Part shown: positions 1 through 64,000 of the stretch, one piece after another
Layout: each line of letters opens with the position of its first letter
How positions within the stretch are numbered: position 1 is the first letter of the stretch
Assembly: GCA_902763805.1 (NCBI GenBank)
Contig: CACWTN010000003.1
Location: forward strand, 1 to 64,000
DNA length: 64,000 bases
Direction: 5' to 3'
Source of the DNA: an uncultured bacterium
GTDB taxonomy: Bacteria > Cyanobacteriota > Vampirovibrionia > Gastranaerophilales > Gastranaerophilaceae
Position numbers and translations under genes: made by a program
The notes under the pieces: model-generated
The model's input: the letters and a program-made list of their open reading frames with translations, nothing else
Database searches by the model: none
What the model was told of the DNA's origin: nothing

Positions 1-76
1 ACTTTTAAAATAATAAATTTATCTCACAAATATTACTTACATCTTACATCTCTCATAAAATTTACTTACAGTTTTT

Positions 77-100
77 AAGCCCTTCGGGGCTTTTATTTTT
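77..100 (+). terminator. Rho-independent terminator of a gene left of the window
   Basis: Inverted repeat AAGCCC / GGGCTT closed by a TTCG tetraloop, followed by a T-rich tract on the + strand. On the minus strand no U-run follows, so it most likely ends a + strand transcript entering from the left. Bases 1-76 hold nothing else recognisable. Confidence 0.7.
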
Positions 101-132
101 TGATGTATACATGCAAAAACCGTAAAATTTGT

Positions 133-1050
133 TTACGCTCCGCCGTGCGGGTGAGCGGTTTCGTAGACATCTTTCATGTGTTTCATGGAAATATGAGTAT
201 AAATTTGGGTATTAGAGATGCCGGCGTGTCCGAGAAGCTCCTGAACAACTCTTAAATCTGCTCCGTTTTCAATGAGTTTTGTTGCAAAACTGTGTCTGAA
301 TACGTGTGGTGTAACTTTTTTCGGAAGTTCTATTTTTTCGACTGTTTCATTAATTACTTTTCGAATTGTTTTATTCTGAAGTCTGTACCCCGTATTGTTT
401 ATAAACAGTGGAGAGTCATCACTGCAGTCGGGAGTCCGGTAATCTTTTGCGACAATTAATGAACGGGCGGATTCAATATACTGTTTAAGATATTTTTTCG
501 CTCTGTCAGACATCAGGACAATTCTTTCTTTTGCTCCTTTACCAAAAACTCTTATTTCATTCTCATCAAGGTTTATGTCGCCAAAGTTAAGATTGCTGAG
601 TTCTGAAACACGCATGCCTGTTGCCCACAGAAGCTCAAGAATTACCCTGTTCCTGAATCCTGCCGGTGTATCAATTTTTACGTTATTTAAAATTTGCTCA
701 ACTTCATCAGGAGTGAGGAACTTCGGAAGCGGTTTCGGGCGTTTTGGTGCCGTAAGAGAAACTGACGGATTTGTGTCTGTGTATTTTTCTCTGAATAAAA
801 ACTTATAAAAAGTTCTTATGGCAGCGGTTTTTCTTGCTATTGTTGTTTTTTTGTAATCAAATCTCTGAATAAAATGTAAATATTCTTTAAGCTTATCAAA
901 GGTAACATTAACACAGCTTTCGCCGTTCAGCCAGAGGATAAAACTTACGATATCCGAACAGTATGCGCTGAGTGTATGCTCGGAAAAGTTTTTTTCAACG
1001 CTTAAATAGGTTTTAAATTCTTCTATATAGGCTTTTTCTCTTGTGTCCAT
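133..1050 (-). CDS. xerC: Tyrosine site-specific recombinase, XerC/XerD family
   Basis: Tyrosine recombinase of about 305 residues, the usual Xer length. The N-terminal SAM-like core-binding domain (about residues 10-95, with SEHTLSAY) precedes the catalytic domain. Catalytic residues are visible: Arg in ATGMRVSEL, Lys in the beta-hairpin near FGKGAKER, His and Arg in HVFRHSFATKL, His in LLGHAGISNTQ and the nucleophile Tyr in IYTHI. Xer enzymes resolve chromosome dimers at dif before division; XerC, XerD or a single XerH-like enzyme cannot be told apart here. A TTG at 1068 is in frame, but ATG 1050 has a GAGTGAG SD-like stretch and gives the family N-terminus. A TATAAT lies at about 1072-1077 on the minus strand. 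No integrase context (tRNA, phage genes) is present, so a housekeeping role is favoured. Confidence 0.88.
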   Translation of the reverse strand: MDTREKAYIEEFKTYLSVEKNFSEHTLSAYCSDIVSFILWLNGESCVNVTFDKLKEYLHFIQRFDYKKTTIARKTAAIRTFYKFLFREKYTDTNPSVSLTAPKRPKPLPKFLTPDEVEQILNNVKIDTPAGFRNRVILELLWATGMRVSELSNLNFGDINLDENEIRVFGKGAKERIVLMSDRAKKYLKQYIESARSLIVAKDYRTPDCSDDSPLFINNTGYRLQNKTIRKVINETVEKIELPKKVTPHVFRHSFATKLIENGADLRVVQELLGHAGISNTQIYTHISMKHMKDVYETAHPHGGA

Positions 1051-1124
1051 ATTTACATTCTCACTCAACTATTATACAATATTTTTAACGGATGTGAACT
1101 TCCGGCAGGTACAAGAGCTGATTT

Positions 1125-1379
1125 ATGAATATATTTAAAACATTTGAAACATATCTTAAGGAACCCCTCAGTATTTTGCGGGAAAATCTTATACAGATAA
1201 TAAGTTTGCAGACGGGAAATATTTTTGAAAACAAACCGTCTGTTAATGTGAGTTTTACGAAAGACAAAGCTCAGATAACCGTTGTAAATAATGAAAAATT
1301 GTATAACCTGCTTTCTCTTGTAACACACAGAGCGCAAAAGAAGCTTGAAGACAAGGAGAAGGAGCATGAATCAGCTTAG
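1125..1379 (+). CDS. Small conserved-looking protein of unknown function upstream of engB
   Basis: An 84-residue protein, unrecognised. It has an amphipathic N-terminal helix (residues 1-30), a middle strand-rich part (PSVNVSFTKDKAQITVV) and a charged C-terminal tail. Its last 14 bases overlap the start of engB, whose SD (AAGGAG) lies inside it, which implies translational coupling and argues that it is real. Its own SD is weak (AAGAG about 9 nt upstream of the ATG). A short DUF721/DciA-like protein was considered but the motifs do not match. It has no Cys, no signal peptide and no membrane segment. Confidence 0.6.
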   Translation: MNIFKTFETYLKEPLSILRENLIQIISLQTGNIFENKPSVNVSFTKDKAQITVVNNEKLYNLLSLVTHRAQKKLEDKEKEHESA

Positions 1380-1941
1380 CGCAGAATTTATTGTCAGCGC
1401 AGAAAAATTGTCGCAATGTCCTGATTTTAACTTACCGGAGTTTCCTCTGCTGGGACGTTCAAATGTAGGAAAATCTTCTTTTATAAATGCTTTGGCAAAT
1501 AACAAAAAGCTTGCCAAAACTTCAAATACTCCGGGAAAAACAAGGTTAATTAATTTTTTCAACTTTTCGGATAATTTTATAGTTGCGGATCTTCCAGGTT
1601 ATGGTTATGCCAAGGTTTCAAGAGAAGCCCAGAACAGATGGCAGAAAAATCTGGAAGAATATTTGCTGAAAAGAGAGCAGATTAAGTCATTAATCCAGTT
1701 TGTTGATGCACGTCATGATGTCCAAAAAAATGATATCCAGATGAGAGAGTGGGTAGAGGCTTATAATTTGCCTATTTTTACCGTTGTTACAAAAGCAGAT
1801 TGTGTACCGAGGGGAAAACATCAAAAAGTTCTGCAGGACGTAAAAAAACAATTTGGCGGTGAGGTCTTATTGTTCAGTGCTTCTGACAGACGGTATACTG
1901 AGGGTATTCTTGAATATTTAGTAAAATTATGTAAAAATTAA
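1366..1941 (+). CDS. engB: Ribosome biogenesis GTP-binding protein EngB/YsxC
   Basis: TRAFAC-class GTPase of 191 residues involved in assembly of the 50S ribosomal subunit. G1 is GRSNVGKSS, G3 is DLPGYGYA, G4 is TKAD and the G5-like segment is SASD. The switch region TSNTPGKTRLINFF between G1 and G3 is typical of EngB. The frame is open from a TTG at 1345, but ATG 1366 follows an ideal AAGGAGAAGGAG SD and gives the family N-terminus. It overlaps the preceding small gene and is followed 25 bases later by the first WYL-like regulator, so these + strand genes probably form one transcript with coaX. Confidence 0.93.
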   Translation: MNQLSAEFIVSAEKLSQCPDFNLPEFPLLGRSNVGKSSFINALANNKKLAKTSNTPGKTRLINFFNFSDNFIVADLPGYGYAKVSREAQNRWQKNLEEYLLKREQIKSLIQFVDARHDVQKNDIQMREWVEAYNLPIFTVVTKADCVPRGKHQKVLQDVKKQFGGEVLLFSASDRRYTEGILEYLVKLCKN

Positions 1942-1966
1942 TTATTCGGAAAAGAAAGGGGATGTT

Positions 1967-2902
1967 GTGATAGGGGAAGCAGAAAAAGAAGATTTAAGCC
2001 AGATATCACTGACGGGTGTTCGTTCTCTGATTTTGCTGGGCTTACTGATAAATGCACCCATGTCTCTGGAAGAAATCAAAAAAGCGTTTATCGGACATAA
2101 AATTATGGGTGTATCGGCATCTGAGGATGTTATTCGTATTGATATAAATACGCTCAAAAAAATGGGATGTGATATATCCAGAGCAGACCACAGAACTGAT
2201 AATAAATTTGTTCTCAAAAAACATCCGTTCAGAATAAATATTACTAAAGAAGAAGTTTCTGTTATAAAACGTGCTTTTAATAAAATTAAAGAGAATGCAG
2301 ATATAAGTCTTTTAATGTCGTATGACAATTTATTTAAGAAGATAGCAGAGCATGTAACTGATGAAGAAGTCAAGGAAATTTTAACAGGGATATCTCCTTT
2401 GAATAAATATTCACAGGAATTGGTTGACAGGCTGAAATCTGCCTGTGAAAAAAAGAACACGGTTCAGCTTATTTACAAAGCTCCGACTGCTTCAAAAGAA
2501 ACAGAAATTGAGATTTTTGCAGAAAAAATTCTTCTTCAAAGTGATAAATTATATTTGTACGGTGTTGATAAGGGTTCAGACAGACCGATTTATCTTAATA
2601 TCAGGAGGATATTAAAAATTTTGTCTTCGCACCAAACGGATGATTACCATATTGCGGAATCTGTTACCGTGAGGTTTAAACTAAACCATTTCGGAGTATC
2701 GGGTTTGGACGATAACGAAGAAATTGAATCCGGGGATATAGATAACGGTTTTGTGATTTGCGGACATTATCATAATACATTCCTTGCCATGCAGAGAATT
2801 TTGTCGTTTGGTTCTGAGTGTACAGTTATAGAACCTGACGATTTCAAGGAAAAACTTGTTAAAACTCTGCTGAGAATGAAGGAGGTGTACAATGCCAAAT
2901 AA
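1967..2902 (+). CDS. WYL-like transcriptional regulator, first of a tandem pair
   Basis: A 311-residue protein with a GTG start behind GAAAGGGG (ATG and TTG codons just upstream run into stops). Residues about 15-75 look like a winged-helix DNA-binding domain (MSLEEIKKAFIG, DVIRIDINTLKKMGCDI). Residues about 155-215 resemble a WYL ligand-binding domain: a CEKKNTVQLIY strand, then KLYLYGVDKGSDRPIYLNIRRI. The C-terminal 80 residues fit the WCX extension. WYL regulators usually respond to nucleic acid or nucleotide ligands and often control stress or defence genes; neither role can be read from the sequence here. The end overlaps the next, similarly built gene by 11 bases, like the PafB-PafC arrangement. 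The family call is from pattern, not alignment. Confidence 0.6.
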   Translation: MIGEAEKEDLSQISLTGVRSLILLGLLINAPMSLEEIKKAFIGHKIMGVSASEDVIRIDINTLKKMGCDISRADHRTDNKFVLKKHPFRINITKEEVSVIKRAFNKIKENADISLLMSYDNLFKKIAEHVTDEEVKEILTGISPLNKYSQELVDRLKSACEKKNTVQLIYKAPTASKETEIEIFAEKILLQSDKLYLYGVDKGSDRPIYLNIRRILKILSSHQTDDYHIAESVTVRFKLNHFGVSGLDDNEEIESGDIDNGFVICGHYHNTFLAMQRILSFGSECTVIEPDDFKEKLVKTLLRMKEVYNAK

Positions 2903-3761
2903 AAAAATTCCGCAAAAAACAAATGCTTCTTCGACTCAGGTGCTTAAAACTTTATTTACAATGATGCAGGGTGATTACTCCATGGATGAACTTATCGAGA
3001 TTTTAAATCAAAAGGAGCCCGAACCTGTATTCAATAACAGTGTAATAAGCAAATATATTAACACTTGCAGATATTGCGGATTCGAAATTCCAAAAGTTCA
3101 AAACAGGTATTTTATTGCAAAAATTCCGTTTGGTCTTGATTTAAGCGAGCTTGATGAGGATATCATCAATTCACTGTGTCTGTTTATACAGGACGAAATG
3201 ACGCAAAAATACATAGATTTGGCAAATTCGTTCTTTGATAAAATCCGACGTTATTCGACAAGGAACATAGCAAGGGTCGGAAAAGAAGAATTTAATTTTT
3301 CGGTTAAAATCTTTGAACGTGCGGTTGCAAAACACAGAAAGGTAAAACTTTTGTTTAAAAACAGGGATAAACTGGAATGTATACCGCTGAGTGTATCAAA
3401 AAAAGACGGAAAAATTTTGTTTAATGTTATGTGCAAAAAAGAACGTAATATAGATGCGGACAGATTATCTGCAATTCAGATGACAGGACGCAGATTTTTT
3501 GAACAGTACGGGGGAGATCAGATAGTTGTTTTTAAATTAAAAGGTGCGCTGGCAAAAAGGTATGAAGCTAGAGCCAATGAAACCGTTAATGTAAATTCTG
3601 ACGGAACAATAACTGTTACAAATAAAAATGAAAATAAAGCGGTATTATTTTCCAGATTATTAAGATATGACGACAAGTGTGAAATTATTCAGCCAAAAGG
3701 ATACCGTGAAGATATGAAAGATTTGATAAGTGAAATGCTGAATAATTACGGGGAGAAGTAG
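2892..3761 (+). CDS. WYL-like transcriptional regulator, second of a tandem pair
   Basis: A 289-residue protein starting inside the end of the previous gene behind AAGGAGGTG, so the two are translationally coupled. Layout mirrors its neighbour. A helical N-terminal DNA-binding region (SSTQVLKTLFTMMQGDYSMDELIEIL) is followed by a middle domain (residues about 140-195, AVAKHRKVKLLFKNRDKLECIPLSV) like a WYL core whose name-giving W-Y-L residues are not conserved, and a C-terminal WCX-like part ending in a glutamine/proline-rich strand (CEIIQPKGYREDMKDLI). The pair probably forms a heterodimeric or pseudo-duplicated regulator. The stop is directly followed by the start of coaX, so regulator and pantothenate kinase share a transcript. 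Confidence 0.55.
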   Translation: MPNKKIPQKTNASSTQVLKTLFTMMQGDYSMDELIEILNQKEPEPVFNNSVISKYINTCRYCGFEIPKVQNRYFIAKIPFGLDLSELDEDIINSLCLFIQDEMTQKYIDLANSFFDKIRRYSTRNIARVGKEEFNFSVKIFERAVAKHRKVKLLFKNRDKLECIPLSVSKKDGKILFNVMCKKERNIDADRLSAIQMTGRRFFEQYGGDQIVVFKLKGALAKRYEARANETVNVNSDGTITVTNKNENKAVLFSRLLRYDDKCEIIQPKGYREDMKDLISEMLNNYGEK

Positions 3762-4529
3762 ATGTTTTTAGCAATCGATGCCGGGAATACAAAGATTACT
3801 CTGGGATTTTTTGAAGCAGACACGCTCAAAGAGGTTTGCGGATTTTCCTGCGATATAAACATGAGATACCCGGAGCTTAAAACAGAGATAGAAAAACTGT
3901 CTGCCGGTAAACGGCTTAAAGGTTGTATGATATCATCAGTTGTGGAAGAATTGACAGATAAGCTTGAACAGGCAGTCGCAGAGATTTTTAATATAAACCC
4001 GCTAATCCTCCGCCCTGAAAAAAACGGCGGGATAAAAATTAAAACACCTTATCCCGAAAAATGCGGTGCGGACAGAGTTGCGAATGCTTATGCAGCATCA
4101 AGGCTGTATGGAGAAAGACCTGTGATAGTTGTAGACAGCGGTTCTGCGACAACATTTGATATTGTAGATACTGATAATGCTTTTTCCGGCGGTGTAATTA
4201 TGCCCGGCATGGAACTTCAGTTAAAAACTCTCGGAGAAAAAACATCAAAATTACCGCTTCTTGATTTGAAGAAGGTTCCGAAAAAAATTAATGTAATAAG
4301 CGACAATACTGAAGAAGCGATATATGCAGGAGTTGTCGTTGCCCACGCCCAGGCAATACAGGGACTTATAAAACTCTGTGAACAGGAATTCGGAGCGAAG
4401 GCTTTTGTTGTCGGTACAGGCGGAAATATTGATGTTGTGAACCAATATATGGATGACAGAAAGTTAGACGTGATAAACCCTTCTCTCACTCTGGAAGGAA
4501 TAAGACTTCTTTATGAACTAAATGCATAA
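3762..4529 (+). CDS. coaX: Type III pantothenate kinase CoaX
   Basis: A 255-residue ASKHA-fold kinase that phosphorylates pantothenate, the first step of CoA synthesis. The phosphate loop is DAGNTKITLG at the very N-terminus. The pantothenate/dimer segment is CGADRVANAYAA, the second phosphate motif is VVDSGSATTFDIV and the family signature is GGVIMPGM. VVGTGGN near residue 220 is the adenosine-loop segment. The start follows a GGGGAGAAG SD overlapping the end of the upstream regulator. Type III enzymes need a monovalent cation and are not feedback-inhibited by CoA (family knowledge). Confidence 0.93.
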   Translation: MFLAIDAGNTKITLGFFEADTLKEVCGFSCDINMRYPELKTEIEKLSAGKRLKGCMISSVVEELTDKLEQAVAEIFNINPLILRPEKNGGIKIKTPYPEKCGADRVANAYAASRLYGERPVIVVDSGSATTFDIVDTDNAFSGGVIMPGMELQLKTLGEKTSKLPLLDLKKVPKKINVISDNTEEAIYAGVVVAHAQAIQGLIKLCEQEFGAKAFVVGTGGNIDVVNQYMDDRKLDVINPSLTLEGIRLLYELNA

Positions 4530-4530
4530 T

Positions 4531-6147
4531 TTACTTAAATTTTCTGTAATCATTCAGCTCATCAATGGCTTTCATATCAGCAACACGGGAAGCTTTCTTT
4601 TGTTCTTTTGTTATATATGCGTTAATAATTGTTGCAGGAATGATGCTGAGAAGAACAATACCGCAGTATTTTGTGTAGTTAGCGGTTCTTTCAGCTTTTG
4701 AACTTACCGCTTTGAATAAGTAAGGTGCTGCAAACCCCGCTGCTATCATTGAGAAAACCAGATTTATCGGGTATGCAACTGACTGTCCGAAGGCTTCTAT
4801 GCTTTCTGCATATTTTTGTGAGTTTTCGTCGACTTTGTTAAAGGTTCTGAAAGTATTTTTTTGCAGTCTTTTTGCGTCTTTCAGTTGTTCTTCGTTTAAG
4901 TCCAGTTTCTCGGCCGCTTTATAAAACTTGCGTTCTTCTTTTCCTATTGTTTTTTTATATTTTTGGTATTCTTTGTTATCTTTTATTGCTTTTACAAAGA
5001 AAGAGAACAAATTCGGTTTTTTATTTGAGTGTACTTCGGCGTCTGTTATTTCATTTGCCTGTTCATCGCTTACATAAACAAAGTTATTCGGGTTTTGCAT
5101 TAACTCCTGTTTGATTTTGTATCTGCCGACTCTGGAGGCATGTTTGTTTATCTGTGCCGCAAGTATACCCATAACAGCAACAGCAGCAATACCTGAAATT
5201 TTTATAATAAGCGATATTTTGTCGGATTTGATTTTCAGTGCATTTAACAATTTATCGGCACCAAGGTAAGCAAGACCTCCAAAAGCAGTAGTTGTACCGA
5301 TAACTGTTTGTGTCGCAAGTTCGGAATTTTCCGCATAATCCTGAGAAGCTATATCTATCTTTTCAACAAGTTTAGTAAGAAGCTGCTGGTCTTTTTTTGC
5401 ATTTTCAACATCTTCTTCCGATATATTTTCTTCTATGTGTTTTTCATCTTCAAAAATTTCCTGCTCAAATAATTTTTTCTGTTCTTTGTATTTCTTTGAA
5501 TCCATTGCCATATCTTTTATGGTATTAAGACCACCTGATAATTTTTCTGACATTTTTTTCTTTTTGTCTTCATCCAATATGACATTTTGTGCGGTTTTTT
5601 CAGCTTCGGCTTGTTGTTCTTCTGTAAGGATTGCAAAACCTTTCGGGTTATTAAGCTCTGTTCTCATCGCTTCAAATCTGCCTTTACGTGATGCACTGAC
5701 TTCTGCTTTTGCTCCCCAGGACAAGAGCGGAAACGCTGCAAGAGCGCCGGAAAGAAAACCCATTGCGGCAGGAATTCCTATGCCGACCCATTTTTTGTAT
5801 TTGCTTCCTTTTGGGATGAAACGTGCAAAAAATTGTCCGACCGGCTTAATAGAACCGATAGCACCGCCCAGCGCAAGCCCTGCAAAACCGGCAGCTTCCA
5901 GTCCCATACTAATTATAGGCTCTGTTGCAGCTTCCATGTTTTCTGCTTTTTTTTGTGAGTACTCATCCATAATATCTATGGCGCGAAGAAGAATTTTCCC
6001 CCTCTGTATATCTTCTTTGTTAATAATTTCGGGATGCTTTTCAATATAAGCAAGGCGCTTTGCCTCCATTAAATCACGGTTATTTTTCCATTCCGGGTAT
6101 GCAGGCAAAAACTGTTTGTATGATTTGTAATCACCGAAAGTTGACAT
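4531..6147 (-). CDS. Membrane protein built of three related units, function unknown
   Basis: A 538-residue protein, not recognised as a named family. Three similar units are visible, each with (i) a helix rich in E, S, A, Q and Y (DIMDEYSQKKAENMEAAT; DIASQDYAENSELATQT; KVDENSQKYAESIEAFGQ), (ii) a pair of glycine/alanine-rich hydrophobic segments and (iii) a basic cytoplasmic-looking segment (SASRKGRFEAMRTEL; HASRVGRYKIKQEL; KASRVADMKAIDEL). In the first two units this is followed by NPKGFAILTEEQ or NPNNFVYVSDEQ. Charged coiled-coil linkers separate the units. Start choice: AAAAGGAATC 9 nt before the ATG. It converges with coaX with one base between the genes. No catalytic motif was seen; a membrane scaffold or shape role is possible but unproven. 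Confidence 0.8.
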   Translation of the reverse strand: MSTFGDYKSYKQFLPAYPEWKNNRDLMEAKRLAYIEKHPEIINKEDIQRGKILLRAIDIMDEYSQKKAENMEAATEPIISMGLEAAGFAGLALGGAIGSIKPVGQFFARFIPKGSKYKKWVGIGIPAAMGFLSGALAAFPLLSWGAKAEVSASRKGRFEAMRTELNNPKGFAILTEEQQAEAEKTAQNVILDEDKKKKMSEKLSGGLNTIKDMAMDSKKYKEQKKLFEQEIFEDEKHIEENISEEDVENAKKDQQLLTKLVEKIDIASQDYAENSELATQTVIGTTTAFGGLAYLGADKLLNALKIKSDKISLIIKISGIAAVAVMGILAAQINKHASRVGRYKIKQELMQNPNNFVYVSDEQANEITDAEVHSNKKPNLFSFFVKAIKDNKEYQKYKKTIGKEERKFYKAAEKLDLNEEQLKDAKRLQKNTFRTFNKVDENSQKYAESIEAFGQSVAYPINLVFSMIAAGFAAPYLFKAVSSKAERTANYTKYCGIVLLSIIPATIINAYITKEQKKASRVADMKAIDELNDYRKFK

Positions 6148-6177
6148 GTTAAAGGATTCCTTTTAATGGTTAAAAAC

Positions 6178-6198
6178 TTCTGAAAATAAAATTTGCTA
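6178..6198 (-). promoter_or_regulatory. Weak copy of the TAGCAAA(A/T) upstream motif
   Basis: Read on the minus strand this is TAGCAAATTTTATTTTCAGA, 31-51 bases upstream of the three-unit membrane protein. It resembles the TAGCAAAAAA-type boxes found at 9439-9454, 48926-48942 and 53861-53876. Being AT-rich it could be chance. Confidence 0.3.
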
Positions 6199-6240
6199 TT
6201 TATACTCTAAACGTATGATTACGATTTGTAACATTATATA

Positions 6241-6246
6241 TATAAT
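6241..6246 (+). promoter_or_regulatory. Probable -10 element of the 109-residue protein gene
   Basis: TATAAT 29 bases upstream of the ATG at 6275, with an ATTACG-like sequence about 17 bases further upstream that is a poor -35. It lies in the divergent gap 6148-6274. Confidence 0.45.
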
Positions 6247-6274
6247 TTAATTGTGTATTGGGAGAGGTTTTACT

Positions 6275-6604
6275 ATGAATAACAGACGTTGGTATGATTC
6301 AAATGAGTACACTGAAAAGGCTTTGACTTTGCTCAAAGATATGGATGAGGTTAAGAGACGAGCTCTTGCCCGTGATTTAACTACGTTTGTTAAGCAGGTA
6401 AAAGAAATGAAAGAGGAAGACGAGAATACTGAAATCAGTCTTGGTTTAGATAGGGTAATCGGTCTTTATAAACTTTCAAATTCAAGACGCTGGTATGACA
6501 AAGTCAGCATTCTTAATTACGCAATGAAAACTATGTCGACACTTCCTGAAGAAGATTTCTATAATATTATGGAAGGTGTCCACGCAACATTAGCTAAAAA
6601 ATAG
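6275..6604 (+). CDS. Conserved-looking small helical protein, function unknown
   Basis: A 109-residue soluble protein with no recognised domain. The frame is open from 6251, but ATG 6275 sits 7 bases after GGGAGAGG and is the likely start. The segment RRWYD occurs twice, at residues 4-8 and again about residue 70, suggesting a tandem duplication of a short helical module (NRRWYDSNEYTEKALTLL; SRRWYDKVSILNYAMKTM). It is acidic and helix-rich, without Cys, signal peptide or membrane segment. It stands alone between a divergent membrane protein gene and the convergent surE, and has its own -10 at 6241. Confidence 0.75.
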   Translation: MNNRRWYDSNEYTEKALTLLKDMDEVKRRALARDLTTFVKQVKEMKEEDENTEISLGLDRVIGLYKLSNSRRWYDKVSILNYAMKTMSTLPEEDFYNIMEGVHATLAKK

Positions 6605-6607
6605 GTA

Positions 6608-7399
6608 TTAAAACCAATTACAGACATCTTCGCTGCAAAGGCTTGTTTCCAAATCCTGCATAATATTTTTTCTTGTCATTTCGTATGTAACCGGTGTTAT
6701 TGAAATTTTGTTATTTCTGACCGCAGCAATATCTGTTGATGCGTTTTCCGGCTCTGTGATAAGTTCCCCTGCCATCCAGTAATAAACTTTTCCTCTCGGG
6801 TCAACTCGTTTTTCATAACCATCCGTAAATATTCTGTTTCCGAGTTCTGTTATGGCAATACCTGCTATATCCTCTTTTTCAAGTCCCGGGATGTTCACGT
6901 TAAGAATTGTTTTTGGCGGAATTTTGTATTTATCAAGTCTGTTAAGCAGTTCAACAATAAATTCTGAGGCAAATTTAAAATCCTCATATTCGTTGCGTAA
7001 ACTTGCAAGGGAGGTTGCGATACTCGGATATCCCATCATTGCACCTTCCATAGCACAGCTTACCGTTCCGGAATAAAGAATATCAGCTCCGAGGTTCGGA
7101 CCGTGGTTAATGCCGGAAATTACCATATCAGGTTTTTCTTCATCCGATAAAATAGCGTTTATTGCAAGCTTTACACAGTCCCCTGGGGTTCCTGTTGTCA
7201 TCCAGCATTTTTTGGCTCCGTACTTAGGGTCAACTTCTTCCACTCTGAGCGGAGTGTGCAGAGTTAAAGAATGCCCTGCCGCACTGCGTTCTCTGTCGGG
7301 AGCGACAACATATACATCATGAAAGGGAGAAAGCCTTTCTATTAAAGCCCGAATACCGTTTGATAATATTCCGTCATCGTTTGATACAAGAATTTTCAT
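6608..7399 (-). CDS. surE: 5'/3'-nucleotidase SurE
   Basis: A 263-residue divalent-metal-dependent phosphatase that removes phosphate from nucleoside 5'- and 3'-monophosphates. Metal ligands lie in the N-terminal SNDDG motif (DD at residues 8-9) and in the Ser/Asn of DRERSAAGHSLT and GINHGPNLG. TGTPGDCVKLA and the SGTVSCAMEGAMMG segment are typical. It is the last gene of thyX - solute-binding protein - surE, 12 bases after its neighbour, with an AAAAGGGG SD. The operon pairs dTMP synthesis with nucleotide dephosphorylation. All family residues look intact. Confidence 0.93.
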   Translation of the reverse strand: MKILVSNDDGILSNGIRALIERLSPFHDVYVVAPDRERSAAGHSLTLHTPLRVEEVDPKYGAKKCWMTTGTPGDCVKLAINAILSDEEKPDMVISGINHGPNLGADILYSGTVSCAMEGAMMGYPSIATSLASLRNEYEDFKFASEFIVELLNRLDKYKIPPKTILNVNIPGLEKEDIAGIAITELGNRIFTDGYEKRVDPRGKVYYWMAGELITEPENASTDIAAVRNNKISITPVTYEMTRKNIMQDLETSLCSEDVCNWF

Positions 7400-7411
7400 T
7401 ATAAACCCCTT

Positions 7412-8206
7412 TTAGTCGTTAAGCCATTTTTTATGTATTCTGGTTATGACATTTTTTTGTTTTAAGTCAAGAATAGCATTGTTCAGACTTTCTTTAAGTT
7501 TATCCGAGCCTTTGCCTTTTTTGAACCCGATTCCGTACGGTTCTTTGGAGTATCTTTTCGGAAGGAGCACTACATTTTTATCATCGGCGGTAAAACGGCT
7601 CAGGATTGTGTCATCAGATGTGATAGCATCAATCTTGCCGCTTTTAAGTGCGTTATATGCTTCCGCATAAGACTTAAATCCTACAATGTGTGCATTCGGG
7701 GAAAGATTAATCATATTTTTTTCAGCAGTTGTACCCCAAATAACACCGACATTTTGCCCCTGTAAATCAGCAATGGATGTGATTTTGCTTGTATTTCTGA
7801 CAAGGAGAGCCTGACCTGCCGTATCATAAGGTACAGAGAATTCTATAATCTGCTGTCTTTGCGGTGTAATTGTCATGGTGGCGATTACAATATCAACTTC
7901 CCCGGTAGATATTTTCATAAGCCTGTTGCTTGGAGTTACGGGAACAAATTTAACATTTTTGTTTGAACCTAAAAGGTGTTCTGCAATATATTTTGCCAAA
8001 TCAATGTCATAGCCGGAAAGCTCACCTGTTTTATCATAGAAGGCAAACGGTTTTGAATCGACATTTACTCCCACTCTGATAATACCCTTTTTCATGATTG
8101 AATCGTAAATATCGCTTTCTACATATTTTTCGGGTCTGAGAACCAGAAAATAAAATGCAACAAGGCATAAAAATATAACGGTTAATGTGGTTCCGAGTTT
8201 GTTCAT
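7412..8206 (-). CDS. Periplasmic solute-binding protein (SBP family 3, polar amino acid type)
   Basis: A 264-residue protein. Residues 7-25 form one hydrophobic segment with no lipobox Cys or clear cleavage site, so it may stay membrane-anchored on the periplasmic side. The mature part matches family 3 solute-binding proteins: IIRVGVNVDSKPFAFYDKTGELSGYDIDLAKYIA, then GEVDIVIATMTITPQR (ligand-binding Arg), IADLQGQNVGVIWGTTAE and the hinge region. Such proteins feed amino acids to an ABC permease, but no permease or ATPase gene lies in this window, so it is an orphan here or a sensor/binding protein. The start overlaps the stop of thyX (ATGA), showing translational coupling. Confidence 0.82.
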   Translation of the reverse strand: MNKLGTTLTVIFLCLVAFYFLVLRPEKYVESDIYDSIMKKGIIRVGVNVDSKPFAFYDKTGELSGYDIDLAKYIAEHLLGSNKNVKFVPVTPSNRLMKISTGEVDIVIATMTITPQRQQIIEFSVPYDTAGQALLVRNTSKITSIADLQGQNVGVIWGTTAEKNMINLSPNAHIVGFKSYAEAYNALKSGKIDAITSDDTILSRFTADDKNVVLLPKRYSKEPYGIGFKKGKGSDKLKESLNNAILDLKQKNVITRIHKKWLND

Positions 8207-8901
8207 AATTCGAGTTTTGGTTTCCTTCCGCAGGATTTATCTTCATCGCAGAATCCGAGACGTTCGCATTTTGGTACAAGGTACGGCTTTAACCATGGTT
8301 CAACCTTGATAAGCTCATCGCACATAGCTTTAACCATCATTCTTATTTCGGTTTGCGCTCTTGAACAAAGTCTTAGGTTTGCAACGTGGATAAGTTCTCT
8401 GAGATTCATACTTGTAACAATTGAAGTTGCACAGGCATTCGGAAGAACTGCTCTTGCGTCTTCTGCCGGAATACCCGCTTCTACAAATTCTGCATATTTT
8501 TGGGATATTTCTCCCATAAAATCAACAAATTTTTTCTTGAGTTCTTCGTTTTTTTCTATAGTAGGAGGAATCAGATAATCAAACTGTCCTTTTTCTTTGA
8601 CATATCTTTGCGATTTTTGTGAAAAAGACATGTGTCTGTGTCTTACAAGCTGGTGTGTGCATGCTCTTGAAACATTTGATATAGCAAATGTTACCTGAAT
8701 ATGCTCAATAACCGAATAATGCCCTGAACCGACAACTCTTTCTATGAGTTTAAGCATTTTTTCTTCATCGTCGCTGCTGTTATATATATTTATAGGCATG
8801 TCTGCGCTGTAACAGGTTCTTGCTGCCGTATAAACAGTTTTAAGCATGTTTTCCGGTCTTGATATAAGATGTACAACCGGCTTGTTATTATGTTCTTCCA
8901 T
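8203..8901 (-). CDS. thyX: Flavin-dependent thymidylate synthase ThyX
   Basis: A 232-residue enzyme that makes dTMP from dUMP with methylenetetrahydrofolate, FAD and NADPH. The ThyX signature RHRxxSxxxxSxR is present as RHRHMSFSQKSQRY. The nucleotide-binding RVVGSGHYSVIEHIQ and the C-terminal LRELIHVANLRLCSRAQTEIR segment also match. The frame opens at 8946, but the ATG at 8901 is preceded by AAGGAG at 9 nt and gives the family N-terminus. The reaction yields tetrahydrofolate directly, so no coupled DHFR is needed for dTMP; ThyX often replaces ThyA in anaerobes. It is first in the operon with the binding protein and surE. Confidence 0.95.
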   Translation of the reverse strand: MEEHNNKPVVHLISRPENMLKTVYTAARTCYSADMPINIYNSSDDEEKMLKLIERVVGSGHYSVIEHIQVTFAISNVSRACTHQLVRHRHMSFSQKSQRYVKEKGQFDYLIPPTIEKNEELKKKFVDFMGEISQKYAEFVEAGIPAEDARAVLPNACATSIVTSMNLRELIHVANLRLCSRAQTEIRMMVKAMCDELIKVEPWLKPYLVPKCERLGFCDEDKSCGRKPKLEL

Positions 8902-8973
8902 TCTTCTCTGCTCCTTATCCCCTTTTATAATATCATAATACCTCATTAATATAAAATATTGTAAATAAATACT

Positions 8974-9003
8974 AAAATCCGGCGCAAAAACTATGCCGCC
9001 GGA
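8974..9003 (-). terminator. Terminator after the 108-residue protein gene
   Basis: TCCGGCG / CGCCGGA 7-bp stem with a 12-base loop; read on the minus strand it is followed by TTTTAG. It separates the 9033-9359 gene from thyX. Confidence 0.65.
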
Positions 9004-9032
9004 CTTTACATTTAAAAATTTTTAACTGTTTT

Positions 9033-9359
9033 TTATACATTTCCCGTGGAGAAATTAGAAGCTTCTTCGTAAGGATTTTCTAAACCTGTATCAACTGCCG
9101 CTTTGTAAGCTGTTTCAAACATTTCATCCGAGTTGTCTGCAATTTGCGGATTTTTCAGTAAAGCTTTTAAATCATTATTTGTGTTGTCTGCATCTTTTAC
9201 GAGCATTGAACGTCCCAGTGCTTCCGCTTTGGGGTCTGAAAAATCTTTTAATTTTGGCTCTTCTTCTTTGTTCTCTTGAGGAGAATCAGGTGTTTGTCTT
9301 TGTGTACTGTTAAAATTTACCTGATTAATACTAAACTTTGGACCATTAACTTCACTCAT
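9033..9359 (-). CDS. Small hydrophilic protein of unknown function
   Basis: A 108-residue acidic, low-complexity protein (many N, D, E, S, Q) with no Cys and no membrane segment; probably largely disordered at the N-terminus (residues 15-40) with helices after residue 45 (PKAEALGRSMLV, EMFETAYKAAVDTG). The SD is GAGGTAA 8 bases before the ATG. It is monocistronic: terminator at 8974-9003 and a long upstream gap shared with secA. The N-terminal pattern FSINQVNFNS recalls the NINF/ITFQG-like starts of other hypotheticals in this window, but this similarity is weak. No function can be assigned. Confidence 0.7.
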   Translation of the reverse strand: MSEVNGPKFSINQVNFNSTQRQTPDSPQENKEEEPKLKDFSDPKAEALGRSMLVKDADNTNNDLKALLKNPQIADNSDEMFETAYKAAVDTGLENPYEEASNFSTGNV

Positions 9360-9438
9360 GTATTATTTACCTCGCTGTTTTTTCTATTATATCATTTTTT
9401 TTAGTTAATCAACCATCCATCCATACTAAACCCTCTAC

Positions 9439-9454
9439 AAAAACTTTTTTGCTA
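9439..9454 (-). promoter_or_regulatory. TAGCAAAAAA-type upstream box (copy 1)
   Basis: On the minus strand the sequence is TAGCAAAAAAGTTTTT, 80 bases upstream of the 9033-9359 gene. Near-identical boxes precede both Cys-His-Asp protein genes at 48926-48942 and 53861-53876. Confidence 0.4.
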
Positions 9455-9550
9455 GTCAGCAAAATAAATTGTTACAAAAATTAACCAACAGGAAAATACT
9501 GCTTAAAAATAGCCGATATTATTAATTAGTCTAAAATAATTTGTCCGTGA

Positions 9551-9556
9551 TATAAT
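9551..9556 (+). promoter_or_regulatory. Probable -10 element of secA
   Basis: TATAAT 25 bases upstream of the secA ATG; no clear -35 partner. The rest of the 9360-9581 gap holds no ORF or hairpin that I would call. Confidence 0.5.
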
Positions 9557-9581
9557 TATTATTAATTGGAGAGGTTAGGAT

Positions 9582-12227
9582 ATGATTAATTTTCTATTAA
9601 AGTTAATGGGTGATCCCAATGAGAAAAAAGTTAAGAAAATCATGGGGATTATTGAACATATAAACAAGCTTGAACCTGAGTTTGAAAAACTTTCAGACGA
9701 TGAACTTCGGGCAAAAACAGATGAGTTTAAGGCAATACTTGCAAAGCGTCCGACGTCGGATAATGTAAAAGCCGACAGAATACTTGAAAAAGAAGCTTTG
9801 GATAAAATTCTGCCCGAGGCTTTTGCCACTGTAAGAGAAGCCGGAAAACGTGTTTTAAACATGCGCCACTTTGATGTTCAGCTGATAGGCGGATATTTTC
9901 TTCATAACGGACATATAGCAGAGATGAGAACAGGTGAAGGTAAAACTCTGGTCGCAACTCTTGCGGCTTATCTTAATGCTCTTACGGGAAAGGGCGTTCA
10001 CGTTGTTACTGTAAACGATTATCTGGCAAAACGTGACAGCGAGTGGATGGGTAAGATTTATAAATTTTTAGGATTAAGCGTTGGTGTTATTTTATCAAAT
10101 CAACACGATGCAGAAGAATTCAACCGTAAGCGTGCGGCTTATGCGTGCGATATTACATACGGTACAAACAATGAATTCGGGTTTGATTATCTGCGTGATA
10201 ATATGGCGCCATCCAAGGAAAATCTTGTTCAGAGACCTTTTAATTATGCAATTATCGATGAAGTTGACAGTATTTTAATCGATGAAGCAAGAACCCCTCT
10301 GATTATCAGCGGCCGTGTGGAAAAATCAGCTGATACATATACTTTAATGGCTAAGGTTGCTCCTCAGCTTGAGAAGAATAAAGATTACGAAGTTGATGAA
10401 AAGAATAAGAACGTTATCTTTACCGAAGACGGTATCGACAGAGCGCAGGAAATTATCGGATGTAAGGATTTGTTTGATATAAATAACCAGTATGCTCACG
10501 ATTTGCTTAATGCCCTTAAGGCAAAAGAACTGTTTATCCGTGATACGGATTATGTGGTTAAAGAAGGCGAAGTTATTATTGTTGATGAGTTTACGGGACG
10601 TATGATGCCGGGAAGACGCTGGTCTGACGGTTTGCATCAGGCAATAGAAGCAAAAGAAGGGGTTGATATACAGGATGAAACCCAGACGCTTGCAAGTATT
10701 ACGTTCCAAAACCTGTTCAGACTTTATCCGAAACTTTCGGGTATGACAGGTACGGCTATGACTGAAGAAGCTGAATTCGGTAAAATTTATAACCTTGAGG
10801 TTACGGCTATTCCTACAAACAAGCCTGATATCAGAATAAATTATCCTGATGTAATTTATAAGAATGAACGTGCAAAATACAATGCCGTTGTTAACGATAT
10901 TGTTGAACAAAATAATCTCGGACGTCCTGTTCTTGTCGGTACGGTAAGTATTGAAAAATCAGAGTACATTTCCGCACTTCTCAAGAAAAGAGGGGTTAAA
11001 CATAACGTTTTGAACGCAAAACAGCATGAAAAAGAAGCTTATATAATTGCTCAGGCCGGTCGTGTCGGTGCGGTTACAATAGCTACAAATATGGCAGGCC
11101 GCGGTACTGATATCCTTTTAGGCGGTAATGCTGAATTTTTGGCAAAAGAAGAACTGGAGAAAAACCACATTACTCCTGCAACTCCGAATTATGAAAAACT
11201 AAAAGAAGATGCCCTTGCAAAAGCACGTCAGATTACGGAAGAAGAACATGCTAAAGTTGTTGAGCTGGGCGGTCTTCATGTAATCGGTACGGAAAGACAT
11301 GAATCAAGACGTATTGATAACCAGTTAAGAGGTCGTGCCGCACGTCAGGGCGACCCGGGGTCAACCAGATTTTTCTTGTCTTTGGAAGATAATTTGATGA
11401 GAATATTCGGCGGAGACAAAATTGCAGGACTGATGGCTATGCTTCAGGTTGACGAGAACATGGCGATTGAATCAAAACTTATTACCCGTCAAATTCAGTC
11501 TGCTCAGAAGAAGGTTGAAACTTATCACTTTGATATCCGTAAAAACGTACTTCAGTATGACGACGTTATGAATATTCAGAGAGAAAAATTCTATGCACAG
11601 AGAAGAAAAGTACTTCAGGGCAAGGATTTGAGAAGTGATATTGAGTATATGATAGACAAAGAGATTGACAGACTTTTGAAATCATATATCACGCCTGAGA
11701 TGGGAACAGAGGAATATATAAAAGAGGATTTGGATACCTTGATTAAGGAACTCCATTCTACAATTCCGCAGTTATCGTTTATTTCAGTTGAAGATATAAG
11801 AAACATTCGTTTTCACAAGATATACGATATGATAAGAGAGGCTGCGCAGAAAGCATATAAAGACCATGAAGAAGAAATAGTAAGTTTCTTTAATTCTATA
11901 TCAGCACAGTACGACCCGACATTTGTTCCTCAGGAGGTTTTTGGTCCTGATAACGTGATGCGTTCGCTGGAAAGAGATATTTTGCTCAGGGTTGTTGATA
12001 ATCAGTGGATAGATCATCTTCATAATATTGATATGCTTAAAGATGGTATAGGACTTCGAGCATACGGTCAGAAGGATCCTTTAATCGAATACAAAAAAGA
12101 AGCTTACGATTTGTTTAACAAGATGATGTATGAGATACAGTCAAATACAGTCAAATATTTGTTCCGTGCCAAGTTTGGCATCCAGTTTGTGTCGGATGAC
12201 GGCGGTGTTGAAGTTGTTGAACAATAA
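9582..12227 (+). CDS. secA: Preprotein translocase ATPase SecA
   Basis: An 881-residue ATP motor that pushes unfolded preproteins through SecYEG. Nucleotide-binding domain 1 holds Walker A (MRTGEGKT) and the DEAD-like [16 protein letters not shown]. The preprotein cross-linking domain follows (about residues 225-370), and domain 2 has [15 protein letters not shown] and the arginine-finger segment [11 protein letters not shown]. The helical wing/scaffold and IRA1 are intact. The protein stops after [13 protein letters not shown], so the C-terminal Cys-rich zinc/SecB-binding tail of many SecA proteins is missing. The SD is GGAGAGGTTAGG. It probably carries the exported pilins, the TpsB-like protein and signal-peptide proteins seen in this window. 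Confidence 0.98.
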
Positions 12228-12327
12228 TATAAATGTTAACAAATCTTAATAATTTTTGTTAAAAAAGTCAATTTTGGAAAACTAAAACACTTTATATATA
12301 TGTGTAGAACTTAGAAGGTGTTTTAGT

Positions 12328-12945
12328 ATGGCGTTGAATCCGTATACTTTGTATCATTTATATGAAAAGGGCATATTACCGTATGTTCCCGAGGATTTAA
12401 TGTCGGGAGTTCCTGTTGCGCCGATGGGTTCAATTTCGAATCCTTATCTTGAGCTTGCACAGCAGGGAGGTTTGTACCGGAACCACGGAATGCACAATGA
12501 TACATTTCAGATGAACGGCGGAGTTCATTCTCCATACTCAAATTCGTACACAAATCCTGTTTTGTCGCAGCCTCAAATCGGTTCAATGTCTCAGGCAGGC
12601 GGAATGAATACATTTAATGGTGTCGGGGTAGGAGCATATTCGCAGGCAGGCGGAATGAATGCATTTAACGGTGTGGGGATAGGAGCATATTCTCAGGCAG
12701 ATGCGGGAATGAATGCATATGGCGGTCTTTTTGGCGAAGCGGGAAACGGGATTAGCAACGGATACAGCAAGACGGTTTCTGTTATTAACAGAACTCCGAA
12801 GTTTGTTTTGGGATTAGCGGCTCTGCTGATAGGAGCTTTGGGTATAAAACATGCTTTCAGAGGCGGTAAAAAAGCTGCTCATAAATCAGGATTTTTGTCT
12901 AAACTTAATCCTCTGAATTGGAATTTGTTTAAGAAGAAAAGTTAA
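12328..12945 (+). CDS. Glycine-rich repeat protein with C-terminal membrane anchor
   Basis: A 205-residue protein of unknown function. Residues 1-85 are rich in P, G, N, Q and Y. Residues 88-133 hold two exact-length 17-residue repeats (SQAGGMNxFNGVGxGAY) and a third partial one. Residues about 160-180 (FVLGLAALLIGALGI) form one membrane segment, followed by a basic tail (GGKKAAHKSG, LFKKKS). With no N-terminal signal peptide it could be a tail-anchored protein with the repeats in the cytoplasm. The SD is AGAAGGTG. It stands between secA and a HAD gene and ends at a terminator. Confidence 0.75.
   Translation: MALNPYTLYHLYEKGILPYVPEDLMSGVPVAPMGSISNPYLELAQQGGLYRNHGMHNDTFQMNGGVHSPYSNSYTNPVLSQPQIGSMSQAGGMNTFNGVGVGAYSQAGGMNAFNGVGIGAYSQADAGMNAYGGLFGEAGNGISNGYSKTVSVINRTPKFVLGLAALLIGALGIKHAFRGGKKAAHKSGFLSKLNPLNWNLFKKKS
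12589..12726 (+). repeat. 51-bp in-frame tandem repeat, 2.7 copies
   Basis: Units at 12589-12639, 12640-12690 and a partial third at 12691-12726 encode 17-residue Gly/Asn-rich units. The first two differ at only a few bases, so the array is probably young and may vary in copy number between strains. Confidence 0.85.
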
Positions 12946-12986
12946 CATATTAAAATAACCTTATTAAAATACCTTATTAATTTATG

Positions 12987-13010
12987 ACGCTCTTTTGGGC
13001 GTTTTTTTTT
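12987..13010 (+). terminator. Terminator after the glycine-rich repeat protein
   Basis: ACGCTC / GGGCGT stem with a TTTT loop, followed by nine T. The proposed -10 of the next gene starts directly after the T run. Confidence 0.8.
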
Positions 13011-13014
13011 ATGA

Positions 13015-13020
13015 TAAAAT
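13015..13020 (+). promoter_or_regulatory. -10-like element for a leaderless HAD gene
   Basis: TAAAAT ends 6 bases before the ATG at 13027, and the region has no SD sequence, so transcription would start at or next to the start codon. An alternative TATGAT at 13010-13015 would give a leader of a few bases only. Confidence 0.5.
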
Positions 13021-13026
13021 TGTTTT

Positions 13027-13818
13027 ATGATTAAATTTATTGCGACGGATATTGACGGAACAATACTTGCACAGGGAGCTTCTTTTACGGATGGGGTAAA
13101 ATCCTGTATAAACGATTTGAAGGAGCGCGGTGTAAAGGTTGTTATAGTTACGGGCAGAATGAATAAGGCTGCGCTGCTCATAAGGGACGAGCTTGAACTT
13201 GATACGCCTGTTGTATCGTATCAGGGCGGTTTGGTAAATGACGGCGGGAATGTTTTGTATGAGCGGTATCTTTCGGAAACTCAGACAAAAAAGATTATAG
13301 AGTGGGCGAGAGCTGAAAAAATTCATATAAATTTGTATAATGATGACACTTTGTATTCTGAGTTTGATAATGAGGAGGTCAGACGATACAGCAAGGCTCA
13401 GCGCATAGATTACAAGGTTAAGCCGTTTGATGAGATTAAACTTGATAAGGTCAATAAAGTTTTGGCGATAGATTTTGATAATGCAGACAGGATTGACAGG
13501 TATGAAAAAGAACTTCCCGGAGAATTTCCTGAACTGTATATAGTAAAATCCACACCGCATTTTCTTGAGTTTTCAAATCCTGAGGGTTCAAAATACTGTG
13601 CCGTAAAATTTTTGCAGGAGTATTGGGGAATAAAACAGAGCGAAACGCTGGCAATTGGTGACCAGAATAACGATATTGAACTGTTGAGAGCAGGCGGAAT
13701 AAAGGTTGCAATGGGGAATGCCAGTGATGAGTTAAAGGGTGTTGCTGATTATATTACGGATACGGTTTATAATGACGGTTTTGTAAAAGCTGTTGAGAAA
13801 TTTGTATACGGGAAATAA
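13027..13818 (+). CDS. Cof-type HAD-superfamily phosphatase (HAD IIB)
   Basis: A 263-residue phosphatase. Motif I is DIDGTI at residues 8-13 (nucleophile and acid/base Asp), motif II is VIVTGR, motif III is the Lys in GSKYCAVKF, and motif IV is IGDQNNDIELL. The C2B cap inserted at residues about 85-190 and the C-terminal VAMGNASDELKGVADYIT are typical of Cof/YbiV/YidA proteins, which dephosphorylate sugar phosphates, FMN or PLP. The exact substrate cannot be read. No SD precedes the ATG; a -10-like sequence sits 6 bases upstream, so a leaderless mRNA is predicted. Confidence 0.9.
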   Translation: MIKFIATDIDGTILAQGASFTDGVKSCINDLKERGVKVVIVTGRMNKAALLIRDELELDTPVVSYQGGLVNDGGNVLYERYLSETQTKKIIEWARAEKIHINLYNDDTLYSEFDNEEVRRYSKAQRIDYKVKPFDEIKLDKVNKVLAIDFDNADRIDRYEKELPGEFPELYIVKSTPHFLEFSNPEGSKYCAVKFLQEYWGIKQSETLAIGDQNNDIELLRAGGIKVAMGNASDELKGVADYITDTVYNDGFVKAVEKFVYGK

Positions 13819-13855
13819 TAACCTCTATCATGTGGAGGAAATCCGCTCAAACCAC

Positions 13856-13884
13856 TTCACAACGCAACCTTTATATGATATAAT
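13856..13884 (+). promoter_or_regulatory. Strong promoter of the prepilin cluster
   Basis: TTCACA - 17 bases - TATAAT, the closest match to a sigma70-type promoter in the window. It gives a leader of about 120 bases before the first prepilin ATG at 14011. The leader (13892-14010) contains no obvious terminator or known riboswitch. Confidence 0.7.
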
Positions 13885-14010
13885 AGAGTTAGAGCATAAT
13901 ATGTACAAAAAATATATTTTTTATATAAATTCTGACATTGGGCTCGTCGGTTATAAAAGTGCTTAAGAGGATAGTTGGGCACTTGGTATGTAAACAAAGA
14001 AGATAGCGCT

Positions 14011-16047
14011 ATGAAAAATTTTATAAAATTTGCATCCGGTTTTACGATTGCGGAGATGGTAATTACTATGTTGATTACAATGTTGATTGCTGCCGCAATG
14101 GTTCCGGTTGTGGGTATGAAAAAGGTCAGATTTCCCAGAAATACCGTATCTCATGGTATAGCTGAGTGTTATTATGAACCTACTGGGTTTGATGATAACG
14201 GAGATGCTAAAGACTGGAAATTGACGTATTATCAGACAGATAGTTCTGGCCGAAATTCGGCAACTGGCGGGGTTGCACCAGGGGAAGATTATTGTACGTT
14301 TGTTCCGCCAAAAGCTGACTTTTTCGAAATAATTGTTGTAGGTGCAGGTGCCGGTTTAACGCCCGGTGCTGCAACTCAGCGGGACAATGTAAAGTTTGGA
14401 ATAGGCGATCCGACTGGTGGTGATGGCATACAGAGCGGATATATAAGAGTAGATGGAAATTTTCAGGCTGACATTCGAGATGCTCATCTGACTACCGATT
14501 CAGGGCGTCCGCAGTATATAGATGAACCTCTGAGGACAATACTTGATCAGTGGTCGACGGGTGTTAAACGCAATACACTTGTTGCAAAATATATATTTGA
14601 ATCCGGAGTCCAAAACGGAGGTAATGGTTTTTGTGTTTACAGACCGCGTCCGACAGACTATTGTGACTGTCTGAGCAGTACAAAAAAATGTGACGGTCCG
14701 ATAGATGGTCCTTTTTTCAACGAAACTTTAGGTCAGGCGGTAAACAAGAGTAATCAGCCTGATAAGTGCTGGTTTTTCCATCATGTTTCCGGTCTGAATA
14801 CCGGCTATGGCGGACGAACAACAGTTCCGTTGATATATGCCCTGAACCGTAATGTAGAAATTCAGGCTCCCAATAACTATTTGTATCATCCTATAACCGG
14901 TGAGATACGCGAGGTTAATAATTATCAAGAGCTTGAATTTTCAATCTCTGGTAACGGTGCTTCAAAATCCGTAAAAATACATCCTGCAACTGCTGCGACT
15001 TTGCTTGGCCATACTGACTGTCTATATGAGACAGATCATTGGGGAATTCCTAGTACTGTTGTGGATAATGATGTTTGTTTCGATACGCAAGTAAATGCCG
15101 GTTTATGGCATTATCCTGATGTCCGTCGTACAGATGCATCATGCGAAGGCAATTCCTGCTCTGCGCTCAATTTTACCAAAGATTCAAGAATGGGTTACGG
15201 TGCTGATATGGGTATAGAAAATGCTGGAGCCAAAAACTGTTCCATAAAGGAGGGCACCGGTGCCGTTACTGCACGAATTTATTATCCAAAACCCAACGAC
15301 CCTAATAATACTGACCCAAGGATGCTGAAGTGGGCTTATTCCGGTGTAGCAGGTGATTCAACGTCAGTTCTTGGCGGTGAATCAGGAAAACAGCGGAGTA
15401 TTATATATGAGCATCTGGATAAAAAATTATATCTCAAACCGGCGAAATATATGAAAGAGGCGGATGAAGGAAATATTACTTATGTATTGGAAGACCCTCA
15501 GGACATTACTACTTCTGTTATTAAGGCGAGTTCCGGAAAAATTTTCGGTAATGTCGGTAAGATGGTATTCGATATATTAAGTTCACAGCTGCCTATTCCC
15601 AAACAATCTTTAGAAAAGGCAAAAGTGGGTTATAAAGATTTGAATTATGTATCGAGAGTAAATGCTGCTAAGTACCAGGGCGGCCTTAAGGGGTGCGACA
15701 ATCCGGAGCATCCGTGGTGTCCGGGTTATGGCGGCAAGGGTACATATTTTTATCTGACGGATGTTCCGCAGATGAATGCGCTTACATTGAGAAATTTATA
15801 TTTTGATAACGCTTATTATACAATCACGATGCCCCAGCTTATATCAGAGCCGGCGGTTAGTATAAATAATCCTTTGTGCGACGATAATTATACGGAGCCG
15901 ACAGATGTAACATTGACCGTTGATGACGGTGATTTTCAGAAATTACCGCCAAAAGTTCTTAAGCAGTTTATGGATGATAATAGCTTAAAATATTGTAAAG
16001 AGCGTAAAGTTAAAGGCAGTCCGGGCGCTGTAATAATAATGTGGTAG
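14011..16047 (+). CDS. Large type IV prepilin-like protein with Gly-rich/Trp-ending domain
   Basis: A 678-residue protein. The type III signal is cleaved G10|F11 (SGFTIAEMVITML) with the conserved Glu at mature position 5, followed by a hydrophobic helix. After it come YYEC, then CTFVPPKADFFEIIVVGAGAG, many Cys (CVYRPRPTDYCDCLSSTKKC, SCEGNSC) and a C-terminus reading GSPGAVIIMW. These N- and C-terminal motifs are shared with the next two genes and resemble the two halves of glycine-rich tail-fibre-like domains, with a long insert between. A TTG start at 13975 is possible; ATG 14011 is chosen from the prepilin leader length. It would be exported by Sec, processed by a prepilin peptidase (not in this window) and built into a pilus or pseudopilus. 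It leads a five-gene run. Confidence 0.85.
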   Translation: MKNFIKFASGFTIAEMVITMLITMLIAAAMVPVVGMKKVRFPRNTVSHGIAECYYEPTGFDDNGDAKDWKLTYYQTDSSGRNSATGGVAPGEDYCTFVPPKADFFEIIVVGAGAGLTPGAATQRDNVKFGIGDPTGGDGIQSGYIRVDGNFQADIRDAHLTTDSGRPQYIDEPLRTILDQWSTGVKRNTLVAKYIFESGVQNGGNGFCVYRPRPTDYCDCLSSTKKCDGPIDGPFFNETLGQAVNKSNQPDKCWFFHHVSGLNTGYGGRTTVPLIYALNRNVEIQAPNNYLYHPITGEIREVNNYQELEFSISGNGASKSVKIHPATAATLLGHTDCLYETDHWGIPSTVVDNDVCFDTQVNAGLWHYPDVRRTDASCEGNSCSALNFTKDSRMGYGADMGIENAGAKNCSIKEGTGAVTARIYYPKPNDPNNTDPRMLKWAYSGVAGDSTSVLGGESGKQRSIIYEHLDKKLYLKPAKYMKEADEGNITYVLEDPQDITTSVIKASSGKIFGNVGKMVFDILSSQLPIPKQSLEKAKVGYKDLNYVSRVNAAKYQGGLKGCDNPEHPWCPGYGGKGTYFYLTDVPQMNALTLRNLYFDNAYYTITMPQLISEPAVSINNPLCDDNYTEPTDVTLTVDDGDFQKLPPKVLKQFMDDNSLKYCKERKVKGSPGAVIIMW

Positions 16048-16065
16048 TATAAAACGGCAGGAATT

Positions 16066-16599
16066 ATGATACAAAAAAACAACAATAAAAAATTTGGATT
16101 TTCTTTATTTGAAGCATTGGTTTCAATGCTTATAATGTCGTTGTTTTTTATTGCATCTTCCCGTGTAATTACACAGAAACGCCCGATAGAGATTCAAAAA
16201 AATCCGTATGGGTATTATGAATGTTATACAATAAATGGTGTTACAAAACAGCACCGGTCGGTGGCAGAGTCGGAAACTCCTGCTTCGGTGACAGATAAAT
16301 GCACTTTTGAACCTCCCGCAGGAGCGAACTTTGTAGCGGTGCATTTTTTCAGACATTCCACATACGGTACTGCGTATTATAATACAATGCAGATAATATT
16401 TAATGAGCCCGTAACGTTTCCGTCACCCGGGGCAGTTGAAGGCTCCGGTGTATTTCAGGGTCTGGAACCTATGACAAACGATGATGCGGTACAAACCTTT
16501 AAATACTATTTGAAAATTTCACATCCCTCCTGCTATGTAAATAAATATATTACGGAGGAAAATAAATTGCCTGAAGAGGCGTTAATTATGTCATGGTAA
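16066..16599 (+). CDS. Small type IV prepilin-like protein of the cluster
   Basis: A 177-residue protein with prepilin cleavage site G11|F12 (FGFSLFEALVSML) and Glu5, then a hydrophobic helix. The mature part has YYEC, then CTFEPPAGANFVAVHFF, and ends in LPEEALIMSW, so it matches the larger paralogues on both sides but has lost most of the glycine loops and the long insert. It lies 18 bases after the first prepilin gene with a GGCAGGA SD, and 22 bases before the third. It may be a minor pilin that assembles with the two large ones. Two Cys pairs could form disulfides outside the cell. Confidence 0.85.
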   Translation: MIQKNNNKKFGFSLFEALVSMLIMSLFFIASSRVITQKRPIEIQKNPYGYYECYTINGVTKQHRSVAESETPASVTDKCTFEPPAGANFVAVHFFRHSTYGTAYYNTMQIIFNEPVTFPSPGAVEGSGVFQGLEPMTNDDAVQTFKYYLKISHPSCYVNKYITEENKLPEEALIMSW

Positions 16600-16621
16600 A
16601 TAACAATTGGAGAGTGCATAT

Positions 16622-19600
16622 ATGAATCAGCAGCAAAAAAAAGGATTTTCACTTGTAGAGGTAATGATTTTATTTACCGTGCTTGCCGTGTTTTTGGCAG
16701 CATCGGTTCCTCTGATTACAAGGAAGAGCAACCCGATTCCCAATAAAATTACCCATGGTGTATACAGATGTATACGTACCAATAACGGTCTTATGGAAGA
16801 ACTTTATTCGGGAACAAGACGGGTGAAAGGTCCTGAATTTCCTGCGCAATGTTCATTTACCGTTCCCAGTGCCGCTTTATATCGTGTTGATTTGTATAGT
16901 GCAGGTGCAGGCGGTGTAAAAGCTGCTTTGCTGAGTTCACAGTTAGATGACATTCGTTCAGCTGTTTTTAATACAAACGGCACGTATACGGATTTTAAGG
17001 GTGCAATGAGCGGCAAGGGTGAAGACTCTATACTTATGAAATTGAAAGATAAAGAGATAAAAACCCTGCTGAAAGGAAGAGAAATTGTAAGATATTTTCA
17101 TTCGGGTAATGCGGGAGATGGCGGAGACGTTATAATGAACTACCGTGCTCCTGTAGACTCCGTTTGTAATGCTCAGTATTATGCACAGGGTTTTGCAGGG
17201 CAGCGCTTGCAAAAAGCAATGAACATGTTAAATCCAAATTCGAACGAGTATCAAGGTTCAAAATTACAAAAATTAGAAGGCGAATTAGCTACGAAGCAGG
17301 GAGAAGTTACTACAAAAAGTAACGAAGTAGATGGATATGATAGTAAACTAAAAGCATATAACGAAATAGAAACTAAAAAAAGTAAACCTTTAGCTAATTT
17401 GAAAAGTGCATACAATGTTTTTATGAGTGGATCACTTGTCTGTGATGAAAAATGCAAGTCTACTTACCGTAGTCTGGAGAGCGCAATAAATCTATCCGAG
17501 TTAAAGGATATGCTGCCGGGCTACAAGAGCGCGCTTGCTGATGCAATGACAAAATCGCTTGTAAGCAGAGCAACAAGTGCTCGGGATTCAAAATGGGAGT
17601 CTGACAAGAAAGCATATATAAATCAAAAGGGACAAGAAGCTTATAATGCTGCTAAAGAAGAAGGTAAATCAGATGAAGAAGCTAATAAAGCGAAATCTGA
17701 TGCAGAAAGTGCGGCAGAAGCAAATGCATCTAATGAGGTACAAAAAGATCCGGAAACAGACTTTTTCAAAACGGTAGTGTCTTATTGTGATACAACCTGT
17801 GTAAATAAATATAAAGAAAAAGGAGAAGATGGACTAAGAACGTATTTTCAAAAAGATACTTCCGAGCCCAGAAACAGCAGGGCAAAAGCTGTACGTATTG
17901 AGAAAGGAGCTCTGTCAACGGAGATTTCACTTTTAAAAAATATTTATAATATTGCCAGTCAAAAATATGATGAATACGAACAAGATAAGAAAAACGCCAT
18001 CGCTCCTTATACAATAGAAGAGCTGACTAGTAAATATAATGAAGCTTCAGCTGAACTAAAAACATTACAGGGTCAAGCAACCGAAAAACAAACAGAAGTT
18101 AATACACAAATAGGTGTGCTTCAGAAAGAAGTAGATAAGTATATGGATGAGTCTGAAACCCTTCAAACTAAGAATTTGATTACGTCGGGTATGTCAAAAG
18201 CAAGTGCATACATTCAGGACAGAGAATTTCATGGCGGTATTGATACTATTTGGGGTGGCGGAAGTTATGAATATTTCCCGACGGATACTTATATATACAA
18301 TTATCAGCAGAATGACCCGAGAAGGGCAAATCCTGCAGAAAAGGGAACTCTGAAAAATGAAAGATTAGATAAAACAATGATTGTATTTGACCTAAGTACA
18401 AATAAAAATAGCAATGTTACTGCCGGTGATGCTGCAAGACAGGTACGAAGTTTCTGTGAAGCTATGTATGTACGTCCGTATCAGAATGAATTCAGAAATA
18501 TTGCAAATCCGTCAGACTTCACCTCCAGTAAAGACCGTCAAGTGATCTCAAAAGGCGGAAAAGGCGGAAAAGGAAAATATGTAGTATTAAAATTCCCGCT
18601 GGTATTTGAGCCGATAACAGCATGGGGAACGAACAGAGAACCTGATTATACAAACAGAAAATATTTACAGGATATACAGCCTCCAACAAAAGAAGATATT
18701 CAAAACAATGTAACACCAAACGTTAAATCTTATTATCCCGTATACTGCAAAAAATTAGGTGCAGGTATATACACAGGTGATGCGGAAAATTGTATACCTG
18801 CTTATATCAATTATAAAGGTGAGGTTGACAATGCTTTGAATAACAGAGCTCCAAACAAAGGGAAAGATTTGATAATTAATTATGATGAAAGTCCGGCTAG
18901 TAAAGTATTAATGGAAAAATTTTTCAGAACAGGTCTTATACAAGGTAAAGAAGGATATACTGATTTTCATGACACGGCAGTAAGCCAGGACCGTATTGCA
19001 ACCGGAACAGAGGAAGAATCGAACGGAAAAACTTTCTCCTCGGGTGTAAATGAATACCCGTATCTTGCATGGCATATACCAAGATTTGACATAAGCGGTC
19101 CGAAGAACGGTTTTAATATTGCCCTTATGAAAACTGAACCGACTCCGGGTAAAAAAGCGTCTCTCGGTTTAAGAATATATGACGAAAGTGTTGTATATGG
19201 TTATTCAAAAGACTACGTAAACAATCATAATAAATATTCTAATAATAAATTGCATTATGACGGTACATACGATGATGTTAAAAATTACAACAGAGAACCG
19301 GGTAAACTGAACCTCAAAGAATCGATAACAGATGAAAATACCGGTGAAATCGCACGAACAGAAGCCGAAGCTATTGGTAAAAGTGCTTTCTGGCGTATGC
19401 ACGGGCACAGAATCTATACGGAATATACTTATAATAACAAAAACCTCGCTTATTACGGCGGTCCGTATAACTACAATCCTCTGCAGGGTCAAGACGCAAC
19501 ATTCTACGATACTTTGTATATCCAAAACTACTATGACCTTCCGTATCAAAAGGTAACGGTTTTGGCTGCTGATTATAAGAATACAGCTGTTGATCCGTTG

Positions 19601-20362
19601 TACAGAGATTATAAAATTACGCTTGATTCAGGTCTCTGGTCAAAGAGTTACAAACTCGGAAGAGCCGGAGAACCGGGTAATACCGAAAGCTTCTTTACAA
19701 CAAACCTTGGCTCGGAATGTACTTTCGTAGTACCAAAAGGCGGTCCTCAGTATGATATAAATAACCCAGAAAAGACTATTGCTGAGTTAGAGAAAGATTT
19801 GACGGTAAGTATAACCTGTACTAACAGAGACAAAACAAAAACTGTATTCTACAAGTTCCTTGATGGCGGAAAATACCGCCGTGACTACAAGATTGCCGAG
19901 CAAAAATTCAACTGGTTCAACGGTATTCAAAAAGTGGAAATACCTGGTGAAAATGGTACAAGAAAAGCATGGCAGCCGACATCTATGTGGGCAAAAGCAT
20001 TTTCTCACATGCGTGCTAATCCGAATGACGATTTGTATAACAGACATAATGTAGGTAAAGGCGGCGACGGCACCCATATTACTGATAAGTGTGTTGCACC
20101 GAAAGGCTACTACGGCAGAACATTATCAGAAATAGTTCAATTCCAGCCACAGGCTCCGCGATATCTTAACTTAATTACCCAAACAAATCAGTTATATTCC
20201 AGAAAGGTTTATCTGGACGGTGAAGAAGACGGAGTAAGCTGCTATGGTCCTGTCCAGGCAGGTAAAAACTACGTTGAGAATTATTCGATCTCCGAAGATG
20301 ATACAAGCGTAGAATATAATGCAGGAGAAGGCGGTCCGGGTGCTGTTGTAATTACCTGGTAA
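16622..20362 (+). CDS. Giant type IV prepilin-like protein with coiled-coil insert
   Basis: A 1246-residue protein, several times the length of normal pilins. The prepilin site is G8|F9 (KGFSLVEVMILFT) with Glu5. Then come VYRC, CSFTVPSAALYRVDLYSAGAGG and GNAGDGGDV glycine loops. Residues about 205-525 form a Lys/Glu/Ala-rich coiled-coil insert containing two similar CDxxC segments (VCDEKCKSTY and YCDTTCVNKY). A Tyr/Asn-rich region follows, with GGKGGKGKYVVLKF, and the protein ends in GEGGPGAVVITW. The open frame begins with TTG at 16607, but that TTG is part of the SD (TTGGAGAG) for ATG 16622. The insert has more A-rich codons than its flanks, suggesting later acquisition. A long surface filament tip or adhesin is my inference. 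Confidence 0.82.
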   Translation: MNQQQKKGFSLVEVMILFTVLAVFLAASVPLITRKSNPIPNKITHGVYRCIRTNNGLMEELYSGTRRVKGPEFPAQCSFTVPSAALYRVDLYSAGAGGVKAALLSSQLDDIRSAVFNTNGTYTDFKGAMSGKGEDSILMKLKDKEIKTLLKGREIVRYFHSGNAGDGGDVIMNYRAPVDSVCNAQYYAQGFAGQRLQKAMNMLNPNSNEYQGSKLQKLEGELATKQGEVTTKSNEVDGYDSKLKAYNEIETKKSKPLANLKSAYNVFMSGSLVCDEKCKSTYRSLESAINLSELKDMLPGYKSALADAMTKSLVSRATSARDSKWESDKKAYINQKGQEAYNAAKEEGKSDEEANKAKSDAESAAEANASNEVQKDPETDFFKTVVSYCDTTCVNKYKEKGEDGLRTYFQKDTSEPRNSRAKAVRIEKGALSTEISLLKNIYNIASQKYDEYEQDKKNAIAPYTIEELTSKYNEASAELKTLQGQATEKQTEVNTQIGVLQKEVDKYMDESETLQTKNLITSGMSKASAYIQDREFHGGIDTIWGGGSYEYFPTDTYIYNYQQNDPRRANPAEKGTLKNERLDKTMIVFDLSTNKNSNVTAGDAARQVRSFCEAMYVRPYQNEFRNIANPSDFTSSKDRQVISKGGKGGKGKYVVLKFPLVFEPITAWGTNREPDYTNRKYLQDIQPPTKEDIQNNVTPNVKSYYPVYCKKLGAGIYTGDAENCIPAYINYKGEVDNALNNRAPNKGKDLIINYDESPASKVLMEKFFRTGLIQGKEGYTDFHDTAVSQDRIATGTEEESNGKTFSSGVNEYPYLAWHIPRFDISGPKNGFNIALMKTEPTPGKKASLGLRIYDESVVYGYSKDYVNNHNKYSNNKLHYDGTYDDVKNYNREPGKLNLKESITDENTGEIARTEAEAIGKSAFWRMHGHRIYTEYTYNNKNLAYYGGPYNYNPLQGQDATFYDTLYIQNYYDLPYQKVTVLAADYKNTAVDPLYRDYKITLDSGLWSKSYKLGRAGEPGNTESFFTTNLGSECTFVVPKGGPQYDINNPEKTIAELEKDLTVSITCTNRDKTKTVFYKFLDGGKYRRDYKIAEQKFNWFNGIQKVEIPGENGTRKAWQPTSMWAKAFSHMRANPNDDLYNRHNVGKGGDGTHITDKCVAPKGYYGRTLSEIVQFQPQAPRYLNLITQTNQLYSRKVYLDGEEDGVSCYGPVQAGKNYVENYSISEDDTSVEYNAGEGGPGAVVITW

Positions 20363-20385
20363 AACTACGTTATTTCCGAACACAT

Positions 20386-20413
20386 GGAACGGGTATTTTC
20401 TGAAACCCGTTCC
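20386..20413 (+). other. Inverted repeat between third and fourth prepilin genes
   Basis: GGAACGGGT ... ACCCGTTCC forms a 9-bp stem with a short loop (TTTTCTGAA). No T-run follows, so it is an mRNA-stabilising or attenuating hairpin rather than a clear terminator. Confidence 0.55.
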
Positions 20414-20461
20414 GGCAAAAGCGAAGAAAATATTAAACTAAATAATGAGAAAGGATTATAT

Positions 20462-21148
20462 ATGAAGAAAAAATATGGTTTCACCATGGCAGAACTTCTT
20501 GTAACTATGGGAATTCTGGGTGTTATAGCTTTAATAGCGTTACCAGTACTTCAGGATGCACAGCCAAATAAAGAATTGGTTATGCTTAAAAAAGTTTATT
20601 ACAATACAAGCAGAATCGTAAGTGAACTTATAAATGACGATTATTTGTATCCTGAGAGTGATGAAGAAAACAAACAAGGCTTTGGAAACACCATAAGCAG
20701 AGAATATCTCGGATATACCTTCAAAGACGAGAAGAAATTCTGCGCTCTGTTTGCAAGCAAACTTAATCTCAAAGACGGGAGTAACCCCGTCGATGTATGC
20801 AAAGGCAGAAAAAGTTTAGATGCGGGCGGCAGTTTTACAACAACAGATGGTGTTATATGGAATATACCGGATGTTTTGTTCGGAGTTCCTGATTATGTAC
20901 AGATTTTTGTGGATGTAAACGGTACCGGCGGTGACAATTGTGCACCTGCAAGCCAACCGAATCCATACTGGAATGCAGATGACATGAAAGCCTGCGGTGC
21001 AGGGAAGAAACCGGATAGATTCTATGTTACGGTATACCGTAATGGCAGTCTTAACATTCCGAGTGAACTCGGCAGATTATACGTAACTTCTTCCAACACT
21101 AACAAAAGCTTTACACAGTTTATAAAAGAACATCCGACAGCTAAATAA
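20462..21148 (+). CDS. Type IV prepilin-like protein of the cluster (TypeII/IV pseudopilin form)
   Basis: A 228-residue protein. Start chosen at ATG 20462 behind GAGAAAGGA, although the frame is open from 20384. It has cleavage site G6|F7 (KKYGFTMAELLVTMG), Glu5 and a canonical hydrophobic helix ending in ALPVLQDA. The globular part has several Cys (FCAL, VCKG, NCAP, ACGA) and the segment DGVIWNIPDV, with FVDVNGTGGDNCAP resembling the calcium-binding/D-loop region of minor pilins of this lineage (DxNG). It lacks the C-terminal Trp motif of the three preceding genes. A 99-base gap after the giant prepilin includes an inverted repeat around 20386-20413 (ACGGGT...ACCCGT) that may act as an attenuator. 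Confidence 0.87.
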   Translation: MKKKYGFTMAELLVTMGILGVIALIALPVLQDAQPNKELVMLKKVYYNTSRIVSELINDDYLYPESDEENKQGFGNTISREYLGYTFKDEKKFCALFASKLNLKDGSNPVDVCKGRKSLDAGGSFTTTDGVIWNIPDVLFGVPDYVQIFVDVNGTGGDNCAPASQPNPYWNADDMKACGAGKKPDRFYVTVYRNGSLNIPSELGRLYVTSSNTNKSFTQFIKEHPTAK

Positions 21149-21162
21149 ACGAGGTTATTAGT

Positions 21163-22173
21163 ATGAATAAAAAAAATGCATTCACGCTTGCAGAATTATT
21201 AATCGTATTTACAATGATAGGTGTTTTGACTGTCGTGGCACTTAATACAATGAAAGGCTATGACAGAACTATAAGGTATTCTCACGCAAGTGTTTATCAC
21301 AACCTTGACAGAGCGTTTTTTAATGCAATGTTTTATTCAGATAACAAAAATCCGTTTACAAAAACCGATTATAACCCGGATGGTTCTTCATATGAAGTAT
21401 CTGCTCAGGAAGGCGCAAAAAGACTCTGCGATATGCTTGCATCGTACTTAAATGTTGCATCAAATACATGTTCAAGTAATGGTTTGGCGAATTTGAATGC
21501 CCCTGACGGAGCAGCTTTGGGGACTGTTCAGCTGACAACTCTTAACGGAGTGGAGTTATATATATCGGAAAGACAGGACAAGCAATATCCGTTTTTTATC
21601 ATTTATGCTGATATAAACGGCCCAAAACCTCCGAATACTCTGGATTATCAAGCACCGTCAGCTGCTAACGGACACAGAACAAAAGACCCTGACAGATTCG
21701 CCTTTGCAGCCTTGTCTATCGGCAGAATTTGTCCGCTTGGAGTTCCGGAAGTCGATCCGAAATTTATGACTGCAAGAATTGCGTATGTTTCTATTACCGG
21801 CGAACGCAGCAATAAGAAAAAGAATGCTGATGATGACAACGAAGAAACACCTTCAACGAAGTTTAGTACTAATTCAAAATCATACGTGCAAACAAAAGCT
21901 GAAGCCTGGGGGTATTATATAACTGATAATTTTACTAAAGATAAGGTGCCTATAGAGGATGAACCGACATCATACAATGATTTTATCAGAAGTGAGTTGC
22001 CGCAGGGTACGAAAATTTATAAAAGTGCTCTGGGTAATAATACAAAAAACGTAAGACTTACTGCTCCCAATGGTACTACACTCCAAAACGGAGCTGTTAA
22101 AGACGGCGGCTACGGCTGTAGTGCAAAATCAGCCGAAGAATGCTGGGTTATTGTTGATAAATATGCCTGGTAA
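21163..22173 (+). CDS. Type IV prepilin-like protein, last of the cluster
   Basis: A 336-residue protein. The prepilin site reads KKNA|FTLAELLIVF, i.e. Ala instead of Gly at -1, with Glu5 kept; some prepilin peptidases accept Ala there. The hydrophobic helix is followed by a globular domain with YADINGPKPPNTLDYQ (compare FVDVNGTGG in the gene before it) and DPDRFAFAALSIGR, and a C-terminus ending CWVIVDKYAW. The ending with Trp recalls the first three genes. A low-complexity acidic/lysine stretch (NKKKNADDDNEETPS) sits around residue 220. It is 14 bases after the previous gene, with SD GAGGTT. It converges with the 22198-23268 gene. Confidence 0.85.
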   Translation: MNKKNAFTLAELLIVFTMIGVLTVVALNTMKGYDRTIRYSHASVYHNLDRAFFNAMFYSDNKNPFTKTDYNPDGSSYEVSAQEGAKRLCDMLASYLNVASNTCSSNGLANLNAPDGAALGTVQLTTLNGVELYISERQDKQYPFFIIYADINGPKPPNTLDYQAPSAANGHRTKDPDRFAFAALSIGRICPLGVPEVDPKFMTARIAYVSITGERSNKKKNADDDNEETPSTKFSTNSKSYVQTKAEAWGYYITDNFTKDKVPIEDEPTSYNDFIRSELPQGTKIYKSALGNNTKNVRLTAPNGTTLQNGAVKDGGYGCSAKSAEECWVIVDKYAW

Positions 22174-22197
22174 GAAATCAGAAAGTTTTAATAGTTT

Positions 22198-23268
22198 TTA
22201 CAGTTTATCGTAATCTCTGAGTTCCGGCTTGTCGGGATTATATTCGCCGTAAAGCTTATTTCTCCATATTCTGCGCATATTTACAGGTTCGAATAATGAC
22301 TGGTCTTCAAAGTCAAGAGGCTGAATAATCTTAGTCGGATTATCTTCAATTTGTTTGATTTCTGTATATTCTGCCTGTTTTTTAAGTTTTTCTTCTTTTT
22401 GTTTTTTCTTTTCCTGCTTGCGCATATAGCGACGCTCTTTCGCCGAATCAATCTTATTACCCGTATTTGATTTAAATCTGTCGAAATCTTTGCTTCCTTC
22501 TTTGTTCCATCTTCTGTATTTTTTAGTGAAGACATTATCAAAGTTAGCCATATCATAGTATATTTTATATGATTCTTTTGCATACTCTGCATCCGTAAGC
22601 ACACTGATTTGAACATTTTGTGCAATCTCTGGGCACAGCATTCTTGAATAATCTCTTATCTTCTGTAGCTGTTCCGTTTGCGGAGAAGCTCCTCTTGTCA
22701 GTATTCTTGCCTCAACCGTGCTTATTGTTTTGTAAAAAGTATTTGACCATAAAACAGCGTTGGTTTTTGTATCAATCAAAACGGCATAAGTATTAATTTT
22801 ATATGCAGGGTCAATAACCGTTGCACCTGCAATATTCAAAAAATCCCACATAGTACGTCTTAAAACGTAATTTTCAGAGTCTAATGTTGACGTTAACAGT
22901 AAAACGTACTGCTGTTTATTTACACCTGCAACTTTCTTTAAAAGCGGGTAATCTACGTTATACGATGTTTTAAATTTATTCGTTAAATTTTTGGCAGGAA
23001 TCATATAAGAAGGATTGCTTTTCAGAAGTTTCCTCTCATCACTTACCGTTGGAGATATAATGTAATCTGTTTTATTGAGCAGATTAATAACTTCATTTGA
23101 GAAAAATTCAGCTGCTGCATCATAGATATAAGAATCTATTGCCAGACTTTCCGTAACAATATTGTCGGGTAATATAAGCACAGTTTTCTTTTGCACGTCT
23201 GCAGCCATTACGTGCGTTGTACAAACTAAAGCTATCCCAACTAAAAATACTTTAATTAAATCTCTCAC
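22198..23268 (-). CDS. Exported protein of unknown function with charged C-terminal region
   Basis: A 356-residue protein with a signal peptide (residues 1-23, hydrophobic core VFLVGIALVCTT, probable cleavage after VMA-A). The mature N-terminal half looks like an alpha/beta domain (KTVLILPDNIVTESLAIDSYIYDAAAEFFSNEVINLL; QYVLLLTSTLD; YAVLIDTKTNAVLWSNTFYKTI), of the general kind seen in CsgG/TolB-N-like periplasmic proteins. Residues about 235-300 are a Lys/Arg/Glu-rich coiled coil, followed by an acidic proline-containing tail. No lipobox is present. It is convergent with the prepilin cluster and may work at the same envelope site, but that is only a neighbourhood argument. Confidence 0.75.
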   Translation of the reverse strand: MRDLIKVFLVGIALVCTTHVMAADVQKKTVLILPDNIVTESLAIDSYIYDAAAEFFSNEVINLLNKTDYIISPTVSDERKLLKSNPSYMIPAKNLTNKFKTSYNVDYPLLKKVAGVNKQQYVLLLTSTLDSENYVLRRTMWDFLNIAGATVIDPAYKINTYAVLIDTKTNAVLWSNTFYKTISTVEARILTRGASPQTEQLQKIRDYSRMLCPEIAQNVQISVLTDAEYAKESYKIYYDMANFDNVFTKKYRRWNKEGSKDFDRFKSNTGNKIDSAKERRYMRKQEKKKQKEEKLKKQAEYTEIKQIEDNPTKIIQPLDFEDQSLFEPVNMRRIWRNKLYGEYNPDKPELRDYDKL

Positions 23269-23358
23269 AACTAAGATTATATCATATAATATGAGATATT
23301 GTAAAATGTATATTTAATAAAAATACTCTTTTTATCGACATTTAACGGAATTTTATGG

Positions 23359-23364
23359 TATTAT
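23359..23364 (+). promoter_or_regulatory. -10-like element for a leaderless FAD oxidoreductase gene
   Basis: TATTAT ends 7 bases before ATG 23372. An ATG at 23363 overlaps the hexamer and is therefore an unlikely start. No SD is present. Confidence 0.45.
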
Positions 23365-23371
23365 GACAGTT

Positions 23372-24922
23372 ATGAGCGAAGAAAAGAGTATTCTGATTAT
23401 TGGGGCAGGACCTGCAGGGCTTGCTGCAGCATATTATTTGTTAAAACATTCCGAATACAAACCGATTATTATAGAGGAAAGTGAGTACGCAGGCGGTATT
23501 TCACGCACCCATGTCCATAATGGAAACAGGATGGATTTAGGCGGTCACCGATTTTTTACGAAAAATGATGAAGTTATGGATTTGTGGAAAGAGATTTTTC
23601 CTGTTCAGGAAATGCCTTCGATTGACGATATTATTCTCGGCAGACTTGATAAGTTCTCTGATGCTGGAGTAAATCCCGAAATTCAGGACAATGTTTTCCT
23701 AAAAAGAAACAGACTTTCAAGAATTTATTTTCTTAAAAAATTCTTTGATTATCCGATAAGTTTTAAGCCTGAAACTTTTTTAAACTTGGGTTTGGTAAAT
23801 GTTTTTAAGGCAGGATTCGGATATTTGAAATCTTCTGTTTTTAAAAGAAAAGAAAACTCGCTTGAAGATTTTTATATAAACAGATTCGGAAAACCTTTGT
23901 ACGAAATGTTTTTTGAGGATTATACGGAAAAACTGTGGGGTATACATCCTTCAAAAATAGCTCCCGACTGGGGCGCACAAAGAGTAAAAGGGTTATCTTT
24001 GCTAAATGTTCTTAAAAATTGCCTGTTTAAGCCGTTTATTAACAGAAAAAATGTTGAAACATCTCTCATAGAAAGCTTTCTTTATCCCAAAAAAGGGCCG
24101 GGGCAGTTTTATGAAGCGCTTGCTGATAAAATTAAAGAGCTGGGAGGAGAGATTATATTCAATCAAAAAGCCGTAAGGTTTGATTTTCAGGATGATAGAA
24201 TTACAACTCTTTATACCGTAAACAACAGCGGCGAAGAAAATGTTTACAGGTGTAATGCAATATTTTCGTCAATGCCTGTCAAAGATTTAGTATCAGGTTT
24301 TAATACAAATGTTCCCGAACAAATCAAAAATATTGCATTAAATCTTCAGTACAGAGATTTTATGACAGTAGGACTTCTTGTTAAAAAATTTGCAATAAAG
24401 AACAAATCAAAGTATAAAACAGTATCTGATATTATACCCGATTGCTGGATTTATATTCAGGAAAGAGAAGTTAAACTCGGCAGATTACAGATTTTTAATA
24501 ACTGGTCACCGTATTTGAACAAAGATTTTAAAAATACAGTCTGGCTGGGTTTGGAGTATTTTTGCAGCGAAGGTGATAAAATGTGGAACTCTGATGATAA
24601 AGAGTTTATCTCAAATGCAATTTGCGAGCTGGATAAAATCGGAATTATTAATAAAGAAGATGTTCTTGATTCTGCGGTTGTAAGAGTTAAAAAAGCTTAT
24701 CCTGCATATTTTGGGGTGTATAAAGATTTTGATAAGGTGAGGGATTACTTGAATACAATCGGAAATTTGTACTGTATCGGAAGAAATGGACAGCACAGAT
24801 ATAATAATATGGATCACTCTATTCTTACCGGCTTTGAGGCAGCAAGAGCGTTTCTGGGAAATAAGGATAAGACGTTACTGTGGAGTGTGAATACGGAAAA
24901 AGGATATCATGAAAATAAATGA
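23372..24922 (+). CDS. FAD-dependent amine-oxidase-like / UDP-galactopyranose-mutase-like oxidoreductase
   Basis: A 516-residue flavoprotein with an N-terminal dinucleotide-binding site IIGAGPAGLAAAYYLL, the second FAD contact EESEYAGGISRTH and MDLGGHRFFTKND. The C-terminal FAD segment is NLYCIGRNGQHRYNNMDHSILTGFEAARAFLG. Family members include UDP-galactopyranose mutase and protoporphyrinogen-oxidase-like enzymes; the HRYNNMDHS ending is common in proteins coded beside polysaccharide glycosyltransferases. The stop overlaps the start of the following GT-C-like gene by 14 bases, so both likely act in one surface-glycan or polyprenyl-sugar step. Start at 23363 also possible. Exact substrate unknown. 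Confidence 0.8.
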   Translation: MSEEKSILIIGAGPAGLAAAYYLLKHSEYKPIIIEESEYAGGISRTHVHNGNRMDLGGHRFFTKNDEVMDLWKEIFPVQEMPSIDDIILGRLDKFSDAGVNPEIQDNVFLKRNRLSRIYFLKKFFDYPISFKPETFLNLGLVNVFKAGFGYLKSSVFKRKENSLEDFYINRFGKPLYEMFFEDYTEKLWGIHPSKIAPDWGAQRVKGLSLLNVLKNCLFKPFINRKNVETSLIESFLYPKKGPGQFYEALADKIKELGGEIIFNQKAVRFDFQDDRITTLYTVNNSGEENVYRCNAIFSSMPVKDLVSGFNTNVPEQIKNIALNLQYRDFMTVGLLVKKFAIKNKSKYKTVSDIIPDCWIYIQEREVKLGRLQIFNNWSPYLNKDFKNTVWLGLEYFCSEGDKMWNSDDKEFISNAICELDKIGIINKEDVLDSAVVRVKKAYPAYFGVYKDFDKVRDYLNTIGNLYCIGRNGQHRYNNMDHSILTGFEAARAFLGNKDKTLLWSVNTEKGYHENK

Positions 24923-26639
24923 ATATTGCAAAAACCTATATTCAGCTGTTGAGCAGGCAAAGACAAACAAGCTTGAAAAAATAGCTTTTATTTTCTTCTG
25001 TTTCTTTGTAATTTTGGTATCATTTTTTCACGAACCCTGGTTTGACGAGTTTCAGTCCTGGGGTATATCAAAAGACAGTCTGTATAATATTTTATTTGTT
25101 ATCCCGCATTATGAGGGGCATACTCCTCTGTGGTATTTGATTATAAAATGTTTTTCGATTTTTAATGTAAATCCTGAGTTATGCCTAAAAATACCAAATT
25201 TGGTTTTTACAGCACTTGGAACCTGGATTTTAATATTTAAGTCGCCATTCCCCAGAACGGTGCGGCTGCTTTTGCCGTTTACTTATTTTATATTTTACCA
25301 GTACGGAGTTATTTCAAGACCATATTCCTTGTTTTATCTTGCATTGATGCTTTGTGCCGCTTGTTTTAATACAAGAAATACAAAACCGTTCAGATATGCC
25401 TGTATTTTGAGTTTACTTGCCCTCAGCTCAGTACAGGGTTTGGCTCTTACTGCAGGTATAACAATTGCCTGGGGACTTGAACAACTGGATTTTAAAAACA
25501 TTGGAAGGTCTTTTATAAGTTATATAAAAAGCCGGCAATTTTTTGCATCGCTTATATTATTCGCTATTTGTGCAGTTATTCTTGTGTGTATATTTCCAAA
25601 TGGTAAGAACACCGCATTATCTCTAATTGCATTTTTAACGCTTTGGCAGAAAATTCTTTTTTGCCTGTTTGGAATTATATCAGAATCTCTTATATTCAAC
25701 TTAGTGCCAATACATACTTTTATGTCTGATTTTTTTGATAATTCATACAATGTAATTTACGGTATATATTTTATTTTAAGCTTATGTTTCGGACTTTTTG
25801 TACTGGTGTTTTTGACTAAAATACTAAATAAAACCAAAACTTCCGGCTACTTTTTAATTCCGTATATTATATTTAGTACTATGTTTTACGCCTATTATAA
25901 TTCACATAACTCAGGCTTGTTATTTTTGGTTATAATTTTCTGTTTGTGGATTAGTTATGATAAATTAATTTTATTATTATCAAAAAAAGAAAAATGCATT
26001 TTAAAAATCCTTACGGTTTTGGTTTTGTCGGTTCAGTTAATTTGGGGATTTGCATCGGGTTATGAAGATATTTTTACCCCTTATGATATTTCAAGAGCAG
26101 CAGCAAATTATATTCTAAAACATGAACTATATAAATATAAAGTGTTTGCCGGAGGCTGGAATACTCATTATTATTTGGATGAATCAGGAAAACCTGTTAT
26201 TAATGATTATATAATCAGAACGATAGATAATACAAATGACAAGCGTTATAAGCGTGTACCTGCGGATTTTAACAATATGCATCTTGCGGTTATAACAATA
26301 CCGTACTTTAACAAAAATATTTATTATAATTTTAATACAGGATTTGAAGAAAAACTTTATAGTTTACACAAAGCAGTGAATGATGCTGAAATGAATGATA
26401 TGTTCCAAAAATGGCGTGAATACGGCTTGCCTGATGTGATTATAGGTAAAGTGAATTTTAAAGAAGTATATGGTAATGAAATGATTTCAGACGATTATAT
26501 TCTAATAGAGAATTTTAGTAACGGTTCAATTTGGAAAGGCTTTACCAATAAAAATTCTGTTGTTAATGTCCCGTTATATTTGCACAAAGATTTGTACAAA
26601 AAACTTGATTATAAGAAATATTTAAATGAAGAAAAATAA
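24909..26639 (+). CDS. GT-C-type membrane glycosyltransferase-like protein
   Basis: A 576-residue integral membrane protein with about 9-11 hydrophobic segments up to residue 390 and a soluble C-terminal domain. The first periplasmic loop has the acidic motif HEPWFDEFQSWG right after the first membrane helix, where GT-C enzymes (PMT/ArnT class) keep their catalytic Asp/Glu, then HYEGHTPLWYLI and YGVISRPYSLFYLAL. These fit dolichyl/undecaprenyl-phosphate sugar transferases acting outside the cytoplasmic membrane. The SD AAAAAGGATATC lies in the end of the FAD gene. It is followed by a bidirectional terminator. Acceptor and sugar are not inferable. Confidence 0.72.
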   Translation: MKINEYCKNLYSAVEQAKTNKLEKIAFIFFCFFVILVSFFHEPWFDEFQSWGISKDSLYNILFVIPHYEGHTPLWYLIIKCFSIFNVNPELCLKIPNLVFTALGTWILIFKSPFPRTVRLLLPFTYFIFYQYGVISRPYSLFYLALMLCAACFNTRNTKPFRYACILSLLALSSVQGLALTAGITIAWGLEQLDFKNIGRSFISYIKSRQFFASLILFAICAVILVCIFPNGKNTALSLIAFLTLWQKILFCLFGIISESLIFNLVPIHTFMSDFFDNSYNVIYGIYFILSLCFGLFVLVFLTKILNKTKTSGYFLIPYIIFSTMFYAYYNSHNSGLLFLVIIFCLWISYDKLILLLSKKEKCILKILTVLVLSVQLIWGFASGYEDIFTPYDISRAAANYILKHELYKYKVFAGGWNTHYYLDESGKPVINDYIIRTIDNTNDKRYKRVPADFNNMHLAVITIPYFNKNIYYNFNTGFEEKLYSLHKAVNDAEMNDMFQKWREYGLPDVIIGKVNFKEVYGNEMISDDYILIENFSNGSIWKGFTNKNSVVNVPLYLHKDLYKKLDYKKYLNEEK

Positions 26640-26640
26640 A

Positions 26641-26673
26641 AGAAGAACCGCTTATTAATAAGCGGTTCTTCTT
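26641..26673. terminator. Bidirectional terminator between convergent genes
   Basis: AGAAGAACCGCTTATT / AATAAGCGGTTCTTCT, a long near-perfect inverted repeat between the + strand glycosyltransferase gene and the minus-strand fabZ operon; A- and T-rich flanks on both sides. Confidence 0.85.
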
Positions 26674-26693
26674 AATTGATAATTATTTAATTT

Positions 26694-27134
26694 CTATTTC
26701 AGAGCAACTGTCATATCTGCTTCAACACAGATTTTACCGTCAACAGAGCCTACTGCGTGACACTTGCTTATCGGACCTTTTACCTTGGTCATTTCGATAA
26801 ACATATCAAATCTGTCACCGGGACGTACGATATTTTTGAATCTTACGTTATCAACACCTGCAAACAGTGTTAATTTACCCTTGTTTTCAGGTGAGCACAT
26901 TAAAATAGGTGCAGAACACTGAGCTAATGCTTCCAGTTGTAAAACACCGGGCATAATCGGATTTCCCGGGAAATGTCCCTGGAAAAATTCTTCGTTCATA
27001 GTAAGGTTTTTGTATCCTTTTGAATACTTGTTTGGTACGCATTCCGTAATTCTGTCAACCAGTAAAAACGGGTATCTGTGCGGAATCATGTCCATAATTT
27101 CTTTAATATCAAATGATAATACTTCTTCTGTCAT
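26694..27134 (-). CDS. fabZ: 3-hydroxyacyl-ACP dehydratase FabZ
   Basis: A 146-residue hot-dog-fold enzyme that dehydrates (3R)-hydroxyacyl-ACP in fatty acid elongation. The catalytic His is in HRYPFLLVDRI and the Glu in GHFPGNPIMPGVLQLEALAQ. It is the last gene of rfaE2-lpxD-lpxC-fabZ, placed where hydroxyacyl-ACP flow splits between phospholipid (FabZ) and lipid A (LpxD, LpxC). The SD AAAGGAG lies 6 bases upstream. Length and motifs are complete. Confidence 0.96.
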   Translation of the reverse strand: MTEEVLSFDIKEIMDMIPHRYPFLLVDRITECVPNKYSKGYKNLTMNEEFFQGHFPGNPIMPGVLQLEALAQCSAPILMCSPENKGKLTLFAGVDNVRFKNIVRPGDRFDMFIEMTKVKGPISKCHAVGSVDGKICVEADMTVALK

Positions 27135-27152
27135 TTTTTTTCTCCTTTGTAT

Positions 27153-27989
27153 TTATATTTTAACCAGTTTGTTTTTTAATATATTGGCGACTTTGCAATG
27201 AACTGCGTGCCCTGCCTCTTTTACAAGTATCTGAGCTTTAAGATTAAGCGGTGATACTCCTGTGAGGTTGAAATCGCCCAGTAAATCCAAAATTTTGTGT
27301 TTAACAGGCTCAAGTTCTGAGCGAAGCTCTGTTGTGTAACCTTCGTCTTTTAAACCTACGGTGTTATCTATCGTAACCCCTCTTGCAAAACCAAGAGCCT
27401 GATATTTTTCCAAATCTTTGTAGAACCCGAAAGTTCTTGCTTCTATTATTTCCTGCAGATTTTTATTATCCATTGTAACCCACTGATGTCTTAAATCAGG
27501 GTGGTCATAATTAACGGCATAAGTAATTCTCAGCTCTTTATCTGGAACTACGACAAGACTTGTTTTCCCGTTCAGGTAATAGACAGGCTCCGAAACCGTA
27601 TAAAAGTCTTTGTTTTTGCCTTCTATTCCTGCCTGATTAAACAAATCTACCCAAACTTTTGCGCTTCCGTCAAAGATTGGCATTTCAACTTCAGAAAGGT
27701 AAACATCAATTGAGTTTACTCCTGTTATGGCGCAGGCTGCATTAAAATGCTCGCAAAGCATAACTTTATATTTGTAATCTCCAAGCAGTGTCCTTTTATC
27801 TTTGCTGCAAAGAGTTACACAATGGTCAGTCGAATAAAGATTTTCAATACAGACTTCAAAAGGTTCTTTTGCCCCTTTTGAAAAAATACGAATCTTTCCT
27901 GAGTCCGAAGGTTTTATTACAACCCCGCACTCTTTATTTTTCATTAATGATTTACCTGATGTCTGTATTTCTTTTTTTATTGTTACCAT
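27153..27989 (-). CDS. lpxC: UDP-3-O-acyl-N-acetylglucosamine deacetylase LpxC
   Basis: A 278-residue zinc hydrolase, the committed step of lipid A synthesis. Recognised parts are CEHFNAACAITGVNSIDVYLS (zinc His of the first half), MPIFDGSAKVWVDLF, ARTFGFYKDLEKYQALGFARG (substrate tunnel loop), HKILDLLGDF (second zinc His and Asp) and AGHAVHCKVANIL (catalytic His region). The sequence is short and divergent from enterobacterial LpxC but keeps each motif. The open frame begins at TTG 28007; ATG 27989 is chosen because it gives the normal IKKEIQTSGKSL start, though no strong SD is visible. It lies between lpxD and fabZ. Confidence 0.9.
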   Translation of the reverse strand: MVTIKKEIQTSGKSLMKNKECGVVIKPSDSGKIRIFSKGAKEPFEVCIENLYSTDHCVTLCSKDKRTLLGDYKYKVMLCEHFNAACAITGVNSIDVYLSEVEMPIFDGSAKVWVDLFNQAGIEGKNKDFYTVSEPVYYLNGKTSLVVVPDKELRITYAVNYDHPDLRHQWVTMDNKNLQEIIEARTFGFYKDLEKYQALGFARGVTIDNTVGLKDEGYTTELRSELEPVKHKILDLLGDFNLTGVSPLNLKAQILVKEAGHAVHCKVANILKNKLVKI

Positions 27990-28010
27990 TTTTACTACCG
28001 AAACCAAAAT

Positions 28011-29120
28011 CTATGCTTTTACTTCAGCCCCTTCGTTAACCCCTTCTTCAAAAGATTTCAAAAGCGGTTCATACTTTTTGAATTTAGCGATTAAATCGCC
28101 AGCATCTTTCATAATCTTGAGTTGTTTGATGAACTCTTTTCTCGGAACTGCAGGTGCGCCTACAACGATTGATTTTGCAGGGAAGCTCTTTGAAACGCCT
28201 GCCTGAGCGGCAATAATTGTATCATCTCCGATAGAGATGTGGTCTGCAAGACCTGCCTGACCTGCGATAACAACTCTGTCACCGATTACACAGCTTCCTG
28301 CGATACCAACCTGCGAAACTATCATACAGCCTTTTCCTATACGGCAGTTGTGACCAATCATTACAAGGTCATCAATTTTTGTGTTATCACCGATAACCGT
28401 ATTTTCTATAGTACCTCTGTCGATACAGGAGTTAGCACCGATTTCAACATTGTTACCGATAACGACTGAACCGATAGAAGGGATTTTGAAGATAACCTGT
28501 TCTGTGTTGCCTTCTTTAATTTCACCGTCTTTACGAGCCTGTTCAATGTTGTTCGGATTTTCGGTTACAAAGCTGAAGCCGTCAGCACCTAATGAAACTC
28601 CGTGGTTCAGGATAACTTTATTTCCAACCTTAACTCTGTCACCTATGTTTACGCCGGGGTGGAAGAAACAATCCGCGCCGATTTTTGCATCGTTTCCTAT
28701 GTAGCAGTTTGCAAGGATTTTTGTGTTATCGCCGATTTCTGCGTGTTCAGCGATTACAACATTTTGTCCTATTGAAACATTCTGACCGATTTTAGCTGTA
28801 GCAGCAACAACTGCCGTCGGATGAATACCGCTGTTTACGGCAGGTTCTTCGTAGAACATTGAAATAAGCTTCATCATAGCTAAACGTGGCCTTTCTACTT
28901 CTATCGTTGTAAAACCGTCTATATTAACACCCAAAGGAACAAGCGCAGCTTTTGCTTTTGTTTCAGAAAGGTTAGCAATTTCGTCTTCTCCGAGAGCAAG
29001 TGCTAAAGTGTTTTCATCAGCTAATTTTGGAGGTGCAATGTTTGTAATTGCGACATCTGCAGTTTTTGTAAGCATGCCGCCCGTAATCTGAGCAATTTGT
29101 TCCAATGTGAATGTTTTCAT
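28011..29120 (-). CDS. lpxD: UDP-3-O-acylglucosamine N-acyltransferase LpxD
   Basis: A 369-residue left-handed beta-helix acyltransferase that adds the N-linked hydroxyacyl chain in lipid A synthesis. The N-terminal uridine-binding domain (residues 1-100, LEQIAQITGGML) is followed by about ten hexapeptide turns starting at HPTAVVAATAKIGQNVSIG. LGADGFSF and the catalytic-His segment VMIGHNCRIGKG are present. The C-terminal helix reads KQLKIMKDAGDL. The SD AAAGGAG is 7 bases upstream. It is between rfaE2 and lpxC, with 20-base spacing. lpxA is not in the window. Confidence 0.95.
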   Translation of the reverse strand: MKTFTLEQIAQITGGMLTKTADVAITNIAPPKLADENTLALALGEDEIANLSETKAKAALVPLGVNIDGFTTIEVERPRLAMMKLISMFYEEPAVNSGIHPTAVVAATAKIGQNVSIGQNVVIAEHAEIGDNTKILANCYIGNDAKIGADCFFHPGVNIGDRVKVGNKVILNHGVSLGADGFSFVTENPNNIEQARKDGEIKEGNTEQVIFKIPSIGSVVIGNNVEIGANSCIDRGTIENTVIGDNTKIDDLVMIGHNCRIGKGCMIVSQVGIAGSCVIGDRVVIAGQAGLADHISIGDDTIIAAQAGVSKSFPAKSIVVGAPAVPRKEFIKQLKIMKDAGDLIAKFKKYEPLLKSFEEGVNEGAEVKA

Positions 29121-29140
29121 AAAATACTCCTTTATAATAT

Positions 29141-29608
29141 CTATTTGCTTATTTTATTAATTATATTTGTAGTTGATTTACCCTGTACAAATTCGATAAA
29201 TTCAACTTTTATTCCGTTTCTTTCAATGATATCTCTCTCCGGCAAAGTTTCAAGAGTATAATCCGCTCCCTTTGTATAAATATCAGGTTTAATTCTCCCC
29301 AGAAGTTCAGCCGGTGACCTCTCTTCAAATAATACCACATAATCAACGCAACTCAAAGCTGTTAACAATTCGGCTCTGTCATTTTGGTTATTAATAGGTC
29401 TTGAATCACCTTTTATAAGCTTTACGGACTTATCAGAGTTCAGCATTACAATTGAAAAATCCGCAAGTTTTTTTGTTGCCTGCAGGTATCTTGCATGCCC
29501 GATATGCAAAATATCAAAACAGCCGTTTGTGGCAGCAAAAGTTTTACCTTCCTTCTGCCCTTCTCTTACAATGTTAATTATTTCTTTCTGAGTAACAATC
29601 TTCCCCAA
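29141..29608 (-). CDS. rfaE2: Heptose-1-phosphate adenylyltransferase-like nucleotidyltransferase (RfaE2/HldE C-domain)
   Basis: A 155-residue cytidylyltransferase-fold enzyme. TNGCFDILHIGHARYL carries the HxGH nucleotide-binding motif; LNSDKSVKLIKGDSRPIN and VVLFEERSPAELLGRIKPDIYTKGADYTLETLPE fit RfaE2, which makes ADP-heptose for the LPS core. The frame is open to 29707, but TTG 29608 lies 6 bases after AAGGAG and gives the family length, so a TTG start is called. The upstream extra residues would form a spurious hydrophobic stretch. The gene leads the lpxD-lpxC-fabZ operon. ADP-heptose is also a known host innate-immune ligand (ALPK1), relevant for a gut organism. Confidence 0.87.
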   Translation of the reverse strand: MGKIVTQKEIINIVREGQKEGKTFAATNGCFDILHIGHARYLQATKKLADFSIVMLNSDKSVKLIKGDSRPINNQNDRAELLTALSCVDYVVLFEERSPAELLGRIKPDIYTKGADYTLETLPERDIIERNGIKVEFIEFVQGKSTTNIINKISK

Positions 29609-29642
29609 TTTGTTCTCCTTCTGTTGCTTATATTTTACGACA

Positions 29643-29670
29643 AATATACCTCTCAAAAAAGTCCTGTAAA
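29643..29670 (-). promoter_or_regulatory. Probable promoter of rfaE2-lpxD-lpxC-fabZ
   Basis: Minus strand TTTACA (29670-29665), 16-base spacer, TATATT (29648-29643), about 35 bases before the TTG start and just downstream of the preceding operon's terminator. Confidence 0.5.
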
Positions 29671-29684
29671 TAATTGTTACAATA

Positions 29685-29716
29685 AAAAACAGAATGTATA
29701 AAAACATTCTGTTTTT
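29685..29716 (-). terminator. Terminator after asd and the 65-residue ORF
   Basis: AAAAACAGAATGT / ACATTCTGTTTTT stem with a 6-base loop; on the minus strand it runs into a T-rich tract. It separates dapB-asd from the lipid A operon. Confidence 0.75.
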
Positions 29717-29765
29717 AGTTATACAAAACTTGTTACATTAGCATTCCGCTAAATTATATTTACCT

Positions 29766-29963
29766 CTAGTTAACTTTTGTCATGTAACATCTGATATTGT
29801 GACATGTTTCAGAAAGTTTCTGAGCAAATCCTCTCATTTCCTTTGGCAAATCTTTCTGAATATTCTTAGCAGTTTTTTCTGTTGCATAAACCGTTTTAAC
29901 TATCTTTCTTTTAGATGGTCTTAGAGATTGTATTTGTGTTGGTAAAATTGCCGGTACGTACAT
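29766..29963 (-). CDS. Small basic protein coupled to asd, function unknown
   Basis: A 65-residue Lys-rich protein (predicted strongly basic) whose ATG shares one base with the asd stop (TAATG) and uses a GGGGGAG SD inside the end of asd. That coupling, and a terminator downstream, support a real gene. One helix is likely (TAKNIQKDLPKEMRGFAQKLSETC). It has two Cys near the C-terminus and no membrane segment. No family recognised. Confidence 0.55.
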   Translation of the reverse strand: MYVPAILPTQIQSLRPSKRKIVKTVYATEKTAKNIQKDLPKEMRGFAQKLSETCHNIRCYMTKVN

Positions 29964-30991
29964 TAATTAACTCCCCCTCTGTATAATCCCATTTCAATAA
30001 CTTTTTTGCATATTCTTACGGTATTAAGAGCTGCGCCGATTCTCAGATTATCGGCAACACACCAAAGCGATATACCGTTATCAAATGCTAAATTTTTCCT
30101 GATTCTACCGACAAAAACAGGATCTACTCCGTCTGCATCTCTTGTTGTCGGGTATTCATAATTATCAGGATTATCTATAACCGTAACTCCGTAAGCATTT
30201 TCTAAAATATTGCGTACTTCATTCGGTTCTACATTTTGTTCAAATTCAATGTCAACAGCTTCCGAGTGACCTCTGAAAACAGGAACTCTTGCTGCTGTAC
30301 AGGATATTTTTGTGTTTTCATCAAGATGAAGGATTTTTCTTGTTTCGTTAACAACCTTCATTTCTTCTTTTGTGTAACCGTTTTCACAGAAAACATCTAT
30401 TTGCGGAATTATATTGAATGAAATCGGTTTTTTGAAACATTTATTTTCAAAATCTTTTCCTTCAAGTCTTGCAGCCGTATCATCTCTAAGTTCGTTCATT
30501 GCGGCAAGCCCTGCGCCTGAAACAGACTGATAAGTTGAAACGATAAGTCTTTTAATCCCGAATTTTTTGAGCGGTTCAAGAACCAGCATTAACTGGGAAG
30601 TTGAACAATTCGGGTTAGCAACTATTCCTTTGTGAAGTTTTAAATCTTCATCATTAACCCCTGCTATAACAAGCGGAACATCTTTATCCATTCTGAAAGC
30701 AGATGAGTTATCAATAATCATGCCACCTCGTTTAACAATTTCAGGTGCGAAAAATTTGCTTGTAGAACCTCCTGCTGATGCCATAACGATATCAACATCA
30801 TCAAAAATTTCAGGAACGGCTTCTTCAACAGTGTAATCTTTACCCTTAAAATTAAGTTTGGAACCTGCGCTTTTAGCACTTGATAAAAAGCGAATGCTTT
30901 CAAATTCAACACCGAGTTCTTCCGTAATCTTGAGAATTTCTCTGCCGACTACTCCTGTTGCTCCTAAAACTGCTATTCTTGGTTTTCTCAT
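29963..30991 (-). CDS. asd: Aspartate-semialdehyde dehydrogenase
   Basis: A 342-residue NADPH-dependent enzyme making aspartate semialdehyde from aspartyl phosphate for lysine/diaminopimelate, threonine and methionine. The Rossmann motif is GATGVVGREIL. The nucleophile Cys is in NPNCSTSQLMLVL. STYQSVSGAGLAAMNEL and RVPVFRGHSEAVDIEF are substrate-site segments. It lies 40 bases after dapB, with SD AAAAAGGAAG. The pair supplies diaminopimelate precursors for peptidoglycan, consistent with a Gram-negative wall. Confidence 0.96.
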   Translation of the reverse strand: MRKPRIAVLGATGVVGREILKITEELGVEFESIRFLSSAKSAGSKLNFKGKDYTVEEAVPEIFDDVDIVMASAGGSTSKFFAPEIVKRGGMIIDNSSAFRMDKDVPLVIAGVNDEDLKLHKGIVANPNCSTSQLMLVLEPLKKFGIKRLIVSTYQSVSGAGLAAMNELRDDTAARLEGKDFENKCFKKPISFNIIPQIDVFCENGYTKEEMKVVNETRKILHLDENTKISCTAARVPVFRGHSEAVDIEFEQNVEPNEVRNILENAYGVTVIDNPDNYEYPTTRDADGVDPVFVGRIRKNLAFDNGISLWCVADNLRIGAALNTVRICKKVIEMGLYRGGVN

Positions 30992-31031
30992 AACTTCCTT
31001 TTTCTTTTAGGGAAAGACTTCTGACCCTTGT

Positions 31032-31778
31032 TTATAATATGTTGTCTAAACCGTAGACAAATGATTTGTGTTCGCTTACATATCTTATTGCAAGCAGAAC
31101 TCCAGGCATATAACACTCTCTGTCTGTTGAATCGTGTCTGATTTTGAGCGTCTGTCCGTTAGAACCGAATACAACCTCCTGTGATGCCATAAATCCAGGC
31201 ATACGAACGGAGTGAATATGAATATTATTGTATGAATTTGCGCCTCGTGCCCCTTCTATTGTTTCTGTTTCCGCACAATTCCCTGATGCTAAGTTGTCAT
31301 TTACCTCAGCCATCATTGCAGCTGTTTTGACAGCCGTACCTGAAGGAGCGTCTTTCTTTTGGTTGTGGTGTAACTCAATTATTTCTGCGTTATTGAAGTA
31401 TTTTGCAGCCATTTGTGCAAATTTCATCATCAAAACTGCGCCTGTTGAGAAGTTCGGGGCAATAAGACAGCCGGTATTTGTTGTTTCTGAAAGCTTTTTA
31501 AGTTCATCTATCTGACTGTCGCTTAAACCGGTTGTTCCAATAACCATATTAATGTTGTTGTTTAAACAATAAAGGGCATTTTCGTATATTGCCTGAGGCT
31601 GGGTAAAATCTACCAAGATATCAATGTCTACGGAGTCTTTTGCATCTTTAATAGTGGCAAACTGCCCGTTATTAATATCAATGCGTGCAACAAGCGTCAT
31701 ATCATCAGCTGTCCGAACAGCTTTGATAACTTCTTGCCCCATTTTTCCGTTTGCTCCGCAAACTGCGATGTTAATCAT
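31032..31778 (-). CDS. dapB: 4-hydroxy-tetrahydrodipicolinate reductase DapB
   Basis: A 248-residue NAD(P)H-dependent reductase in the diaminopimelate pathway. The dinucleotide site is VCGANGKMGQEV, then DFTQPQAIYENALYC, GTTGLSDSQIDEL, the catalytic-His region ELHHNQKKDAPSGTAVKTA, and RGANSYNNIHIHSVRMPGFMASQEVVFG. The in-frame ATG at 31793 lies before the GAGGGGG SD, so ATG 31778 is the start. It heads dapB-asd-small ORF. Confidence 0.96.
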   Translation of the reverse strand: MINIAVCGANGKMGQEVIKAVRTADDMTLVARIDINNGQFATIKDAKDSVDIDILVDFTQPQAIYENALYCLNNNINMVIGTTGLSDSQIDELKKLSETTNTGCLIAPNFSTGAVLMMKFAQMAAKYFNNAEIIELHHNQKKDAPSGTAVKTAAMMAEVNDNLASGNCAETETIEGARGANSYNNIHIHSVRMPGFMASQEVVFGSNGQTLKIRHDSTDRECYMPGVLLAIRYVSEHKSFVYGLDNIL

Positions 31779-31898
31779 ATATGACCCCCTCATCAGGTAA
31801 GATTATATTACCATAAAAAATGTATTTTGTACACTATTACAGAATGTAACAATTTAGCTTGATAGTGTTATAAAAAGTATATATGTGGTATATACAAG

Positions 31899-31974
31899 TA
31901 TAATCTCTTTTCTTTATTTTCTCCTCCACTCCTTTATCTAACGAGTTAATGCCGCAACGATTTGCGGCTTTTTG
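31899..31974 (+). ncRNA. Candidate small RNA: -10 element followed by terminator, no ORF
   Basis: In the 277-base gap between dapB and the next minus-strand gene, TATAAT at 31899-31904 is followed about 50 bases later by a GCCGCAA / TTTGCGGC stem and a T-run (31952-31974) on the + strand. No + strand gene enters from the left, so the terminator would end a transcript of about 65 nt starting near 31911. The predicted RNA contains CTCCTCC and CTCCTTT, which are complementary to Shine-Dalgarno sequences. No good -35 is seen. It is a prediction without homology support. Confidence 0.35.
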
Positions 31975-32055
31975 TTTGGGGTAAATGTATCTGCTTTATA
32001 CATTTCGTGAGCAAAAGAGGGACTGTATAACTTTGTATGTCATATATACTTATCT

Positions 32056-33528
32056 CTAAGAATATACAAACGGCGGGCCGTTTTTGATTTCGAAAAGAAT
32101 GTTATCAGCCATGACTTTAAGTTCTTCAGGCGATTTGCCGTTTTGTTTCTGAACTTCAAATTCTTTGCATAATGGCTCAATAGCTGAGTCTTTCTTTGCT
32201 TTAAAGTTTCTGAGTTCAGTTGCAACTAATCGTCTTTGAAGATTAAGTTCAATATCTGCAGAGTATTTTTTTACCTGAACTTCTTTAATTGCTTCTGCGG
32301 CAGCTTTACCTCCGTAGGCAAGAGCCGAAACACCTGCTATACCGAAGAAAAGATTTTTAAACTGCGGGTTTTTTGGGTTCATAAGCCAGTCGTAAAAGAA
32401 TGACAGGTAATCATTGACGTGTGAAAAATAAGTTATTTTGTTTCTGCCTGAACCGCCAATTGTCGGGTTAACTTTTTCTGTTGCCTGATTCATTGAGTCT
32501 TTAAGGTGTTTTATAAAATTTTCTTTTTCTGCTTTTGGTATATTTAATTTGTTTACAATTTGTTCAACTTCTTCGGGCTTTGCATAAATTGATTCAAGCA
32601 TATTTTCTATAAGGTATTTATATGCATCTTTTCCTGAAAGCATTGTGCCGTTATGTCCTTCAAGATTATTGAGTGGTTTTCCCGAGTTAAATTCTTCGAC
32701 TATTAAATCAATACCTTTTTTGGTGTTTTTTATACCGTTTTTGATAAATTCATCGCTTTTTCTTATATTATGCGAAGCAAAATATCCCAAGCCCAGAATT
32801 GAAGCTAATGTTGCCGCACCGATTCCGTAAAGCGCCAAATTGTTTTTTGTTTTGTCCTGTTCTTTGCCGCCTTTAAAATTCAGTTCATCAGTAAACATCT
32901 TTGCTTTAGAGGAGAGCATGCTTCTTATTATCTGAAGTTTTCCCGAAAAACTTTGTGTTTCCACTGCAATAAGGTTTTCCTGCAAATTCTTCTGAATATT
33001 TGCTTCCTGACTTTTTACCCAGACTTCTTTAAACCCGTCAATGAAAATTTTCCCGGCAAAAGCCATAGAACCAAGTGTGATTACACCAAGAGATGCAAGA
33101 ATTGTTTTTCTGTTCGGAGACTGAATCATAGAAAAAATGCTCTGGTGGATTTCGTCGTTTATACAGTGATTTCTTGTTATTCCGGGAAGCAGGTATTCTT
33201 TTGACGATTCCAGTTTTCCTTTTGAAAACTTTTTCATCATGGCGGTAAATGCGCTAAGCAACCCCATTACGCCTATGGTTGCTCCGCAAATCGGATAAAT
33301 AGGATTTATTGAACGATTTTCTTTTTCCTCAAGTTTTTCGGGCAGAGCGATTTGATTTTTAGATATAACAAGAGAATCGTATGTTTCATCCAGTGATAAA
33401 TTCGGGTCTTTAACGTACGTGTTTACGATAACACCTTCTTTTACAAAGTAGTTATTGCGCTTTTGGGTGTTAGTCATGTTTTTTTGTTGTCTTGTGCTTT
33501 CAAGATCCTGATTAATTTTCGGAATCAT
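32056..33528 (-). CDS. Membrane protein with an internal duplication, function unknown
   Basis: A 490-residue protein, not recognised. Two related halves are visible. Residues about 135-210 (SPNRKTILASLGVITLGSMAF, FKEVWVKSQEANIQKNLQENLIAVE) match residues about 380-455 (NPQFKNLFFGIAGVSALAYGG, IKEVQVKKYSADIELNLQRRLVATE). Each is a hydrophobic segment followed by an amphipathic helix with the NLQ-L-A-E pattern. Two further hydrophobic segments occur (YPICGATIGVMGLLSAF, LALYGIGAATLASILGLGYF). The SD AAAGGGAT overlaps the end of the upstream gene. It is the last gene of a three-gene operon. Its layout (helical linker, paired hydrophobic segments) recalls the three-unit protein at 4531-6147. Confidence 0.78.
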   Translation of the reverse strand: MIPKINQDLESTRQQKNMTNTQKRNNYFVKEGVIVNTYVKDPNLSLDETYDSLVISKNQIALPEKLEEKENRSINPIYPICGATIGVMGLLSAFTAMMKKFSKGKLESSKEYLLPGITRNHCINDEIHQSIFSMIQSPNRKTILASLGVITLGSMAFAGKIFIDGFKEVWVKSQEANIQKNLQENLIAVETQSFSGKLQIIRSMLSSKAKMFTDELNFKGGKEQDKTKNNLALYGIGAATLASILGLGYFASHNIRKSDEFIKNGIKNTKKGIDLIVEEFNSGKPLNNLEGHNGTMLSGKDAYKYLIENMLESIYAKPEEVEQIVNKLNIPKAEKENFIKHLKDSMNQATEKVNPTIGGSGRNKITYFSHVNDYLSFFYDWLMNPKNPQFKNLFFGIAGVSALAYGGKAAAEAIKEVQVKKYSADIELNLQRRLVATELRNFKAKKDSAIEPLCKEFEVQKQNGKSPEELKVMADNILFEIKNGPPFVYS

Positions 33529-34198
33529 TTTTATCCCTTTTCAGTATTTTGTGAATAAAAGTTTTCAATCTGAAAATCTTTTTGTCTTCATCTGCTTTAG
33601 TTTCATCATCTTTTGTATTGTTTCTTTTGAAAATTTTAAATAAACCTTCCAGCTTTGATTTGATATTGCTGACAAGTTCTGACACTTTTTTTTCAATAAA
33701 GTTTTTTATTTCACCGAAAACGGCATTCAATTTGTCCTGAATATCGATAAATTTTTCTTTGATTTGTGCAATTTTATCTGCAATATTCAGTACGATATTG
33801 GGAATATTAGAGAGTGCCTTAAAGACGGGAACGGCGATTTTGTTAACGATTAAAGCAATTGGTTTTGTCAGAATATTATTACTGAGTTTTATACCCAAAT
33901 CCGCCATTTTTTGTGCCATGTTAATCATGTTTTGTTCAAAAGCTTTCAGCGCATCGGCTCTTATTGCAAGGGTTTGTTCATGTAACTTTTGCTGAGCTTC
34001 TCTTGCTCGCATCATTGCGCCTATCATTGCGCATTCGTGATAGCTCATTTCTCCGGGTTTTTGAACCCTTTCGCCGACGCGTCTTCCGCCTCCGCCTCCC
34101 ATGTTTGAACAAATCGGGCAGGCTCCCGGTGCAACTCCGTGCGGACATGTACCTGCTTTTACCGAAGGATTATTAATGCTGTTTAATGAGTTATTCAT
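33512..34198 (-). CDS. Protein with N-terminal CPHG-CPIC zinc-finger-like motif and amphipathic helices
   Basis: A 228-residue protein of unknown function. Near the N-terminus it has CPHGVAPGACPIC followed by a GGGGG linker: two CPxx/CPxC pairs that could bind one zinc or an FeS cluster. Residues about 55-200 are long amphipathic helices (MRAREAQQKLHEQTLAIRADALKAFEQ; KIAQIKEKFIDIQDKLNAVFGEIKNFIEKKVSELV) of apolipoprotein/MCP-like character, with a short hydrophobic stretch (LTKPIALIVNKIAVPVFKAL). A Lys/Asp-rich tail ends it. It overlaps the next gene and is 9 bases after the previous one, so it belongs to one operon. No SD is obvious, which fits coupling. Confidence 0.72.
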   Translation of the reverse strand: MNNSLNSINNPSVKAGTCPHGVAPGACPICSNMGGGGGRRVGERVQKPGEMSYHECAMIGAMMRAREAQQKLHEQTLAIRADALKAFEQNMINMAQKMADLGIKLSNNILTKPIALIVNKIAVPVFKALSNIPNIVLNIADKIAQIKEKFIDIQDKLNAVFGEIKNFIEKKVSELVSNIKSKLEGLFKIFKRNNTKDDETKADEDKKIFRLKTFIHKILKRDKNDSEN

Positions 34199-34207
34199 CT
34201 GCTGCGT

Positions 34208-34402
34208 TCAGGTAAATGATTCATTAATATACTCATTTACCACTCCTCTCTTGCGTTTTGCCGCAACAGAAAAATCCTTATACCACAGCTTTGACCCGAA
34301 GCTTGGTTGTTTAGGGGATTCTTTTACTGACAGATGTATAGTTTTGCGGTTAAGCGTAACATACATATTCCCCAGGTATTCCGGCTTTAACGGCTGCGGC
34401 AC
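34208..34402 (-). CDS. Short protein heading the three-gene operon, function unknown
   Basis: A 64-residue basic protein. A GTG start at 34402 has GGAAG at 9 bases; an alternative ATG at 34366 (52 residues) has GGGGA too close. It contains QPSFGSKLWYKDFS, a pattern reminiscent of the short phenylalanine/glycine N-terminal segments of other hypotheticals in the window. A -10 element at 34448-34453 on the minus strand lies 46 bases upstream. The stop is 9 bases before the next gene. Small size and two possible starts keep confidence moderate. Confidence 0.5.
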   Translation of the reverse strand: MPQPLKPEYLGNMYVTLNRKTIHLSVKESPKQPSFGSKLWYKDFSVAAKRKRGVVNEYINESFT

Positions 34403-34445
34403 AGTCGGGGACTTCCACCCCTTGTTTCCCTTATTTAATTTTCTT

Positions 34446-34467
34446 TAATTATATCATGATATAATTA
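34446..34467. promoter_or_regulatory. 22-bp perfect palindrome carrying two divergent -10 elements
   Basis: The centre is ATCATGAT at 34453-34460 and symmetry extends 7 bases to each side. TATAAT occurs on both strands within it (34460-34465 on +, 34453-34448 on -). The + copy ends 7 bases before the MATE ATG, the - copy faces the three-gene operon. RNA polymerases or a dimeric repressor bound here would couple the two directions. Confidence 0.55.
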
Positions 34468-34472
34468 TTTTT

Positions 34473-35786
34473 ATGCAAGGCCGATTATTTTATGTAAAAG
34501 ATATTTTAAAAATGGCGATACCGATAATATACGGAAATATCGGTTTTATTATGATTGGTGTAGGTGATGTTGTAGTTGCGGGAAGACACTCTACGGATAC
34601 GCTTGCTGCGATTAGTATTGCAACAGCCATAACGAATTGTATTATGATTTTCGGAATAGGGATACTTTGTACAATATCCGCAATCCTTTCCAATTACAGA
34701 GGAGAAGGTAAACCTATTGAAAAATACTTTTATCCTTCTATGCAGTTTGCGATGATTTTAGCACTTTTTGTATGTTTTGTAACATTGGGTTGTATTCCGT
34801 TTATTGATAAGCTTGGTTTTGCGGCAAATATTGTTCCTGCGGTAAAAGATTATTTCTTTATAACGGCATTTGCTGCATTCGGCGGATATTTGCACTGTAT
34901 GGCAAAAGAGTATTTGCAGGCTTTTGAGGTCGTTGTTTTTCCTAATCTGCTTACAATATTCTGTATATTCCTGAACGTTGCATTGAATATTTTGTTTGCC
35001 TTTGGTTTTGGTGTAATTCCTGAGATGGGTGCAAAGGGTTTAGCTATAGCAAGTCTTTTAACAAGGTATTTTATGGGGCTTGTTCTTATTGCATATTGTT
35101 ATAAAAAACTTGATATACAAAAAGGCAGGGTATCAGGATACTTTAAAGATTTAATAAAAGTCGGCTTACCTTCTTCTTTGGCAACGGTTGTTGAGTTTGC
35201 GGGATTTAATATTATAGCGGTTGTTATGGGCAGAATATCAGGTGTTTACGCTGCCGCTCATAATCTTCTTTGTACTTTGACGAGCGTTGCGTTTATGATA
35301 CCGCTTGCTATATCAAACGCTGTCGCGGTTAAGGTAGGATTTACAAACGGGGCAAGAGTTTATAAATCACTCAAAAACTATGCATATACAGGTCTTAAAA
35401 TGAGTGTTTTTGTAATGGCATGCTCTGTTATTTGTCTTGCATTTTTCCCGAATATTATTATAAGACTGTTTACAAATGACATTAACCTTATTAATGTGTG
35501 TGTGCCTATTGTTTATGTTTTATGCTTCTTTCAGATTTTTGACGGACTTCAGGTTACGCTCGGCGGTATTTTCAAAGGGTTAAAAAATACAAAAATTGTT
35601 ATGATTTCAAACATAATATCTTATTGGATTATTGCATTTCCTCTGGGGTGCGTTCTAGCGTTCAGTTTCAAATTGAATTTGCTTGGCTTTTGGTGTGCAC
35701 TTTGTATATCTTCGGTTCTTTTGTGTCTGATAATGTTTATATTTATGTTTTCAAAATTTAAAAAATTTGAAATAAAAAGTTTATAA
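34473..35786 (+). CDS. MATE-family multidrug/Na+ efflux transporter
   Basis: A 437-residue membrane protein with about 12 hydrophobic segments in two related halves, as expected for MATE proteins (MOP superfamily), which export cationic drugs or metabolites using Na+ or H+. Typical segments are MAIPIIYGNIGFIMIGVGDVVVAGRHSTDTLAAISIA at the N-terminus, and GLPSSLATVVEFAGFNIIAVVMGRISGVYAAAHNLL starting the second half. No SD is present; TATAAT ends 7 bases before the ATG, so a leaderless mRNA is predicted. Substrate unknown. Confidence 0.87.
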   Translation: MQGRLFYVKDILKMAIPIIYGNIGFIMIGVGDVVVAGRHSTDTLAAISIATAITNCIMIFGIGILCTISAILSNYRGEGKPIEKYFYPSMQFAMILALFVCFVTLGCIPFIDKLGFAANIVPAVKDYFFITAFAAFGGYLHCMAKEYLQAFEVVVFPNLLTIFCIFLNVALNILFAFGFGVIPEMGAKGLAIASLLTRYFMGLVLIAYCYKKLDIQKGRVSGYFKDLIKVGLPSSLATVVEFAGFNIIAVVMGRISGVYAAAHNLLCTLTSVAFMIPLAISNAVAVKVGFTNGARVYKSLKNYAYTGLKMSVFVMACSVICLAFFPNIIIRLFTNDINLINVCVPIVYVLCFFQIFDGLQVTLGGIFKGLKNTKIVMISNIISYWIIAFPLGCVLAFSFKLNLLGFWCALCISSVLLCLIMFIFMFSKFKKFEIKSL

Positions 35787-35811
35787 TATACTTCCTCCCT
35801 CATCTTTATTA

Positions 35812-35840
35812 TTTACGTACATCTGATTTTTTGTTATAAT
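35812..35840 (+). promoter_or_regulatory. Probable ftsH promoter
   Basis: TTTACG - 17 bases - TATAAT, 28 bases before the ftsH ATG, followed by a GAGGGAGAA SD. Confidence 0.6.
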
Positions 35841-35867
35841 CTAAGACAAATATAAAGAGGGAGAACA

Positions 35868-37826
35868 ATGAATAAAAATCAATCAGTAGGAATGTACGTA
35901 ATATTAGGCATAATGGTTCTGGCATTTATCTCAATGCTGTTTACAGGTCCTACATCAAGCACGGAAGAACTTTCATATACTGCGTTTTTGCAAAAAGTTG
36001 ATAATAAAGAAATAAAGAGCGTTAATCTCGGGAAAGATGTACTGATAGCTATTCCTGTTAACCAACCTGAGGCGAAAAAGCCTGCACAGGTTAACCCTAT
36101 TTATGGTGAGGTAAAAGCGCCCCAGCTTCAGTATAAGGTTATGATTCCCGAAAACTCCGATGTTCTTACGAAATTGGAAGCTAATAATGTAGAGGTTAAT
36201 GCAACAAAATCAGGTGAATCAGGCTCAATGTTCGGTCTCGGTTCTTCTGTTATAACTATATTACTGGTATTCGGATTTTTACTTTTGATTATAAAATCCA
36301 TTCAGGCAGGCGGAGCTCAGGCAATGTCGTTCGGCAAAAGCAGAGCAAAAATGCTTATGGATAACAAAGTTAAAACAACATTTAATGATGTTGCAGGTAT
36401 TGATGAAGAAAGAAAAGAACTGGAAGAAATCGTAGATTTTCTCAAACACAGTGATAAATATGTAAAACTGGGCGCTAAAATTCCTAAGGGCGTTCTTCTT
36501 GTAGGTGCTCCCGGTACAGGTAAAACATTAATGGCAAAAGCCGTTGCAGGCGAAGCAAAAGTACCGTTCTTCTCAATTAGCGGTTCTGACTTCGTTGAAA
36601 TGTTTGTCGGTGTCGGTGCTTCACGTGTAAGAGATTTGTTTGAACAGGCTAAAAAACATCAGCCCTGTATCGTATTTATTGATGAAATCGATGCAGTGGG
36701 TCGTCAAAGAGGCGCAGGATTAGGCGGCGGCCATGATGAAAGGGAACAGACTCTTAACCAGTTGCTTGTTGAGATGGACGGGTTTGATGAAAATACAAAT
36801 ATAATTATCCTTGCGGCAACAAACAGACCTGATATTTTGGATAATGCACTTTTAAGACCGGGAAGATTTGACAGACAAATCGTTATTAATAAGCCTGATG
36901 TACTCGGCAGAGAACAGATTTTGAATGTTCACGCAAAAAATAAACCGCTTTCAAAAGAAGTAAATCTTAAAACATTGGCAAAGAGAACTCCTGGTTTTAC
37001 GGGTGCTGATTTGTCAAACCTTCTGAATGAGGCTGCACTTTTGGCGGCACGTCATGATAAGTCGGAAATCGAAATGCCTGACCTGGAAGAAGCTATTGAT
37101 AAGGTTATGGCAGGTCCTGAAAAGAAAAGCAGAATTATATCTGATGAGGAAAAAGAAAACACAGCTTACCACGAAGTCGGTCACGCACTTCTTGCAAAAC
37201 TTCTCAAAGACTGCGACCCGCTTCACAAAGTATCTATTATTCCGCGTGGTATGGCGCTTGGTATAACACTTACACTTCCTGAAAAAGACCACTTAACAAT
37301 GAGAAAAAATCAATTGTTGGATAGAATTACGATGATTTTGGGCGGTCGTGTCGCAGAAGAAATTATCTACGGAAAAGATAATATTACAACAGGCGCTTCT
37401 AACGATTTGGAAAAAGTTTCGGCTCTTGCAAAAAGTATGGTAACAACTTACGGTATGTCTGACAAAATGGGTAACATGGCGTACGGTAAAGAACAGGAAC
37501 ACGTATTTATGGGCAGAAACTTCGGTAATACAAGAGATTTTTCGGAAGAAATCGCTGCCGATATAGATAAAGAGGTTAAGAAAATTATCGATACTCAGTA
37601 TGAACAGGCTAAAGCTCTTTTGACAGAAAACAAAGATATGCTTGAATTTATAGCAAAAGAACTTCTTGAAAAAGAAACCCTTGATCAGAATGAATTTGAA
37701 GAACTTATGAATAAAGTCCGCCGTATAAGAAATGGTGAACCTGCTGAAGTTGTGATGCAGGATCAAAACGATAATAATGAAAATAATCCGGAAGAAAGAG
37801 CAGAAGGAGAACAAAATAATGGATAG
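35868..37826 (+). CDS. ftsH: ATP-dependent zinc metalloprotease FtsH
   Basis: A 652-residue hexameric membrane AAA+ protease that removes misfolded membrane proteins and regulators such as LpxC in enterobacteria. Membrane helices are at residues about 8-26 and 120-140, with a small periplasmic domain between. The AAA module shows Walker A GAPGTGKT, Walker [13 protein letters not shown], the pore loop [21 protein letters not shown] and the SRH with RPGRFDRQI. The protease motif is HEVGH. The C-terminal tail is acidic ([16 protein letters not shown]). It overlaps the next small membrane-protein gene by 8 bases. Confidence 0.98.
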
Positions 37827-38307
37827 AGATTACATTGTTTTTCAGGAATATAAAATGTATTCCGAACAAAAAGAAAACTTTATTGACAGAAACTTTAAAA
37901 CAAACAGATTTTATATGGTGGCAATAACGGCTCTTATCTTTGCCTTGATTTATACGCATAATATTCTTTTTCTGAATGTTATATCAGCGACTCTGGTGTT
38001 CGCATTTCTAGGTGTTTCAGTAAGCTCTTTGTGGTGGATGAACGTTGATTCATACAACACTTTAATTAAGATAAAATACGGTGATGTTTTGGAAAAAATA
38101 GAAGAAAAACTTCCGATACATCCTTATACTGATGAATACAAAAGTATTGAAGAATTTAAAAACAGAAAAATATTTATGTTTTCTGATATACAGAAGTTTA
38201 TAGCAATTATTTCGGCATTATTTTTCTTTGCTGTTTTTGTAAGTGAGATTACGCCGATTTGCGTATCCGTATTTGATAAAATGATTAAAATTAAAAGCGG
38301 AATTTAG
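37819..38307 (+). CDS. Small membrane protein coupled to ftsH (RipA-like?)
   Basis: A 162-residue protein with probably three membrane segments (FYMVAITALIFALIYTHNI; FLNVISATLVFAFLGVSVSSLWW; FIAIISALFFFAVFVSEI). Between them is a cytoplasmic part NVDSYNTLIKIKYGDVLEKIEEKLP with a Y-xx-L-xx-IKY pattern, reminiscent of RipA-like octameric membrane proteins. The frame opens at 37777 within ftsH, but ATG 37819 follows AGAAGGAGAA at a normal distance, overlapping the ftsH stop. Coupling to ftsH hints at a role near membrane quality control, but no function is proven. Confidence 0.65.
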   Translation: MDRDYIVFQEYKMYSEQKENFIDRNFKTNRFYMVAITALIFALIYTHNILFLNVISATLVFAFLGVSVSSLWWMNVDSYNTLIKIKYGDVLEKIEEKLPIHPYTDEYKSIEEFKNRKIFMFSDIQKFIAIISALFFFAVFVSEITPICVSVFDKMIKIKSGI

Positions 38308-38363
38308 GAGCAAACAAACTAAAGGTTACAGCAGAGCTTGAAAAATTTTGAAGGTGGAAGGTT

Positions 38364-38987
38364 ATGAAAAATAAAGAATACAGTATTGCAATGAACTGGA
38401 GTTACGTTGGAATCTCCGTTGTTGTCTTTTCATTATTAACTGTGTTGGTTTTGTATCTGCCGTCGATGAGAGAAATTGATTCAACAATTTTGCGCTCGGT
38501 AAGACTTGCACTTTCGCCATTTCCAAGCTATATTCCTGTGTTTGTTTGTGAGTTTGGAAGGGCAAATGCGTATTTGTGGCCTCAGATTACTGCGGCTTGC
38601 GTTCTTGTATCGCACAGAATGTACCTGAAAGCTTTTATGCTTATCTTGTTTGTTCAAATTGGATTTTTCTTGAAAGAATTGATAAAGAATTATGTATGCC
38701 GCCCGCGTCCTGAGGGAAGCGGTATTGCAAGTTTCAGTTTTCCGTCTGGACACAGTTGCTTTGCAATGTGTTTCTGCGGAATAATAATTTATCTTATACA
38801 TTGTTATGTAAGAAGTGATTTTTGGAGAAATCTTTTAATAATAGTATTCGGACTCTGGATATTTATGGTAGGTCTGTCAAGAATGTGGCTGGGAGCTCAT
38901 TTCCCGAGCGATGTTTTGGCAGGAATGTTCCTTGGGTTTTTCCTTGTTAATCTGTTTATTATTCTTGATAAATCAATTTCACGTTAA
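38364..38987 (+). CDS. PAP2-family membrane phosphatase
   Basis: A 207-residue membrane protein with five or six helices. The PAP2 catalytic motifs are all present: KxxxxxxRP as KNYVCRPRPEG, PSGH as SFPSGHS, and SRxxxxxHxxxD as SRMWLGAHFPSD. Such enzymes dephosphorylate lipid phosphates, e.g. undecaprenyl diphosphate (BacA-like role), phosphatidic acid or phosphatidylglycerol phosphate; with the lipid A and glycan genes nearby a C55-PP phosphatase role is plausible. The SD is GAAGGTGGAAGG. It converges with comEC, overlapping 4 bases. Confidence 0.85.
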   Translation: MKNKEYSIAMNWSYVGISVVVFSLLTVLVLYLPSMREIDSTILRSVRLALSPFPSYIPVFVCEFGRANAYLWPQITAACVLVSHRMYLKAFMLILFVQIGFFLKELIKNYVCRPRPEGSGIASFSFPSGHSCFAMCFCGIIIYLIHCYVRSDFWRNLLIIVFGLWIFMVGLSRMWLGAHFPSDVLAGMFLGFFLVNLFIILDKSISR

Positions 38988-41386
38988 TCTGTGTATTTTT
39001 TCTTCTTAGGATTATAAGTCAGAACTCTGTATTCTTTTGGGGTTACGGTTATCCTGACGGAGTTATGAATGTCTGTTCTTAAAACTTTTGATTTTCTAAG
39101 AGTTTCTGTTGTGTATATCGAAGGATGCCCGAATTTGTTCTCGCCTGTTGAGATTATTGAGTATTCAGGGTTAAGATAATCTGCTATTGATTTGTTGATA
39201 ACTCCCGGTGCACCGTGATGCGGAACTTTTAGAACAGTTATGTTTTGCGGCAGATTGTTTTTTAGCTTGTTGAATGTTTCAATACCTGCATCGCCTGTGA
39301 AAAGCATTGAAAATTTTCCGTAAGTAAGCAGAGTTATTATTGAACTTTCATTATCTTTACCGTTTTTGATTAAATAGTTTGTTATTTTAAGTTTGTTGTT
39401 ATATACAGACTGATTATTTTCTGCCTGAATAACATTTGTATTTCTCTGTTTTGCGGTTTTATAAATTTCCTGCGCCTGAGGGGAAGTATGGTCAAGCGAG
39501 TTTACGTAGAGTGTTTTTACATTTATTTCTTTTAATAAATCGACAGTTCCGCCGCAGTGGTCGTTATCAAAGTGCGTGACAATAAGCGTATCTAAATTGT
39601 TAATCCCTCTGTCGATAAAATATTTTATGATAAGTAATTTTGCCTGAGATTTCCCTCCGTTGTATCCTGCTTTTCCTGTATCAATCATCATATATTTGTT
39701 GTCAGGCGTTTTAATCATAAAAGCGTCGGCATTTCCAACATCAAAAGCCGTTATCTCAAGATTTTTGTTTGGGAGCGATATTGTAGATAATAAAAGTACG
39801 GAAACAAATACGGGCAAAGTTATTCTCATCAATTTGATATATTTATTTCTGAACTCTTTATTAAGAAAAAGGGTTAAGTTAATCAAAATTATGTAGTACA
39901 AAATAATCTGCAGAGGGTTAGGGTGGGTTGTCTGCACTGCAGAATGCGGGAGTGCGCCCCAAAAGTCAGATATATTGATAAGTAAAGATATCAGCGGGTT
40001 CAGTACAAAATCGAATGCCATACAAACAAAATCAGCAATCGGTTGTATTATTGACACAAGCGAACTTATGAAACCGCCGAAACTTATAACAAAAAGGATA
40101 GGAACGCTCATAATATTTGCAAAAACGGAATAAATGCTTATGTTGTTGAAATAAAATATCTGAATAGGAATAACCCAGAGCTGAGCAATTACGGGAACCG
40201 TAATTGAGCCGATAATCCAGTTTGCAAAGGGGTGCTCAGACCTGATTATGTACGGCATCATAAAAAGCAGACCGAATGTTACTACAAAGGAGAGCTGAAA
40301 TCCGACGTCATTAATATACATCGGGTTGTATATAAGCATAAGAAATGCGACAAACGAAAGAAGTGAAATATTGTTTGCATCACGGTCGATTAGCTTTCCT
40401 ATAAGTACAAAAATAAGCATTAATGCCGCTCTGACAACAGATGCTCCCAATCCTGTCATGAGAACGTATGTTAAAACAAGAAGTATGCAGATGCTTATAT
40501 TGAGTTTAAAAGGGATTTTAATGAAGTTCATTATTAAAAAGAAAAATGAGTAAATGAAACCGACATTCATACCTGAAGCTGCAAGTATGTGCAGTAAACC
40601 TGAGTTGATGAATGATTGTTTGATATTTTCAGGCGGAGAAACAGCATCGTCGCCAAACACAATTCCGCCCAGTATTTCCAGATTAGGACTTGCCAGATAA
40701 CGGGCGTGAATTTTCAAAATATTTTCTCTGTAGTTATTTATTTTTTGTAAACACTTTTCTGTTAAAGATTTTTCCGAAGGAATTTTTTCATAGCACGGAA
40801 TATTCAAATCTTTCATATTATAGGGATTTCTGCCGTAAAATACCGCATAGGTGTCAAAATTCCTGAGATAATTTCCGTAGTCAAACTGAGAAGGGTTTCC
40901 TGCTTTAAACGGGGTTGACAGCCTTCCCCGTATTTTATACGAATCATAAATGTTAAAGTTTTCTTTTTCGCTAATCGTAACAAGGACTTTTTCGTTTTCA
41001 GGCTCTTTTACTATTCCGTCATATTCAATTTTGTTAACACTAAAGAAAAACTGTGTTTTGTCGTTGTTTTTAGTCTGCGGTATAGACAAAATTTTGCCGT
41101 AAATAACAGAGTTAACTGGAGCTAAATTAAGCAGATTATCAGTATCTTTTATCCTGAGAGAAGTATTCAAAATTCCGAAATAAAAAATTAAAGTCCATAT
41201 CAGAATTATTTTGAAAGGAAATAGATTTTTTACAGCCGACAGGATTAAAAAACCTGTAAGTAAAAGTGCAAATAAAACCGAGTTATCACTTAATACTCCA
41301 AACAGTGCAAGTAAATAAATCCCTGTAGATACAAGCATTAATATGTTTTTGTTTTGTGTGACAGCCAAACAAATATCCTTGAACAT
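38984..41386 (-). CDS. comEC: ComEC/Rec2 DNA-uptake channel protein
   Basis: An 800-residue membrane protein forming the inner-membrane DNA channel of natural transformation. The N-terminal OB-like DUF4131 domain (residues about 60-200), the competence domain with ILAASGMNVGFIYSFFF and LTGLGASVVRAALM-like GASVVRAALMLIF, and the C-terminal metallo-beta-lactamase domain with THFDNDHCGG, FTGDAG and KVPHHGAPG are in order. Full length compared with the family. It suggests DNA uptake through the type IV pilus system, which fits the prepilin cluster. No SD is seen; TAAAAT ends 6 bases before the ATG, predicted leaderless. Confidence 0.93.
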   Translation of the reverse strand: MFKDICLAVTQNKNILMLVSTGIYLLALFGVLSDNSVLFALLLTGFLILSAVKNLFPFKIILIWTLIFYFGILNTSLRIKDTDNLLNLAPVNSVIYGKILSIPQTKNNDKTQFFFSVNKIEYDGIVKEPENEKVLVTISEKENFNIYDSYKIRGRLSTPFKAGNPSQFDYGNYLRNFDTYAVFYGRNPYNMKDLNIPCYEKIPSEKSLTEKCLQKINNYRENILKIHARYLASPNLEILGGIVFGDDAVSPPENIKQSFINSGLLHILAASGMNVGFIYSFFFLIMNFIKIPFKLNISICILLVLTYVLMTGLGASVVRAALMLIFVLIGKLIDRDANNISLLSFVAFLMLIYNPMYINDVGFQLSFVVTFGLLFMMPYIIRSEHPFANWIIGSITVPVIAQLWVIPIQIFYFNNISIYSVFANIMSVPILFVISFGGFISSLVSIIQPIADFVCMAFDFVLNPLISLLINISDFWGALPHSAVQTTHPNPLQIILYYIILINLTLFLNKEFRNKYIKLMRITLPVFVSVLLLSTISLPNKNLEITAFDVGNADAFMIKTPDNKYMMIDTGKAGYNGGKSQAKLLIIKYFIDRGINNLDTLIVTHFDNDHCGGTVDLLKEINVKTLYVNSLDHTSPQAQEIYKTAKQRNTNVIQAENNQSVYNNKLKITNYLIKNGKDNESSIITLLTYGKFSMLFTGDAGIETFNKLKNNLPQNITVLKVPHHGAPGVINKSIADYLNPEYSIISTGENKFGHPSIYTTETLRKSKVLRTDIHNSVRITVTPKEYRVLTYNPKKKKYTD

Positions 41387-41392
41387 AAACAG

Positions 41393-41398
41393 ATTTTA
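41393..41398 (-). promoter_or_regulatory. -10-like element for a leaderless comEC mRNA
   Basis: Minus strand TAAAAT followed by CTGTTT and the comEC ATG; no SD. A TTGTTA sequence about 19 bases upstream could serve as -35. Confidence 0.45.
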
Positions 41399-41425
41399 AC
41401 ATGAATATTAGCTCAGTTAACAATC

Positions 41426-41453
41426 TTGCATTTACAACTTTAACATGTATAAT
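41426..41453 (+). promoter_or_regulatory. Probable ferredoxin gene promoter
   Basis: TTGCAT - 16 bases - TATAAT, followed by a leader of about 65 bases with two small hairpins: GTCTT/AAGAC and CGGAT-GAAA-ATCCG (41490-41503 region). Confidence 0.55.
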
Positions 41454-41458
41454 GAGAT

Positions 41459-41480
41459 TGTCTTAACAAAGACGGGAGAA
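41459..41480 (+). other. Leader element shared with the hydrogenase gene (copy 1)
   Basis: GTCTTAACAAAGACGGGAG near the start of the ferredoxin mRNA leader matches GTCTGAACAAAGACGAGGG directly before the hydrogenase start (41780-41798). GTCT can pair with AGAC in both. Confidence 0.5.
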
Positions 41481-41523
41481 ATGTAAAATCGGATGAAAAT
41501 CCGTACAGAAAAGGAGAAATAAA

Positions 41524-41700
41524 ATGACAGTAACTATTGATGATTCATGCATAGCTTGCGGCGCTTGCGAATCAATTTGCGACGCAGTATTCTCAGTAGA
41601 AGATAAGGCAAAAGTTAACGCTGCTAATGTTGCAGGTAACGAAGATGCAGTTCAGGAAGCTGCAGGTGCTTGCCCTGTTTCAGCTATTATTGTTGAATAA
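41524..41700 (+). CDS. Small [4Fe-4S] ferredoxin
   Basis: A 58-residue acidic ferredoxin. The cluster ligands are CIACGAC (residues 9, 12, 15) and the distant C50-P51 (GACPVSAI); an additional Cys at 19 lies where two-cluster ferredoxins have their fourth Cys of the first motif. Only one cluster is therefore expected, as in Thermotoga-type single-cluster ferredoxins. SD AAAGGAG 6 bases upstream. It has its own promoter and terminator and sits directly before the hydrogenase gene, so it is the likely electron carrier between PFOR and hydrogenase. Codons are strongly biased, suggesting high expression. Confidence 0.93.
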   Translation: MTVTIDDSCIACGACESICDAVFSVEDKAKVNAANVAGNEDAVQEAAGACPVSAIIVE

Positions 41701-41718
41701 TGGGTAAATAAAATAATC

Positions 41719-41752
41719 AAAAGAGCGTACTTATGAAAGTGCGCTCTTTTTG
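41719..41752 (+). terminator. Ferredoxin gene terminator
   Basis: AAAAGAGCGTACTT / AAGTGCGCTCTTTT, a 14-bp stem (one G-U) with an ATGA loop and trailing T. Confidence 0.88.
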
Positions 41753-41779
41753 TTTTTACATTTTTCTCCTTTTGTGTTA

Positions 41780-41798
41780 GTCTGAACAAAGACGAGGG
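41780..41798 (+). other. Leader element shared with the ferredoxin gene (copy 2)
   Basis: GTCTGAACAAAGACGAGGG; the last part overlaps the SD of the hydrogenase gene. See copy 1 at 41459-41480. Confidence 0.5.
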
Positions 41799-41806
41799 AA
41801 GATATT

Positions 41807-43315
41807 ATGAATAACAATAATCAGGCTTTATATGTAAAAAAAGAAGTAATGACACGTTTAATAGAGGCGTATTTATCAGATGATTTTCCTGAAAATACAA
41901 GGCTTATTCCTTACGATATGCGCCCGACGGGAGCGGAAGTTCCGTATCGCTGCTGTATCTATAAAGAACGTGCAATTCTTAAAACCAGATTGATTGCTAA
42001 TTTGGGTTTTCCTCTTGAAAATGATGACGAAAGAATAAATCTGACAACTTATGCAAAAGAAGCCGAAGCAAGAACGGAAGTCAGCGATAAACACTTAACC
42101 GTATTACGACAGGCCTGCAAAGGTTGTACATCTAACAGTATTTACGTTACCGATATTTGTCAGGGATGTGTTGCAAGACCTTGTACAAATGCCTGCAAAT
42201 TCGGTGCAATATCCGTAAGTGACGGAAGGGCAAAAATTGACAGCGAAAAATGTAAAAAATGCCAGATGTGTATTAATGCCTGCCCTTATCACGCAATAGT
42301 TAAATTATCCGTTCCGTGTGAAGATGCGTGTCCCGTAGGTGCAATTAAAAAAGACGAAAGGGGTTTGGCATCTATTGATTTCTCAAAATGTATAAGCTGC
42401 GGAAAATGTATTTCGGCCTGCCCGTTTGGTGCAGTTCACGAAAAAAGCGAAATAATTGATATTTTAAAAGCAATGAAAAACGGCAAAAAAGTTGTCGCAA
42501 TGATAGCTCCTGCTGTTGCCGGACAATTCAGAGGCAATCTTTATCAGTTAAAAACCGCTATTAAAAAAGCAGGATTTTATGATGTTTATGAAGTTGCAAA
42601 AGGTGCGGATAAGACTGCAAGAAATGAAGCAAGAGAATTCGTGGAAAGAATGGGTGAAGGTGATGCAATGTGGGATGCAATTCACCCGATTGCAGAATCA
42701 GGCGAAACCCCAAAAGAAGGGTTTATGACAACTTCCTGCTGTGCGGGTTATATCCAGCTTGTAAATAAACATCTGCAGGAGATTAAACCTTATGTATCGG
42801 ATACTCATACTCCGCTTTATTACACTTCGGAATATGTAAAATCAATACTTCCCGACTCTGTCACTGTATTTATCGGACCGTGTGTTGCAAAAAGAGTTGA
42901 GGGCTTTGAGAACCCTAATATTGATTTTGTAATGAGCTTCGAAGAACTTGGCGCACTGTTTATGGCTAAGAAGATAGAAGTATCGGAATGTGAAGAAACA
43001 GAGTTTAATGAAGAAAGCTCAAAACAGGCTCGTAATTTTGGTGTGACAGGCGGTGTTGCAGAGGCTGTTAAAAAGGCTTTGCAGTATGAAAATTCTGTTA
43101 AACCTCTTGTTATAAGTGGCTTGAACAAAGAATCCATCCGCCAGCTTAAAAAATATGCGGCAAACGGCTGCTGTGAAGACGGGTGTAACCTGATTGAGGT
43201 TATGTGCTGTGAAGGCGGTTGTGTTGCGGGTAATGCGACCATAAATAATGTTAAAATGGCAAACAAACAGATAAAAGAAGTAATCTCAGACAGTCACGAT
43301 ATAGAAAAAATATAG
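41807..43315 (+). CDS. hydA: Monomeric [FeFe] hydrogenase, group B type
   Basis: A 502-residue iron-only hydrogenase. The N-terminal part has ferredoxin-like clusters CKKCQMCINACP and CISCGKCISACP plus an extra CQGCVARPCTNAC. The H-cluster motifs are divergent from group A: L1 is TTSCCAGY (not TSCCPGW), L2 is IGPCVAKRVE and L3 is EVMCCEGGCVAGNA. This set fits group B (TIGR04105-like) enzymes of anaerobic gut bacteria, whose in vivo direction is less well known than group A. Gene order ferredoxin-hydA, with maturases convergent downstream, supports H2 production coupled to PFOR. Start at ATG 41807 behind GAGGGAAG. Confidence 0.9.
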   Translation: MNNNNQALYVKKEVMTRLIEAYLSDDFPENTRLIPYDMRPTGAEVPYRCCIYKERAILKTRLIANLGFPLENDDERINLTTYAKEAEARTEVSDKHLTVLRQACKGCTSNSIYVTDICQGCVARPCTNACKFGAISVSDGRAKIDSEKCKKCQMCINACPYHAIVKLSVPCEDACPVGAIKKDERGLASIDFSKCISCGKCISACPFGAVHEKSEIIDILKAMKNGKKVVAMIAPAVAGQFRGNLYQLKTAIKKAGFYDVYEVAKGADKTARNEAREFVERMGEGDAMWDAIHPIAESGETPKEGFMTTSCCAGYIQLVNKHLQEIKPYVSDTHTPLYYTSEYVKSILPDSVTVFIGPCVAKRVEGFENPNIDFVMSFEELGALFMAKKIEVSECEETEFNEESSKQARNFGVTGGVAEAVKKALQYENSVKPLVISGLNKESIRQLKKYAANGCCEDGCNLIEVMCCEGGCVAGNATINNVKMANKQIKEVISDSHDIEKI

Positions 43316-43325
43316 TGGTAAAATA

Positions 43326-44318
43326 TTATTTTTGGCTGCCGGTTCTGAACCCTTTTTCTTTGCTTATTGTTCTGCCAATTGATTTAATTTTCGCTTCGAT
43401 ACACCCTCTGCACTTTTCGGGTGCGTCGTTTATGCAGATTTTACCGGGGTAAATCTCATACTTTGCTCTGTATTCTGTTGAAGTTACGTTTGGCATAACA
43501 ACATTTGCACCGCTTTGGAGTGCGATTAATCTTCCGTTCGGATTAAGAGTTTCCATTGCTGTTGTTGCCGGAATATTTATATCGGGCAGGTTTAACCTTG
43601 TAAGCGCCATAACTTTAAGAGCAAGCCAAAAATCTCCTTTTTGCGCATCTTTAAGCGGAGTTTGTGCGTGCGGAATAAACGGACCAATTCCTATCATATC
43701 CGCATTGAGTTCTTTGAAAAATAAAATATCATCAGCCAAAGATTCAACAGTTTGGTTCGGAAGCCCGACAAGACAGCCTGAACCCGTTTCAAATCCTAAA
43801 CTTTTTAAATCATATAAACATCTTTGTCTGTTTTCAAAACTTGCGTTTGGGTGCATTTTTTCATAGAGATTTTGGTCGGTTGTTTCTATCCTTAACAGGT
43901 ATCTGTCTGCACCTGCGTCTTTAAAGGCTTTGTATTCATCGTAAGTTTTTTCTCCGATACTCAGAGTCAGGGCAACATCAAATTTTTTTATCTCACGAAT
44001 AATTTCAACCATTTTATCCGTATCGTAATAATCGTCTTCGCCCGATTGCAGAACAAGAGTTTTGTATCCCAAATTTACCGCATTTTTTGCATATAAAAGA
44101 AGCTCGTCTTTTAAGATTCTGTATCTTTCAACATCTTTATTAGGAGAACGCAGTCCGCAGTATTTGCACTGACGCTTGCAGATATTTGAAAATTCGATTA
44201 ATCCTCTTAAGTGAACTTCATCTCCGACGTTTTCATGACGAACTCTGTCAGCTTCTTTAAATAGCCAATCGTTTTTTGTGATATCTGATAATATATCAAT
44301 TAGCTCCTGCTTATTCAT
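43326..44318 (-). CDS. hydE: [FeFe] hydrogenase maturase HydE (radical SAM)
   Basis: A 330-residue radical SAM enzyme needed to build the H-cluster dithiolate-bridged subsite. The SAM cluster motif is CKRQCKYCGLR, in the family's CX3CX2C form. A second, C-terminal cluster site is visible as CINDAPEKCRGC (CX7CX2C), found in Thermotoga HydE but absent from many others. LVGLPNQTVESLADD and GIGPFIPHAQTPL are typical. The ATG overlaps the stop of hydF by 8 bases, so HydF and HydE are coupled. Confidence 0.95.
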   Translation of the reverse strand: MNKQELIDILSDITKNDWLFKEADRVRHENVGDEVHLRGLIEFSNICKRQCKYCGLRSPNKDVERYRILKDELLLYAKNAVNLGYKTLVLQSGEDDYYDTDKMVEIIREIKKFDVALTLSIGEKTYDEYKAFKDAGADRYLLRIETTDQNLYEKMHPNASFENRQRCLYDLKSLGFETGSGCLVGLPNQTVESLADDILFFKELNADMIGIGPFIPHAQTPLKDAQKGDFWLALKVMALTRLNLPDINIPATTAMETLNPNGRLIALQSGANVVMPNVTSTEYRAKYEIYPGKICINDAPEKCRGCIEAKIKSIGRTISKEKGFRTGSQK

Positions 44319-45489
44319 GGAAAATCTCCATTGCTCTGTCTAAAATTCCGTTCATATAAGCGATAGCCATTCCGTAGTTTACTATCGGAATATTTTGTTC
44401 TTTTGCTTTTTTTATTCTGGACTTCATTTCATGTTCATTTAGCATGCAGCCGCCGCAGTGAATTATTAGCCTGTATTTTGATAAATCAGACGGGAATTCT
44501 CCGCCCTGAGTGAACTCAAAATCTATATTTTTGCCTGAAAAATCCTTAATCCACTTTGGGAATTTAACCGTTCCGATGTCGTTACATTGTCTGTGGTGAG
44601 TACAGCCTTCAGATATAAGAATTTTATCTCCGTCTTTGAGGTTTGATAAGGTTTCTGCACCGTTAATAAGCTCATTTAATTTACCCTTATATTTTGCCAT
44701 TAATATTGAAAATGATGTCAAAATTGTATTATCAGGTACAATTTCTTTTACCTTGTTAAAAGCCTGAGAATCCGTAATAACATATTTTGGAGTTACTGTA
44801 TTTAATAAATTGCCGAGTCCTTCGACCTGGGTGCATATCGCTGTTGCGTGAGCATCAAGACATTCCCTTAAAACATTCTGTTGAGGAAGGATTATTCTTC
44901 CTTTTGGGGCAGATTCGTCTATCGGAATTACAAGAACTACAATATCTCCCTGTTTCAGTCTGTCACGTATAATGTATTTTTCTTTCTTATTCTCGTTAAT
45001 CAGATGTCCGAGTTTTTCTTTTAGTTCATTAACGCCATCACCTGTTTTTGCTGAAACAAAATATCCCTCTCCTCGGGGGAGGGTTTTGGAGGGGGCTAAA
45101 TCTGACTTATTGAATACAACAATATAAGGAATTTTTCTGTTTTCAAATTCATTAATCAGGTTAAAATCTTCGTCCTGAAAACCGAAAGAAGAATCAATAA
45201 CAAGAACGGCAATATCGGTTTTATCAAGTATTCGGTTTGTTCTTTCGATACGCAACGTTCCTAAATTCCCTTCATCATTAATTCCTGCCGTATCAATAAT
45301 TACGACGGGCCCCAGCGGCAGAATCTCCATTGATTTTTCTACAGGGTCGGTCGTTGTACCTTTAACGTCGGATACAACTGCTAAATTTTGGTTTGTTACC
45401 GCATTAACCAAACTTGATTTTCCGCTGTTTGTGCAGCCGAAAAATGATATATGCGGGCGTTCTGATTTGTTAAGTGTATATAATGTCAT
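44311..45489 (-). CDS. hydF: [FeFe] hydrogenase maturation GTPase HydF
   Basis: A 392-residue scaffold that carries the 2Fe precursor to apo-hydrogenase. The GTPase domain has GCTNSGKSSLVNA (G1), VVIIDTAG (G3), NKSD (G4) and SAKTGDG (G5). The C-terminal cluster ligands are CTHHRQC and HCGGCMLN. Between G4 and G5 a GC-rich palindromic insert encodes PSKTLPRGEGY (45065-45097); the frame is maintained. Start at ATG 45489 with a poor SD (AAAGAAAG). It is coupled to hydE but separated from hydG by a + strand PilZ gene. Confidence 0.95.
   Translation of the reverse strand: MTLYTLNKSERPHISFFGCTNSGKSSLVNAVTNQNLAVVSDVKGTTTDPVEKSMEILPLGPVVIIDTAGINDEGNLGTLRIERTNRILDKTDIAVLVIDSSFGFQDEDFNLINEFENRKIPYIVVFNKSDLAPSKTLPRGEGYFVSAKTGDGVNELKEKLGHLINENKKEKYIIRDRLKQGDIVVLVIPIDESAPKGRIILPQQNVLRECLDAHATAICTQVEGLGNLLNTVTPKYVITDSQAFNKVKEIVPDNTILTSFSILMAKYKGKLNELINGAETLSNLKDGDKILISEGCTHHRQCNDIGTVKFPKWIKDFSGKNIDFEFTQGGEFPSDLSKYRLIIHCGGCMLNEHEMKSRIKKAKEQNIPIVNYGMAIAYMNGILDRAMEIFHE
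45065..45097. repeat. GC-rich palindromic insert inside hydF
   Basis: CCCTCTCC-TCG-GGGGAGGG hairpin (one G-U) followed by a TTTTGGAGGGGGCT tail, far richer in G and C than its surroundings. It looks like one short interspersed palindromic element maintained in frame. Other copies were not found in this window. Confidence 0.5.
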
Positions 45490-45630
45490 TTTTTACTTTC
45501 TTTACTGATGACTGTTCCCTTATATTTTATCATGAATCTAATGTAATAAATAACATAATACTGGACAAGGTCAGGTAAAATAGTGTATAATTTGTTCAGT
45601 TAAATTAGTGTAGTATGAAAGGGTGTTTAT

Positions 45631-46251
45631 ATGCAGTTAAGTTTTAATTTGGAAAATATAAAGTATTTAAAATTAAAGTATAAAGAAGGCGGCAGAGTTA
45701 AAAATATTCAGCTGGCATTAAAAGAAAAACAGGAGAATAATTTTATTGCAGTTATCGATGCCGATAAAGTTTCTTATACAGAAACTCCGCAGCAGATTGC
45801 GATTGATTTTATTACAACAGATGGTTTGTACAGTACGGAAACAACTTTAAAAGAAGTTAAAAAAGATGACGAATACGCTTATTTTGTGATAGGGAACCCC
45901 ACTTCTCTGGACTACCAGCAGAACAGAGAATACTATCGTGTAATCTCTAAAAATGACTGTATTTATACTGTTGATAAAGGCGGCAGTGTAGAATCATATG
46001 ACACGGTTACATATGATATTTCAGCCGGCGGTGTTTCTATTATTATGGAAGAAATTGCCATTTCTCAGGAAGAAACATCTATTGTTATTTTCACTCCCGG
46101 CAGAGATATTAAATCTCATTTGAATTTTGTAAGATGTGAGATTTTTGACAAAGACAAATATAAATTATCTTTTGAATTTACTGATTTGTCGGATGTTGAT
46201 TACGAAATCCTGCATAAACTCTGCTTGGAACAGCAGCTCCATGATTTGTAG
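45631..46251 (+). CDS. PilZ-domain protein (likely c-di-GMP receptor)
   Basis: A 206-residue protein with a YcgR-N-like beta domain (residues 1-95) followed by a PilZ domain. The c-di-GMP contacts are visible: QNREYYRV carries the RxxxR arginines and TYDISAGGVSI the DxSxxG motif. Binding of cyclic di-GMP is therefore likely. Its position, on the + strand between hydF and hydG, looks accidental for hydrogen metabolism but c-di-GMP often governs type IV pilus or surface-adhesin use, and a large prepilin cluster lies 25 kb upstream. SD GAAAGGG and a TATAAT at about 45585 are seen. Confidence 0.82.
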   Translation: MQLSFNLENIKYLKLKYKEGGRVKNIQLALKEKQENNFIAVIDADKVSYTETPQQIAIDFITTDGLYSTETTLKEVKKDDEYAYFVIGNPTSLDYQQNREYYRVISKNDCIYTVDKGGSVESYDTVTYDISAGGVSIIMEEIAISQEETSIVIFTPGRDIKSHLNFVRCEIFDKDKYKLSFEFTDLSDVDYEILHKLCLEQQLHDL

Positions 46252-46253
46252 TC

Positions 46254-47693
46254 TTAAAATCTGAAATCCCTTTTGCCTTGTTCAATCTCTCTGAGATTAC
46301 TTGTCAGAACTTTTTTGACAGCTTCGTTTTTGATTTTGTCAAGTTCTTTAATGATGAATTCTTCTCCGATTTTCTTTGTTTCGGGAGAAGCATAATCCAT
46401 TAAGAACTCTTTCAGTGTTATCAATGCATTCGGCTGACAGCAATTCTGAATTTGCCCTGTTTTGCAAAGTGACATAAATCTGTCGCCGGTTCTTCCTTCT
46501 CTGTAACAGGCAGTACAGAATGACGGGATTTTGCCCAGTTGAAGCAGCCATCTGACGACTTCGTCTAAAGTTCTCTGGTCAGAAACGTCAAACTGTTCCG
46601 TTTCCGTCGGTCTTTCTTTTTCCGTGTAGCCGCCTACAGATGTTCTGGAAGCACCAGAAACCTGTGAAACACCCAGTTTAAGCAGTTTCTCTCTTACCTG
46701 TTGGGATTCTCTTGTTGAAATAATTATACCTGTGTATGGAACCGCAATACGGGTTAGGGCTACAATTTTTGCAAAAGTTTCATCATCAATACCGTTATCA
46801 AAAGCTGACGGGTCAATATCGTCCGCTTTTTTAATACGCGGAACAGATATTGTATGCGGGCCGACGCCATGAACTGCTTCTAAGTGTTCTGCGTGCATAA
46901 GAAGTGCCGCAAATTCGTATTTGTATCTTTCAAGTCCGAATAAAACGCCTAAACCTACATCGTCAATACCGCCTTCCATTGCTCTGTCCATGGCTTCGGT
47001 ATGGTACGCATAATTGTGTTTTGGTCCTGTCGGGTGTAGTCTTTCATAAGATTCTTTGTGGTATGTTTCCTGAAAAAGGATATAAGTTCCTATTCCTGCA
47101 TCTTTTAATTTACGGTAATTTTCAACTGTTGTTGCGGCTATATTGACGTTAACACGTCTAATTGCACCGTTTTTGTGTTTAATTGAATAAATAGTTTTTA
47201 TACATTCCAAAATGTATTCAATAGGATTATTTACGGGATCTTCACCGGATTCTATTGCAAGACGCTTGTGTCCCATATCCTGCAAAGCGATAACTTCAGC
47301 TTTAACTTCTTCCTGAGTAAGTTTTTTACGCGGAATATGTTTATTCTGGTGATGATACGGGCAGTAAATACAGCCGTTCGTGCAGTAGTTTGAAAGATAA
47401 AGAGGTGCAAAAATAACTATTCTTTCACCGTAAAAAGCTTCTTTTATTTCTTCTGCTAAATCATAAATTTTCTTTAAAACACCTTTGTCTTCACAAGCCA
47501 AAAGAACGCTTGCTTCTTCGTGCGTTAAACCTTGACAGTGAGTTTCTCTGCCGTTTCTAACAGGTCTTGCTTTATCTAAAATTTTATCAATAAGTTCCAA
47601 ATTATTTTTGTTTTTTTCAGCGTAGTCAAGAGTTCTCAAAACTTCCTCGTGGTTAATAAACTCTTCTGCTTTTAATGATTTTTTATCGTACAT
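46254..47693 (-). CDS. hydG: [FeFe] hydrogenase maturase HydG (radical SAM tyrosine lyase)
   Basis: A 479-residue radical SAM enzyme that splits tyrosine into p-cresol plus CO and cyanide ligands for the H-cluster. The SAM motif is CTNGCIYCPYHHQN (CX3CX2C). The auxiliary cluster is CTACYREGRTGDRF plus a Cys about 22 residues on (IQNCC). IAIESGEDPVN and LFQETYHKESYERLHPTGPKHNY are typical of HydG. It is placed directly after the TM1266-type regulator with a 22-base gap, both minus strand. Together with hydE and hydF it makes the set of maturases complete. Confidence 0.96.
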   Translation of the reverse strand: MYDKKSLKAEEFINHEEVLRTLDYAEKNKNNLELIDKILDKARPVRNGRETHCQGLTHEEASVLLACEDKGVLKKIYDLAEEIKEAFYGERIVIFAPLYLSNYCTNGCIYCPYHHQNKHIPRKKLTQEEVKAEVIALQDMGHKRLAIESGEDPVNNPIEYILECIKTIYSIKHKNGAIRRVNVNIAATTVENYRKLKDAGIGTYILFQETYHKESYERLHPTGPKHNYAYHTEAMDRAMEGGIDDVGLGVLFGLERYKYEFAALLMHAEHLEAVHGVGPHTISVPRIKKADDIDPSAFDNGIDDETFAKIVALTRIAVPYTGIIISTRESQQVREKLLKLGVSQVSGASRTSVGGYTEKERPTETEQFDVSDQRTLDEVVRWLLQLGKIPSFCTACYREGRTGDRFMSLCKTGQIQNCCQPNALITLKEFLMDYASPETKKIGEEFIIKELDKIKNEAVKKVLTSNLREIEQGKRDFRF

Positions 47694-47715
47694 TTGTATT
47701 TACCCCTTTACCCAT

Positions 47716-47961
47716 CTATACGTTTGAATAAACTGTTTTTGCGTTAACACCTTCAAGGCTTCCGATTTTTCCTGTCAGAGCATTAATAACATCAACAGGT
47801 GCATCAAGAACAACGCTTATTATTCTTACTGCTTTCGGCTGATAAGGAATTCCCATTCTGCCTATAATGTATTTTGAATGTTCTGTTAAAAGATTTTGAA
47901 TGTCGCATACTACTGCATCATTTTCAACGATAATTCCGATAATCGCAACTCTGGTTTCCAT
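47716..47961 (-). CDS. TM1266-family iron-only hydrogenase system regulator
   Basis: An 81-residue ferredoxin-like-fold protein, recognised by METRVAIIGIIVEN, LLTEHSKYIIGRMGIPY and VVLDAPVDVINALTGKIGSLEGV, found beside hydrogenase maturation genes in many anaerobes. Similar to NikR C-terminal domains, it is thought to be regulatory, but its ligand is unknown. The frame is open to 47994 (TTG), but ATG 47961 follows an ideal AAAGGAGAG. A strong hairpin (47980-48013) with a CTCCTTT loop lies just upstream and could mask this SD. It leads the operon with hydG. Confidence 0.9.
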   Translation of the reverse strand: METRVAIIGIIVENDAVVCDIQNLLTEHSKYIIGRMGIPYQPKAVRIISVVLDAPVDVINALTGKIGSLEGVNAKTVYSNV

Positions 47962-47979
47962 AATACTCTCCTTTGTATA

Positions 47980-48013
47980 AAAAAGTCGTGCCAAAAAGGA
48001 GGCACGACTTTTT
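47980..48013 (-). terminator. Strong hairpin: terminator of the upstream gene, or attenuator of the hydrogenase-regulator operon
   Basis: AAAAGTCGTGCC / GGCACGACTTTT stem and a TCCTTTTT loop, followed on the minus strand by T6. It lies 18 bases before the SD-bearing start of the TM1266-family gene. The loop CCTCCTTT (48002-47995) is perfectly complementary to AAAGGAGG at 48030-48023, and its CTCCTTT part to the SD AAAGGAG at 47974-47968. Confidence 0.75.
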
Positions 48014-48055
48014 AATTTGTTACCTCCTTTCTCTAAAGGTTTAAATATTTAGCGT

Positions 48056-48907
48056 TTAATTTTTAAATATTTTCTCCTTGAGAGTCAGGTATGTATCTAT
48101 TATGTTATAAACCTTCTTTTTTTTCAATTGTTTTGATTTTGTAATTTTGGGTAATGTGATTTTTTCATAATTTTCTATTATAAGTTCGGGAAAGAAGGTT
48201 TTGAAAACTTCTTTGGAAGTCTTGCTTAAATTCCGGTCGCATGACTGTTTGATACTAAAATTAACTGCCTGACAAGATTCTCTTCTTCTGCTTCTGAATT
48301 CTTTAATATTTTTTGAATCTGTTCCTATCATGTACAACAGAAAATCCCTATCAGGAATCTCATGAAAAATTTTTACAAAATCATTTTTTAATTTTGTAAA
48401 ATAATTATCGGCAAAATCGGTGATACCCAGCCAAGGATCTATAATAACCGCCTCTTTGTTCCTGAAAGAATACATCTTATCTTTGTTTATCTTTTTCTGC
48501 GTAATAAAAGCTACCGTATGGTCAATTTTTATGTCTTTGTCAAAATTTTCCTTTTTCATATAAATCTCTCCGACATAAATATTTTTTTGACCGTTAATTT
48601 TTCCTATAAGCTGGGCAAGCATAGCTTCTTCAAAGCAGTTTCCGACTTTTTTATCCTGCATAAAGTAAACCAGTTGGGAAAAATATTCATTAGAGCTTCT
48701 GAGGTTTTTTCTCATTTTATATAATTTTACGCCAATTTTTTCAAAATAATCAGGAAGTGTTTTTAAAGAAAATTCAGAAATGTGGTGCGCGTTTATATAT
48801 CTTTTTTTTAGTTTGCTTAAAGAAATATGCGGATATGCACTATGGGCTTTACGCTCAATTGTGTCTGCTGTTTTGATGATATTTTGTCTGCCCTGAAAAG
48901 TTATCAT
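48056..48907 (-). CDS. Cys-His-Asp (transglutaminase/papain-like) protein, paralogue 1
   Basis: A 283-residue protein. The likely catalytic triad is Cys in KVGNCFEEAMLAQ, His in KIDHTVAFI and Asp in AVIIDPWLGITDF, with 39- and 27-residue spacing. The same triad with the same flanks is found in the 53176-53841 gene. The C-terminal half is Lys-rich with helices (LPKITKSKQLKKKKVYNIIDTYL). No signal peptide is present, and the N-terminus ITFQGRQNIIKTADTI is similar to its paralogue. ATG 48907 is preferred to TTG 48913; no SD. Possible roles are transglutaminase-like, deamidase or protease; family membership is inferred from residue pattern only. Confidence 0.7.
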   Translation of the reverse strand: MITFQGRQNIIKTADTIERKAHSAYPHISLSKLKKRYINAHHISEFSLKTLPDYFEKIGVKLYKMRKNLRSSNEYFSQLVYFMQDKKVGNCFEEAMLAQLIGKINGQKNIYVGEIYMKKENFDKDIKIDHTVAFITQKKINKDKMYSFRNKEAVIIDPWLGITDFADNYFTKLKNDFVKIFHEIPDRDFLLYMIGTDSKNIKEFRSRRRESCQAVNFSIKQSCDRNLSKTSKEVFKTFFPELIIENYEKITLPKITKSKQLKKKKVYNIIDTYLTLKEKIFKN

Positions 48908-48925
48908 ATTCAATTAAAAAATCAT

Positions 48926-48942
48926 AAAAAAATTTTTTGCTA
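48926..48942 (-). promoter_or_regulatory. TAGCAAAAAA-type upstream box (copy 2)
   Basis: Minus strand TAGCAAAAAATTTTTTT immediately followed by ATGAT, ending about 19 bases before ATG 48907. Matches the box upstream of the paralogue at 53861-53876. Confidence 0.45.
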
Positions 48943-48948
48943 AAAAAA

Positions 48949-48979
48949 GACAGAAGAAATTTTTCTTCTGCCTTTTTTA
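48949..48979 (-). terminator. Terminator after the small exported protein gene
   Basis: AGACAGAAGAAA / TTTCTTCTGCCTTTTTT-type inverted repeat; on the minus strand the stem AAAAAAGGCAGAAGAAA...TTTCTTCTGTCTTTTTTT ends in a T-run. Confidence 0.75.
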
Positions 48980-48993
48980 TATAAAATTTGTTT

Positions 48994-49395
48994 TTACCAG
49001 GGGTTATTTCTCGGATTTATCCATTTTTTACCGCCGAATTGTGTAAACGGACAGCTTTCGCCCTTCCACTGACCACGGATAATTTTGTTATGCTCGTCAA
49101 CTTCAAAGGTTCTTGTGCAGACTTCTTCATCTTTTACGGTTGCACTTCCCCAGCTCCAGTCTTTATTTGTGTCGCCCCAGCTGTCAACAGAATGTTCCGT
49201 TCCTTCCGACCATATAATAAGTTTTCTGCCGGCAATATTTTTTTCATCAGTCGGGTAACCCCATCTGTTAATAACTGCATCTATACTTTCACCGTACCAG
49301 CTTGACATTACCGTATCCATGATTTCCTTTCCCCAGGCATATACAGAGGTGCATACCAAAGCCAAAACGGTTGTACATAATAAAAATTTTTTCAT
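48994..49395 (-). CDS. Small exported protein, function unknown
   Basis: A 133-residue protein with a clear signal peptide (MKKFLLCTTVLALVCTSVYA, residues 1-20). The mature part begins with a WYGESIDAVINRWGYPTDE motif, then LIIWSEG, reminiscent of the BamE-like fold seen in small envelope proteins of proteobacteria and cyanobacteria. Three Cys occur in the signal region and two in the mature part (VCTRTF, ESCPFTQ), which could form a disulfide. The frame opens at 49446; ATG 49395 follows GGGAGAAAAAG and gives the signal peptide. It ends 81 bases before the Cys-His-Asp gene; an AGAAAAATTTCTTCT inverted repeat in that gap (about 48950-48975) is probably its terminator. Confidence 0.78.
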   Translation of the reverse strand: MKKFLLCTTVLALVCTSVYAWGKEIMDTVMSSWYGESIDAVINRWGYPTDEKNIAGRKLIIWSEGTEHSVDSWGDTNKDWSWGSATVKDEEVCTRTFEVDEHNKIIRGQWKGESCPFTQFGGKKWINPRNNPW

Positions 49396-49497
49396 ACTTT
49401 TTCTCCCAATAAATAAGATTATTATATCATATTTTTTTATATACAAAATTTTACAAAATTTTAGTAATTATTTCTACTTCTTTATTCATGTTTATTC

Positions 49498-49503
49498 TAT
49501 AAT
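49498..49503 (+). promoter_or_regulatory. Probable -10 of the PFOR gene
   Basis: TATAAT 80 bases before the ATG, with a leader containing the CGGTTT/AAACCG hairpin at about 49531-49547 close to the SD (AAGGGAG). Confidence 0.5.
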
Positions 49504-49582
49504 AGAGTAAAGCTCGGAAGAGTATTTTTGTCGGTTTAGAAAAACCGGTCTACCTTAAAAAGAAAGGAAAGGGAGATATAAT

Positions 49583-52500
49583 ATGTCAAAAAACACAATT
49601 ACAGTTGATGGTAACTACGCTGCAGCGCATATTGCGTATGCTTTAAGCGAAGTTTCCGCAATCTACCCTATCACACCTTCTTCTACAATGGGAGAATGGA
49701 TTGATGAATGGGCTTCTCAACACAAGAAAAACATTTGGGGCAAACAGGTAAGTGTTGCTGAAATGCAATCTGAAGCAGGTGCAGCAGGTGCTGTTCACGG
49801 TTCTCTTGCAGCAGGTGCTTTAACTTCTACTTACACAGCTTCACAAGGTTTATTATTAATGATTCCTGTTATGCACAAAGTCGCAGGTGAAATGCTTCCG
49901 CATGTTATTCACGTTGCTGCCCGTGCACTTGCAGCTCAATCACTCGCAATTTTCGGTGACCATACAGACGTTATGGGCTGCCGTAACACTGGTTATGCTA
50001 TGTTAGCAGCTAACAGTGTTCAGGAAGAAATGGATATGGCACTTATTGCTCACTTATCAACTTATAAAGCAAAAGTTCCGTTCCTTCAATTCTTTGACGG
50101 ATTCAGAACTTCTCACGAAGTACACAAAATTGAAGAAATATCTTATGAAGAAATCGCTTCATTGGTAGAACCTCAATACATTGAAGAATTCAAAAACAGA
50201 GCTTTAAGACCTGAAGCTCCTGTTTGCAAAGTCGGTGCTCAAAACACAGACGTTTACTTCCAGGGACGTGAAACTGTTAACAAATACTATGACGCAGTTC
50301 CTGATATCGTTCAGGAATATATGGACAAAGTTGCTAAGGTTACAGGTCGTCAATATCATCCGTTTGATTATGTTGGTGCTCCTGATGCAACTGATGTAAT
50401 CGTAGCAATCGGTTCAAGCTGCGAAACTATCGAAGAAACAATCGAATACTTAAATGCTAATAAAGGCACTAAGTACGGTTTAGTTAAAGTTAGATTATAC
50501 AGACCGTTTGATGTTAAGAGATTTAACGAAGCACTTCCTGCATCAGTTAAGAGAGTTGCTGTTCTTGACAGAACAAAAGAACCCGGTTCAATTGGCGAAC
50601 CTCTTTACTTAGATGTTGTTGCAGCACTTGCAGGCAAAGATATCAGAGTAATCGGCGGCCGTTACGGTTTATCTTCTAAAGAATTTACACCATCTATGGT
50701 TTACGCTATTTACAAACATTCTGAAAAGAACGGTTTCCACGGATTTACAGTTGGTATTGAAGATGATGTAACTCACAAATCATTACCGATTGAAGAACAT
50801 ATCGTTACTGAACCTGAAGGAACTACAAACTGTATGTTCTGGGGCTTGGGTTCAGACGGTACCGTTGGTGCTAACAAAAACTCAATCAAAATTATCGGTC
50901 AATATACAAACAAAGATGCTCAGGCATACTTTGCTTATGACTCTAAGAAATCATTTGGTGTAACTGTTTCTCACTTAAGATTCGGTGATAAACAAATTAA
51001 GTCAACATACTTAATTACAGCACCTGATTTTGTTTCTTGCTCAGCTCACGCTTATATCGGAAGGTATGACCTTCTTAAAGGTATCAAAGAAGGCGGTACA
51101 TTCCTTCTTAACTCACCTTGGTCAAAAGAAGAAGCATTCTCTCACTTAACAAGAGATATGCAGGAAACAATCATCAACAAGAAAATCAAATTCTACAATG
51201 TTGATGCTGAAAAATTAATTAAGGAACAACCCGGATTAAGAGGTAAAGGTGCTAACACCGTTATGATGGTAGCTTACTTCAAAGTTTCAGGTATCATTCC
51301 GTTTGAACAGGCTTATGAAGGTATGAGAGCTATGACAACCAAGACCTTCAAGAAGAAAGGTGACGATGTTGTTAACATGAACTTAGCTCTTATCGATGCA
51401 GCTATCAACGCAACAGAAGAAGTTGTAATTCCTGCTTCTTTAGACGGCGTAGCTCACGCAGATGACGTTAAGCTTATCGCAGATGACGCTTCTGAATTCG
51501 CTAAGAAAATCATTGAACCTTCAATGAGACAAAAAGGTGATGACATCCCTGTTTCAGCAATGAGCAACGATGGTGTTATCCCGACAGGTACAGCATGCCT
51601 TGAAAAACGTGGTATCGCACCTCGTGTTCCTAACTGGAACAGCGAAACTTGTATTCAGTGCGGTATCTGTGCTTCTGCTTGTCCTCACGCAGCAATCAGA
51701 ACTAAATTGATTGAAGCTGATGATTTGAAGAATGCTCCTACATCATTCAAGACAGTTGATGCTAAGCCGAATGACCACGGTGAAAAATTCAGAATTCAGG
51801 TTTACTGTGATGACTGTACAGGCTGCGGTGTTTGTTTAGACCAATGTCCGATGTCAAAAGTTCCCGGTAAAGAAGTTCTTACCTGGTCAACTATTGAAGC
51901 TGAAAAAGCTAAAGGCGAAGGCGAAAACGAAAAATTCTTTGACGCATTACCTGATAACGTAATGGGTAAAAATACTACTAAGACAATTAAGGGTGCAATG
52001 CTCAGAAAACCGTTATTCGAATTCTCAGGTGCTTGCGCAGGCTGCGGTGAAACACCTTATGTTAAACTTGTTTCACAATTGTTCGGTGAAAATGCTATTG
52101 TTGCAAACGCAACAGGTTGTTCTTCAATTTACTCAGGTACTTTCCCGACAATTCCTTATACAACTAATAAGGATGGCAGAGGTCCTGCTTGGGCTAACTC
52201 ATTATTCGAAGATAACGCTGAGTTCGGTTTCGGTATGAGATTGGCAGTTGATTCTAACAGAGCACTTTTAAGACAAAAAGTTGAAGAAGTTCTTGCTAAA
52301 GAAGAAGCTCCGGCTGATTTGAAAGAAGCTTTCAATGCTTGTATCGCAAATTGGGATAACTCAAAAACAGAAGAAGCTGTTAAAGCTCAGGAAGCAGCTA
52401 AAGTTCTTATTGACAAGTATGCAAAAGAATGCGGTTGCGACACTATCAAGAAGATTAAAGAACTTGAAGACTACTTTACTGATAAATCTATCTGGATAAT

Positions 52501-53119
52501 AGGTGGTGACGGTTGGGCAAACGATATCGGTTACGGCGGTATTGACCATGTTCTTGCTCAGAACAAGAATGTTAATATCCTCGTTCTTGATACAGAAGTT
52601 TACTCAAATACCGGCGGTCAGGCTTCCAAATCAACACCTACAGCTGCTGTTGCGAAGTTTGCTACAGGCGGTAAACCAACCTATAAGAAAAACATGGGCT
52701 TAATGAGTATGTCATACGGTTACGTTTATGTTGCATCAGTAGCATTGGGTGCAGACAGAGCTCAAACTCTTAAAGCATTCCAGGAAGCTGAAGCATACAA
52801 CGGACCTTCTATCATATTTGCTTATGCTCCTTGTATTGCTCACGGTATTGATATGTCTAAGACTCAGACAGAACAAAAACGTGCTGTTGAAGCCGGTTAC
52901 TTCCCGCTTTACAGATATAATCCTGAAGCAGAAGTACCGTTCACTTGGGATGCTAAAGATCCTAAGGGTGCTTACCAAGACTTTATCAGATCAGAGGGCA
53001 GATACAAATCATTGCTTAAGACTAACCCTGATGCTGCAGAAGCTCTTTACAGCAAGGCTGAAAAAGATGCTGCTCAGAGAATGGAAGTTTATAAAGCAGT
53101 TGGTGCATTGCTTAAGTAG
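49583..53119 (+). CDS. nifJ: Pyruvate:ferredoxin oxidoreductase, single chain
   Basis: An 1178-residue enzyme oxidising pyruvate to acetyl-CoA and CO2 with reduction of ferredoxin. Domain order is as in the homodimeric form: pyrimidine-binding domain I (YPITPSSTMGEW), domain II transketolase C-like (IGSSCETIEETIEYL), gamma domain (FGVTVSHLRFG), ferredoxin domain with CIQCGICASACP and CDDCTGCGVCLDQCP, and the TPP-binding domain with CAGCGETPYVKL, the proximal-cluster Cys, GGDGWANDIGYGG and SNTGGQASKSTPTAAVAKFA. Codon usage is extremely biased, implying very high expression. It pairs with the ferredoxin and hydrogenase 8 kb upstream. Length is complete. Confidence 0.98.
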   Translation: MSKNTITVDGNYAAAHIAYALSEVSAIYPITPSSTMGEWIDEWASQHKKNIWGKQVSVAEMQSEAGAAGAVHGSLAAGALTSTYTASQGLLLMIPVMHKVAGEMLPHVIHVAARALAAQSLAIFGDHTDVMGCRNTGYAMLAANSVQEEMDMALIAHLSTYKAKVPFLQFFDGFRTSHEVHKIEEISYEEIASLVEPQYIEEFKNRALRPEAPVCKVGAQNTDVYFQGRETVNKYYDAVPDIVQEYMDKVAKVTGRQYHPFDYVGAPDATDVIVAIGSSCETIEETIEYLNANKGTKYGLVKVRLYRPFDVKRFNEALPASVKRVAVLDRTKEPGSIGEPLYLDVVAALAGKDIRVIGGRYGLSSKEFTPSMVYAIYKHSEKNGFHGFTVGIEDDVTHKSLPIEEHIVTEPEGTTNCMFWGLGSDGTVGANKNSIKIIGQYTNKDAQAYFAYDSKKSFGVTVSHLRFGDKQIKSTYLITAPDFVSCSAHAYIGRYDLLKGIKEGGTFLLNSPWSKEEAFSHLTRDMQETIINKKIKFYNVDAEKLIKEQPGLRGKGANTVMMVAYFKVSGIIPFEQAYEGMRAMTTKTFKKKGDDVVNMNLALIDAAINATEEVVIPASLDGVAHADDVKLIADDASEFAKKIIEPSMRQKGDDIPVSAMSNDGVIPTGTACLEKRGIAPRVPNWNSETCIQCGICASACPHAAIRTKLIEADDLKNAPTSFKTVDAKPNDHGEKFRIQVYCDDCTGCGVCLDQCPMSKVPGKEVLTWSTIEAEKAKGEGENEKFFDALPDNVMGKNTTKTIKGAMLRKPLFEFSGACAGCGETPYVKLVSQLFGENAIVANATGCSSIYSGTFPTIPYTTNKDGRGPAWANSLFEDNAEFGFGMRLAVDSNRALLRQKVEEVLAKEEAPADLKEAFNACIANWDNSKTEEAVKAQEAAKVLIDKYAKECGCDTIKKIKELEDYFTDKSIWIIGGDGWANDIGYGGIDHVLAQNKNVNILVLDTEVYSNTGGQASKSTPTAAVAKFATGGKPTYKKNMGLMSMSYGYVYVASVALGADRAQTLKAFQEAEAYNGPSIIFAYAPCIAHGIDMSKTQTEQKRAVEAGYFPLYRYNPEAEVPFTWDAKDPKGAYQDFIRSEGRYKSLLKTNPDAAEALYSKAEKDAAQRMEVYKAVGALLK

Positions 53120-53139
53120 TTATTGCTTTTATGCAATAG

Positions 53140-53170
53140 AAAAAGGCGGAGTTTTCACTCCGCCTTTTTT
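53140..53170. terminator. Bidirectional terminator after the PFOR gene
   Basis: AAAAAGGCGGAG / CTCCGCCTTTTTT stem, loop TTTTCA, T-rich at both ends. A second weak hairpin (TATTGC/GCAATA) lies at 53121-53138. It also serves the convergent gene ending at 53176. Confidence 0.88.
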
Positions 53171-53175
53171 ATAAC

Positions 53176-53841
53176 TTATACGTATCCGCGTTTTATGAAT
53201 AATTCGGGATAATTTTTTTTCAGCTTGTTTATTTGTTTTCTTGAAAAATCATCTTTTAAGAAGTCTGTGTACTCATCATCAATCATTGAGCAGAAGGTTG
53301 CTTTTTCGTTTTGCTTGATACCAAATTCCTTTGAATAATCATATTTATATTTGCTGAGAATGTTTGGTACGTAATCGGCAATTCCAAGCCATGGGTCTAT
53401 GATATAAGGTTTTTTGTCATTTACAAAAAGAACAAGATGGTCGAGGTCTTTATCCTGACTATTTTCTTCCATGCTTCGTAAGAGTGCAATATGACAGTTT
53501 TTAATCCCGTTTATTTTTGCAGCAATTGCCGCAAGCTGTGCGCTTTCTCCGCAATTACCGAGTTTATATTTTTTTACCGGTTCGGTAAAGGCTTTAATTC
53601 TGTCATAAAAAGATTCAGAGCTGTCATACAGTACATCTTTAAAATATCTTACACCGTCATTTGTCATTTCTATCAGACTCTTAACAAAATCAGGAAATTT
53701 TGAAGCTGCACTTTTGCTTTCGATTTTAGATGCGGATAATCTGGGATAGCACTTGTTTACCTGCCGTGCTATATCATCGGCAAAACGTATAGTTTGGTTT
53801 CTTGAACAGAAATTTGTGTTGTTGGTTGTTGTTATGCGCAT
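53176..53841 (-). CDS. Cys-His-Asp (transglutaminase/papain-like) protein, paralogue 2
   Basis: A 221-residue protein homologous to the 48056-48907 gene: KLGNCGESAQLAAIAAKINGIKN, KDLDHLVLFV and YIIDPWLGIADY match VGNCFEEAMLAQ...KINGQKN, KIDHTVAFI and VIIDPWLGITDF. Predicted catalytic residues are C97, H135 and D149. The N-terminal part is different in length but both have an ADTI/ADDI helix near residue 20. There is no signal peptide or SD; the ATG lies just after a TATGAT sequence. The two paralogues flank the PFOR gene and its small exported neighbour. Function unknown; a modifier of host or own proteins is possible. Confidence 0.7.
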   Translation of the reverse strand: MRITTTNNTNFCSRNQTIRFADDIARQVNKCYPRLSASKIESKSAASKFPDFVKSLIEMTNDGVRYFKDVLYDSSESFYDRIKAFTEPVKKYKLGNCGESAQLAAIAAKINGIKNCHIALLRSMEENSQDKDLDHLVLFVNDKKPYIIDPWLGIADYVPNILSKYKYDYSKEFGIKQNEKATFCSMIDDEYTDFLKDDFSRKQINKLKKNYPELFIKRGYV

Positions 53842-53860
53842 ATCATAATGAAAACGTCTG

Positions 53861-53876
53861 AAAAAATTTTTTGCTA
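53861..53876 (-). promoter_or_regulatory. TAGCAAAAAA-type upstream box (copy 3)
   Basis: Minus strand TAGCAAAAAATTTTTT, overlapping the TAG stop codon of aroB and ending 20 bases before the paralogue-2 start. Identical over 16 bases to the copy before paralogue 1. Confidence 0.45.
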
Positions 53877-54959
53877 GATTTCTTTTAATGCAAATTCAGC
53901 ATCAAGAGGAGTCATTTTAACTTCTTTTACCTGTTTCTTGCCGCATGGTACTATAAAAGATATTTTATCGGAACTTGCTTTTTTGTCCTTCTTCATTATT
54001 GATATCAGCTTATTAGCTGGGTACTTTTCTTTTAATGGTTTAAAACCGTATTTTTCAAGCAAATCCAGTGACAATCTGTAATATGAATAATTTATATATT
54101 CTTTTTTATAAGCCCATTCTGTTATAAAGTACATTCCGTATACTACGGCTTCGCCGTGAGTGTACTTTTTATATTTTGTAATTGCTTCAAGCGCATGTCC
54201 GAGCGTATGTCCATAGTTAAGAATTTTTCTCAGACCGCTTTCTTTTTCGTCTACACTTACCACTGCTATCTTAAGGTTAAGACAGTATTCAATCAGACGG
54301 ATAAGAGTAAGAGGTTCTCTCTGCAGAATTTTTTCACAGCTGAGAGTCAGAAACTCATAAAGAAAGAGCGGTACTTTATAATTACAGCTGTCTTCAATAA
54401 ATGCGTACTTAAGAATTTCACCAAGTCCTGACATATATTGTTTTTTATCTAAAGTGTTAAAAAAGTTGATATAAATAAGAACTTTTTTAGGCTGATAAAA
54501 GCTGCCTACAATATTTTTTGCATTGGGTAAATCGATTGCTGTTTTACCGCCGACTGAAGAATCGACTGCAGCTAATAGAGTTGTCGGTACCTGAATAAAA
54601 TCAATCCCTCTCATGTAAGTAGATGCTGCAAAACCGGCAATATCTCCGACAACACCGCCTCCTACGGCAATTATGGCATCGTTTCTTGTCAGCCCCATTT
54701 CAAAGGCTCTGTTTAATATTTTTAAATAGTTTTTGTAATTTTTTTCTTTTTCACCGTCAGGGAAAACAAAGATTTCATCGTTGCTGAAATTCAAATCTCC
54801 AGAATAAAGGCTGTAAACTTTTTTTGACATAACAACAAGTCGTTTTTTATTTTTGGTAAGCTCATAAATATCCTGATTAAGCCTTTCAAAACCGCCGTCA
54901 GAGATTTCTATCAAATATTCTTTTTTATCATCGATTTGAACTTTAAGTGTTTGCCTCAT
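53874..54959 (-). CDS. aroB: 3-dehydroquinate synthase AroB
   Basis: A 361-residue NAD- and metal-dependent enzyme forming 3-dehydroquinate in the shikimate pathway. FPDGEKEKNYKNY, GGGVVGDIAGFAASTYMRGIDFIQVPTTLLAAVDSSVGGKT and NILNYGHTLGHALE-type metal ligands (KILNYGHTLGHALEAI) are present, together with HGEAVVYGM. The start overlaps the end of aroK. It is last in aroC-aroK-aroB, all coupled. The stop codon overlaps the TAGCAAAAAA box of the next gene. Confidence 0.96.
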   Translation of the reverse strand: MRQTLKVQIDDKKEYLIEISDGGFERLNQDIYELTKNKKRLVVMSKKVYSLYSGDLNFSNDEIFVFPDGEKEKNYKNYLKILNRAFEMGLTRNDAIIAVGGGVVGDIAGFAASTYMRGIDFIQVPTTLLAAVDSSVGGKTAIDLPNAKNIVGSFYQPKKVLIYINFFNTLDKKQYMSGLGEILKYAFIEDSCNYKVPLFLYEFLTLSCEKILQREPLTLIRLIEYCLNLKIAVVSVDEKESGLRKILNYGHTLGHALEAITKYKKYTHGEAVVYGMYFITEWAYKKEYINYSYYRLSLDLLEKYGFKPLKEKYPANKLISIMKKDKKASSDKISFIVPCGKKQVKEVKMTPLDAEFALKEI

Positions 54960-55452
54960 CTATTATAAACCTTACGATTTCATCTTCGTTCATTTTACTT
55001 GTATCAACCGTAAAATGTGCCTTTTTGTAATTTTCTTCTCTCTTAAAGAGCATTTTTTCAAGAGTTTGTTTTGGATTTTCATTCTGAAGCAGAGGACGCG
55101 AACTGTCATGCGATATCCTATAATATAATATATCAAGGTCAGATTTCAAATAAAATACTTTTCCGAATTTTAAAAGCGCAGCTCTGTTGTTTGGATTTTC
55201 AAAAGCACCGCCTCCAACTGAGATTATTTTTTTACTGCCGGAGCAAACCATCTGGATTGTTTCGTATTCAAGCTTTCTGAAATAGTCTTCGGACTTGTTT
55301 TTAAAAATATTGCTTATACTCATTCCCTGAGTTTTCTCAATAATACTGTCTGTGTCAAAGAGAGTATAATCAGGTAATTTTTGTGATAACAGGTTTCCGA
55401 TAGTTGTTTTTCCGCTTGCCGGCATTCCGATAAGTATAATGTTATTCGGCAT
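54943..55452 (-). CDS. aroK: Shikimate kinase AroK
   Basis: A 169-residue P-loop kinase. Walker A is GMPASGKTTIGNLL, the shikimate-binding DTDSIIEK and GGGAFENPNNRAAL (with the GGG motif) are present, and the lid/Arg segment is SRPLL. ATG 55452 follows AAGGAAAG, inside the end of aroC; the longer frame to 55482 would not be expected. It overlaps both neighbours, so three aromatic-pathway enzymes are translationally coupled. Confidence 0.95.
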   Translation of the reverse strand: MPNNIILIGMPASGKTTIGNLLSQKLPDYTLFDTDSIIEKTQGMSISNIFKNKSEDYFRKLEYETIQMVCSGSKKIISVGGGAFENPNNRAALLKFGKVFYLKSDLDILYYRISHDSSRPLLQNENPKQTLEKMLFKREENYKKAHFTVDTSKMNEDEIVRFIIDEANT

Positions 55453-56608
55453 ATCTTTCCTTAATTTCTTGTAAATTGTCACCGCCCAGCTTTTCTAACA
55501 GAGCATCTGCAAGAATGATAGCAATCCTTGCTTCTGCAACTACTGCACAGGCAGGGACCGCACACGTATCAGAACGCTCAAAATGTGCGCTTGCAGGCTT
55601 CATATCATTAATGTCTATAGTGGCGAGAGCTTTTCTCATCGTTGGAATAGCTTTCATTGTTCCTTTTATTATAAGGGTTTCACCGTTCGTCATTCCGCCT
55701 TCAAGACCGCCTGCATTGTTTGTATTTCTGTAAACTTTTTTATCTCTGCCGACGAAAAGTTCATCATGCATTTGAGAACCTTTTAAAGATGCCGCATCAA
55801 CCCCTGCTCCGACTTCGACGGCTTTAACTGCAGGGATACTCATAACCGCCTGAGCTATTCTTCCGTCAAGAGCTCTGTCCCAGTGAACGTATGAGCCTAA
55901 TCCGACTGGCAGATTACCGAATATTACTTCAAATTTTCCGCCTAAAGTATCTCCTGCCTGAGCAGCTTCATCAATTGCGTTTCTCATTCTGTCTGCTGTT
56001 AAATCATCAGCACATCTTACATCTGATTTTTCAGCTTTTTCTTTTATAAGCGTGTAAGTTTTCGGATAGAAATCCAGTTTAACATTTCCTATCTGAATAA
56101 CGTGAGAAAAACCCATTATTCCGAACTCTCTCAAAATCTGCTTTGCAACTGAACCGACAGCAACTTCTATTGCCGTTTTTCTTGCACTTGAACGCTCAAG
56201 GACATCTCTGAGGTCAGAAAAATTGTATTTAATTGAACCTGCATAATCAGCATGTCCGGGGCGAACGGTAGTAAAAGCTTTTTCTTCAATTTTTTTTAGT
56301 GTTTCCTGAGCCGGATAGTCAAGATGCTCAGTATTCATAACATCTTTCCAGTTTTCGTAATCTTTGTTTTGGATTTCAAGACAAACAGGAGCTCCCGTTG
56401 TTTTACAAAATCTTACTCCTGATTTGATTTCAACGGTATCATGTTCAATTTGCATTCTTCCGCCTCTGCCGTATCCGACCTGACGTCTTGCAAGGTCTTC
56501 ATTGATAATAGAGCTTTTTATCCTAAATCCGGCAGGAATTCCTTCTATTATCGCAGTCAGGCATTTTCCGTGACTTTCACCTGATGTTAAAAATCTGAAT
56601 CTGTTCAT
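55442..56608 (-). CDS. aroC: Chorismate synthase AroC
   Basis: A 388-residue FMN-dependent enzyme making chorismate from EPSP. FLTSGESHGKCLTAIIEG, GRGGRMQIEHDTVEIKSGVRFCKTTGAP, RPGHADYAGSIKYNFSDLRDVLERSSARKTA and GGLEGGMTNGETLIIKGTMKAIPTMRKAL are typical. The frame opens at 56635, but ATG 56608 starts MNRFRFLTSGESHGK, the family N-terminus. No SD; TATAAT ends exactly 7 bases before it, so the operon aroC-aroK-aroB is predicted to begin with a leaderless mRNA. A strong terminator lies just upstream. Confidence 0.96.
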   Translation of the reverse strand: MNRFRFLTSGESHGKCLTAIIEGIPAGFRIKSSIINEDLARRQVGYGRGGRMQIEHDTVEIKSGVRFCKTTGAPVCLEIQNKDYENWKDVMNTEHLDYPAQETLKKIEEKAFTTVRPGHADYAGSIKYNFSDLRDVLERSSARKTAIEVAVGSVAKQILREFGIMGFSHVIQIGNVKLDFYPKTYTLIKEKAEKSDVRCADDLTADRMRNAIDEAAQAGDTLGGKFEVIFGNLPVGLGSYVHWDRALDGRIAQAVMSIPAVKAVEVGAGVDAASLKGSQMHDELFVGRDKKVYRNTNNAGGLEGGMTNGETLIIKGTMKAIPTMRKALATIDINDMKPASAHFERSDTCAVPACAVVAEARIAIILADALLEKLGGDNLQEIKERYAE

Positions 56609-56615
56609 ACAATTT

Positions 56616-56621
56616 ATTATA
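56616..56621 (-). promoter_or_regulatory. -10 element of a leaderless aroC mRNA
   Basis: Minus strand TATAAT, then AAATTGT, then the aroC ATG. It directly follows the terminator of the preceding gene, so aroC needs its own promoter here. No clear -35. Confidence 0.55.
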
Positions 56622-56622
56622 T

Positions 56623-56662
56623 AACAAAAAAGCATTTGCTATGCAGCAAATGCTTTTTTGTT
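56623..56662 (-). terminator. Terminator after the 104-residue exported protein gene
   Basis: AACAAAAAAGCATTTGCT / AGCAAATGCTTTTTTGTT, an 18-bp perfect stem with an ATGC/GCAT loop, symmetric enough to work in both directions. Confidence 0.88.
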
Positions 56663-56675
56663 ATATTGCAAAATA

Positions 56676-56990
56676 TTACAAATCTCTCGGGCTTGGTGAC
56701 ATGTGAATGTCATGATGTATTCTTTCATCTGTATCACATGAAGGATCAAGATAACCGAATACGTTTCTCCAAAATCTTACAAACTTGTTATGTCCTCTGT
56801 CATAGATAGGCTCAGCAGGTTGTCCGTTAACACGGTTTTTAATAAGTAAAACTTCTTCTGCAGTAGCTTCCGAATACCCGCTGTTAATCATATAATCAGG
56901 TTCTGTTACCTGATTAGAAGTAACGCCTGCATTAGCCTGAGCGCAGGCAAAAGTTAATAAAGCCAAAATAGATAATAAATTTCTTTTCAT
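56676..56990 (-). CDS. Small exported protein downstream of ispG, function unknown
   Basis: A 104-residue protein with a signal peptide (MKRNLLSILALLTFACAQANA, cleavage after ANA; the Cys in AC-A could be read as a lipobox TFAC, but the +2 context is not ideal). The mature part has TATAEEVLLIKNRVNG, then FVRFWRNVFGYLDPSCDTD and a His-rich end. It starts 12 bases after ispG ends, with a GGGTG SD, so it is probably co-transcribed. The in-frame ATG at 56999 gives three extra residues. No family recognised. Confidence 0.72.
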   Translation of the reverse strand: MKRNLLSILALLTFACAQANAGVTSNQVTEPDYMINSGYSEATAEEVLLIKNRVNGQPAEPIYDRGHNKFVRFWRNVFGYLDPSCDTDERIHHDIHMSPSPRDL

Positions 56991-57001
56991 AACACCCATT
57001 C

Positions 57002-58066
57002 TTATTTAACTAAACTATACGATTCCATTATAATCTTTTCTAATGAATTAATCAAGTCAGCCTCAGGAACTCTTGCTATAATTTCACCTTTTTTAAAGAT
57101 ATAGCCTTCTTTTATCGCTCCTGCAATGCCAAAATCTGCATGTTTCGCTTCACCAGGTCCGTTAACGGGACAGCCCATAACGGCAATTGTTATAGGCAAA
57201 TCAAGGTTTTTGAATCTTTCTTCTACCTGCTTAGCCAAACCTATAAGGTCGATTTGAGTTCTTCCGCAGGTAGGACAGGATATAAAATTAACCCCTCTTT
57301 TTCTTAATCCGAGAGATTTCAGAATTCCGAAACCGGCATGAACTTCCTCCACCGGATTTTCCGTAAGAGAAACTCTTATGGTATCTCCAATCCCCTGACT
57401 CAGCAGAGAACCTATTCCGACAGAAGATTTGATTAATCCGGATTTTAGCGTGCCTGCTTCAGTTACTCCAAGATGGAGCGGATAATCAACTTTTTCTGCC
57501 ATAAGTTTGTATGCTTCAATGGTGGTCATGACATCAGATGATTTCAGAGATATTTTTGTATCGTAAAAATTTAAGTCTTCTAAAATTTCCAGATGTCTTA
57601 ATGCGCTTAATACCATTTTTTCATGGAGCGGAATGTCCATTTCGGCAAATTCTTTTTCTAAAGAACCGCCGTTAATTCCAATTCTTATCGGAATGTTATG
57701 ACTTTTAGCCGCTTCAACGACTTTAATGGTATGCTCTTTTTTCCCAATGTTTCCGGGATTAATCCTCAGAGCATGTATACCGTTTTCAATGCAGGTCAGC
57801 GCAAGTCTGTAATCAAAATGTATGTCTGCGACGAGCGGAACCTGTGATTTTGCGGCAATATCCTTTATTGCGGCAGCGGCATCTTTGTTCAGAACTGCAA
57901 GTCTTACTATTTCACAGCCTGCTGAAGCAAGTTCATTAATTTGTTTAAGTGTTTTTTCAACATCTCTTGTATCCGTGTTACACATTGATTGAACGCTAAT
58001 CGGTGCATCTCCGCCGATTTTAACGTTTCCGATTTGTATTTGTTTTGTTTTTCTTCTGTTTATCAT
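57002..58066 (-). CDS. ispG: 4-hydroxy-3-methylbut-2-enyl-diphosphate synthase IspG
   Basis: A 354-residue [4Fe-4S] enzyme of the MEP isoprenoid pathway. The TIM barrel N-terminal part carries GDAPISVQSMCNTDT and PLVADIHFDYRLAL, with ALRINPGNIG. The C-terminal cluster ligands are CPTCGRTQIDL and GCPVNGPGEAKHAD. It is the short bacterial form without the plant insert. The long open frame to 58186 is an artefact; ATG 58066 gives MINRRKTKQIQIG, the normal start. No SD; TACAAT ends 6 bases before it, so a leaderless mRNA is predicted. It is divergent from the phosphoesterase gene. Confidence 0.96.
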   Translation of the reverse strand: MINRRKTKQIQIGNVKIGGDAPISVQSMCNTDTRDVEKTLKQINELASAGCEIVRLAVLNKDAAAAIKDIAAKSQVPLVADIHFDYRLALTCIENGIHALRINPGNIGKKEHTIKVVEAAKSHNIPIRIGINGGSLEKEFAEMDIPLHEKMVLSALRHLEILEDLNFYDTKISLKSSDVMTTIEAYKLMAEKVDYPLHLGVTEAGTLKSGLIKSSVGIGSLLSQGIGDTIRVSLTENPVEEVHAGFGILKSLGLRKRGVNFISCPTCGRTQIDLIGLAKQVEERFKNLDLPITIAVMGCPVNGPGEAKHADFGIAGAIKEGYIFKKGEIIARVPEADLINSLEKIIMESYSLVK

Positions 58067-58072
58067 AAAATA

Positions 58073-58078
58073 ATTGTA
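58073..58078 (-). promoter_or_regulatory. -10-like element of a leaderless ispG mRNA
   Basis: Minus strand TACAAT, then TATTTT, then the ispG ATG; no SD and no clear -35. Confidence 0.5.
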
Positions 58079-58108
58079 ACACGAAGGATAAAAACTGAGG
58101 AGTAATTT

Positions 58109-58852
58109 ATGAAAATAGCGGTTATTTCTGATATACACGGCAATATGGAGGCTCTTAATGCTGTTTTGGAAGATATAAAAGAACAAAAATGTGAAAGATT
58201 ATTTGTTCTGGGTGATTATGCCATGGCAGGTCCCGAACCGAAATCAGTTGTTGACTATTTTATGAACAGAGCTCAGGAAGCTGATATTGATATGATACAG
58301 GGAAATACAGATTTAATGATAGCTGATTATAATGACGGTCTGTATGATTTTTTAAAAGAGAAAGCTCCCGTTATGGCAGAAGCTTTAACAAATGATGTAA
58401 GTATTCTTGATGAAGGTGAAAAAGAATTTTTAAAACATCTTCCCGCTCAAAAAGAAGTATTTATTGATGGCGTAAAATTCCTGCTTGTGCATGGTTCCCC
58501 GAGAAAAAATAATGAAGACATTTTGCCTGATTTACCTTTGTCTATGGTAGAAGAAATGCTTGAAGGAGTTGATACTCAGGTTGTGTTATGCGGTCATACC
58601 CATATTCCGTGCGGATTTCAGACGACCAAAAAACAAACAGTGGTAAACGCAGGAAGTGTCGGAAGACCTTTTACTCCCGAACCAAAATCATGTTATCTTG
58701 TTATAACCGTTACTGACGGAAAATATGCTTTTGAACACAGATTTGTAGAGTATGATAAGCAAACTGCATCCGATAAATTGAGAAAACGCGGTTTTAAGGG
58801 TTCTGAAAAACTTGCCCAAACATTACTTGACCCGAAAGAACGTCATTTCTAG
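58109..58852 (+). CDS. Metallophosphoesterase (YfcE/MJ0936-like calcineurin family)
   Basis: A 247-residue phosphoesterase with all five metal motifs: DIHGN, GDYAMAGP, GNTD, LVHGSPR and CGHTHIP. The SVGRPFTPEPKSCYLVI end is typical of single-domain phosphodiesterases of this group, which act on cyclic or simple phosphodiesters. Physiological substrate unknown. SD GAGGAG lies 6 bases before the ATG. It is followed 21 bases later by the DUF486 membrane protein, possibly the same transcript. Confidence 0.87.
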   Translation: MKIAVISDIHGNMEALNAVLEDIKEQKCERLFVLGDYAMAGPEPKSVVDYFMNRAQEADIDMIQGNTDLMIADYNDGLYDFLKEKAPVMAEALTNDVSILDEGEKEFLKHLPAQKEVFIDGVKFLLVHGSPRKNNEDILPDLPLSMVEEMLEGVDTQVVLCGHTHIPCGFQTTKKQTVVNAGSVGRPFTPEPKSCYLVITVTDGKYAFEHRFVEYDKQTASDKLRKRGFKGSEKLAQTLLDPKERHF

Positions 58853-58873
58853 GGATAAACAGAGGATAAAGGT

Positions 58874-59212
58874 ATGTTTAAGTATTTATCACCTATAGTA
58901 TTATTAATAATTTCTAATGTGTTTATGACTTTTGCGTGGTACGGTCATTTAAAACACAGAAGTATGCCGCTGCTGATAGTTATACTTGTAAGCTGGGGGA
59001 TTGCATTCTTTGAATATTGTTTTCAGGTCCCGGCAAACAGAATAGGATATTCCGTGTACAGTGCAGCGCAATTAAAAACTGTACAGGAAATTATTACACT
59101 TTCTGTTTTTGCAATATTTTCCGTTCTGTATCTTAAAGAAGAATTCAGATGGAATTATCTTATAGGATTTATATTCATCGTTCTTGCAGCATTTTTCATT
59201 TTCAGAAAATAA
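58874..59212 (+). CDS. DUF486-family small membrane protein (DMT superfamily)
   Basis: A 112-residue protein with four membrane segments. WYGHLKHR, ISWGIAFFEYCFQVPANRIGY, SAAQLKTVQEIITLSVFAIFSVLYLKEEFRWNYLIGF are the DUF486 pattern. It is related to half-size drug/metabolite transporters (EmrE-like) and probably works as a dimer, but no substrate is known. It ends next to an imperfect AGACCTGC/GCAGATCT inverted repeat (59216-59236) that may terminate the + strand transcript. Confidence 0.88.
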   Translation: MFKYLSPIVLLIISNVFMTFAWYGHLKHRSMPLLIVILVSWGIAFFEYCFQVPANRIGYSVYSAAQLKTVQEIITLSVFAIFSVLYLKEEFRWNYLIGFIFIVLAAFFIFRK

Positions 59213-59254
59213 AAAAGACCTGCGTATTGCAGATCTGGTAATTTATCAAGTGTA

Positions 59255-59569
59255 TTACAATTTGAAATAGATTTTGTTCAGTAGTGCAATGTTTATTGCG
59301 CCTAACCTCTGTTCTTCCATTTCTGATCGTTGTGCATAATCACTTCTGTCAACCGGGTTTAAAACCTGTACTCCTAAATCTTTATTTGAGTTTGATATGT
59401 CGTTGTTGTTTATTCTCTGTACAAGTTCGGCACCTGCCTTATTCAGCCTGTCGGCATCCTTCGCCTGATTTCCTGTCGGAGGAATACCAAGCGATAGCAA
59501 ATCTCTCATAATACGCAGATATTCGGCATTAATACCGTACGCAAAATTACTTCCGATAGCCTGTACCAA
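59255..59569 (-). CDS. Small protein of unknown function with TTG start
   Basis: A 104-residue soluble protein with no recognised domain. The TTG start follows AGGAG at a spacing of 6 bases. It is helix-rich (AEYLRIMRDLLSLGIPPTGNQAKDADRLNKAGAELVQRI) with a Pro-Pro-Thr-Gly turn. It stands alone between the DUF486 and TpsB-like genes, in opposite orientation. The 258-base gap to the next gene holds promoter-like sequences only. Confidence 0.65.
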   Translation of the reverse strand: MVQAIGSNFAYGINAEYLRIMRDLLSLGIPPTGNQAKDADRLNKAGAELVQRINNNDISNSNKDLGVQVLNPVDRSDYAQRSEMEEQRLGAINIALLNKIYFKL

Positions 59570-59735
59570 AAAACACTCCTAATCTGTAAATTTTTGTAAA
59601 CTTGTTATATACCTTTTAGTTCCACATTCCGACGGCGTTATAACCATAGTATATAAACATCTTTACAAATGTTAATAAATGAGTTAGAATAAGAAATAGC
59701 GAGGTTAATATTTCTTTACAATTCGGCAATTAAAT

Positions 59736-59765
59736 TTGTTTACGTAGTTTATTTTAAACTATAAT
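59736..59765 (+). promoter_or_regulatory. Probable promoter of the TpsB-like gene
   Basis: TTGTTT - 18 bases - TATAAT, 63 bases before the ATG. Confidence 0.45.
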
Positions 59766-59827
59766 GTTGAATGTAAAGATAAAAGTATAACCCAATAATA
59801 AACAAAATTTTTAGGAAAAACGGAATT

Positions 59828-61597
59828 ATGAAGAAACATTTAAGTTATTTAATTGCAGTTGTTTGTTTTCTATCAATGTCGCAGGCACAGGCAAATATCG
59901 CTACGGATATGGGAGGATATAATGCCGGTACATTCAATACGACACAGAATTTGAATACAAATTATCAGAAGATTGATAAAAGTTATGTTCAGTCATTAGA
60001 TGATGTTACTAAAGATGAACAAATCTACGACGCAACAGTAGAAGAAAATTATTCAAGAGAAGGTTCAATTTATAACCCTCACTTCCTTCTTGAAAAAATT
60101 AATTTTGAAGGAAATACGGTAAAAGATATTAAAGAATCCGATTTGCAGAATTTAGCTCTTGAAGTATTAGGTGAAGATATTTACTTTGATGAACTTCTTG
60201 AAGTTTGTTCAAAGGTTACAAATTTATACCGTTCAAAAGGTTATCTGACTTCATACGCAACAGTTCCGCCGCAAAGAATTGTAGACGGTGTTGCAACAAT
60301 TAAAATCGTTGAAAGTAAAGTCGGCGATATGAATATTGAAGGCGAAAAATGGACCCGTGAATGGTACTTAAAACATATAATTATGGGTAAAGCAGGGCTT
60401 AGACAAGGTGATGTATTTAATGCTAAAAACCTTCAGAGAGCAATGAAAGAAATTAACAGTGAAGATTATGTTCAGGTACAGACTGAAATTGAAAGAGAAA
60501 AAACAGGCGATGAAAATACGCAAATCACTCTTAATGTACGTGACAGATTCCCTGTTAATGCAAATGTGATTTACGATGATTACGGTCGTTCATATACAGG
60601 TGCACAAAGAGTTTCATTCCTTCTTGGTATGCACAACCTTACAGGTTTGGGTGACAAGATTTACGGCGGAACTGCTATATCATCAGGTTCAACTGGCTGG
60701 ATGGCAGGATACAGCTTGCCGGTTTCTTCATACGGAACCCGTTTGTCATTTGATTTTAACGATTCACACGTCAGATTAGGCGGTCCTTACAAAGGAATGG
60801 GTGTTAAAGGTAACGCACAAAGTTACTTCTTTAAATTAACTCAGCCGTTAGTACAGACAGCTAAATCTGATTTGTTCTTCTATACAGGATATGATTTGGT
60901 AAGAGCAAACACTACAATGGCAGCTCTCGGACCTGGTGTTAATAATGATATTGCTGACTATACTTTGCATGTATGGCGTTCAGGTTTGTACGGTATGACT
61001 GATGACAGCTACGGACGTTGGATTGGTAACTTGGGCATTGACTTCGGTATGGGCGGAAACAGCCATGTAAACGCTTCAAACAGTGATACATCATTCTTTA
61101 AAATTTCAGGTGGTGCAACACGTGTTCAAAGACTTACCGCAAGAACAATGGGTATAGTTAGAGCAAACGCTATGTATTCACCGAACAAATTGTTCGCAGC
61201 AGAACAATTCCAGATAGGCGGTCCTTATACATTGAGAGGTTATCAACCTGCTGAACTTATCGGTGACTATGGTGTAAGCGGTACTGTTGAATACAGATTC
61301 CCATTCCCGTTCCTGAATCACCTGTCACAAAAACTTGATGAAAGAGTTCGCTTGGCAGTATTCTATGACTTCGGTTTAATCGGTGAAAACGGACACGTTT
61401 ATAACTATCCGCACGAATTTTTACAGTCAGTTGGCTGCGGTGCTTACTTGTCATTCACCGACTGGTTAACAGCACAGGTTGGTGTCGGCTTCCCTCTCGG
61501 CAAGAAATATTATAATGAAAGTACTGCAAGATTCTACTTCAGCGTAAACGGCGATTTAGACAGATTAATTCCGCTGAGAAATCCGCAGAAAATATAA
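59828..61597 (+). CDS. TpsB/ShlB-FhaC-like outer-membrane protein (POTRA + beta-barrel)
   Basis: A 589-residue exported protein with a signal peptide (residues 1-23, SYLIAVVCFLSMSQAQA). A POTRA-like segment (FEGNTVKDIKESDLQNLALEVLGEDIYFDELLEVCSKVTNLYRSKGYLTSYATVPPQ) is followed by a second (VKDMNIEG...YVQVQTEIER) and a C-terminal barrel of about 16 strands, with GGPYTLRGYQPAEL (the RGY motif of FhaC/TpsB loop 6) and VEYRFPFP. These proteins usually export a large TpsA adhesin. No TpsA gene is in this window, so the substrate could be elsewhere. Ends at a strong terminator. Confidence 0.85.
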   Translation: MKKHLSYLIAVVCFLSMSQAQANIATDMGGYNAGTFNTTQNLNTNYQKIDKSYVQSLDDVTKDEQIYDATVEENYSREGSIYNPHFLLEKINFEGNTVKDIKESDLQNLALEVLGEDIYFDELLEVCSKVTNLYRSKGYLTSYATVPPQRIVDGVATIKIVESKVGDMNIEGEKWTREWYLKHIIMGKAGLRQGDVFNAKNLQRAMKEINSEDYVQVQTEIEREKTGDENTQITLNVRDRFPVNANVIYDDYGRSYTGAQRVSFLLGMHNLTGLGDKIYGGTAISSGSTGWMAGYSLPVSSYGTRLSFDFNDSHVRLGGPYKGMGVKGNAQSYFFKLTQPLVQTAKSDLFFYTGYDLVRANTTMAALGPGVNNDIADYTLHVWRSGLYGMTDDSYGRWIGNLGIDFGMGGNSHVNASNSDTSFFKISGGATRVQRLTARTMGIVRANAMYSPNKLFAAEQFQIGGPYTLRGYQPAELIGDYGVSGTVEYRFPFPFLNHLSQKLDERVRLAVFYDFGLIGENGHVYNYPHEFLQSVGCGAYLSFTDWLTAQVGVGFPLGKKYYNESTARFYFSVNGDLDRLIPLRNPQKI

Positions 61598-61611
61598 GAT
61601 ATAAGATAATT

Positions 61612-61647
61612 AAAAGACGCTCTGTTAATCACAGGGCGTCTTTTTTT
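61612..61647 (+). terminator. Terminator after the TpsB-like gene
   Basis: AAAAGACGCTCTGT / ACAGGGCGTCTTTTTTT stem (one G-U) with loop TAATC. Confidence 0.88.
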
Positions 61648-61753
61648 ATGTGCTTAATACTCCTTAATACATTGACACAAGGCTGTTCTTAGGGTTAAAT
61701 AAAAATAGTATATACTGGGGAAGAGAAAGCGGCGATAAGCCTTTGGGAAAATT

Positions 61754-64000
61754 ATGTATATTAAACAACTGGAAATAGACAATTTTAAGTCATTTGCTAA
61801 TAAAGTCGAAATACCCCTTTTAAAGGGATTTACTACTATATCAGGCCCGAACGGCTCAGGTAAAAGTAATATTATTGACAGTATCCTTTTTGCATTGGGT
61901 TTATCATCAAGCAGAACTCTGCGTGCGGAAAAGTTATTTCACCTTATATCCACTTATACGAAACGGAATGAGGCTTATGTAAAAGTTGTTTTTGGTGAAA
62001 CTGATGAAGGCGAATTCTCGGTTGCAAGGCGTATCAGAAAATCTTCTCAGGGTTTTGTGAGTATATACTATATGGATGACAAAATTGTCACCAAAGAAGA
62101 TATCTTAACCAGACTTGAAAAATATAACATTACTCCAAACAGTTATAACGTTATGATGCAGGGTGATGTAATGAGTATTACTAACTGCACCTCTAACGAA
62201 AGACGAAAGATTGTTGATGAAATTGCCGGTGTTGCAGATTTTGACAGAAGAATAGAACAGGCGACTAATGAACTTGAAACAGTTGAAAAAAGAGTTGTAA
62301 ATTCTACTTTGATTTTAAATGAAGTTAACAACAATCTCGAAAAATTAAAGGAAGAAAAAGAAGTTGCGATTAAATATCAAAAATTAAAAGAAGAAAAATC
62401 AGGTTTGGAAAGTCAGATAAGTACTGTTAAATTCTTTGATTTGAAAAGAAATCTTGAAAAAGCGCATGAAAATATTCTTGATTTTACAAAGAAGAAAAAA
62501 GAAGAAGAAGTCAAATCCAAAGACTTAGAAGAAAGACTAAAGCTGATAAAAGAAGAACACGAAAAAATTTCTCTGACTATAAAAGAAAAAGGTGAGGGGC
62601 ATCAGCTTGAACTTCAGAAGGATGCTGAGGAGAAAAAGGGTTTAATTGCAAGAAAAAATGCTTCAATAGATTATTCGGATAAACAGATTCAATCAAATCT
62701 TAAGTCTATTGATAATGCCAAAAACGGTATTGAAGTACAGGAAGGCAAAATCAAAGATAATGAGATAAAGATTGAAGCAAAGCGAAATGAAATCAAAAAT
62801 ACAGACGCTAATATAAAAGAGAAACAGGCGGAATTAGCCAAAATACTGTCAGATGTTTCGGGTTTAACGGAAACTGCTGATAAGCAGCTTGAAAAGCGTA
62901 CAGCATTAAGAAAAGAGCTGGAAGATTATAAGGATAAGGAAACAAACCTGATTCAGAAACAGGCTCCTATGGAATCAGAGCTTATGTCTAAAAAGAAAGC
63001 TTTGCAGGATACAAAACAGAGCTTAACTGAGCTGGAGGATTTTAAGACAAATTACAATGAAAACAAAGCCTCAAAAGAGCTTATGATTGAGCAGCTTGAA
63101 AAAGAGGTTGAAGATTTTAAGAATATTATCAAGAATACAATGAATGAGCTTGATAAAACAAAGAACGAGCTGGATGATGTTAATTATGACTTGCAGGCAG
63201 CAAGCAGAAAAGTAATTGAACTTGAAGCTGCGAAACGTGCAAACGAGGAGGCTAATCTCGGACGTGCGGTAGATACTGTTATGGGAGCCGGTATTCGTGG
63301 TGTTCACGCTCCGTTAATGAAACTCGGTAAAGTTGATGAAGAATACGCAACCGCTATGGAAATCGCAGTTGGCGGAAGAATGGCTAATATTGTTGTAGAT
63401 GATGAGCATGTTGCCGCAACCTGTATTGAAGTTCTTAAATCGGCAGGAGCTGGACGAGTTACTTTTGTTCCTCTGAATAAGATTGTTAAATGCCCCAAAA
63501 GCCTGAATTTGCCAAAGGATAAAGGCGTTATTGATTTTGCAATAAACCTTATTGATTTTGATGATGAGTATCTTAATGCATTTTATTATGCAGTAGGTGA
63601 AACTCTTGTTGTAGAAGACAGAGAGACTGCACACAAACTTATCGGTAAATACAGAATGGTCACATTGTCAGGAGATTTGTTTGAAAAATCAGGTTCTATA
63701 ACGGGCGGCTCAATAAAGAAAACAGGACTTAAATTTGCACAAAACTCCGATTCTGAAATAGACGGATTTAAAAAGAAACAAAAAGAACTTCAGGACAAGT
63801 ACTCTGCTCTGCTTGCAAAGAGGGATTCTCTTGAGGCTAAGATAGAAGACGTGCGAAGCAGAAATTCAAACTCTGTGACAGAACTCAGCAAGGCAAAAAT
63901 AGAACTTGAAAGTGAAAAAGTTAAGTTTGAAAATACTCAAAAAACTATTGATGAAAAACTTGAGTTTATAAAAAATACAGAACCGGAGATATCGGCTTTG
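61754..64000 (+). CDS. smc: Chromosome segregation protein SMC, 5' part (runs off the window)
   Basis: The first 749 codons are present and no stop is seen. Walker A is GPNGSGKSN at residues about 31-39, in YIKQLEIDNFKSFANK. The conserved VMMQGDVMSITNCTSNERRKIVDEIAGV segment follows, then the first coiled-coil arm to about residue 510. The hinge (GRAVDTVMGAGIRGVHAPLMKLG to TLVVEDRETA) is next, with the start of the returning arm. Signature and Walker B motifs lie outside the window. SMC with ScpAB compacts and separates chromosomes. The SD is TTTGGGA; no better start seen. Confidence 0.95.
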   Translation, partial: MYIKQLEIDNFKSFANKVEIPLLKGFTTISGPNGSGKSNIIDSILFALGLSSSRTLRAEKLFHLISTYTKRNEAYVKVVFGETDEGEFSVARRIRKSSQGFVSIYYMDDKIVTKEDILTRLEKYNITPNSYNVMMQGDVMSITNCTSNERRKIVDEIAGVADFDRRIEQATNELETVEKRVVNSTLILNEVNNNLEKLKEEKEVAIKYQKLKEEKSGLESQISTVKFFDLKRNLEKAHENILDFTKKKKEEEVKSKDLEERLKLIKEEHEKISLTIKEKGEGHQLELQKDAEEKKGLIARKNASIDYSDKQIQSNLKSIDNAKNGIEVQEGKIKDNEIKIEAKRNEIKNTDANIKEKQAELAKILSDVSGLTETADKQLEKRTALRKELEDYKDKETNLIQKQAPMESELMSKKKALQDTKQSLTELEDFKTNYNENKASKELMIEQLEKEVEDFKNIIKNTMNELDKTKNELDDVNYDLQAASRKVIELEAAKRANEEANLGRAVDTVMGAGIRGVHAPLMKLGKVDEEYATAMEIAVGGRMANIVVDDEHVAATCIEVLKSAGAGRVTFVPLNKIVKCPKSLNLPKDKGVIDFAINLIDFDDEYLNAFYYAVGETLVVEDRETAHKLIGKYRMVTLSGDLFEKSGSITGGSIKKTGLKFAQNSDSEIDGFKKKQKELQDKYSALLAKRDSLEAKIEDVRSRNSNSVTELSKAKIELESEKVKFENTQKTIDEKLEFIKNTEPEISAL

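Follow-up and report, generated by a model that had tools for sequence, protein, structure and literature searches.

A five-gene prepilin cluster that may encode a variable, glycine-rich type IV pilus tip in Gastranaerophilales

Introduction

The Gastranaerophilales, a non-photosynthetic order of Cyanobacteriota, are common in the gut and for the most part uncultured. How they attach is unexplored, and in the literature that we found on them type IV pili appear only as gene lists. A 64,000-nucleotide stretch of DNA from an uncultured member of this order, hereafter the window, carries five consecutive prepilin genes (A to E), one of which encodes a protein of 1246 residues. What are such large prepilins for, and which machine handles them? 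The reading that we prefer, with a probability of about 0.6, is that a retractable type IV pilus has A, B and C as minor pilins, which make up a glycine-rich, variable adhesin tip, possibly as a heterotrimer.

Results

Five prepilin genes and their conserved motifs

The sequence-only reading had described five consecutive prepilin genes, and we recovered five plus-strand open reading frames that each begin with a class III signal, G/A-F-(T/S)-x-x-E, and a hydrophobic helix (SGFTIAE in A, FGFSLFE in B, KGFSLVE in C, YGFTMAE in D and NAFTLAE in E). The genes are as follows:

14011-16047, plus strand: A, prepilin with a predicted TNF-like/glycine-rich head, 678 aa, C-terminus GSPGAVIIMW
16066-16599, plus strand: B, the smallest of the trio, 177 aa, C-terminus LPEEALIMSW, N_methyl match at the cut-off
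16622-20362, plus strand: C, giant prepilin, 1246 aa counted from the ATG (automatic ORF calling placed the start upstream, at a TTG at 16607), C-terminus GGPGAVVITW
20462-21148, plus strand: D, ordinary-sized prepilin, 228 aa, N_methyl E 1.1e-6 and IV_pilin_GFxxxE above cut-off, also placed by synteny
21163-22173, plus strand: E, prepilin, 336 aa, N_methyl above cut-off, also placed by synteny

The N_methyl cut-off (PF07963) was reached by B, D and E in a search of the proteins and by B, C, D and E in a search of the genome, while A scored 17.4 bits against a cut-off of 21.2. The host genome (1.96 Mb in 20 contigs, 99.7% complete) gave one further N_methyl gene besides the cluster in that genome search. 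Outside the N_methyl helix, A to E gave no meaningful Pfam or NCBIfam match. Between SecA and the cluster lies a gene for a 205-aa protein with no family match (12328-12945, plus strand), within which is a 51-nt tandem repeat (12589-12690), and a gene convergent with the cluster encodes a 356-aa protein of no known family (22198-23268, minus strand).

The C-termini of A, B and C read as previously claimed, and the proposed C(T/S)F-x-P/V-P motif is present in all three. A shared YxC motif had also been proposed, with YYEC in A; A instead reads HG-IAEC-YYE, and the common motif is corrected to [HY]G-x(2-3)-C. Among 24 orthologues of A, 23 of B and 25 of C, four residues never change: the prepilin Glu, the cysteine of this motif, the later cysteine and the terminal Trp. 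With both cysteines and the tryptophan invariant in all three proteins, the pattern goes beyond chance.

An ancient trio that recurs in other genera

The cluster occurs in about 24 of the 65 genomes of the genus, a count that includes one genome (G072) in which only A is visible, at a contig end. The same five-gene order was looked for in other Gastranaerophilales and was found in other genomes of the genus, where A-B-C-(D)-E is usual wherever contigs permit and where, in most genomes, the end of A runs a few bases into B, in an operon-like manner. With a C profile as query, the trio also turned up in many further genera of the family. There the A-B-C order stood, and D and E were mostly, not always, near; at the sister-genus loci that we fetched, A-B-C recurred with D and E usually nearby and E often on the opposite strand. 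Sister-genus B proteins are larger than those of the window genus (298-371 aa) and end in GAVLIVW-like motifs, and A, B and C of these genera all end in G-x-x-GAVxIxW-like motifs. When genome contigs were scanned, window A retrieved no relative, and the C alignment retrieved one named relative only, a Candidatus Gastranaerophilales MAG. Extra A-C pairs that lack B, D and E are found in two genomes (G075 and G084; loci L082 and L084), both of which also have a complete cluster.

In a tree of the N-terminal domain all B proteins form one group (SH-aLRT 96) and all C proteins another (99), and the A proteins nearly do so. Because the proteins group by paralogue across genera, the trio is older than these genera; judged from sequence, A, B and C are three ancient paralogues that form separate orthologous groups.

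Predicted fold of the heads

AlphaFold modelled window A with medium confidence (pLDDT 69.4) and a 619-aa C orthologue (locus L077) with a pLDDT of 80.8. In the C-orthologue model a helix (residues 12-33) and a linker precede strands that align, from residue 46 onwards, to the tail-tip and LTK domains. The best VIA-align match of both models was the Bxb1 tail tip (PDB 9d93): 9d93_Qa for the C orthologue (Z 8.8, 162 residues, rmsd 4.6), followed by LTK (7nx0_C, Z 6.2) and nothing further above 3.6, and 9d93_Pa for A (Z 7.7, 145 residues, rmsd 4.1), with TNF-alpha next (Z 3.6). VIA Z values of 7.7-8.8 are near the level of unrelated folds, though a wide gap separates them from the next unrelated rows (≤3.6). 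Both Bxb1 alignments run from residue 45-46 to the last Trp (45-678 in the A model). Foldseek returned no match at E ≤ 0.001 for either model, and a PDB sequence search with the A and C profiles retrieved pilin N-termini only.

By sequence, sister-genus relatives match Gly_rich_2 (PF21722), some of them above the cut-off (best E 1.9e-11), and also match PHROG tail families; PF21722 matches occur at trio loci themselves as well, for example in the B genes of G126 and G142. PF21722 returned no row for window A, B or C or for any of 25 C orthologues. Polyglycine-II lattice adhesins (S16 gp38, ALK/LTK) are marked by packed polyglycine helices; the window proteins contain only 5-10% Gly. When the helix was left out, hhalign aligned window-genus A end to end with the sister-genus trio (E 4.7e-26), and B and C also matched that trio (E 5e-14 and 1e-13, respectively). 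A, B and C are mutually homologous over the HG-x-C ... CxF-x-P segment (probability 96-97), and at the C-terminal motif the case for homology is convincing for the A-C pair but weak for B, which in the window genus has lost most of the glycine-rich part. Given the PF21722 and PHROG matches of the relatives together with the hhalign links, the window trio therefore represents diverged glycine-rich domains. The idea of pilin N-termini fused to PF21722-type domains thus holds in its main part, through relatives that reach PF21722 and the hhalign links of the window genus to them.

A shared TNF-like/glycine-rich fold of the trio is supported by structure prediction and profiles. The sequence-only reading had staked the fusion on such a common domain, and for A and C it stands up: in the models of window A and of the C orthologue, a single TNF-like sandwich contains both the opening strands and the strand with the final Trp. 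B joins them by profiles, which bear out a common N-terminal half and give little weight to its C-terminal motif. As in modular pilins, the extra domain of A to C is not specific to pilus biology.

The likeness to PF21722 lies in an F-x-x-P ... GAGG start and a G-x-GAVIIxW end, with sister-genus relatives above the cut-off, whereas the window proteins fall under the model and have lost many glycines. The Bxb1 tail tip, Pam3 gp24 and S16 gp38 resemble the trio in a TNF-like fold and/or a Gly-rich stem with variable distal loops. Gp24 of phage Pam3 is a chaperone-folded homotrimer with a conserved Gly stem that bears a hypervariable, putatively receptor-binding end (PMC9608196); the trio, in contrast, consists of three different bacterial pilins, and no chaperone gene was identified for it. 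The TNF-like/glycine-rich domain of ALK/LTK (PDB 7nx0), second-best match of the C-orthologue model, belongs to an animal receptor, and no descent is claimed. A phage origin recognisable by sequence was considered and set aside: a C orthologue had no tblastn match in 50,697 phage records, and the PHROG matches of window A to C are weak and fall on families of unknown function.

Variable loops on a glycine scaffold

Very long inserts between two halves of the head had been proposed. At least C is better described as one domain with several hypervariable loops between conserved Gly motifs than as two halves with a single insert. Glycine accounts for 28 of 67 strongly conserved positions in C, and Gly motifs separate loops of widely varying length; the most variable segment between anchors spans 106-562 residues (477 in window C). 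Median identity over 78 cluster pairs was 33% for A, 40% for B, 34% for C, 47% for D and 45% for E. Of the five proteins, A and C change fastest: A was less conserved than B in 77 of the 78 pairs and C less than B in 71, and both were less conserved than E in every pair.

Two genomes (G019 and G085) have SecA DNA that is 97.4% identical, yet their A proteins are only 40% and their C proteins only 36% identical. A 4.3-kb neighbour of the cluster (L054:11356-15680 and L077:91-4407) is 96.8% identical between them; it lies in opposite orientation relative to the cluster and has diverged inverted repeats at its borders. Given this inversion, exchange or rearrangement would explain the divergence no less plausibly than fast mutation. 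Two complete clusters lie head to head on contig 6 of G084, where a perfect 291-nt inverted repeat (L080:9342-9632 and 9956-10246), its copies 323 nt apart, spans the upstream region and the first 113 nt of both A genes; whole A is 42% identical between the two cluster copies. An inversion or recombination switch is possible at this locus. No inverted repeat for phase inversion was found in the window.

The loops vary strongly between species and so would probably give a retractable pilus an adhesive tip that can change. Phages often use pili as receptors, and large loops that diverge greatly between close relatives could instead be decoys, or variation of the pilus surface by which phages are escaped, rather than binding sites. 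We consider this improbable: the Gly scaffold beneath the loops is the ligand-binding one of phage tips and ALK/LTK (PMC9608196), and other lineages have, in its place, pilins bearing other adhesin-type domains.

The pilus machine

The statement that no pilus motor lies in the window was confirmed among the roughly 29 larger window proteins scanned. Elsewhere in the host genome, a PilB-like ATPase with an MshEN domain, a PilC/GspF platform and a secretin are encoded together on one contig (C13), a prepilin peptidase on another (C8:79731), and two ATPases exceed the curated PilT/PilU cut-off. This is the only such machine in the genome. The ATPase family is present in every genus-mate searched, whether or not it has the trio, and because genus-mates without the trio retain the same pilus machine, the trio is not essential for it. 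The PilC/PilY1 propeller (PF05567) had no match in 63 genomes, in a search whose control was equally silent. A gene for a ShlB/FhaC-type outer membrane transporter with POTRA domains (59828-61597, plus strand) suggests a two-partner secretion system.

For the secretin and the platform the best-scoring models are GspD and GspF, ahead of the type IV pilus models, all under curated cut-offs, and the assembly ATPase scores between PilB and GspE. With a single machine in the genome, A to E could thus be pseudopilins of a type II secretion system, in which A to C recognise substrates that the same machine exports. However, two PilT-family retraction ATPases pass the curated cut-off, and large, fast-changing loops suit surface exposure better than a periplasmic pseudopilus; this reading seems unlikely to us.

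A DNA-uptake pilus, in which the trio would bind DNA and act with ComEC, has in its favour PilT and a ComEC-like gene with a metallo-beta-lactamase domain in the window (38984-41386, minus strand). DNA binding gives no reason for heads so large and variable, however; A and C are less conserved than D and E of the same operon, and no competence pilin model was passed. We consider a competence role very unlikely.

Alternative tips in genus-mates

Genus-mates without the trio mostly have prepilins with YadA-head repeats and a Peptidase_S74 chaperone. These proteins have 486-692 aa and a C-terminal coiled coil, and a genome can have up to nine S74 matches. Examples are:

L093:235-1917, minus strand: S74-type prepilin
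L089:6134-7963, plus strand: S74-type prepilin
L094:5582-7660, minus strand: S74-type prepilin
L087:6876-8336, minus strand: S74-type prepilin

We take S74 to be IPR030392. Pilins with IPR030392 are a frequent modular architecture (PMC8179133). The trio occurs in 24 and S74-type pilins in 36 of the 65 genomes, with an overlap of one (Fisher p 4e-11 on raw counts). On the SecA tree, the comparison comes down to 3-5 phylogenetically independent pairs, which rules out mutual exclusion as a statistically shown result; exclusion between the two is suggestive only.

Discussion

The prepilin signals, synteny, paralogy and machine genes are the observations on which we build the adhesin-tip reading. 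A, B and C would be processed by the prepilin peptidase (C8:79731) and assembled with D and E by the PilB-like ATPase, PilC-like platform and secretin on C13. In place of a usual pilin head, their globular part would be a TNF-like beta-sandwich with strands that run on into glycine-rich loops, like that of phage tail-tip proteins and the ALK/LTK receptors. They would sit at the pilus tip, because heads of this bulk would hardly fit into the shaft; A and C would then bind a surface with their variable loop ends, and retraction by PilT would draw the cell towards it. That three paralogues are kept side by side points to a heteromeric tip, perhaps a trimer, with one copy of each. TNF-like domains commonly trimerise, which together with the retention of all three paralogues makes a heterotrimer attractive, although the extra A-C pairs without B (G075 and G084) weaken a strict 1:1:1 trimer.

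A bolder form of the model may be entertained, though we regard it as doubtful. At the tip of the retractable pilus, A, B and C would join into an obligate heterotrimer, a TNF/C1q-like head that has glycine-rich arms. The bacterium would thus have a receptor-binding organelle on the plan of a phage tail tip, with the core pilin head replaced outright, and lineages would diversify it or swap it for pilins with trimeric-adhesin (YadA-head/S74) ends.

The trio belongs among the modular pilins and is no new kind of system. The closest comparison is with PilB and PilC of Streptococcus sanguinis, which are modular tip pilins (PMC8179133, PMC10191384). Like these, A to C are minor pilins of large size in which an adhesive-type module follows the prepilin N-terminus; their genes lie with those of other minor pilins, and the proteins are expected at the tip. 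PilB and PilC carry a vWA or lectin module on a short loop of a small, complete pilin module, whereas in the C-orthologue model the helix and a short linker lead directly into the TNF-like/Gly-rich domain, and the head domain is common to three paralogues. Small sets of minor pilins also form the filament tip in the GspI-J-K and PilHIJK complexes and the CofB trimer (PMC10191384), but none of A to E passed the curated models of those pilins; with curated minor pilin models, A to E gave weak N-terminal matches only.

If this reading is true, it would name a likely tip adhesin of Gastranaerophilales and provide an example of a pilin with a receptor-type, phage-tail-like glycine-rich domain as its globular part. 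The cluster would then provide a test case for a hypervariable binding surface on a conserved scaffold that is pulled by a retracting pilus, and for lineages that swap whole tip types.

Follow-up and report, generated by a model that had tools for sequence, protein, structure and literature searches.

The minus strand of the window (the whole 64 kb stretch of DNA that was analyzed) contains a leader element, located at 48089-47978, that is likely to control [FeFe]-hydrogenase maturation genes by transcription attenuation. The hairpin and the purine segments that were described in the initial annotation make up the 3' half of this element. By sequence comparison, the element occurs in bacteria of two phyla, and nearly all of its sites precede genes for the assembly of the [FeFe]-hydrogenase active site. 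It is probably an attenuator leader with a conserved predicted binding hairpin, acting as an OFF switch. The RNA, its gene set, and its link to the TM1266-type regulator appear to be new; protein- or ligand-dependent attenuation itself is of a known kind.

Layout of the leader in the window

The element lies between a promoter and an operon that encodes a TM1266-family regulator and the maturase HydG (Table 1). The promoter sequence ends 9 bases ahead of the window core, and a promoter with at least 9 of 12 matches was detected in 22 of 27 related leaders, compared with 5.6% of shuffles, with the -10 element ending 9-11 nt before the core. The positions initially reported for CCTTT (48039-48035), AGAG, AAAGGAGG, the hairpin, the Shine-Dalgarno sequence (SD), and the ATG were all correct. 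The hairpin has 13 pairs, but its loop is TCCTTTTT, and the CC of the reported loop CCTCCTTT forms the top two bases of the stem.

Table 1. Coordinates of the leader element, its promoter, and the operon behind it in the window.
Feature	Position	Strand	Basis or remark
Sigma-70-like promoter TTGAAA-17-CATAAT	48099..48127	-	immediately 5' of the leader; 10/12 matches
Core 5' strand CCTGACTCTCAAGG	48076..48089	-	alignment A1, pair counts, 88 cores
Core 5' strand, outer part	P0 CCT 48089-48087; internal loop 1 GA 48086-48085	-	
Core 5' strand, inner part	P1 CTCT 48084-48081; internal loop 2 CA 48080-48079; P2 AGG 48078-48076	-	
Variable apical region, local AT-rich hairpin	48040..48075	-	36 nt in the window; 3-59 nt in retained related cores
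Core 3' strand, inner part	P2 CCT 48039-48037; TT 48036-48035	-	alignment A1, pair counts, 88 cores
Core 3' strand, outer part	P1 AGAG 48034-48031; AA 48030-48029; P0 AGG 48028-48026	-	same alignments as inner part
Antiterminator strand AAAGGAGG	48023..48030	-	overlaps P0 3' strand; partner CCTCCTTT 48002-47995
Intrinsic terminator	47980..48013	-	13-bp stem, 8-base loop TCCTTTTT 48000-47993, then U-run
SD AAAGGAG of the regulator gene	47968..47974	-	
Regulator start codon ATG	47961-47959	-	
TM1266-family [FeFe]-hydrogenase system putative regulator, 81 aa	47716..47961	-	NCBIfam TIGR03959, 99.7 bits (cut-off 60.8)
hydG, H-cluster maturase (radical SAM), second in the operon	46254..47693	-	NCBIfam TIGR03955, 908.8 bits

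The window leader was more stable in folding than its shuffles (z -3.58), and its lowest-energy fold (-37.0 kcal/mol) combined P1, P2, and the terminator with a P0 whose register was shifted (UACCU/AGGUA). A strict descriptor of the core had exactly one match on the two strands of the 64 kb window; six shuffles gave 0, 0, 1, 1, 0, and 0. No core was seen ahead of hydF; therefore, the leader is present only at the TM1266-hydG operon in the window genome. An upstream ORF on the minus strand (48056-48913), for which no NCBIfam match was found, extends its 3' end across the promoter and 34 bases into the leader. At three other loci (L003, L012, and L016), a neighboring ORF stops 17-30 bases ahead of the core.

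Core structure and the probable terminator/antiterminator switch

Orthologues of the TM1266 regulator were present in 17 of 57 related genomes, and their upstream regions were compared. These regions contained CCUGA-NNNN-(C/U)(G/A)AG... near the promoter and ...CU(UU)-NNNN-AAAG farther on, and the two NNNN blocks paired and covaried (CUCU/AGAG, AUCU/AGAU, CCGU/GCGG, and GUCC/GGAU). In the window, the conserved partner of AGAG is CTCT, 47 bases upstream, and CCTGACTCTCAAGG (48089-48076) is complementary to CCTTTAGAGAAAGG; AGAG is thus one strand of a covarying helix and more than a tetraloop. The pairing of CCTTT with AAAGG that had been assigned to this segment is a possible alternative, but it was missing in part of the relatives; the conserved pairing is AGAG/CTCT. 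CCTTT/AAAGG was rejected as a conserved hairpin: 88.5% of the cells were paired, but two of its five pairs departed only by broken cells, and the hairpin was absent from the minimal leaders L005, L006, and L011.

The core, of about 35-70 nt, forms a rod in the order P0 (CCU/AGG), a GA/AA internal loop, the 4-bp P1, a second 2x2 loop, and P2. Covariation across related genomes, which the initial annotation had named as a check, was found in alignment A1, comprising 16 related leaders that were chosen irrespective of pairing. All four P1 pairs changed on both sides in these leaders, the covariation score was matched by none of 500 shuffles, and the terminator stem varied on both sides at 6 of 12 counted pairs. 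One leader (L013:220-321) was excluded from A1 because it had no terminator; it contained a full core (P1 ACGG/CCGU) and may be decayed or use a different platform. P1 and P2 also covaried in 20 chosen Clostridia leaders, and 7 of 9 core pairs varied on both sides in 42 Clostridia cores. In a larger set, a core was found in 100 of 104 leaders; 90 of these were kept (score of at least 11.5), corresponding to 88 distinct cores, and a terminator was detected by script behind 82 of the 90. The pairs of P1 and P2 were exactly the top 7 of 435 column pairs in the 88 cores, a test that, unlike that on A1, is biased for P1 because only cores with at least three P1 pairs were retained.

Internal loop 1 was GA/AA, GA/GA, or AA/AA in 86 of the 88 cores, and its bases were nearly invariant (A5, A39, and A40 in 88/88; C2 and G41 in 87/88). 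Loop 2 was of the GA type in most Clostridia and mostly CG/UU among the relatives of the window. The two strands of the Clostridia core resembled each other (CUGA-N4-RAA and UGA-N4-RAAG), and this partly two-fold symmetric quasi-dyad would suit a dimeric protein. A leader subtype with CCUGACAUGAGG... or CCUGACACUGAGGG...UCCCGAGGGG-RAAGG and an incompletely paired P1, perhaps a variant core, was observed at L105, L134, L167, L348, L349, and L351.

As in an attenuator, an intrinsic terminator is located between the promoter and the first gene in the window, and a conserved alternative pairing that excludes it was found both in the related leaders and in Clostridia. The AAAG... strand paired with the 5' arm and loop of its own terminator more strongly than with the terminators of other leaders, with energies of -9.46 (own) versus -6.65 kcal/mol (permuted) in 25 related leaders and -8.26 versus -6.06 kcal/mol in 57 Clostridia leaders (p about 0.0002 in both). 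The initial proposal of attenuation is consistent with these pairings, the covarying core, and the promoter of the leader itself. The complementarity of the terminator to the first AAAGGAG segment, also part of that proposal, proved to be conserved and to re-evolve between subtypes: AAAGGAGG pairs with CCUCCUUU in some species, and AAAGAUACGG pairs with UCGUGUCUUU in others. Because the same AAAG serves as the 3' strand of P0, formation of P0 and formation of the antiterminator are mutually exclusive. The nascent window RNA, transcribed up to the loop, adopted the antiterminator fold (-23.7), whereas the full-length RNA reached -37.0 with the terminator and -28.1 with the antiterminator enforced. 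Because the full-length RNA defaults to the terminator, the ON state would have to arise kinetically or with assistance. A leader peptide was rejected as the basis of attenuation, given that no ATG or well-spaced start follows AAAGGAGG in the window, as had been noted initially, and that many relatives have AAAGATAC... in place of AAAGGAGG.

A second platform, in which the SD of hydG lies directly 3' of the core, was found at L226, L227, L230, L231, L234, L243, and L245. The initial suggestion of an SD-sequestering switch was not supported at the window, but this SD-linked platform exists at hydG in other genomes. For both the terminator and the SD platform, the simplest interpretation would be an OFF state while P0 is held.

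Distribution of the element and its link to TM1266

Model R1, built on A1, was used to search the 57 relatives, 65 genomes of the genus, and 286 genomes of the order, of which 16 encoded a TM1266 regulator above the curated cut-off. All R1 matches confirmed by eye were ahead of a TM1266-type regulator. Weak matches in the relatives (L034-L047) and in the genus and order (L058-L061) were rejected as ordinary terminators with no core and no hyd genes behind them. A leader in another genus (L068) was visible by eye and was missed by R1, and no leader was seen at L076, where hydG is not adjacent to the regulator. A public record labeled 'uncultured Acinetobacter sp.' (L091) contains a contig that equals that of G016, from the window's genus, in length and in leader, and its regulator is 94% identical; this label looks wrong.

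R1 failed to reach the Clostridia leaders. An alignment of TM1266 led to 80 named loci, mostly of Clostridia, and a strict core rule applied to the upstream 330 bases identified a core in 20 of these, compared with a shuffle mean of 0.92; many loci had no nearby core. Model R2, trained on Clostridia leaders only, recovered the leader of the window (E 0.0027) and those of its relatives (E as low as 1e-8); of 40 genomes with TM1266 loci, 11 gave no R2 match. Model R3, which consists of the core alone with no terminator, matched the exact site in L053 (5e-9), L005 (6e-7), and L054 and L057 (about 1e-4), and in 10 of 28 sources at E<0.1, versus a best value of 0.013 in 42 control loci. R3 missed the window leader itself, in which the apical insert is long.

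A search of 245 Clostridia genomes with R2 (E<=0.001) marked 19 genomes, the centre genome among them. The sites in the other 18 genomes, which were new, all preceded hydE, hydF, hydG, or a TM1266-type regulator, as read by eye from translations. The genes that followed were TM1266 then hydG (L202, L206, L209, L211, and L213), TM1266 then hydE (L201, L203, L208, L212, L214, and L216), TM1266 alone or with an iron-type ABC permease (L210 and L218), hydF then hydE (L204), hydE then hydG (L205 and L215), and hydG alone (L207 and L217). At L218, the leader-bearing TM1266 gene was followed, by eye, by a FecCD-like permease and an ABC ATPase, with no maturase. G340 had a weaker second R2 match ahead of hydE. 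Cores were found ahead of TM1266 and also between TM1266 and hydE or hydG; in three genomes, TM1266 ended about 28 bases before the leader, which places the element inside the operon, and L243, L234, L343, and L344 had two cores within one operon.

Among 160 Clostridia hydG genomes, R2 marked 17 of the 127 that encode TM1266 and none of the 33 in which it is missing (p 0.024). R2 matches in these 33 genomes (L283-L291 were inspected) were rejected as chance terminators. In a closer test, the 2.5 kb ahead of hydG was searched with R2 at E<=0.05 in 19 of the 33 TM1266-less genomes, which had a full-length, high-scoring hydG, and in 20 of the 127 TM1266-bearing genomes, the next in rank after 30 hydG loci that were already used. 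R2 marked 18/20 with TM1266 versus 1/19 without (p 6e-8), a count that leans toward TM1266 loci because R2 was trained on TM1266-linked leaders; four of the 18 (L335, L336, L339, and L340) were unclear by eye. Together with R3, which added G553, the counts were 18/20 versus 2/19 (p 5e-7), and R3 alone (E<=0.02) gave 12/20 versus 2/19 (p 0.002). Two hydG genomes, G373 and G553, contained good cores (R3 E 2e-7 and 2.5e-8, respectively), and no TM1266 gene was detected in either at E<=5; both are drafts that may lack the gene. The link between the core and TM1266 thus appears strong but not absolute, and co-occurrence alone does not establish RNA binding, although it favors TM1266, a NikR-like ACT protein, as the putative RNA-binding partner.

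The regulator of the window was predicted to adopt the fold of the NikR C-terminal (ACT-like) domain (pLDDT 95.7). The predicted model matched TM1266 of Thermotoga maritima (PDB 2nzc) with Z 15.5 and belongs to the same family (E 1.5e-8), and it matched the NikR C-terminal domain with Z 12-13.6 over 76-80 residues. The ribbon-helix-helix DNA-binding part of NikR is absent from the TM1266 protein, and its 81 residues leave no room for a DNA-binding domain. PDB 2nzc was deposited as an uncharacterized protein, and the portions of the literature that were searched contained no link of TM1266 to RNA.

Proposed mechanism and alternative explanations

By sequence comparison, RNA that begins just upstream of CCUGAC folds into the conserved rod (P0, the GA/RA loop, P1, the second 2x2 loop, and P2), and the 3' strand of P0 (AAAG and the next bases) also pairs with the 5' arm and loop of the terminator. 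An effector that holds P0 and loop 1 together would make AAAG unavailable. The terminator would then form, or the SD would be closed to the ribosome, and the maturases would no longer be made. With no effector, the AAAG strand would open the terminator, and the operon would be read. The nearly invariant bases C2, U3, and A5 and the A, A, A, and G of the 3' strand would be those that such a switch needs. The same core stands in Clostridia ahead of TM1266, hydE, hydF, or hydG, either with a terminator or directly against the SD.

In the attenuators of pyr operons, the small regulator PyrR is encoded by the first gene, and the hairpin to which it binds takes the antiterminator strand and frees the terminator. 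PyrR sites are located ahead of the first gene and between genes, and SD-type versions exist elsewhere. The element described here shares with these attenuators a regulator in the first gene, the logic of hairpin, antiterminator, and terminator, repeated sites in the operon, and SD versions, with RNA binding by TM1266 being putative. It differs in its hairpin, which has two 2x2 loops around 4 bp, in contrast to the PyrR binding loop, and in that its genes are H-cluster maturases. The likeliest effector would be the TM1266-type protein, a sensor of the ACT/NikR type that lacks a DNA-binding domain, working as an RNA-binding autoregulator as PyrR does, an assignment for which the chances seem roughly even. 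The cores of G373 and G553 speak against a strict need for TM1266.

Next after TM1266, and tentatively, the core may be a direct riboswitch that binds a small molecule or ion of H-cluster assembly with no protein involved; iron, S-adenosylmethionine, cysteine, or an iron-carbonyl-cyanide intermediate could serve as examples of its ligand. This explanation is consistent with the conservation of both internal loops of the rod, with the near invariance of bases at loop 1, with the two expression platforms (terminator and SD), and with the cores in the two genomes with no detectable TM1266. Like riboswitches in general, the element has a conserved structured core upstream of functionally related genes, mutually exclusive antiterminator and terminator, and one core with two platforms; unlike them, it has only a putative ligand and matches no family in Rfam 15. 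However, the strong TM1266 linkage among hydG genomes argues against direct ligand binding, and a small core that is partly two-fold symmetric in Clostridia suits a dimeric protein. In a narrower and rather doubtful version of the riboswitch reading, the core would itself sense a compound found only in H-cluster assembly, such as the iron-carbonyl-cyanide intermediate or its precursor, and would shut off HydE, HydF, and HydG when assembly backs up; a riboswitch class of this sort would serve an organometallic cofactor pathway. The cores in G373 and G553 could also be explained by an RNA-binding protein other than TM1266 that reads the hairpin, but no other co-occurring candidate emerged as far as tested, and this explanation is improbable.

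Two further explanations concern the terminator itself. Its loop CCTCCTTT can pair with the true SD (47974-47968) in the window, as the initial annotation pointed out, which would allow the hairpin to sequester the SD. This pairing is not conserved: among 25 related terminators, just 7 are capable of it, and among 57 Clostridia terminators, just 5. CCUCC is already forced by the pairing with AAAGGAGG, and SD sequestering by the loop is very unlikely. The simple alternative offered at the same time, that of a terminator of the upstream gene combined with chance complementarity, would fit a hairpin that is a good intrinsic terminator and a same-strand ORF that ends inside the leader. However, the leader has its own promoter at a kept spacing, and in several related loci, the upstream ORF of greatest length runs divergently on the opposite strand; this reading is therefore not workable. 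The conservation of the core and antiterminator in two phyla and their linkage to hyd genes also speak against it, and it deserves almost no credence. Attenuation by the leader itself remains the preferred reading.

No Rfam 15 family exceeded its threshold at the window leader, where the best overlapping family was RF01769 (22.5 bits; threshold, 60), and the cores of 13 Clostridia loci had no Rfam 15 match up to E 0.5. A T-box leader was rejected, as no T-box family matched at the window leader or at these 13 loci. The portions of the literature that were searched contained no report of such an element, and hydrogenase, hydA, hydE, hydF, and hydG were unmentioned in the main texts of PMC8632094, PMC11109978, and PMC6429828. 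The element offers a concrete site for testing the control of H-cluster maturases and the role of the widely conserved TM1266. Binding of the core by TM1266 would make this protein a NikR/ACT-like sensor that recognizes RNA; without such binding, the core would be a candidate riboswitch for a hydrogenase-specific signal. Either outcome would aid the heterologous production of active [FeFe] hydrogenases.

Other hydrogenase genes were located close to the operon in the window, namely, a Group B [FeFe] hydrogenase, hydE, and hydF (41807-43315 on the plus strand and 43326-45489 on the minus strand). A small ORF between hydF and hydG (45631-46251, plus strand) had weak matches to YcgR/CelA models and is presumably PilZ-like. 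A large ORF that adjoins the hydrogenase genes (49583-53119, plus strand) reads by eye like a pyruvate:ferredoxin oxidoreductase.
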